This document shows positions 1-23,582 of a stretch of DNA of 23,582 nucleotides, piece by piece. A program made the translations under genes and the position numbers. This DNA is from a virus. A model generated the notes under the pieces. That model saw only the letters and a list, made by a program, of their open reading frames with translations. It had not been told where the DNA came from and searched no databases. The stretch is from positions 1-23,582 of IMG/VR virus record IMGVR_UViG_3300026518_000060; one strand, given 5' to 3'. The first letter of the stretch is position 1, and every line of letters begins with the position of its first letter.

Positions 1-102
1 ATCCTGATCATGGCAGACACCATGCCAGCGGGTGATCTTGAACGACTGGCAAACGACCTCGGCCGAGCGGCTTGGGACAAACAACGGAATGCCCCCGCAT
101 GA
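1..102 (+). CDS. 3' end of an unidentified gene (partial or very short)
   Basis: An open frame runs from the window edge to a TGA at 100-102 and reads ILIMADTMPAGDLERLAN... ending in KQRNAPA. If the gene began at the ATG at 10 it would be only 30 residues, so it more likely continues to the left of the window. The short tail is acidic and helical in character. I do not recognise the family. The stop codon lies inside the first of two tandem hairpins (95-114), which suggests that a transcription or mRNA-stability signal sits right at the end of this gene. Confidence 0.5.
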   Translation: MLIMADTMPAGDLERLANDLGRAAWDKQRNAPA

Positions 103-162
103 GGCAGCATGCGGAGCGGGCAGCGTGGCGGCGGGGTTTCCTCCCTGTCCCTGCCGCCACGC
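95..162 (+). promoter_or_regulatory. Two tandem GC-rich hairpins before the PP-loop ATPase gene
   Basis: Hairpin 1 is a perfect 7-bp inverted repeat, CCGCATG (95-101) with CATGCGG (108-114), and a 6-base loop; it contains the upstream stop codon. Hairpin 2 pairs GCGTGGCGGC (123-132) with GCCGCCACGC (153-162) perfectly over 10 bp and continues inward with one G-T and three G-C pairs. It is followed by GATTATATT, a weak AT stretch and not a clean U-tract. The pair could be a terminator, an mRNA-stabilising structure or an attenuator leader. The Shine-Dalgarno site of the next gene (GGAGAG, 172-177) begins ten bases after hairpin 2. Confidence 0.55.
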
Positions 163-182
163 GATTATATTGGAGAGTGAGA

Positions 183-1037
183 ATGGACCACTCAATCAGT
201 AAGCCAATGAAAAACCCAGCTCTGCGCGTCGTATCATTTGGCGCAGGTGTTCAATCGACCGTCATGCTCTTGATGGGTATTCGTGGCGTTTTCGGCCCGC
301 GTCCAGATGCGGCAATATTCGCTGATACCGGCTGGGAGCCACAATCAGTCTATCGCCACCTCGAATGGGTGGCGGCGGAGGTAGCGCGTATGACAAACGG
401 GCAAGTGCCTGTTCACGTCGTTTCGGCTGGCAATATCCGAGCCGATCACCTGAACGGCATGAACTCAACCGGACAACGGTTCGCGTCGATGCCGTTATAT
501 ACGGCCAACGGTAAGGGTATGGGGCGCAGACAATGCACACAGGAATATAAAATCGCGCCAATTCGCAAAAAGGTTCGTGAATTGCTTGGCGTCAAGAAGG
601 GCGGTCGCATTCAGAAAGGTGTCGGCGTCGAACAGTGGATCGGTATTTCCACCGACGAATTGCAGAGGTTGAAGGAAAGCCGCGATAAGTGGTGCAGACA
701 CCGCTGGCCGCTTATTGAGGCCCGCATGTCTCGGGGCGACTGCAGAGCGTGGTTCGATCGGGAATACCCCGGCCAGCCTCTTGCGAAATCCGCATGTCTC
801 GGTTGCCCGTTTCAGGATAATGCCCGTTGGCGAGCGCTAAAAAATAACGACCCCGAAGGATGGGAAAATGCCGTAGAGTTTGATGAGGCAATCCGCGAGA
901 ACGGCGGCACCCTGCGCCTTATGGATGAGCAGCAATTTGTTCACAGGTCTGGAACACCCCTTAGAACCGCCGACCTTGGCGACAATAGCACCATAGACCT
1001 GTTTCAAGGCGAGTGCGACGGGATGTGCGGGGTATGA
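183..1037 (+). CDS. PP-loop ATPase, phosphoadenosine phosphosulfate reductase-like
   Basis: This 284-residue protein belongs to the adenine nucleotide alpha-hydrolase / PAPS reductase superfamily, whose members bind ATP or PAPS through an N-terminal PP-loop. The loop is visible as SFGAGVQS (residues 18-25), followed by FADTGWEP (47-54), RRQCTQEYKIAPIR (115-128) and the Cys pair CLGCPF (205-210); the C-terminus is Cys-rich (C278, C282). C118, C205 and C208 could hold an iron-sulfur cluster or carry sulfur. I chose the ATG at 183 because GGAGAG lies 6 bases upstream; the in-frame ATG at 72 would run through the hairpin leader. Phages often carry such proteins, but the substrate is generally unknown. 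True sulfate reduction, thiolation of a nucleotide, or a DndC-like DNA modification step are all possible. The neighbouring DNA methyltransferases make a nucleic-acid role plausible, but this is inference. Confidence 0.82.
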   Translation: MDHSISKPMKNPALRVVSFGAGVQSTVMLLMGIRGVFGPRPDAAIFADTGWEPQSVYRHLEWVAAEVARMTNGQVPVHVVSAGNIRADHLNGMNSTGQRFASMPLYTANGKGMGRRQCTQEYKIAPIRKKVRELLGVKKGGRIQKGVGVEQWIGISTDELQRLKESRDKWCRHRWPLIEARMSRGDCRAWFDREYPGQPLAKSACLGCPFQDNARWRALKNNDPEGWENAVEFDEAIRENGGTLRLMDEQQFVHRSGTPLRTADLGDNSTIDLFQGECDGMCGV

Positions 1038-1339
1038 TGAAAATGGACCTAGAGAAACAATGGATCGTGGAGAATGAGCGCCCAGCCGGGAAAGACCCGT
1101 TTGGCAAGATCGAGCGGATGCAGGCGATTGGCGACGAATTGGCGAAATCATGGGGATCGCAGTATTATTATCTGCTGCACATGGCGAACTTGCTTGACGC
1201 TGCATTGCCGTTAATACGCGCCGAAGCCGAGGCCGAGGATATCCGCGAGGCGGGTAAAGCGGTTCGGTGCATATCGTGGAGCCGCCGCGTTGATGCCGCC
1301 GAAAAGATGGTTGAGAAATTCGGATTGGAAAACCAATGA
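1034..1339 (+). CDS. Small helical protein of unknown function
   Basis: A 101-residue product beginning MMKMDLEKQW. The ATG overlaps the TGA of the PP-loop ATPase gene in an ATGA arrangement, and its own stop overlaps the next start the same way, so translation is probably coupled on both sides. The sequence is Ala/Glu/Lys-rich and predicted by eye to be largely helical (for example the AEAEAEDIREAGKAV stretch). It has no signal peptide or membrane segment. I do not recognise the family. Starts at 1037 or 1043 would also be possible. Confidence 0.7.
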   Translation: MMKMDLEKQWIVENERPAGKDPFGKIERMQAIGDELAKSWGSQYYYLLHMANLLDAALPLIRAEAEAEDIREAGKAVRCISWSRRVDAAEKMVEKFGLENQ

Positions 1340-1773
1340 CCCTGAAAACAATATACCGCTCGGGCCGCGTAATGCGCTGGCACCAGAACCCCGACATGGT
1401 GGACACGCACCAGACGAACGCCGCGCATCAGTGGGGCGTGGCGGTGTTCATCCTCGAAGAACACCCGAACCCGTCCAAGGAGCTTATTAGGGCGGCGCTA
1501 TACCACGACACGGGGGAATTGATCGTTGGGGATTTATCGTGGACGTTCAAGGCAGCGCACCCTGAGACAGCCGAGGCTCATCGCAAGCTGGAAAAACAAG
1601 CGCGCATCGACATGGGAACGGATTTTGAACTCACCCCGCAGGAAACCGCATGGCTGAAATGGGCCGACCGCGTTGAAGCATATGAATGGATGATGGCGCA
1701 CCACCCTGAACTGGCCGACGAGCCGGACTGGCAGGATGCCGCCATGTGGATCAGGGGGAATAAACCGGCATGA
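1336..1773 (+). CDS. HD-domain phosphohydrolase, YfbR-like 5'-nucleotidase
   Basis: This 145-residue protein shows the HD-domain metal ligands in order: H31 (in AAHQW), H57-D58 (in YHDTGE) and D111 (in WADRVEAY), with a conserved acidic D66. The length and the H...HD...D spacing fit single-domain YfbR-like 5'-deoxynucleotidases, which remove phosphate from dNMPs. In a phage early block such an enzyme would adjust nucleotide pools during infection, possibly removing unmodified nucleotides if the phage DNA is modified. That second role is inference. The ATG overlaps the upstream stop by 4 bases and the gene's own stop overlaps the following ATG. Other HD-family phosphohydrolases cannot be excluded. 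Confidence 0.85.
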   Translation: MTLKTIYRSGRVMRWHQNPDMVDTHQTNAAHQWGVAVFILEEHPNPSKELIRAALYHDTGELIVGDLSWTFKAAHPETAEAHRKLEKQARIDMGTDFELTPQETAWLKWADRVEAYEWMMAHHPELADEPDWQDAAMWIRGNKPA

Positions 1774-1961
1774 GAATGATAGCGATGATTGACCCAGAGC
1801 GCATCACAGCGCGCATATTCGGCTGTCCGGTTTTCGGCAATTTTTACTGTGACGGCATATTTGTTCGGTCACTGGACGGCACAAAACTATGGCTGGAAAG
1901 CGATATTGCATTGGCGTGGTGGGAGAGCCGAAATTGCCCGCCCGTTATTTTGGGGGAATAA
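1770..1961 (+). CDS. Small hypothetical protein
   Basis: A 63-residue product, MRMIAMIDPERITARI... ending in PPVILGE. It is coupled to the HD-domain gene by an ATGA overlap and is followed after 3 bases by the helicase gene. It contains two Cys residues and several aromatic residues (FGNFYCDG, LAWWES) and may be a small beta-rich domain. No signal peptide or membrane helix is visible. I do not recognise the family. Its tight place in the operon and the absence of a better ORF in the interval argue that it is real. Confidence 0.6.
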   Translation: MRMIAMIDPERITARIFGCPVFGNFYCDGIFVRSLDGTKLWLESDIALAWWESRNCPPVILGE

Positions 1962-1964
1962 ACC

Positions 1965-3350
1965 ATGAGTTTGCAGGAATATAGGGAGTTTATTGCGTCC
2001 CGTGGCGGCGTGGTTTCGGCAACGGGGATACCATCCAAAAATATGAACGAAAAAATGAAACGCCACCAGAAAGTAGCTGTTGAATATGCGCTTAATCGTG
2101 GCAAATCGGCCCTGTTTCTGGATACCGGCTTAGGTAAATCGCTTTGCGAGCTGGAATTTGCCAGACAGGTTTCTGAACACACGAATAAGCCGGTCCTGAT
2201 CCTGACGCCGCTTGCCGTTGCGGCGCAAATGGTTCGTGAAGGCCAGAAATTCGGTATTGAGGCGAGACAAATACGCGACCAATCAGAAGTCGGTGCTGGT
2301 ATTATGGTCGCAAATTACGAGCGCCTGAAAAACCTTGACCCATTCTGTTTCGGTGGGGTTGTGCTGGATGAAAGCAGCATATTGAAATCGTTTGCCGGGA
2401 AAACTCGGGGGGTCTTGCTTGAATCGTTCATTGACACCGAGTTTCGCCTTGCCGCGACCGCGACACCATCGCCGAATGACCATACCGAATTGGGAAATCA
2501 TGCAGAATTTCTCGGGATCATGCGCCAGCAGGAAATGCTTTCGAAGTGGTTTATCAATGATACCAGCACTGCAAGTCAGGATTGGCGGTTGAAGGGCCAT
2601 GCCGCTGATGATTTTTGGGCGTGGGTTTCGAGTTGGTCCAGATGCGCTACGTTGCCAAGCGATTTGGGCGGCGACGACGCCGGATATATATTGCCTGAAA
2701 TTGACCGGCGCATTCATGTTGTCAAAGCCGACCGGCAGACTGATGTTGATGATGGAATGCTGTTTCGTATTCCGGAAATGTCGGCAACCAGTTTCCACAA
2801 GGAAAAGCGCCTGACCATTAAACAGAGATGCGAAAAGGCGGCTGAATTGGCAACGCATGATCGCCCGGTGACTGTGTGGTGCGAGACAAATGACGAAAGC
2901 GCCATATTGTCGAAAATGATACCTGACGCGGTTGAGGTCAGCGGCAGCATGAGCGCGGATGAAAAAGAGCGCCGGTTGCTCGGATTTGTTGACGGTGATT
3001 TTCGCGTCATTGTCACCAAGCCGAAGCTCGCAGGTCACGGCGTGAATTGGCAGCATTGTTCGCACGCGGTTTTTGCGTCAATCTCATTCAGCTATGAGCA
3101 ACACTATCAGGCAGCGCGCCGGTCTCATCGGTTTGGGCAAACTGAAAACGTCAGAAATGATATCATAATTTCAGATACCGAGGCGAGTATCTGGAATGCC
3201 GTCAACACAAAGGCCGAAAAACACGCCGAGATGAAACGGCGTATGGCAGAAGCGATGAAGCAATTCCAATCCGGCGCTGATGTTCGCGTCAAATATGACA
3301 GGCCGCTTGATCTGGCGTTTCCTGAATGGCTAAAGGGAGATAAAAAATGA
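1965..3350 (+). CDS. SNF2-type superfamily II DNA helicase/ATPase
   Basis: The 461-residue protein has the SF2 motifs in order: a Q-like RHQ (33-35), Walker A DTGLGKS (53-59), motif II DESS (135-138) in place of DEAH, motif III TATP (165-168), motif V around GHGVNWQ (357-363) and motif VI ARRSHRFGQ (384-392). The last motif and the compact layout match the SNF2/DEAD-like helicases common in phages. ATP-driven DNA translocation or remodelling is expected; a direct part in replication or in protecting DNA is not proven. The stop overlaps the start of the methyltransferase gene by 4 bases, which suggests the two products are made together. Confidence 0.88.
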   Translation: MSLQEYREFIASRGGVVSATGIPSKNMNEKMKRHQKVAVEYALNRGKSALFLDTGLGKSLCELEFARQVSEHTNKPVLILTPLAVAAQMVREGQKFGIEARQIRDQSEVGAGIMVANYERLKNLDPFCFGGVVLDESSILKSFAGKTRGVLLESFIDTEFRLAATATPSPNDHTELGNHAEFLGIMRQQEMLSKWFINDTSTASQDWRLKGHAADDFWAWVSSWSRCATLPSDLGGDDAGYILPEIDRRIHVVKADRQTDVDDGMLFRIPEMSATSFHKEKRLTIKQRCEKAAELATHDRPVTVWCETNDESAILSKMIPDAVEVSGSMSADEKERRLLGFVDGDFRVIVTKPKLAGHGVNWQHCSHAVFASISFSYEQHYQAARRSHRFGQTENVRNDIIISDTEASIWNAVNTKAEKHAEMKRRMAEAMKQFQSGADVRVKYDRPLDLAFPEWLKGDKK

Positions 3351-4327
3351 AACAACCGGAATATCAAGGTGAAGGATGGGCAATCCACAATTCCGATTGC
3401 GTCGAGGGGATGCACGCCATGCCCGAACAATCCGTTGATTGCGCCATATTTTCCCCGCCGTTCGGGGATCTGTTTGTGTATTCCGACAGCGAGCGAGATC
3501 TTGGAAATTCCGGCGAAGGCGATGCGTTTTTTGAGCAATACCGATTTTTTGCAGAGGCGTTAACCCGCGTTATGAAGCCGGGCCGGATTGTCTGTTGTCA
3601 TTGCACCGATCTACCGATGCGAAAAGGCAAACATGGGCATATTGGTTTGCAGGATTTTTCCGGCGCATTGATCAAAGCGCACACGGACGCCGGTTTGATT
3701 TACCACGGGCGCGCGACAATCTGGAAAGATCCGGTTGTTGAAATGCAGCGGACAAAGGCGCTTGGATTGCTTTACAAGCAAATCAGAAAAGACAGCGCAA
3801 TGAACCGCGTCGGGATGCCCGATTACATGCTGTTTTTCCGCGCCAAGGGGGATAACCCAGACAGGATCGAACACGCTGCACCCGGAGACATGAAAGAGGC
3901 TATCCGAATTGCCCGTGAATGGCTTGATGATTTACACCGGCATGGGCTTTGTGGTGACGTTCCAGATGATGACGCACTAGCGGAATTAATGACGCAGGCA
4001 CAATTTGACGTTTACGATTGGCAACAACTCGCAAGCCCTGTCTGGATGGATATTCGACAAGGGAACGTCCTGAACAAGATGAAGGCCGAGAACGACGAGC
4101 GCCATGTTTGCCCGCTGCAACTCGACGTGATCGACAGGTGCCTGCGCCTGTATTCGAAGCCGGGCGATGTTGTAATGGACCCATTCAACGGCATTGGATC
4201 AACCGGGTATCAGGCGGTCAAACAATTCCGCAGATACATCGGCTTTGAATTGAAGGAAGAATATGCCAAACAGGCAGGGAAAAATTTGAAAGCAGCGGAA
4301 CAATCAACCGCTGATCTATTTTCTTGA
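3347..4327 (+). CDS. Permuted DNA methyltransferase (N4-cytosine or N6-adenine)
   Basis: This 326-residue protein has the catalytic motif IV SPPF (36-39) near the N-terminus and the AdoMet-binding motif I DPFNGIGSTG (278-287) near the C-terminus. This is the permuted order of beta-type amino-methyltransferases. SPPF/SPPY-type motifs are most often found in N4-cytosine enzymes, but N6-adenine activity is possible. Between them lies the target-recognition region. No restriction endonuclease is encoded next door, so the enzyme is probably an orphan that protects phage DNA from host restriction or changes gene expression. The ATG overlaps the helicase stop (ATGA). A hairpin region follows the stop. 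Confidence 0.88.
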   Translation: MKQPEYQGEGWAIHNSDCVEGMHAMPEQSVDCAIFSPPFGDLFVYSDSERDLGNSGEGDAFFEQYRFFAEALTRVMKPGRIVCCHCTDLPMRKGKHGHIGLQDFSGALIKAHTDAGLIYHGRATIWKDPVVEMQRTKALGLLYKQIRKDSAMNRVGMPDYMLFFRAKGDNPDRIEHAAPGDMKEAIRIAREWLDDLHRHGLCGDVPDDDALAELMTQAQFDVYDWQQLASPVWMDIRQGNVLNKMKAENDERHVCPLQLDVIDRCLRLYSKPGDVVMDPFNGIGSTGYQAVKQFRRYIGFELKEEYAKQAGKNLKAAEQSTADLFS

Positions 4328-4385
4328 CACACCCCGCCCCCAAGAAGCAGTTTGGCGGGGAGTGTGCAACTCACTCACCCGCCAA
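4328..4385 (+). promoter_or_regulatory. Two mutually exclusive hairpins, attenuator-like leader
   Basis: Segment 4354-4366 (GGCGGGGAGTGTG) can pair with upstream CACACCCCGCC (4328-4338), giving 11 bp with a 2-base bulge and a 15-base loop. Alternatively TTGGCGGG (4352-4359) plus GAGTG (4360-4364) pair with CACTC (4372-4376) plus CCCGCCAA (4378-4385), giving 13 bp with one bulged A and a 7-base loop. The two folds share the central segment and cannot form together. Neither is followed by a U-tract. The element fills most of the only gap between the methyltransferase and primase/helicase genes. It may terminate, attenuate or stabilise the transcript. The function is inferred from the pairing alone. 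Confidence 0.55.
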
Positions 4386-4412
4386 TTAGACGCGAAAGGG
4401 AAATAAAGCGCC

Positions 4413-7076
4413 ATGAGCGAACCATATACTCCCGCCAACAATGATGCAACCATTGCCGATTTTGTTGATTTTTTGCGCCAAATGCAGATCGGTCCGGCGG
4501 ATCAGGCTGAAATCATCGACGATGACAAGCGGCACCGGTATCGCCTGATTGACGACAAACCCCGCGTGAAAACGGGTGTCTATCAGCTCAAGATCGAGCC
4601 GGACGGTTTTGCAGTGGGCTGGGCGTTGTCGTTTCGCGAGGGCGTGACACACGCATGGCACAGTAAGTCAACGCGCAAGGCCAGCCCCGAACAACGCGCC
4701 GAGTGGAAACGCAAACAGGCGGCAGCGAAAAAACAACGCGCGGCGGAAATAACCGCTCTGGCGAAAAAGGCCGCTGCCAAGGCCACACGCATCTGGTCGC
4801 AGGCATCCACGACAGGCACCACAGAATACCTCGACCGCAAGCAATGCGATCTGAATGGCGCGCGGATATGGCGGGATATGGTCGTGGTGCCGATGTATTC
4901 ATCGCGCGGGGGCATGGCTGGACTGCAATTCATATCTGGTGACGGGGCAAAACGGTTTATCACCGGATCGGCCAAGGAGGGCAGCTATTTCCCGATCACG
5001 ACCCGCGACGAGGCGCGCGACACAATCGTAATCTGCGAGGGGTTTGCGACCGGCGCGGCGATCAGGGCCGCAACAGAATGGCCGGTGGTGGTGGCGTTTG
5101 ACGCTGGCAACCTGAAACCTGTCGCCAAGGCCATGCACCGAAAATATCCTGATGCGCGGATAATCATCGGCGCTGACAACGACCAGTGGACAGCCAAGCA
5201 GGACGGCAGCGACTGGAACCCCGGCATCGAGAAGGCCAACCAAGCCGCCGTTGCAATCGGTGGCGCGCAGGTGATTTACCCGATCATTGACCCGCTAGAT
5301 CCCGATCACCGGACCGATTGGGATGATGTTTACCGCACCGATGGGCGGGAGGCAGTGCGCGATGCGTTTCTGACACCACCAGCGCCCGAGATAGACATGC
5401 CGGATGAACCGCCAATGCCGGAATACGATATTGGCGTTGAGGATGACAGCCTCGCCGCAATCCGACCGCTTGGGCACAATCGCGGGCTATATTCGTTTTT
5501 CCCGCGCGCGGCCGGGCAGATCGTCACGCTGTCGGCAACGTCAATGGGCAGGATGCAGTCGCTCTATATGTTGGCCCCGCGCCCGTTCTGGGAGCGGCAC
5601 TATGGCGGCGATAAAATATCAGACAGCCAGATATGCGCCTATGCAAGCGCGCACCTGATGCAGGCGTGTCACGACGCGGGGATATTCCAGCGCGAAACCA
5701 CACGCGGCGTCGGTGCGTGGATCGATGGCGGCAAACCGATTATGAATTGCGGTGATGTTGTGGTCGGCGATGGGATCAGCGAGCACCCGGCCATGTTCCG
5801 CGGCGAGGCGGTTTATGAGAGTGGACCCCGCGTTGTGCATCCCGCCGGTGACTGCCTGTGCAACACCGATGCAGCGAAGGTGCTGGATCTGATAAAACGG
5901 CTGCAATGGAAGCGCGGCCAGTTTGCGTATCTATTGGCGGGATGGCTGGTGATCGCGCCGGTCGGTGGTGCGCTGACATGGCGTCCGCACATATGGCTGA
6001 CTGGTAAATCGGGCGTCGGCAAATCCAGCATAATATCCGAGGTGATTAAAAAACTGCTTGGCGAAATCGGGCTGTATACCGAGGGATCGACTGAGGCGCG
6101 CGTCAGGGGCATGGTTGAGCAATCAACGCGCCCGGTTGTGATTGACGAGGCCGAGAGCGAAACGGCGCGGGCCAGAGATGAAATTCAGAAGATCATAAAT
6201 TTCGCGCGCAAATGCTCCAGCGGCGGGATCGTCTCAAACGCCAACGCCAGCTATAGGGCGCAAAGCTGTTTTTGTTTCGCGGCGATAAACCCTGCTGTTG
6301 AACAGTTGGCAGACACCGCGCGGATCAGCATTTTGGAGTTATCCCGCGATACCAGATCGGATCGACTGCGGGAATGGACGTCGCTGCTGAGCGATATGCG
6401 CGAGACATTTACCGCCGAATATGCGCGGGAATTACAGTCTCGCACCATGCAAAACCTGCCGACGCTGCTGGAAAACGTGAAAACATTCACGCGGGTTGCG
6501 GCTATAATGTTTGGCGATGCTCGGGCGGCTGATCAGCTTGGCCCGATGATTGCTGGAGCGTTTAGCCTCACCAGCACAAAGCGGATCACCGATGAGGCGG
6601 CGCGGGAATGGATGCAGCGGCAGGATTGGGAGTGGCACACGCAGACACGCGAGACCGAGGATTGCACGGTGTTGCTGTCATACATCATGACCAGCCGCGT
6701 GAGATACGACAATCAGGGAATTACCCGCGAAAGCACCATCGGAGACATGGTGGAACTCGCCGCCGACCAGATCCGAGACGGGCAAGAGGCGGCGATGAAC
6801 GGCCTGAAATCATACGGCATCAAGGTCGTGGCTGGGCGGATATATATCAGCAACACGGCGATGCAGCTCAAGAAATTGTTGCGCGACACGCCATATATCC
6901 CGTGGGCGCGAACGCTGGCAGAGATCAATGGCGCGAAACCTGAGCCGCCGACGTATTTTATGCCGGGCCTCACCTCGCGCGCCGTGTCGATCCCGATGGC
7001 GGCAATATCAGGCGCGGCACCACAAGCGCTACCAGAGGATGAGGAATTGTCATTCGATAGTGGGGATTTTGCGTGA
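4413..7076 (+). CDS. Replicative primase/helicase with Toprim and P-loop ATPase domains
   Basis: An 887-residue multidomain protein. The N-terminal part (about 1-200) is followed by a Toprim domain with IVICEGFATG (205-214; E209) and GADND (253-257; D255, D257). A helicase-like ATPase carries Walker A GKSGVGKS (531-538), Walker B PVVIDEAES (574-582; D578, E579) and a sensor-like stretch CFAAINPA (621-628). This arrangement resembles phage and plasmid primase-helicases of the DUF927/DUF3987 type. It is expected to unwind DNA and make primers at the fork. I saw no Cys-rich N-terminal zinc ribbon. The start is supported by AAGGGA about ten bases upstream. The stop overlaps the dcm-like start (ATGA). 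No polymerase gene is in the window. Confidence 0.88.
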   Translation: MSEPYTPANNDATIADFVDFLRQMQIGPADQAEIIDDDKRHRYRLIDDKPRVKTGVYQLKIEPDGFAVGWALSFREGVTHAWHSKSTRKASPEQRAEWKRKQAAAKKQRAAEITALAKKAAAKATRIWSQASTTGTTEYLDRKQCDLNGARIWRDMVVVPMYSSRGGMAGLQFISGDGAKRFITGSAKEGSYFPITTRDEARDTIVICEGFATGAAIRAATEWPVVVAFDAGNLKPVAKAMHRKYPDARIIIGADNDQWTAKQDGSDWNPGIEKANQAAVAIGGAQVIYPIIDPLDPDHRTDWDDVYRTDGREAVRDAFLTPPAPEIDMPDEPPMPEYDIGVEDDSLAAIRPLGHNRGLYSFFPRAAGQIVTLSATSMGRMQSLYMLAPRPFWERHYGGDKISDSQICAYASAHLMQACHDAGIFQRETTRGVGAWIDGGKPIMNCGDVVVGDGISEHPAMFRGEAVYESGPRVVHPAGDCLCNTDAAKVLDLIKRLQWKRGQFAYLLAGWLVIAPVGGALTWRPHIWLTGKSGVGKSSIISEVIKKLLGEIGLYTEGSTEARVRGMVEQSTRPVVIDEAESETARARDEIQKIINFARKCSSGGIVSNANASYRAQSCFCFAAINPAVEQLADTARISILELSRDTRSDRLREWTSLLSDMRETFTAEYARELQSRTMQNLPTLLENVKTFTRVAAIMFGDARAADQLGPMIAGAFSLTSTKRITDEAAREWMQRQDWEWHTQTRETEDCTVLLSYIMTSRVRYDNQGITRESTIGDMVELAADQIRDGQEAAMNGLKSYGIKVVAGRIYISNTAMQLKKLLRDTPYIPWARTLAEINGAKPEPPTYFMPGLTSRAVSIPMAAISGAAPQALPEDEELSFDSGDFA

Positions 7077-7924
7077 TGAAAAAATTGCGCGTGTTAGATT
7101 TATTCTCGGGCATCGGCGGTTTCAGCCTCGGGCTTGAGCGAACCGGTGGGTTTGAAACCGTGGCGTTTTGCGAGATCGAGCCATTCCCTCGCGCCGTATT
7201 GAAAAAACATTGGCCGGAGGTGCCATGCTATGAAGACGTTAGAACACTCACAGGCGCCGACGTCGGCCCAGTTGACGTTATTTGCGGAGGATTCCCATGC
7301 CAGGACATATCGACGGCAGGAAAACAAGTCGGAATCGGGGCTGGAACACGCAGCGGGTTATGGTCCGAAATCGTTAGGCTTGTTGGCGAATTACGACCGC
7401 GCTACGTCCTCGTGGAGAACGTTGCAAACCTGCTTTCTGGCCCAACTGAAAAACGAGGCGGGTGGTTCGGCAGAATACTTGGAGACTTGGCCGAGTGCGG
7501 GTATGATGCGGAATGGCAAAACATACCGGCTAGAGCCTTGGGCGCGCCACACCTTAGAGAAAGGGTCTGGATTGTTGCCTACCCCGCGCAAGAACGACAG
7601 CCAGAAACGGGGGAATTTCAATATCCACGAATCTCGCAATGGCTTCCCAGCAGGCGTGAAGCGTTTATTTTTGCCCACAATCGGAAAGAACGAGCCGAAG
7701 GGGTCGAGCAAAAAACGGTTTCGGGGTTCGGCGCATTTTCGTGGTGCCAAAATGTCGGAAGGGTTGAGGATTTGCGAGAACGATCCGATATACCTACACC
7801 CCTCTTTCGCGGAAGCCGTGATGGGATTCCCGATTGGGTGGACCGAGTTGGGTGCTGCGGAAACGCAGTCGTCCCGCAAATCCCCGAAATGATCGGGCTG
7901 GCAATTCTTGAGGCCAACAAATGA
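7073..7924 (+). CDS. DNA (cytosine-5) methyltransferase
   Basis: This 283-residue enzyme has motif I DLFSGIGG (9-16), motif IV GGFPCQDIS (72-80) with catalytic Cys76, motif VI ENV (115-117), a motif VIII-like ALGAPHLRERVW (155-166) and motif X GNAVVPQ (263-269). It should transfer methyl from AdoMet to carbon 5 of cytosine. It is shorter than most such enzymes, mainly in the target-recognition region (about 170-255). The start forms ATGA with the primase stop, and its stop forms ATGA with the next helicase start. From 7230 to 7892 the same DNA carries a second ORF in the +1 frame. In that region the methyltransferase frame uses many AGA, GGA and ATA codons that are rarer in neighbouring genes, as expected if both frames are constrained. 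Confidence 0.92.
   Translation: MMKKLRVLDLFSGIGGFSLGLERTGGFETVAFCEIEPFPRAVLKKHWPEVPCYEDVRTLTGADVGPVDVICGGFPCQDISTAGKQVGIGAGTRSGLWSEIVRLVGELRPRYVLVENVANLLSGPTEKRGGWFGRILGDLAECGYDAEWQNIPARALGAPHLRERVWIVAYPAQERQPETGEFQYPRISQWLPSRREAFIFAHNRKERAEGVEQKTVSGFGAFSWCQNVGRVEDLRERSDIPTPLFRGSRDGIPDWVDRVGCCGNAVVPQIPEMIGLAILEANK
7216..7220 (+). promoter_or_regulatory. Shine-Dalgarno site of the nested gene
   Basis: GGAGG lies inside the methyltransferase gene, 9 bases before the ATG at 7230. This is a strong site at good spacing and decides the start of the nested ORF. The same bases encode part of the conserved HWPEVP stretch of the methyltransferase, so the match could partly reflect that protein's sequence. 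Confidence 0.55.
7230..7892 (+). CDS. Gene nested in the methyltransferase gene, +1 frame; methylase-associated phage protein
   Basis: A 220-codon ORF lies entirely within the cytosine-5 methyltransferase gene, shifted by one base. It begins 9 bases after GGAGG. Its product reads like a real protein, not a shadow: it has YDRATSSWRTLQTCFLAQL (55-73), YLETWPSAGMMRNGKTYRL (83-101), LLPTPRKND (115-123), GAKMSEGLR (172-180) and a C-terminal PSFAEAVMGFPIGWTEL (191-207). From memory, proteins with SSWRT...TWPxSGxMRNG...LLPTP...MGFPxGWT motifs recur in phages beside or within cytosine methyltransferase genes; I could not confirm this by search. The biochemical role is unknown. It might assist target recognition, or be a remnant or alternate product of the methylase. 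The family resemblance is recalled, while the open frame and ribosome-binding site are seen. Confidence 0.68.
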   Translation: MKTLEHSQAPTSAQLTLFAEDSHARTYRRQENKSESGLEHAAGYGPKSLGLLANYDRATSSWRTLQTCFLAQLKNEAGGSAEYLETWPSAGMMRNGKTYRLEPWARHTLEKGSGLLPTPRKNDSQKRGNFNIHESRNGFPAGVKRLFLPTIGKNEPKGSSKKRFRGSAHFRGAKMSEGLRICENDPIYLHPSFAEAVMGFPIGWTELGAAETQSSRKSPK

Positions 7925-9315
7925 TCACCCTATACCCAGATCAGGCCGACCTCGTTGAGCGCATCCGCATCGCCATGCGCCGCAATAAATCGGTGTTGTG
8001 CCAAGCCGCGACGGGGTCGGGCAAGACAATCCTCGCCGCATATATGATCAGCAAGGCGCGTGAAAAACGCACCCGATGCATGTTTGTCGTGCCGCGTCGT
8101 GAGCTGTTGCGCCAGACAGCCGAGACGCTGGATAGCTACGGCATCCCGTTTGGCTATGTCAGCGCCGGATATGCCCCCGATGGACTGGCAGATATTCAGG
8201 TCGCCACGTCCGGCACATTGGCGCGCAGGCTGGACCGATCGCCGAAATCGCGGTTGGTATTTATCGACGAGACACACCACGGCGGCGCAGAACTGGAGCG
8301 CATCATCCGGCATTATCAGGACGCCGGTGCATGGATTATCGGGCTATCGGCGACACCCATGAAAATGTCAGGCAAGGGGCTTGGCGACTGGTATCAGACG
8401 ATGGAGTGCGGCCTGAGCATCGCCGATCTGATTGCGGCTGGGCGACTGTCCGAATACCGCCTATTTGCCCCCTCACGCCCCGATCTGAGCGGCATCAGGA
8501 CGGTTGCGGGCGATTATGCCAAAGGCGCGATTGCCGACCGCATGGAGCAGGATATGGTGCTGACCGGCAACGCGGTCCGGCACTATATCGCCCACGCAAA
8601 CGGGCGGCTGAATGTGGCATTTTGCACCAGCGTCAAACACTCCGAATTGGTGGCGGCTGAATTTAACGCGCAGGGTGTTCCAGCGGCGGCAATCCACGGG
8701 AAAATGAACGACGCAGAACGGTCCGCGATTATCAAAGCGTTTGCGCGGCGGGAATTGCACGTCCTGACGAATTGCAGCCTGCTGACGTTTGGTTTCGACC
8801 TTGCCAGCGCGGCGGGGATGGATGTCACGGTTGAGTGCATGTCCGACCTATCCCCGACGAAATCGCTCCCTTGGCAGATGCAGAAATGGGGTCGCGTGTT
8901 GCGCCGGAAATCGGAACCGGCGATTATATTTGACCATGCGGGCAACGTGGACCGCCACGATCTGCCCGATGATGACCGCGATTGGACGCTTGATGGACGC
9001 CGGAAACGCGCATCCACGGGCGAAAAAACCGAGCCTGTCCGTCAATGCCCGAAATGCTATTTTGTCCATCGCCACGCCGCTGCTTGCCCATCTTGCGGAT
9101 TTGTATACCCTATCGAGAGCCGCACCGTGAAGCAGGTCGATGGCGAACTGGCAGAAATCACCGAGCGCAACCGGAAACGCGACGCCAGACGCGCTCAGGG
9201 ACGCGCTGACAGCCTTGACGCGCTCTTGGCACTAGCGGCACGGACAGGGAGGAAACCGGGCTGGGCGCATCATGTGTGGGCCGCGAGACAGGCGAAACGA
9301 CATGCTGGGGCCTGA
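7921..9315 (+). CDS. DEAD/DEAH-type superfamily II helicase with C-terminal zinc ribbon
   Basis: The 464-residue protein has Walker A AATGSGKT (29-36), motif II DETH (116-119), motif III SAT (143-145) and motif VI QKWGRVLRR (321-329). A four-Cys zinc ribbon, CPKC...CPSC (376, 379, 389, 392), follows the helicase core. The architecture resembles RadD/type III restriction-like SF2 helicases that many phages carry. It probably acts in DNA repair, recombination or replication restart. The ATG overlaps the methyltransferase stop by 4 bases. It is the second SF2 helicase in the window and is clearly different from the SNF2-type one at 1965. The C-terminal tail is basic and Arg-rich, consistent with nucleic-acid contact. 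Confidence 0.9.
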   Translation: MITLYPDQADLVERIRIAMRRNKSVLCQAATGSGKTILAAYMISKAREKRTRCMFVVPRRELLRQTAETLDSYGIPFGYVSAGYAPDGLADIQVATSGTLARRLDRSPKSRLVFIDETHHGGAELERIIRHYQDAGAWIIGLSATPMKMSGKGLGDWYQTMECGLSIADLIAAGRLSEYRLFAPSRPDLSGIRTVAGDYAKGAIADRMEQDMVLTGNAVRHYIAHANGRLNVAFCTSVKHSELVAAEFNAQGVPAAAIHGKMNDAERSAIIKAFARRELHVLTNCSLLTFGFDLASAAGMDVTVECMSDLSPTKSLPWQMQKWGRVLRRKSEPAIIFDHAGNVDRHDLPDDDRDWTLDGRRKRASTGEKTEPVRQCPKCYFVHRHAAACPSCGFVYPIESRTVKQVDGELAEITERNRKRDARRAQGRADSLDALLALAARTGRKPGWAHHVWAARQAKRHAGA

Positions 9316-9493
9316 CACTGTAATATTTGCGACCGACGATAGCGACGAGGGCATCTCGGCCGCCCGTGAGTGGCTCAAGGCGCAGAAATTCACCGCCGAC
9401 GATGTGCGGCTTGTAAAGAGGAACGAACAATGCCTGATAATCACAAAAAGAATCGGAATCGCACCGAAGCTAATATCCTCAACGACTGCCTGA
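9302..9493 (+). CDS. Small hypothetical protein overlapping both neighbours
   Basis: A 63-residue product MLGPDTVIFATDDSDEGIS... overlaps the helicase 3' end by 14 bases and the nuclease 5' end by 64 bases. The first 45 residues look like a compact alpha/beta domain with the strand-like DTVIFAT and CLIITK and the helix SAAREWLKAQ. The final stretch RIGIAPKLISSTTA, in the part shared with the nuclease gene, looks less constrained. No clear ribosome-binding site precedes it, so translation may depend on coupling to the helicase. I do not recognise the family. Confidence 0.5.
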   Translation: MLGPDTVIFATDDSDEGISAAREWLKAQKFTADDVRLVKRNEQCLIITKRIGIAPKLISSTTA

Positions 9494-9774
9494 TTGCTCT
9501 ATCTGATGCTGGCTGTTTGGCGTGGCGCAATAACACCGGCGTCCTGCCGAATCGTCAAGGCCGCCCGATCAGGTTCGGGCTATGCGTTGGATCGAGCGAC
9601 ATAATCGGAATTGCGCCGGGCGGCACGTTTTTCGCTGTCGAGTGTAAATCGGCAATGGGCCAACCGACTGACGCCCAGATCGCGTTTATAGCGCGGGTGC
9701 GTGATTTTGAGGGTCGGGCAGGGATTGCGCGGTCTGCTGCCGATGCCGTTTCGATTGCGCTTGGTCAATCATAG
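9430..9774 (+). CDS. VRR-NUC domain nuclease
   Basis: This 114-residue protein is a stand-alone VRR-NUC domain of the PD-(D/E)xK superfamily. It has an N-terminal Glu (TEANIL, E13), the catalytic GSSD (D57), the E-x-K signature VECK (E71, K73) and a downstream Gln (DAQIAF, Q83). Stand-alone VRR-NUC proteins in phages are expected to cut branched DNA such as Holliday junctions. The ATG at 9430 is preceded by AGAGGA; the longer frame from 9370 overlaps the upstream ORF more and has no clear ribosome-binding site. The last 89 bases overlap the convergent ribbon-helix-helix gene on the other strand. Confidence 0.88.
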   Translation: MPDNHKKNRNRTEANILNDCLIALSDAGCLAWRNNTGVLPNRQGRPIRFGLCVGSSDIIGIAPGGTFFAVECKSAMGQPTDAQIAFIARVRDFEGRAGIARSAADAVSIALGQS

Positions 9775-9886
9775 CGCGGATCATATCGCTGAGCGATTTA
9801 TGCCCCATCTCAGCGGCCAGCGCCTGCGCGGCGTCGCGGTATTCATCGGTGACGCGGATCATGATATATTTCTGTTTCGGTTTCAT
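9686..9886 (-). CDS. Ribbon-helix-helix (Arc/CopG-type) DNA-binding protein
   Basis: This 66-residue product begins MKPKQKYIMIRVTDEYRDAA. The N-terminal strand IMIRV, helix A around DEYRDAAQALAAEMG and helix B KSLSDMIRAMIDQAQ match the short ribbon-helix-helix fold that binds DNA as a dimer. It is the only minus-strand gene in the plus-strand early block and its 3' end overlaps the nuclease gene by 89 bases. It probably regulates transcription, either of itself or of the divergent gene at 9973. A type II antitoxin is an alternative, but no partner toxin is evident. The C-terminal tail (QSKRHRQQTAQSLPD) is low-complexity and lies mostly in the overlap. Confidence 0.8.
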   Translation of the reverse strand: MKPKQKYIMIRVTDEYRDAAQALAAEMGHKSLSDMIRAMIDQAQSKRHRQQTAQSLPDPQNHAPAL

Positions 9887-9894
9887 GTTGTTTG

Positions 9895-9928
9895 CCTATA
9901 CGTTTTTTGCTTGCGTTCTATCTGTCAA
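9895..9928 (-). promoter_or_regulatory. Possible promoter of the ribbon-helix-helix gene
   Basis: In the 86-base gap between the divergent genes, the minus strand carries a perfect TTGACA (9923-9928). A TATAGG lies at 9895-9900, but the 22-base spacing is too long for a standard sigma-70 promoter. The -35 match is the stronger half. An operator for the adjacent ribbon-helix-helix protein would be expected here, but I see no clear palindrome. Confidence 0.25.
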
Positions 9929-9972
9929 TACACTAAACAAGAGGAAGATGCAAATACGAAAGGGAACACGAC

Positions 9973-10233
9973 ATGATTAAAGCACCGCACACATGGTATC
10001 AGGTAATGGTTGATTTTGGCCACGGCATAGGCGTCGGTCCATTGACGCAAGGTTTTGCCAATCGTGACGAGGTGGCAGACGAGCTTTCCGACTATCACCG
10101 CGTCCACGATGAGGTGCCGGTGTTCCGCGTGTTCCGCATTGACATGGACGTAGAAACCAACGCGCCTGAAAGCATCGCCGATGTCACCGAGGACGTCATT
10201 GACGAATATTTCGCAGACGGATGGGGGAACTGA
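9973..10233 (+). CDS. Small acidic hypothetical protein
   Basis: An 86-residue acidic protein, MIKAPHTWYQVMVDFG..., with a strong AAGGGA ribosome-binding site. The N-terminal half may form strands (YQVMVDFGHGIGVG; VPVFRVFRID) and the C-terminal end is rich in Asp and Glu (VTEDVIDEYFADGWGN). It stands first in the group leading to the recombination genes and lies divergent from the ribbon-helix-helix gene, so it may be under that protein's control. I do not recognise the family. Confidence 0.7.
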   Translation: MIKAPHTWYQVMVDFGHGIGVGPLTQGFANRDEVADELSDYHRVHDEVPVFRVFRIDMDVETNAPESIADVTEDVIDEYFADGWGN

Positions 10234-10235
10234 TT

Positions 10236-11276
10236 ATGAGCAACGATCTTACAACGATCATCACCGGCATGGATATGGCAACCGTATTTGCTGGCGGCGG
10301 CGAAACGATTGATCCGATTATCGCGCGGATTGAAAAAGAAGTTCGGTCACATGCGCCGGATTTGACGACAGCAAAAGGCCGTGACGCAATCGCATCGCTT
10401 GCCCACAAGGTCAGCCGCAGCAAGAAATTACTTGATGACGCTGGGAAAAAACTGAACGAGGACAAGCGCCGACAGATATCAATCGTTGATGCCGAGCGCC
10501 GGAAAATTCGGGAACGTCTCGACGCATTGCGCGATGAGACAAGGAAACCGCTGACGGTTTGGGAGGAACAGCAAGCCGAGAAAAAACGCCGCGCCGATGA
10601 AATCCTTGGCTTGATGCGGTCACATGGTATGACCGCCGAAAACAGCCCTGACGAAATCACGGCAGCGGCAAAATCAATCGCCGAAATCGAAATCAACGCC
10701 GATATATTTGGCGCGGGAATTGAGATTGCCACAAACTTGCGCGAAACCACACTGGAACATTTGCGCGGGGTATATGCGGCGGCAAAACAGCGCGAAGATG
10801 ATGCCGCTGAACTCGCAAAACTGCGAGCCGAAGCACAAGCCCGCGCCGATGCTGAGGCTAAAGCGGCGGCGGCAAAAGCCGAAGCCGAACGCGCCAAAGC
10901 CGAGCAGGAACAGAAGGAAGCCGCCAAGGCCGCAGAAGCGGAACGCCTCGAAAAAGCCAAAGCCGAGGCATCAGAGAAAGCGCGGCAACAAGCGGCGAAG
11001 GAAGCGGCTGAAAAAGAGGCAGAATATAAGCGCAAACTGGCCGAAGCCGACGCCCGAGCCAAACAGGCGGCGCAGGACGAACGTAACCGTCTCGCCGCCG
11101 CGAAACAGTCTGCGATTGATGCTGAGCGGAAACGGGCGGCAGACGCGGCGCACCGCGAAAATATCAAAGCCGACATATCATCGGCACTGAAATCAATGTC
11201 TGGCAATGCATCGCCTGACGAAATCGCGGATGCCCTTATGTCTGGCAAAATTCCGCATTGCATTGTGAGGATGTAA
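10236..11276 (+). CDS. Coiled-coil phage protein, recombination-cassette associated
   Basis: A 346-residue protein whose first 125 residues contain IDPIIARIEKEVRSHAPD and a helical RSKKLLDDAGKKLNEDKRR. Residues about 175-320 are a long Ala/Glu/Lys/Arg-rich region that should form an extended coiled coil. Proteins with this N-terminal pattern commonly precede YqaJ-type exonuclease genes in phages, which is the arrangement here (2 bases to the next start). The exact role is unknown; a structural partner of the exonuclease is possible. The ATG at 10236 is preceded by GGGGGAA; the in-frame ATG at 10221 would itself include that site, so I prefer 10236. Confidence 0.75.
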   Translation: MSNDLTTIITGMDMATVFAGGGETIDPIIARIEKEVRSHAPDLTTAKGRDAIASLAHKVSRSKKLLDDAGKKLNEDKRRQISIVDAERRKIRERLDALRDETRKPLTVWEEQQAEKKRRADEILGLMRSHGMTAENSPDEITAAAKSIAEIEINADIFGAGIEIATNLRETTLEHLRGVYAAAKQREDDAAELAKLRAEAQARADAEAKAAAAKAEAERAKAEQEQKEAAKAAEAERLEKAKAEASEKARQQAAKEAAEKEAEYKRKLAEADARAKQAAQDERNRLAAAKQSAIDAERKRAADAAHRENIKADISSALKSMSGNASPDEIADALMSGKIPHCIVRM

Positions 11277-11278
11277 TT

Positions 11279-11959
11279 ATGACAATCACCATCCATGACG
11301 AACTAATCCAAGGCTCAGATGAATGGCTGGCGGCACGATGCGGATTGCAGACTGCCAGCGAAATGAAGTTGATCCTGACGCCGACGCTCAAGGTAGCAAA
11401 CAACGACAAAACGCGGGCGCATGTGTTCGAGTTGCTCGCCCAGCGGATTACGGGATACGTTGAGCCGACATATATCGGCGACGATATGTTGCGCGGCATG
11501 GCTGACGAGATCACCGCGCGCGACCTGTATTCCGAGCATTACGCGCCAGTTACAGATGTCGGATTTATCACCAATGACGAACTTGGGTTTACCATCGGTT
11601 ACAGCCCCGATGGGCTGGTGGGCGATGACGGGCTGATCGAGATCAAGAGCCGCCGCCAGAAATACCAGATCAAGACCATCGCAGAAAACGAGGTGCCGCA
11701 GGAATACATGCTGCAAATCCAGACGGGGCTGATGGTCACGGGGCGGAAATGGCTGGATTTTATCAGCTACAGCGGCGGGTTGCCGATGTTTGTCAAACGC
11801 GTGTTTCCAGATCCCGAAATGCGCGCCGCAATCGTAAACGCGGCTACGGAATTTGAAATGCGTATTCAGGAAAAATATGCTGATTACCGCGCCGCCACCG
11901 CCGCAATGCAACCGCGCATCGACACCGATCGCGAAATGGAAGAGGAGATGATGGTATGA
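11279..11959 (+). CDS. YqaJ-like viral recombinase / alkaline exonuclease
   Basis: This 226-residue protein has the lambda-exonuclease-like fold signatures: QGSDEWLAARCG (11-22) with a following TASE, an acidic helix ADEITARDLY (75-84), the active site GYSPDGL (107-113; D111) with IEIKS (120-124; E121, K123), and the Q-x-Q element LQIQTG (145-150). It should digest double-stranded DNA from the 5' end to give 3' single-stranded tails for annealing. GAGG lies eight bases before the ATG, just inside the end of the coiled-coil gene. The stop overlaps the next start (ATGA), so it is probably made together with a partner that follows. Confidence 0.9.
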   Translation: MTITIHDELIQGSDEWLAARCGLQTASEMKLILTPTLKVANNDKTRAHVFELLAQRITGYVEPTYIGDDMLRGMADEITARDLYSEHYAPVTDVGFITNDELGFTIGYSPDGLVGDDGLIEIKSRRQKYQIKTIAENEVPQEYMLQIQTGLMVTGRKWLDFISYSGGLPMFVKRVFPDPEMRAAIVNAATEFEMRIQEKYADYRAATAAMQPRIDTDREMEEEMMV

Positions 11960-12561
11960 ACGACATGGAGCAGGTGATCGTGCCGAAAAGCGATCAAATC
12001 AATGCCGACGATCTGATTGCCGGGCCGATGGTGATAAAGATCACCAGTGTTTCGGTTGACGGCGCGAAGGAACAGCCGGTTGACGTGTATTTCGAGGGCA
12101 GCAAGAAATCATATCGCCCATGCAAATCAATGGCGCGCGTCATGGTCGCGGCGTGGGGTTCTGACAGCAAGAAATACGTCGGGCGCAGCATGAAGCTATA
12201 CCGCGATCCGAATGTGAAATGGGGAGGCATGGCTGTTGGCGGCATCCGCATCAGCCACATGAGCGACATTGACAAGAAACTGACGATGATGCTGTCACAG
12301 TCCCGCAAAAACCGCGCGCCGTTTGTTGTGGATGTCCTTGAAGCCGATGCACCAGCCCCCACCACCACCCGCAACGAGGAGGCCGAGAACGCCGCTCTTG
12401 ACGCGGCGATGAACGGCAAACAGGCATTCGGCGCATGGTGGAACAGCGATTACGGCAAACAGCACCGCGACGATGTGCGTGGCGTGCTGGATGAATGCAA
12501 GCGGCTGGCGGCCGAATCCGACGCCATGCCGAAAACAGATGATGAGGAACCGCCGCTTTAA
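11956..12561 (+). CDS. Phage protein coupled to the exonuclease, possible DNA-binding partner
   Basis: The 201-residue protein begins MNDMEQVIVPKSDQINADDL and contains a beta-rich region with YVGRSMKLYRDPNVKWGG (about residues 75-92) and GGIRISHMS. I recall similar proteins as common phage products beside exonucleases, without an established function. Its place directly after YqaJ, by ATGA coupling, suggests a single-stranded-DNA-binding or annealing role, but no classic Erf, RecT or SSB motif is visible. The C-terminus is acidic (TDDEEPPL), like the tails of SSB proteins that recruit partners. The function remains inference. Confidence 0.65.
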   Translation: MNDMEQVIVPKSDQINADDLIAGPMVIKITSVSVDGAKEQPVDVYFEGSKKSYRPCKSMARVMVAAWGSDSKKYVGRSMKLYRDPNVKWGGMAVGGIRISHMSDIDKKLTMMLSQSRKNRAPFVVDVLEADAPAPTTTRNEEAENAALDAAMNGKQAFGAWWNSDYGKQHRDDVRGVLDECKRLAAESDAMPKTDDEEPPL

Positions 12562-12593
12562 CCTGCCCATATCGCAGCCGCCCCGAGGGCCAG

Positions 12594-12607
12594 TCGGCAT
12601 GGGCACC
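12594..12607 (+). repeat. Direct repeat copy 1
   Basis: TCGGCATGGGCACC is identical to the sequence at 12652-12665, 58 bases downstream. Both lie in the non-coding gap. Confidence 0.6.
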
Positions 12608-12651
12608 GGCGCACCCCTCGCAGGAGACCTATAAAGGTTCGCGCTCGCTGA

Positions 12652-12665
12652 TCGGCATGGGCACC
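12652..12665 (+). repeat. Direct repeat copy 2
   Basis: TCGGCATGGGCACC is the second perfect copy. It forms the loop and part of the stem of the hairpin at 12647-12673. Confidence 0.6.
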
Positions 12666-12698
12666 CGATCGGCACAAATCAAGGCAAAGGTAATAGAT

Positions 12699-12971
12699 AT
12701 GACCGAGGATGAAGCGAAACTGAAATGGTGCCCGTACACCGATAACGATACCTGTTGCGCCGCCGACGAGATCGAGCAACTGCACCTCGATGTCGCCATC
12801 AAGGACGCACTGATCGACGGATTGGATAAAAGGAACGCGCATCTCGCGGATGCCATGAAGATCGTGAAGGCGGCAGCCGATCATCTTGACAAGAGCGGCG
12901 CGCTGCCGGGCTGGGGGATGGCGCGCGAGATGCTGCACAAGGCAATCGCAATGACGGAGGGAAGGGAATGA
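12699..12971 (+). CDS. Small hypothetical protein with N-terminal Cys motif
   Basis: A 90-residue product MTEDEAKLKWCPYTDNDTCC.... Three Cys residues (in KWCPYTD and DTCC) near the start could bind a metal. The rest is helical, with a heptad-like EIEQLHLDVAIKDALIDGL. An AAAGG lies upstream of 12699 at suitable spacing, so I prefer this ATG to the one at 12657, which sits inside the hairpin and repeat region. The stop overlaps the next ATG. I do not recognise the function, though small proteins of this kind are common in phage early regions. Confidence 0.65.
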   Translation: MTEDEAKLKWCPYTDNDTCCAADEIEQLHLDVAIKDALIDGLDKRNAHLADAMKIVKAAADHLDKSGALPGWGMAREMLHKAIAMTEGRE

Positions 12972-13132
12972 ACACCAAGGAATTTCGCTCCAAGAGCATG
13001 GCAGAGGCAAAGCGTATGGCTATTGATTTCATCATGTCCCTGCCGACTATCAACACGACGTTAAGCGCGAAAAAGGACGGCGACGTGTTTGTAATAACAG
13101 TCAAATGGTATTCATGGGAGGTGAGGGAATGA
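12968..13132 (+). CDS. Very small hypothetical protein, 54 residues
   Basis: The product is MNTKEFRSKSMAEAKRMAI... ending in VKWYSWEVRE. It is preceded by AAGGGA in the end of the upstream gene and overlaps it as ATGA, and its own stop overlaps the next ATG. It appears to contain a helix (SMAEAKRMAIDFIMS) followed by a beta hairpin (GDVFVITVKWYSW). The coupling on both sides and the good ribosome-binding site support a real gene. The family is unknown. Confidence 0.6.
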   Translation: MNTKEFRSKSMAEAKRMAIDFIMSLPTINTTLSAKKDGDVFVITVKWYSWEVRE

Positions 13133-13200
13133 AAAACGACCTGTATCACCGCTGCATCGTCTGGAACGATTTTGTTGCAAGCCAAACAGGAGGACTGTGA
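13129..13200 (+). CDS. Mini-ORF of 23 residues, translationally coupled
   Basis: The sequence MKNDLYHRCIVWNDFVASQT GGL runs from an ATG overlapping the previous stop, with GGAGGTGAGGG just upstream, to a TGA one base before the next ATG. Its last codons contain the AGGAGG used by the following gene. It may be a true micropeptide or merely a coupling device that carries ribosomes across to the next start. Confidence 0.4.
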   Translation: MKNDLYHRCIVWNDFVASQTGGL

Positions 13201-13201
13201 A

Positions 13202-13534
13202 ATGACCTACGAATACGAGGCCGGGAAAGAATACCGGACATACGGCAAACACAAAGTCACCCTGTTCACAACAAACGCGCGAGGCGGCTGGCCGCTGGTC
13301 GGGGAAGTGAAATCGCGTAGCGGCGGTTTCTTTATCCACGCATGGACAGAGGATGGAAAATCGAAATACGCGGCCAGAGATTGCGACCTGATGCCGCCAG
13401 CCCGTGAGGTTTGGATCATCGAGGACCAATGCGGAGATTTGGCGCCTGAATGGCACAGCGAGAATAGCTTTGGATTGCTGCCGGGCGAGTGCATCAGGAA
13501 ATTCCGCGAGGTGCTTGACGATGACCACAGATAA
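13202..13534 (+). CDS. Hypothetical protein, beta-rich
   Basis: A 110-residue product starting MTYEYEAGKEYRTYGKHKV, with AGGAGG 8 bases upstream; the in-frame ATG at 13172 lies before this site and is less likely. The first half alternates short strands (HKVTLFTT, WPLVGEVKS, GGFFIHAW), suggesting a small barrel-like domain. Neither a catalytic motif nor a membrane segment is visible. I do not recognise the family. The 3' end overlaps another possible start at 13521. Confidence 0.65.
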   Translation: MTYEYEAGKEYRTYGKHKVTLFTTNARGGWPLVGEVKSRSGGFFIHAWTEDGKSKYAARDCDLMPPAREVWIIEDQCGDLAPEWHSENSFGLLPGECIRKFREVLDDDHR

Positions 13535-13538
13535 AAAC

Positions 13539-13563
13539 GCCGGGGTCGCAGCATGGCCCCGGC
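13539..13563 (+). promoter_or_regulatory. GC-rich hairpin between small genes
   Basis: GCCGGGG (13539-13545) pairs perfectly with CCCCGGC (13557-13563) around an 11-base loop. It begins five bases after the stop at 13534 and is followed by the TAAGGAG that serves the ATG at 13581. No U-tract follows. It may be a weak terminator or an mRNA-processing or stability element. Confidence 0.45.
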
Positions 13564-13580
13564 TAGTAAGGAGTAAGGGG

Positions 13581-13736
13581 ATGAGCCACCGCAAGATTTG
13601 TCGCCACTGTGGGTCTAAAGGTAGACTCTTTTCGGGTCTATGCCCCCGATGTTGGGATGAAGAGGAATCGCGTTTGCGGGAATCAGAGCGCGGGGCGGAT
13701 GGGGCAAGCGATTGCTCCGCCAATTCAAAATCGTGA
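13581..13736 (+). CDS. Small zinc-ribbon-like protein
   Basis: A 51-residue product with two CxxC pairs, CRHCGSKGRLFSGLCPRC, which should bind one zinc ion as a small treble-clef or ribbon. TAAGGAG lies 7 bases before the ATG at 13581. A longer form starting at the ATG at 13521 would add 20 residues (71 in all) and also has a GAGGTG upstream, but that version would read through the hairpin at 13539-13563. The protein probably binds nucleic acid or another protein. The tail is low-complexity and acidic. Confidence 0.6.
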   Translation: MSHRKICRHCGSKGRLFSGLCPRCWDEEESRLRESERGADGASDCSANSKS

Positions 13737-13801
13737 ACGGGATCAAATACCAACTTCACGCCACAAAGGGCTGGCGTAAGATCGGGATAGTGCCGAAATG
13801 A
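13733..13801 (+). CDS. Mini-ORF of 22 residues with GTG start
   Basis: The sequence MNGIKYQLHATKGWRKIGIVPK begins at a GTG that overlaps the upstream stop (GTGA) and ends in a TGA overlapping the next ATG (ATGA). The double coupling and the basic, protein-like content suggest it may be translated. It has no strong ribosome-binding site of its own. Its function is unknown, and it could instead be a non-coding linker. Confidence 0.4.
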   Translation: MNGIKYQLHATKGWRKIGIVPK

Positions 13802-14037
13802 CCACAGAACACGCATGGGCTGCCGCCCTCGACCGAGTATGCCAAGAGCGGGACGAGGCGAGAAAAGAAGCGAATCGGCCACTTATACAACTTATGGAGG
13901 CCGGGAAAAAGCTCAAGGCGGCAGAGGAAATGGCGGAGGCGTTTGAAAAGGCAATCCGATGGTTACAGCTTTACGGCGCAAACACGGATGTTGAAATCAC
14001 CGCCCTGCAAAAATGGAAGGATTTGAACAATGGTTGA
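13798..14037 (+). CDS. Small helical protein of unknown function
   Basis: A 79-residue protein, MTTEHAWAAALDRVCQERDEARKEAN.... Almost the whole sequence looks helical and may form a coiled coil (RDEARKEANRPLIQLMEAGKKLKAAEEMAEAFEKAI). It starts with ATGA coupling to the preceding mini-ORF and overlaps the next gene by 8 bases. I do not recognise the family, and similar short coiled-coil proteins are common in phage accessory clusters. Confidence 0.6.
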   Translation: MTTEHAWAAALDRVCQERDEARKEANRPLIQLMEAGKKLKAAEEMAEAFEKAIRWLQLYGANTDVEITALQKWKDLNNG

Positions 14038-14560
14038 CCTCACAAAAGCGGTTTCGGGAACAGTATCGAGAAACCCACTACCTGATTTTTCCAACGGCAC
14101 TAACCGGCTGGATTTTCCTGCGAGCGGCATGACGCTGCGCGACTGGTTCGCTGGGATGGCGTTGCAGGGGATTATGGCGAGTGGTGAGGAATGGATCGTA
14201 GAAGCCAAAGAAGGTGGCTGGAAAGTGGAATATTCCTGCCTCGCTTACCAACTCGCCGACGCCATGATGAAGGAGCAGCACATGGATGGGACCGCCAGCA
14301 TATCGGCGGAACGTGAGCGGCAGAAAACGGCTGAGGGATGGACGGCAGAGCATGATGACACATTCATTGATGGGGAATTGGTTGACGCTGCAATCTGCTA
14401 CGCAAGGACCATCGCACGATGGAAAGCCGCTGGCGATCGGTGGCCGTGGGCCGACGAATGGTGGAAGCCCAGAAGCCGCAGGGAAAACCTCGTTCGCGCT
14501 GGGGCTTTGATCGCCGCAGAAATCGACAGGCTGGACCGGCTGAAGGAGCGTGGAAAATGA
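14030..14560 (+). CDS. Two-module phage protein of unknown function
   Basis: A 176-residue protein that seems to join two modules often seen separately in phages. The first is around MTLRDWFAGMALQGIMA (34-50). The second begins near ISAERERQKTAEGWTAEHDD (91-110) and includes GELVDAAICYA, WPWADEWWKP and a final RENLVRAGALIAAEIDRLDR helix. I know the second pattern as a frequent uncharacterised phage domain. The fusion might place a conserved helper domain on a recruiting domain, but no enzymatic motif is clear. It overlaps the previous gene by 8 bases. Confidence 0.7.
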   Translation: MVDLTKAVSGTVSRNPLPDFSNGTNRLDFPASGMTLRDWFAGMALQGIMASGEEWIVEAKEGGWKVEYSCLAYQLADAMMKEQHMDGTASISAERERQKTAEGWTAEHDDTFIDGELVDAAICYARTIARWKAAGDRWPWADEWWKPRSRRENLVRAGALIAAEIDRLDRLKERGK

Positions 14561-14579
14561 AACAAAAGGGGGAAAGAAA

Positions 14580-14807
14580 ATGACTGACCTAATCACACGC
14601 CTTAAAACCAGCCGCGCCGTGGTCGACGTTGGCGAACTGTGGAATCTATGCGACGAGGCTGCGGGGGCGCTGAAGAATGCCCGTAATGATGCGCTGAGAG
14701 ATGCCGCTGGATTAGGGTATACGTTATTCGAGCGAATCAACCAGCACGAGCTTGGAGGGGTGGTTGCAGATGCTATTCTCAAACTGATAAAGGAGCCGAA
14801 ACCATGA
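14580..14807 (+). CDS. Small helical phage protein
   Basis: A 75-residue protein, MTDLITRLKTSRAVVDVGELW..., with a strong AGGGGGAAAG upstream of the ATG at 14580; the ATG at 14550 precedes that site. The sequence appears helical throughout and contains Leu-rich stretches (LITRLKTS, GVVADAILKLI). Short proteins beginning LITRL and containing an Asp/Glu-rich helix are common in phage accessory regions without known function. The stop overlaps the next start (ATGA). Confidence 0.6.
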   Translation: MTDLITRLKTSRAVVDVGELWNLCDEAAGALKNARNDALRDAAGLGYTLFERINQHELGGVVADAILKLIKEPKP

Positions 14808-15121
14808 CTAAAAAATCCAAAACCCTCACCCGCGCAATCCCCCCAGACCTTGTCGATCTTAACGATCTGCCAGAGGAACTCATTGGAGAGTTGACCGGCA
14901 CTTATACTGACGAGATCGAAGATCAGGTGGTTATTATCATCAATTCTTGCGGCGGCGAAGCAACGTGCAACCAAATCCTTGTCGGCATATATCGCGAATT
15001 CGGCACGATTTATCAGCGCCGGTTCATGCGCAACAAACTTTACCGCATATCGAAAGTTTGGAACGTGCCAAATCGAAGGGGGGTCTATACAACGACAAAA
15101 CCGAAGGAGCCAACAAAATGA
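14804..15121 (+). CDS. Hypothetical protein, possible winged-helix fold
   Basis: A 105-residue basic-ended protein beginning MTKKSKTLTRAIPPDL. The middle and C-terminal parts, EATCNQILVGIYREFG followed by RRFMRNKLYRISKVWNVPNRRGVY, look like helix-turn-helix plus a beta hairpin and suggest a small DNA-binding domain. This is a guess from pattern only. The gene is coupled by ATGA to both neighbours. It may regulate or assist the late switch, but no evidence shows its target. Confidence 0.55.
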   Translation: MTKKSKTLTRAIPPDLVDLNDLPEELIGELTGTYTDEIEDQVVIIINSCGGEATCNQILVGIYREFGTIYQRRFMRNKLYRISKVWNVPNRRGVYTTTKPKEPTK

Positions 15122-15360
15122 GCAAGAGAACCAAAGCCCGCGACCGTGCGCTTGAAAACGATGACATTGATTTTATCCGCCGCCAGTTGCCGCCAACAGC
15201 ATCGGAGCGCGTGGCCGAAATGACATTTCACAAGCTGCGATATGAGGCGGTAAATGTCTCGGACGCCAAGCGCCGCGCTAGTCGGGAATGGCTGGAGTCA
15301 CATGGAAAGAAACGGATGCTTGGGCAGGAGTTTCCGCTTGGTGGGATGTTGCCGCGGTGA
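15118..15360 (+). CDS. Small basic hypothetical protein, end of plus-strand block
   Basis: An 80-residue basic protein, MSKRTKARDRALENDD..., coupled to the preceding gene by ATGA and with AAGGAG upstream. It is largely helical (PTASERVAEMTFHKLRYEA; DAKRRASREWLESHG). I do not recognise the family. Its TGA is the last stop of the plus-strand block, only four bases from the stop of the convergent minus-strand block. Confidence 0.6.
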   Translation: MSKRTKARDRALENDDIDFIRRQLPPTASERVAEMTFHKLRYEAVNVSDAKRRASREWLESHGKKRMLGQEFPLGGMLPR

Positions 15361-15364
15361 CAGA

Positions 15365-15721
15365 CTAACCCTGCAAATCGCGCAGAAAATAAAACCCCAT
15401 GACCGTATAAACCAGCCACCATTGCTGGGGAGTAAGGTCAGGGGTCGCCCCCCACCCAAGCATTTTGTCCCAAACTATGATTTTGCCGAAATACGCCAGA
15501 AACAGCATGAACCACGCGAACCGGCCCAGCTTCGGGAGCCACGTCGCTTGACCCCGCGTTTGCGCCGCCATTTGCAACGCGAGGCTATTCACCCTTTCTT
15601 GCGCCGCTATCCTGTCGGCATTGTTCGCCGCGTTCAGCGTGTCCAGATGCGCCTTGCGCAATTCGGCGGCGAGACCATTCAGCCCGCCGCCCGTGAGCCA
15701 TTTCAGGACGAGGCGGATCAT
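15365..15721 (-). CDS. Putative holin (three-TM holin-like)
   Basis: This 118-residue protein has an amphipathic N-terminal region followed by at least two membrane segments: about 66-83 (RFAWFMLFLAYFGKIIVW) and 98-114 (PQQWWLVYTVMGFYFLR). Part of the N-terminus may provide a third. The RIAAQERVNSLALQ helix before the membrane region, followed by TWLPKLGRFAWF, resembles the three-transmembrane holin family that also serves gene transfer agents. It sits two genes after the GH108 endolysin in the same transcript, where a holin is expected. The call rests on topology and context. Confidence 0.65.
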   Translation of the reverse strand: MIRLVLKWLTGGGLNGLAAELRKAHLDTLNAANNADRIAAQERVNSLALQMAAQTRGQATWLPKLGRFAWFMLFLAYFGKIIVWDKMLGWGATPDLTPQQWWLVYTVMGFYFLRDLQG

Positions 15722-15933
15722 CCGTCCACCCCCACATCCTCACACGTCACTTTGGCCCACTCCAGCGTGGCACCTTTCGCTTTGAGTATATCCCCCAGCG
15801 CATAAATATTCAGATCCCGCCGCACCTTGCACTCGGCAAGTGTTGGCGATGATCGCTCCTGCACGAACGATTTGCATTGCAGCGGCCCGCCATTGACTGT
15901 GGCGCAAAACGAGACAATAAGAATAAACATCAC
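15718..15933 (-). CDS. Small secreted protein with Cys residues
   Basis: A 71-residue protein that starts with the hydrophobic MMFILIVSFCATVNG, which is probably a signal peptide, followed by a short region with three Cys (C20, C35, C64). It lies between the endolysin and holin candidate genes and overlaps both by 4 bases. It could be part of the lysis system, for example an outer-membrane spanin component, but I see neither a clear lipobox nor a Pro-rich tail. The function is otherwise unknown. Confidence 0.6.
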   Translation of the reverse strand: MMFILIVSFCATVNGGPLQCKSFVQERSSPTLAECKVRRDLNIYALGDILKAKGATLEWAKVTCEDVGVDG

Positions 15934-16697
15934 CCTGCCCCCCGCCGAACCAGCATAATCACTCCGCCAACAGCGGCCAGCACCAGTACTGCCGCCAACG
16001 CATACTGAACCGGCCCTGAGCCACTCGAAACCGCCGCCACAGAGCCAAGCGCACCGCCAACTGCAGTTATTGCCTGCGGATTCTTGAGGGCATCAGCGAT
16101 CACCGCTGAGGCTTTCACAGGGCCAGCCGCTTTGCCCTGTCCAGCTTTCGCCGGGGCGATCAGCATAGCCGCGTCGGTGTTTTCCTGCGCCATTGCCATG
16201 CTGGCATTTTTCACTCTGGAAATACGGACTTCCCAACCTTTGCCGAATACCCGATACGTCCGCAGCCGACGCACGAACGCAAATCGTTTGTCGCACAGGC
16301 GATCAATCAACTGCACCGAGCCGAAGCCCACGATTGCCGTGAGAGTGACTTGCCCCATGACGCCATCCACCGGAACTCCAACAATCTCTTGCGCGAATTT
16401 CACAGCCCGATGAACCCCGCTATTTACGGCAAAATCCAGCACGGCATAATCGACGCCGCTGGGTAGATCGTCGCCCATCACCTTGTCCCAATACTGCGCC
16501 TTGTAAATCGCTTCGGCTTCCTGCCTCGTGATGTGCCGCACATCATTCTTCGGCTTTCCACGACGAGTGCGCCAAGCATCATAGACCCGCTGCGTCACGC
16601 CCTTGTTCGTCGGCCCGCCCGGATCGGCAGGGTGATTTACATACCCTCCCTCAGTCACTGCCAGCCACTTCAAAATCTGTTGCCAATTCTGTTTCAT
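15930..16697 (-). CDS. Endolysin, glycoside hydrolase family 108 type, with C-terminal membrane segment
   Basis: The 255-residue protein begins with the GH108 pattern: catalytic Glu16 in VTEGGYVNHPADPGGPTNKG. About residues 80-165 contain a peptidoglycan-binding-like region (VGVPVDGVMGQVTL; FVRRLRTYRVFGKGWEVRI). GH108 enzymes cut the glycan strand of peptidoglycan. The last 25 residues, VQYALAAVLVLAAVGGVIMLVRRG, form a membrane segment, as seen in several phages of proteobacteria. The protein has no N-terminal signal. Its neighbours are a coiled-coil membrane protein and a holin candidate, and both ends overlap them by 4 bases. Confidence 0.9.
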   Translation of the reverse strand: MKQNWQQILKWLAVTEGGYVNHPADPGGPTNKGVTQRVYDAWRTRRGKPKNDVRHITRQEAEAIYKAQYWDKVMGDDLPSGVDYAVLDFAVNSGVHRAVKFAQEIVGVPVDGVMGQVTLTAIVGFGSVQLIDRLCDKRFAFVRRLRTYRVFGKGWEVRISRVKNASMAMAQENTDAAMLIAPAKAGQGKAAGPVKASAVIADALKNPQAITAVGGALGSVAAVSSGSGPVQYALAAVLVLAAVGGVIMLVRRGAG

Positions 16698-17044
16698 CGC
16701 GTCGCCTCCTTGCGGATCACCTCGTCGTGTATCTCACTGGCAATCTTTGCCGAGTTCATCTCGATATTTTCCAACGGGCCAACCATGCTTTTGATTGTCT
16801 GGTTGCTGTCCTGAAATTGTGCGAGCTGCTTCTGAACATGGCCGGAGTTTTCCTTGACTGCCTTTGTGTTTTCCCGCTGCGCCGCAATCATGTCCTTGAG
16901 AACTTCGACCAGCGAATTGTCAGGCCCACCGAACCCGTCATGCTTAAGGACCCAGATCAGCGCCACACCGATCCCCAGCGTTGCCACCAGCCCCAGCGCG
17001 CCCGGCACCGTGGATACCCCGGCCATTAGTTTATCGAAGTTCAT
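16694..17044 (-). CDS. Membrane-anchored coiled-coil protein (spanin- or holin-like)
   Basis: A 116-residue protein with one N-terminal membrane segment (about 13-33, PGALGLVATLGIGVALIWVL) and a long polar helix (AAQRENTKAVKENSGHVQKQ and onward). This topology resembles inner-membrane spanins, with the soluble part in the periplasm, but it also fits some holin-like proteins. It lies directly before the endolysin gene with a 4-base overlap. I place it in the lysis module by context. No lipoprotein partner is evident. Confidence 0.6.
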   Translation of the reverse strand: MNFDKLMAGVSTVPGALGLVATLGIGVALIWVLKHDGFGGPDNSLVEVLKDMIAAQRENTKAVKENSGHVQKQLAQFQDSNQTIKSMVGPLENIEMNSAKIASEIHDEVIRKEATR

Positions 17045-17474
17045 GGCAAAGCCTCGTTATTGTTAAGCTGTCTCGGAGATCGAGGAACGCCCGCCAGTCG
17101 AGATACCAGAGTATACCGGCGGATATGGAATACTGATATAGCCCTGATGGAACGCCATGCGCGGCGCTAATTGACCCAACTATCGCCGCGACGAGGTATG
17201 AAATCCCCGCTGCGTGAACCGTCAGCCCGATTACCCTCAATAGTGGCGACCATTGCCACCGACCGTTGATCGCTATTCCCCACGCATGGGCTGTTCCGGC
17301 AAACACCAGCACCAGCGCAAAGCCATTCTGTGCCGGAATGTCCAGCCCCGCCCACCAGAGCGGATCACCGACCCCGAGGGATATAACTGCGATGATGAAC
17401 AGCCCGAAACCCACGGCCACCAGTGATGCGCCGGTCTCAATTATTCGTCGAGATTGGTTCATGTATCGTGTCAT
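17031..17474 (-). CDS. Four-segment membrane protein
   Basis: The 147-residue product starting MTRYMNQSRRIIETG has four hydrophobic segments at about 15-34, 52-70, 79-103 and 109-124. A longer frame exists upstream, but this ATG overlaps the stop of the preceding gene (ATGA), so I prefer it. The 3' end overlaps the next gene by 14 bases. The N-terminal basic residues (MNQSRR) suggest that end stays inside the cell. Function is unknown; a role in lysis or superinfection exclusion is possible. Confidence 0.6.
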   Translation of the reverse strand: MTRYMNQSRRIIETGASLVAVGFGLFIIAVISLGVGDPLWWAGLDIPAQNGFALVLVFAGTAHAWGIAINGRWQWSPLLRVIGLTVHAAGISYLVAAIVGSISAAHGVPSGLYQYSISAGILWYLDWRAFLDLRDSLTITRLCHELR

Positions 17475-18022
17475 TTGCAATACTCCAAGTTTGGGTCGAT
17501 CTGTTTCAGTTGGGCCGATGTTACGCGGAATAGGCCCCATCCCCACCTCGTCTGCCACTTGGATAAGAACATCTTACGGATAGCGGGGGGATACGACTGG
17601 GCCATTGTCAGCGTGGCCTCTGGGTCTTTCCAGAACCCCCATGCCGACTTTGTAGCCGCATGAAAGCCGAACCAGCCATTGCGACCCATGCAAACGTGCT
17701 TGGCCCCTAGGAACTGCGTAGCAGCAGAGATGCAGCCATTTGTGCAGATCAGCCGGACGTGCTCTCCAGTTTGGTTTCCTCTCTTTACCAGAGCATCCGC
17801 TGCATAGATGTATCCTCCGGGATTGCCGATGATGGTTCTCACGCCGTTCTTGAGTGTGCCGAAATTGTCCTTGACGTTGATGTTGGACTTCCAGATTGTG
17901 TCTGTGATGTGGATATTTCTACCATTAACTGTGGTCGTCACAACATTCCCGTCAATCTCTCGCACGGAAAATGTAGCACCTGACAGGGCAACAATGGCCA
18001 GAACTGTTACGAGGAATCTCAT
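17471..18022 (-). CDS. Secreted ClpP/crotonase-fold-like protein, candidate serine hydrolase
   Basis: A 183-residue protein with an N-terminal signal-like segment MRFLVTVLAIVALSGATFS. It contains NPGGYIYAADAL (67-78), TNGCISAATQFLG (94-106) and WFGFHAA (117-123). This pattern resembles small periplasmic ClpP/SppA-like proteins (COG3904 type), where the Ser of CxSA and the His of GFH form the active site; here these would be Ser99 and His121. The acidic third residue is not clear to me. It lies between the tail and lysis genes, and its start overlaps the preceding stop. It may act in the host periplasm. The assignment is from memory of the motif. Confidence 0.6.
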   Translation of the reverse strand: MRFLVTVLAIVALSGATFSVREIDGNVVTTTVNGRNIHITDTIWKSNINVKDNFGTLKNGVRTIIGNPGGYIYAADALVKRGNQTGEHVRLICTNGCISAATQFLGAKHVCMGRNGWFGFHAATKSAWGFWKDPEATLTMAQSYPPAIRKMFLSKWQTRWGWGLFRVTSAQLKQIDPNLEYCK

Positions 18023-18561
18023 TTGAACGCCTTCACAGCTTTGGGAGTCGCGTCGATCACAGCCTGCGCCGCAGCACGTTCTTCTTCATCCTTCACCACC
18101 CCAGGGTTAGGAACGGTGATCGGGTTGCCCTGCTCGTCCACACTGTCGATGGTCGCCGGGACGGGATCAATGGCTGGGTGCTTGATGGTCTGCATTACAT
18201 CGACCATCTTCATCAGCTTGTCATCCCACACCTGTTCACCTGTGGGCACCTGCTCGGTGTAGGCTTTGCGGCCAACGGAAAGTTCGACCTGCGCCAGACG
18301 CGCAACCGCTGCTCGGTAATCCCAAAGCTGTTGGTTGAAGGTATTGTTGGCTCGATTCGTGTCGGTGTCCGCCCTGATCTTGCGCAGGAAGGCATTGTAA
18401 TCATCAAGGGTCCAGCCAGGCGCAGGCGGCGCAAGAGGGTCGTTCCTCAATGCTCGTTGCTGCCTCCAAGGCACCCACTTGGTATCAATATATTCCTGTG
18501 TTCGCGCCTCGATCTGATGCTCGGTAAGCGGTGCGTCACCCTTCTTCACAAATACGGTCAT
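18019..18561 (-). CDS. Fibre-associated protein, possible tail-assembly chaperone
   Basis: A 180-residue acidic protein starting MTVFVKKGDAPLTEHQIEAR. GGAGG lies 7 bases upstream of this start; the ATG four codons earlier overlaps that site. A central LRNDPLAPPAPGWTLDDYNAFLRKIRAD suggests a small helical domain with a Pro-rich linker, as in tail-fibre assembly or chaperone-like proteins. The gene follows a small virion protein by an ATGA overlap and precedes the secreted hydrolase candidate. The function is inferred mostly from its place next to the fibre gene. Confidence 0.5.
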   Translation of the reverse strand: MTVFVKKGDAPLTEHQIEARTQEYIDTKWVPWRQQRALRNDPLAPPAPGWTLDDYNAFLRKIRADTDTNRANNTFNQQLWDYRAAVARLAQVELSVGRKAYTEQVPTGEQVWDDKLMKMVDVMQTIKHPAIDPVPATIDSVDEQGNPITVPNPGVVKDEEERAAAQAVIDATPKAVKAFK

Positions 18562-18857
18562 GTTGGCCTCCATGCTTGGCAGAGAATGACAGCGCCGCTG
18601 GCAGGTGCTACGGCAAAGACGATGCTGTAAACGAAACCGTCAAACGAGGTTGTATAATCGTTCCCGCTCCCCTCTGTCTGCACAGAACCGGCCTTTGATA
18701 CGCTGAGCGGCTTCCACCCCTTCGGCAAAGAGAACGTAGTGGTCGAGCCGTCACCCGTCCCGAGATTGTGTTCCTGCCACGGTGGGCCGGACGGCTTGGG
18801 GTCCAGCTTGCGGATTTCCGCCGTCAGGTTGATTGCGTCGCGTGTTACGTTTGCCAT
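18558..18857 (-). CDS. Small structural protein next to the fibre gene
   Basis: A 99-residue protein, MANVTRDAINLTAEIRKLD.... The middle, GTGDGSTTTFSLPKGWKPLSVSK, and later GNDYTTSFDGFVYSIVFAVAPASGAV resemble beta-rich modules that recur in phage virion proteins. The N-terminal helix may attach to another tail component. It begins one base after the fibre stop and overlaps the following start. No enzymatic motif is seen. Confidence 0.55.
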   Translation of the reverse strand: MANVTRDAINLTAEIRKLDPKPSGPPWQEHNLGTGDGSTTTFSLPKGWKPLSVSKAGSVQTEGSGNDYTTSFDGFVYSIVFAVAPASGAVILCQAWRPT

Positions 18858-18858
18858 A

Positions 18859-21684
18859 TCACATCTCCACGAGAAGGCCGTTGTTTGCCGCTAGCTTGGT
18901 CACTGCGGTCGTGCTGTTGTCGATCCTGCGAAGCCCGTCAAAGGTGCTGCGCCCGCCGCTCGTCCCGACATGCAGCAGGCCCTTGATCTCGTCGTAGGCC
19001 ATATCGGTGACCGCATCAGACGAACCATAGAGGGTGCATTTGGCATTGTCTTGGAACAGCACCTTTTCGGTTTCGTAGATGTGCTTGATCTGGTCTGCCG
19101 AGGGGGCGGTTGCGCCGATGCGTAGAAGGGTGAGTTTTAGGGACGAGAGATCATTGTCATTGCCGATATAGAGGGGCTCACTTGCAGACGTGTCCGTAAA
19201 CGACATACCACCGGAGGATGTGCTTGCCTGCAACACCCCATCGACCCAAGCCTCCATTGTCCCAGACCGAACAGTGGCTACAAAAAACGTCCAGCGCCCG
19301 CGAATATCTCCGAACCCTACGCTCGTGAAAGGATGTGATCCGTCATCTGCACCGAAACGCATCCCAGAGGATCCAAGTGTAGCAATATCATAGTATCCTG
19401 TAGCCACTTGTCCGCGCTTCAAGATAGCATCCGTCGTTGAGTGACCAGACGGGATATAAACCCACCCCATGATACAGAAATCACCCGTCCCAAAGTCCAG
19501 ATCGGAGTTGTAGGGCTGCTGTAGGTAGTTCGTTGCAGAGAAACCGCTGTAGGCCACAAGGTCCGCGCCGGTTGCAACCGCTGTCTTGGTCAGGGAGCCG
19601 AACACCTGCAGGCCGTTACCTTTCACCGAGCGATCGGGGTCGGCTAGGCGGACGGATACGTTATCGAAGTCCATCGACACAGAAGATGTTGCTGTAAAAA
19701 CCTGTAACAAGATGTAGTGTGTCGCAGCTGTCGCCGTAAATGTGAGTTGCTGTGTTCCAGTTACAGCGGCGGCTTGAGAAACAGCAGTGTTAGGCGACGC
19801 AAAACCAGTCTCATCATCAACCACAACCCTCGTAGCATAAAGCGTCCCGGGGGCCGAAACATCCCACGATATAGTGTAGTCTTTACCCGGCACACAGGAA
19901 ACAGCTTGCCATGCAGAGCCATATCCACCAGAGCCATTGGTGATGCGCAGTCGGCCAGAAACGACCGATAGGGTCGCTGTCCCTCCTGCAGTCCATCCAG
20001 TCGTGCTGGTATCAAACGTCCCATTCGTGACCAGTTCAGCCCCGGTGATTGTCTCCGCCGTGGTGTCAGCGAGCCATGCTCCACGAATGTCGCCGGGCAT
20101 CCAACCTGACAGGTAGGTGGTGGTCAGGTAGTTGACCATGCCGGAGGCTGGGGTGGCGGGGTTGAAATTGTAAAGAGTCAAATGCTGCCCGTTGACCCCA
20201 GTTCCGGAGTTGGACGAGTTCAAAGTCAAAGCGGCAAGGGTTCCCACAATGGGTTTTGATTTCCCAGTATTATGACCTATATACGGGTAAGTCCCTCCGT
20301 AACCATGTATCCCTCCAAGATCAATCATTGAAGATGTAGTCATGTCAGTCGTGATGCTCGCCGTCTTAACGGCATAGTAATGCCCGTTGTCAGCCGAAAC
20401 AGCGCCCCAGTTCGCTATGATATATTCGCCGTGAAACGCCACTGTTCCCGATAGAGGCCACGATGCGTTTGTCAAATCCCAGACGTTCCCATCATCCTTG
20501 ATAACCGACACGCCCCCGTCAGTCGCCACGGCAATCGTGGGCACAGGCATACCCGTGGCAGGGTCGATTGGTGCGTCGGGGAGGGCTGTTATGGCTACGT
20601 CGTTGACATATTGGCTCACTACATTCGGGGCATTAGGTGCCGCACTAAGCCCGTCATTTCGTTGTGCAATATTTCCGTTATACGGAACATTCCTGAGATC
20701 ACGCGGCATATCCTTCCCATCCAAGAGGAAGTTAAACGTGCCGCCAGCAAAGTTATTATTGTCGCAAAAAACAAGAGTTCCATCATAAAAGGCGATTGAG
20801 GACACATCACCATTTGTCCTAAGCATATTTACATTAGCGCCAACAAACACCATCCACATCGGCAGGTCAGGATCGGTCGCGTCGAAGATAATCACCCTCG
20901 AAGCCTCGGCCACCACCACATATTCCTCGGGGAACCCGGCCTTGTTGCCACGAAACACCTCGGTCTGCCCCGAAGTTGCGTTCAGTGAATAAAACTTCCC
21001 GTCGGTCGTGTTGTGATAGTAGGAACCTGTCCCTGCGCCCGAGATCACCCGAGCAGCAGTCTCGTCCGCCGCTTCGCCAAGCCAATTACCAGACACGAGG
21101 GTTTCATTATACCAGCTCGTGCGGGGCTGGATCACACGCATGTTGAAGCCGCCGTCAGACCAGTCTGCCATACGGCCCACCACCACATCCACGGGGGTGT
21201 AATTCGAAAGCGTCACGGCATAGGCGGAAAGGTCTTGCTGCACCACAGAGGCGGCAGACGCGGCACTTGCGGCCGAGGCGTTGGCCCAGCCTTCGGCTTC
21301 TGTTGCACTAGTTGCGGCATCTGTCGCGCTTGCTGCGGCGGCGTCACGCGCTGCCTGCGCATCGAGGACGGCCTGCGGGGTCACTGTGGTCGGCGCGGCG
21401 TCGATCATAACGTCAAGCGTATTTGTCAGTGGCGTTTCCGGCACCGCAACAGAGAACTCAACCGTGCCGCTGTCAGCGCCAATCGTGGTCGCTGTGTAAT
21501 TACCCGCGAACATGCTGAATGACACCACACCCGAGGCGTCCGACGTGGTGGTTACCGTTCGCGGAACAACAACAGAACTGTCCTGCCCGGCCACGCCGCT
21601 GCGAACGAACGTCACCTGCGTATTCGGCAGGACATTGCCTTGCAGGTCTTTCAATGTGCCGGTGATTGCGATTAGCGTTGACAT
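18859..21684 (-). CDS. Large tail fibre with carbohydrate-binding-like and lectin-like regions
   Basis: This 941-residue protein is the likely host-recognition fibre. Residues 1-90 look like an Ig-like or carboxypeptidase-regulatory-like domain (GTLKDLQGNVLPNTQV; SGVVSFSMFAGNYTAT). Residues about 105-150 are an Ala-rich coiled coil (AARDAAAASATDAATSATEA). About 255-545 may be a repeat-rich beta domain. About 549-680 match a CBM4/9-like carbohydrate module (NGTFDTSTTGWTAGG to MDFDNVSVRL). About 725-865 resemble a LamG/concanavalin-like lectin (DFCIMGWVYI; RWTFFVATVRSG; EAWVDGVL). AGGAGG precedes the ATG. The two sugar-binding-like regions suggest a polysaccharide receptor. Confidence 0.85.
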   Translation of the reverse strand: MSTLIAITGTLKDLQGNVLPNTQVTFVRSGVAGQDSSVVVPRTVTTTSDASGVVSFSMFAGNYTATTIGADSGTVEFSVAVPETPLTNTLDVMIDAAPTTVTPQAVLDAQAARDAAAASATDAATSATEAEGWANASAASAASAASVVQQDLSAYAVTLSNYTPVDVVVGRMADWSDGGFNMRVIQPRTSWYNETLVSGNWLGEAADETAARVISGAGTGSYYHNTTDGKFYSLNATSGQTEVFRGNKAGFPEEYVVVAEASRVIIFDATDPDLPMWMVFVGANVNMLRTNGDVSSIAFYDGTLVFCDNNNFAGGTFNFLLDGKDMPRDLRNVPYNGNIAQRNDGLSAAPNAPNVVSQYVNDVAITALPDAPIDPATGMPVPTIAVATDGGVSVIKDDGNVWDLTNASWPLSGTVAFHGEYIIANWGAVSADNGHYYAVKTASITTDMTTSSMIDLGGIHGYGGTYPYIGHNTGKSKPIVGTLAALTLNSSNSGTGVNGQHLTLYNFNPATPASGMVNYLTTTYLSGWMPGDIRGAWLADTTAETITGAELVTNGTFDTSTTGWTAGGTATLSVVSGRLRITNGSGGYGSAWQAVSCVPGKDYTISWDVSAPGTLYATRVVVDDETGFASPNTAVSQAAAVTGTQQLTFTATAATHYILLQVFTATSSVSMDFDNVSVRLADPDRSVKGNGLQVFGSLTKTAVATGADLVAYSGFSATNYLQQPYNSDLDFGTGDFCIMGWVYIPSGHSTTDAILKRGQVATGYYDIATLGSSGMRFGADDGSHPFTSVGFGDIRGRWTFFVATVRSGTMEAWVDGVLQASTSSGGMSFTDTSASEPLYIGNDNDLSSLKLTLLRIGATAPSADQIKHIYETEKVLFQDNAKCTLYGSSDAVTDMAYDEIKGLLHVGTSGGRSTFDGLRRIDNSTTAVTKLAANNGLLVEM

Positions 21685-21729
21685 GCTCTATGCCTCCTGA
21701 TGTTTCATATCATATTCTGTTCGGCGGTG

Positions 21730-22572
21730 CTACCTGCCAATGATTATTACCGTGTCCTGATACAAGCTGCGCGTCGTCCCCGTTTGAGCACCGCCGTTAT
21801 TCACATGGGATATTCGGATCGTGCTGCTGGATACCTTTTTTATCATGGCCTGCGCGCGGTAACCTCCTTCATACGAATAAAAACTGGTGTGGTTTGGAGC
21901 CGCGACCCTGAAATCAGTATGCGATTCAGACAGGCTCAGGTCTATCGAAATGCCGTTCTCGATCACCCGCTGGAATATCGACTGGTCAACATAGAAATGG
22001 TCAAAGATCGTGAATATGTCCTGCCTGCTGTCGAACACGCGCGACCCTGATGCGTCAAACAGTTGCATCCCGTAATTCGTCGCGGGTGAGGCAACCGGTT
22101 CGCGCGTTGACATGATCGTGTAGCCGATATTGTTCATGCCTTCGGTTTCCAGTAGCCCCACGCCGCCGGTAGGGGTCAGATCGGTGAACCCATAAAATAC
22201 CATGTTATAGGACATTAGCAGCCCATAGGTCGCCACGTCGTAGAACACCAAATCCCCCTCGATCAGATTCATGGTCGGGTGCGCCATTGTCAGGGCAGGA
22301 CTGGTGAGGACATTCGTGTAGGTGCCGGACGGTGATGCGACCAGCGTTCTGCCGCCGGTATAAGCCTGACTGAATACCTGATCCCCGAATCCCCCGCTGT
22401 CCACAATGTAGGTATCGAGCGTAAGCCCAGCCGCAGAAATGGCCGCCGCGCTCTCATTGTGCAGTGCGAGCCATGTTTTCGTGGTGCCTGTTTGGTAGGC
22501 GTAGAGGTGCGGTTTGGTCATATCCACCACCTCCTCGCCAAACTTATTGAACACCTGAACGCCGTAAGCCAT
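21730..22572 (-). CDS. Tail protein with two YGxQ...GxxxxD motifs
   Basis: The 280-residue product begins MAYGVQVFNKFGEEVVD. The motif YGxQ(V/L)F-x4-G-x2-V-x-D occurs at 3-17 and again as YGMQLFDASGSRVFD at 167-181, suggesting an internal duplication or two copies of a small beta module. I know this pattern from phage tail proteins. The start has AGGTGAG just upstream, overlapping the preceding gene's stop. The protein probably forms part of the tail tip or a side fibre. No signal or membrane segment is seen. Confidence 0.72.
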   Translation of the reverse strand: MAYGVQVFNKFGEEVVDMTKPHLYAYQTGTTKTWLALHNESAAAISAAGLTLDTYIVDSGGFGDQVFSQAYTGGRTLVASPSGTYTNVLTSPALTMAHPTMNLIEGDLVFYDVATYGLLMSYNMVFYGFTDLTPTGGVGLLETEGMNNIGYTIMSTREPVASPATNYGMQLFDASGSRVFDSRQDIFTIFDHFYVDQSIFQRVIENGISIDLSLSESHTDFRVAAPNHTSFYSYEGGYRAQAMIKKVSSSTIRISHVNNGGAQTGTTRSLYQDTVIIIGR

Positions 22573-22575
22573 TTC

Positions 22576-23466
22576 TCACCTATAATGCACAGCGGTTATT
22601 GCAACCCCGCATGACATATCGAAAAAATGCTCAAATCCGGCGGGCAGAGGGTAGTTCCCGCCCGTGGAAATAGTCATCACCTTCGTCGTGTTGTCCCAGT
22701 TGATCGCCGGTAATTCCATGCCGTGCCCGTGGATCAAAATATTGCTGGCCCAAGGTTCTGTTTTTAGCTGCTGAACGCCGCCTGTTGTCATCTTTTCCCA
22801 GTGCGAGTTGAAGAATATCACCCCCTTGGTATCGTCAAAATCCGGGATCGACACCGTGCCGGTAAAGCCACCGTCCTTGTGAGTGACGCTGACCTGCCGA
22901 ACAAATGTGCTGGCGTCGGTCAGTTTCGCCGCGCCGCCTGAATCCTGAATCTGCAACCCATAGCCTGTTGCGCTGGTCACCACCTTGCGGGTGAATTTCG
23001 GGATTAGCTGGACGTATTCCACTGCACCGCCAACGGATGTTATGGCGTTGAATTGCAGCCCGAGGCCGAACGCGGCATCCGTCAGCGTGGCCGCCGAGAT
23101 ATTCACTGATATTTCCGCCGATGCCCAGCCGGGCGTGATGAACGCCGAGTGAACGCTGGACCCTATCGCCGTGCCGGTTTCGTCGTATAGCTGCACCTTG
23201 CTAAACTCATTCACGCCCGGATTGGTCCCGTGAAATGCCATGATCACAGTCATGCCTGTGACGTCATAATTCGCCGTGTCGAACCACGAAAAATCAAACC
23301 CCTTGACCAGCAAAACCTTACTCAATCCGAGACTGCCGGCCGCGATATATGCGTAGGTCGTTTCGCTGGTGTCTGCTGCAAATGATGGATCTGTAAACGA
23401 GTTGCCCGTGCCGAGTTCAGCATATGCTGTCGGGCTGGCTGGCTTCACAAGACTGGGAAAACTCAT
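22576..23466 (-). CDS. Tail protein with related YGLQ motif
   Basis: A 296-residue protein starting MSFPSLVKPASPTAYAELGTG. Its C-terminal half contains YGLQIQDSGGAAKLTD (169-184), the same motif found twice in the following gene, and a related VQLYDETGTAIG at 91-102. The first half may be a jelly-roll-like beta domain. The ATG overlaps the stop of the J-like gene (ATGA). It is most likely a minor tail or tail-tip protein joined to the J-like protein and the fibre. I do not recognise a named family. Confidence 0.65.
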   Translation of the reverse strand: MSFPSLVKPASPTAYAELGTGNSFTDPSFAADTSETTYAYIAAGSLGLSKVLLVKGFDFSWFDTANYDVTGMTVIMAFHGTNPGVNEFSKVQLYDETGTAIGSSVHSAFITPGWASAEISVNISAATLTDAAFGLGLQFNAITSVGGAVEYVQLIPKFTRKVVTSATGYGLQIQDSGGAAKLTDASTFVRQVSVTHKDGGFTGTVSIPDFDDTKGVIFFNSHWEKMTTGGVQQLKTEPWASNILIHGHGMELPAINWDNTTKVMTISTGGNYPLPAGFEHFFDMSCGVAITAVHYR

Positions 23467-23582
23467 GCCAGATTCCCCAGCTTGACCCGCAGTACATTCG
23501 ACGCATCATAAACCCGCAGCACCGCGTCGGTTATTTCCAGCCGCTCGCCCGTAGATGCTGATCGAAATGTGCCTATGGTGCC
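23463..23582 (-). CDS. C-terminal end of a tail-tip (lambda J-like) protein, partial
   Basis: The minus-strand frame entering from the window edge reads GTIGTFRSASTGERLEITD, then AVLRVYDASNVLRVKLGNLA and a TGA at 23463-23465. The pattern TGxRLEI...(V/I)xVYDxxxxLRV(K/R)xG is typical of the last residues of J-like central tail-fibre and host-specificity proteins of siphoviruses. Only 39 codons are in the window, so the 5' end lies to the right. The stop overlaps the next ATG. This fragment is the main reason to call the phage siphovirus-like. Confidence 0.75.
   Translation of the reverse strand, partial: GTIGTFRSASTGERLEITDAVLRVYDASNVLRVKLGNLA

Follow-up and report, generated by a model that had tools for sequence, protein, structure and literature searches.

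A gene nested in a phage methylase probably encodes the DNA-recognising subunit of the same C5-cytosine methyltransferase

The window, i.e., the whole stretch of 23,582 nucleotides of viral DNA that we analyzed (IMG/VR record IMGVR_UViG_3300026518_000060), very probably encodes a C5-cytosine DNA methyltransferase made of two polypeptides, alpha and beta, whose genes overlap in different frames of the same DNA. Motifs I-VIII, for AdoMet binding and catalysis, and the closing motif X would be on alpha (7076-7924). Beta (7230-7892, in the +1 frame) would provide motif IX and, putatively, the target-recognition region. Beta is a real and conserved coding gene and, judging from its sequence, it most likely carries the DNA-recognising part of alpha's enzyme. 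It would be translated separately from an internal GGAGG and ATG, and would assemble with alpha into a heterodimer, thereby replacing the small DNA-recognising domain that alpha lacks. This heterodimer would bind a specific DNA site, with beta setting the specificity, and methylate cytosine. It would presumably modify the DNA of the phage itself, probably as a protection against host restriction.

The pair lies on the + strand among replication genes. The alpha ORF spans positions 7073-7924, with a likely start at ATG 7076 and an alternative GTG at 7073. The stop codon of the neighbouring primase (4413-7076) overlaps the ATG as TGATG, and two helicases (1965-3350 and 7921-9315) flank the region. 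Another DNA methyltransferase, of the N6/N4 type, is encoded around 2.7 kb upstream of alpha (3347-4327, +; PF01555, E 6.5e-22). Hence, the replication region of the phage contains two distinct modification enzymes, and this neighbourhood makes it likely that the pair modifies the phage's own DNA. Further along, the - strand encodes a 941-aa protein (18859-21684) whose C-terminal domain is Laminin_G_3 (concanavalin A-like) and which has no PHROG match. It is adjoined by a lysozyme-like Glyco_hydro_108 gene (15930-16697) and is possibly a tail or adhesion protein.

Alpha is the large subunit of a C5-cytosine methyltransferase. It has motif I (LDLFSGIGGF, 7094-7123), motif IV with the catalytic cysteine (GGFPCQDIS, 7286-7312), motif VI (ENV, 7415-7423), and a motif VIII region (GAPHLRERVWIVA, 7541-7579); motifs IV and VI are invariant in 71 relatives. 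The protein matches PF00145 (E 2.4e-43) over profile positions 2-181 of 324 only, and M.HhaI by sequence (E 1e-19). The best structural matches of its AlphaFold2 model are also M.HhaI structures (about 172 aligned columns, E 3.6e-16). The catalytic domain (residues ~1-170) and the helix of motif X (GNAVVPQ, 7859-7879) are modelled with high confidence, and residues ~180-250 have a pLDDT mostly between 40 and 60. A motif-IX HMM built from 77 beta sequences failed to find this motif in the alpha of the window. Alpha thus lacks both motif IX and a folded recognition domain, and does not qualify as a single-chain enzyme with motifs I-X and the recognition domain on one polypeptide, since motif IX is missing and residues 180-249 are mostly disordered in the model and unconstrained. 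Substitutions and pLDDT identify the corresponding linker (7613-7822) as a shadow of the recognition region of beta.

The nested ORF starts with ATG and runs for 220 codons without a stop in the +1 frame relative to alpha, with a Shine-Dalgarno-like GGAGG (7216-7220) ending 9 nt ahead of the start; these elements, and the protein motifs quoted with them in a preliminary description of this DNA, are all present. Its first conserved block, SSWRTLQT (7407-7430), is dual-coded opposite motif VI of alpha and near-invariant in 77 relatives. It is followed by TWPSAGMMRNG (7485-7517), in which W87, P88, G91, M93, R94, and G96 are invariant in the same number of relatives. A variable region with LLPTP and LPTIG repeats (7572-7784) comes next, and is the probable target-recognition region according to substitution counts against the relative L001. 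Beta matches phrog_1008 (E 1e-23), whose family label is DNA methyltransferase, and has no sequence match in Pfam, NCBIfam, or the PDB. Modelled alone it folds poorly (mean pLDDT 61), and this low-confidence model had no significant Foldseek match in the PDB. Such a poor solo model would fit a subunit that folds on its partner but is no proof of one, and we regard these two results as uninformative, not as negative.

The C-terminal block of beta, PIYLHPSFAEAVMGFPIGWTEL (7785-7850), is by sequence the motif IX of C5 methyltransferases. The motif-IX HMM matches mycobacteriophage TelAviv gp5 (2e-10) and Rabbitrun gp78 (3.5e-8) just ahead of their motif X, and aligns weakly with E. coli Dcm at PRRLTPRECARLMGF; the +1 frame of the Dcm gene has no beta (0.8 bits). 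In TelAviv gp5, the beta region, motif IX, and motif X are in one frame of one ORF, and the same is true of WalterMcMickey gp77, Jinkies gp3, and Poenanya gp74. Rabbitrun gp78 goes further, with motifs I-VIII, IX, and X on a single chain. Comparison of beta with these fused and single-chain relatives by hhalign gave a probability of 98.7% (E 2.7e-16). The distance from motif IX in beta to motif X in alpha is exactly 38 nt plus the frame change at 101 loci, and the spacing in the same-frame forms is mostly 66-69 nt. The presence of motif IX on beta, together with the one-frame forms of TelAviv and Rabbitrun, indicates that alpha and beta are probably two subunits of one methyltransferase. The functional tie to the methylase that was proposed in the preliminary description is borne out. 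Its idea of two separate conserved proteins that had been paired is not: beta holds the methylase's own motif IX and, putatively, its recognition region.

Some relatives have other arrangements. Motifs IX and X are inside the alpha ORF in phages Rabbitrun (L111:2224-3087), Deb65 (L112:1250-3274), and Filuzino (L124:885-2495), where +1 nonetheless retains an open and conserved front half of beta (TWPRxGxxRDG ... PTP). In a Desulfovibrio MAG (L050:707-1506), motifs I-IV of alpha share the frame of beta and the remainder of alpha is in the other frame; this is possibly a frameshifted copy, either decayed or mis-sequenced.

Could the two parts be joined during translation? Beta might be made mainly as a fusion, by programmed ribosomal frameshifting from alpha into +1, with motifs I-VIII, the recognition region, and motif IX on one chain. 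The frame of motifs IX and X differs between lineages of actinophages, so evolution does change frames within this enzyme. However, motif X sits in the alpha frame and would require a second shift back, and the conserved part of beta begins opposite motif VI, upstream of motif VIII, so that a shift would lose motifs VII-VIII. Moreover, an internal start in +1 with a Shine-Dalgarno-like site is present in the window and, at the corresponding place, in 46 of 71 relatives (using a loose pattern). We consider this fusion very unlikely. Marginally less credible still is that beta is an independent accessory protein, e.g., a regulator or an anti-restriction factor, which merely shares the locus of the methylase. 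The recognition region of beta has no sequence similarity to solved recognition domains, which counts against the two-subunit reading, and the front half of beta resembles no known recognition domain, which would suit an accessory protein. Yet, beta ends in the very motif IX that the methylase lacks and, in the TelAviv-type phages, continues in frame into motif X, which led us to reject an independent partner gene. Beta was also never found without alpha: we identified no stand-alone copy, and every homologue found sits +1 to an alpha. The preliminary description had counted an absence of homologues outside methyltransferase overlaps against the gene. This absence is what we observe, but the status of the gene stands, since a subunit may well exist only together with its partner.

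The evidence that beta is a gene comes from relatives taken from viral contigs, phage records, plasmids, and genomes; the scan of viral contigs gave 401 relatives, the best 80 of which were kept. When 71 relatives were aligned by codons, 15 stops were counted in the +1 frame for 346 expected, a depletion that is decisive, whereas the +2 control frame has 614 for 580 expected. The 15 stops are in the first 9 codons, ahead of the local start of beta, or past motif IX, and the conserved body of beta has none. Third-position identity at the 4-fold sites of alpha is 0.34-0.38 outside the overlap, and rises to 0.74 where alpha overlaps the SSWRT segment and to 0.79 where it overlaps the C-terminal segment with motif IX. 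When the codons of the methylase were shuffled synonymously, the 220-codon frame stayed open in 0.4-0.7% of the trials, a result that for one gene alone is only suggestive of a real beta. The beta profile scored a median of 97 bits on codon-shuffled alphas and 241 bits on real genes. Since the shuffled sequences still reach such values, we dropped the ranking of members by this score alone.

The pattern of substitutions completes this evidence and reveals that the constrained frame switches along the gene. Between the window and L001, codon changes in the alpha frame are mostly synonymous upstream of beta (27, against 5 non-synonymous). Across alpha residues 169-228, which form the recognition segment, this frame has 2 synonymous and 28 non-synonymous changes, as opposed to 21 and 6, respectively, in the beta frame. 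The ratio of non-synonymous to synonymous changes in alpha is around 13 across the recognition and motif IX segments together. More precisely, the alpha frame dominates in the first ~55 codons of beta, which are almost free in the beta frame. Both frames are constrained in the segment from SSWRT to LLPTP (~180 nt, opposite motifs VI-VIII), and beta is the constrained frame in the last part of the overlap, where alpha is the passenger. The selection on the nested frame that was anticipated in the preliminary description is thus confirmed by the stops, the 4-fold sites, and the substitutions. Its statement that the same DNA keeps motifs in both frames applies to the SSWRT-LLPTP segment and fails on either side, where the methylase frame (upstream) or the nested frame (downstream) prevails. 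For instance, a direct reading of the sequence reveals that the DGxPxRVDR of alpha, ahead of motif X, consists of the codons of the MGFPxGWTD of beta read one base earlier. The conserved-looking DGIPDWVDRV of alpha is, on this reading, an out-of-frame shadow of motif IX. The hypothesis that the ORF is not a gene and stays open only through methylase conservation and codon bias can be practically dismissed, since the ~0.5% of shuffles that leave the frame open and the part of the profile score that shuffled alphas retain are outweighed by the depletion of stops at 71 loci, the higher scores of real genes, and a recognition segment conserved in beta and unconstrained in alpha; we rejected a chance ORF on the stops and substitutions.

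The distribution of the pair is broad and covers many phyla. The beta profile matched 31 of the 398 Pseudomonadota genomes of an even draw, although the weakest of these matches are not secure because part of the score is induced by alpha. We rescanned 30 genomic loci and found both alpha and beta in 28, always with beta in the +1 frame of alpha; motif IX is visible in beta at roughly 20 of these 28. The sources include Pseudomonadota, Bacillota, actinobacteriophages, and MAGs of Planctomycetota, Gemmatimonadetes, and Acidobacteria, as well as plasmids or phages of Bacteroides, Leptospira, and Nostoc. With hundreds of loci found, this dual coding is not rare, contrary to what had been supposed. 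In one Pseudomonadota genome (L164:3577-4725, +), an ORF encoding a reverse transcriptase (RVT_1, E 4.2e-16) is directly upstream of the pair. Scans of selected neighbouring ORFs with Pfam and NCBIfam revealed no recognisable nuclease beside the genomic copies, and a link to restriction-modification is therefore not supported.

The nested-subunit arrangement is widespread and almost never annotated. Among the fully nested records that we read, the inner gene is annotated at full length in phage Lily only ('g62 internal gene'). In the Microcystis phage Mwe-JY08, the C-terminal part of beta is annotated as a hypothetical protein. As automatic annotation usually keeps the outer gene only, a frequent type of methyltransferase enters the records as one enzyme that lacks a recognition domain. 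Anyone who clones only alpha could wrongly conclude that it is an 'inactive orphan methylase', and a specificity predicted from alpha would rest on shadow sequence. The locus is also a clear natural example of dual coding on one strand, with the catalysis and the DNA recognition of one enzyme presumably divided between frames. A broader proposal, which we put forward as speculative and rather doubtful, is that two-frame coding is the long-standing normal form of a large family of C5 methyltransferases, where the front of the recognition subunit is kept in +1 and motifs IX and X move between frames by lineage. The overlap may then functionally lock the catalytic and specificity parts into a unit that recombination cannot split.

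How does this enzyme compare with known ones? M.HhaI and E. coli Dcm share the catalytic core and the type of motif IX with alpha and beta, but unlike the window they encode every motif and the recognition domain in a single frame. M.AquI (CYCGRG) is a two-polypeptide C5 methyltransferase split between motifs VIII and IX, a layout found in the relatives TelAviv and WalterMcMickey, where motifs IX and X are on the second ORF. The window differs from this type: its motif X, at 7859, belongs to the alpha frame, and the small gene lies entirely within the large one. The nested arrangement and the protein family of the window recur in Paenibacillus phage Lily (gp62/gp63). Its nested protein is divergent (29% identity to beta), and the record describes it as nested, not as a subunit. 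The small subunit of M.EcoHK31I is reportedly also encoded in an alternative frame inside the large one. A search of the window DNA against E. coli genomes gave no match. In working layout, the window comes close to M.EcoHK31I as described. M.EcoHK31I (YGGCCR) is a bacterial C5 methyltransferase of two polypeptides, and the arrangement was first described in 1995 (Lee, Kam and Shaw, cited in PMC3404938). According to the latter, motifs I-VIII and X are on its large subunit and motif IX is on the small one; it has been used as a 'naturally split' enzyme (PMC3439449). It belongs to a restriction-modification system, whereas no nuclease was identified at the window locus. The literature that we cite places its predicted target-recognition domain in the large subunit. 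In the window, on the contrary, the corresponding part of alpha is free of constraint, and the constrained sequence is found on beta. The window nevertheless resembles M.EcoHK31I in both defining respects: a large subunit with motifs I-VIII and X that is devoid of motif IX, and motif IX on a smaller polypeptide. Hence, the two-polypeptide kind was already known, and what is new is its breadth, the anatomy of the relay between frames, and the missing annotation.
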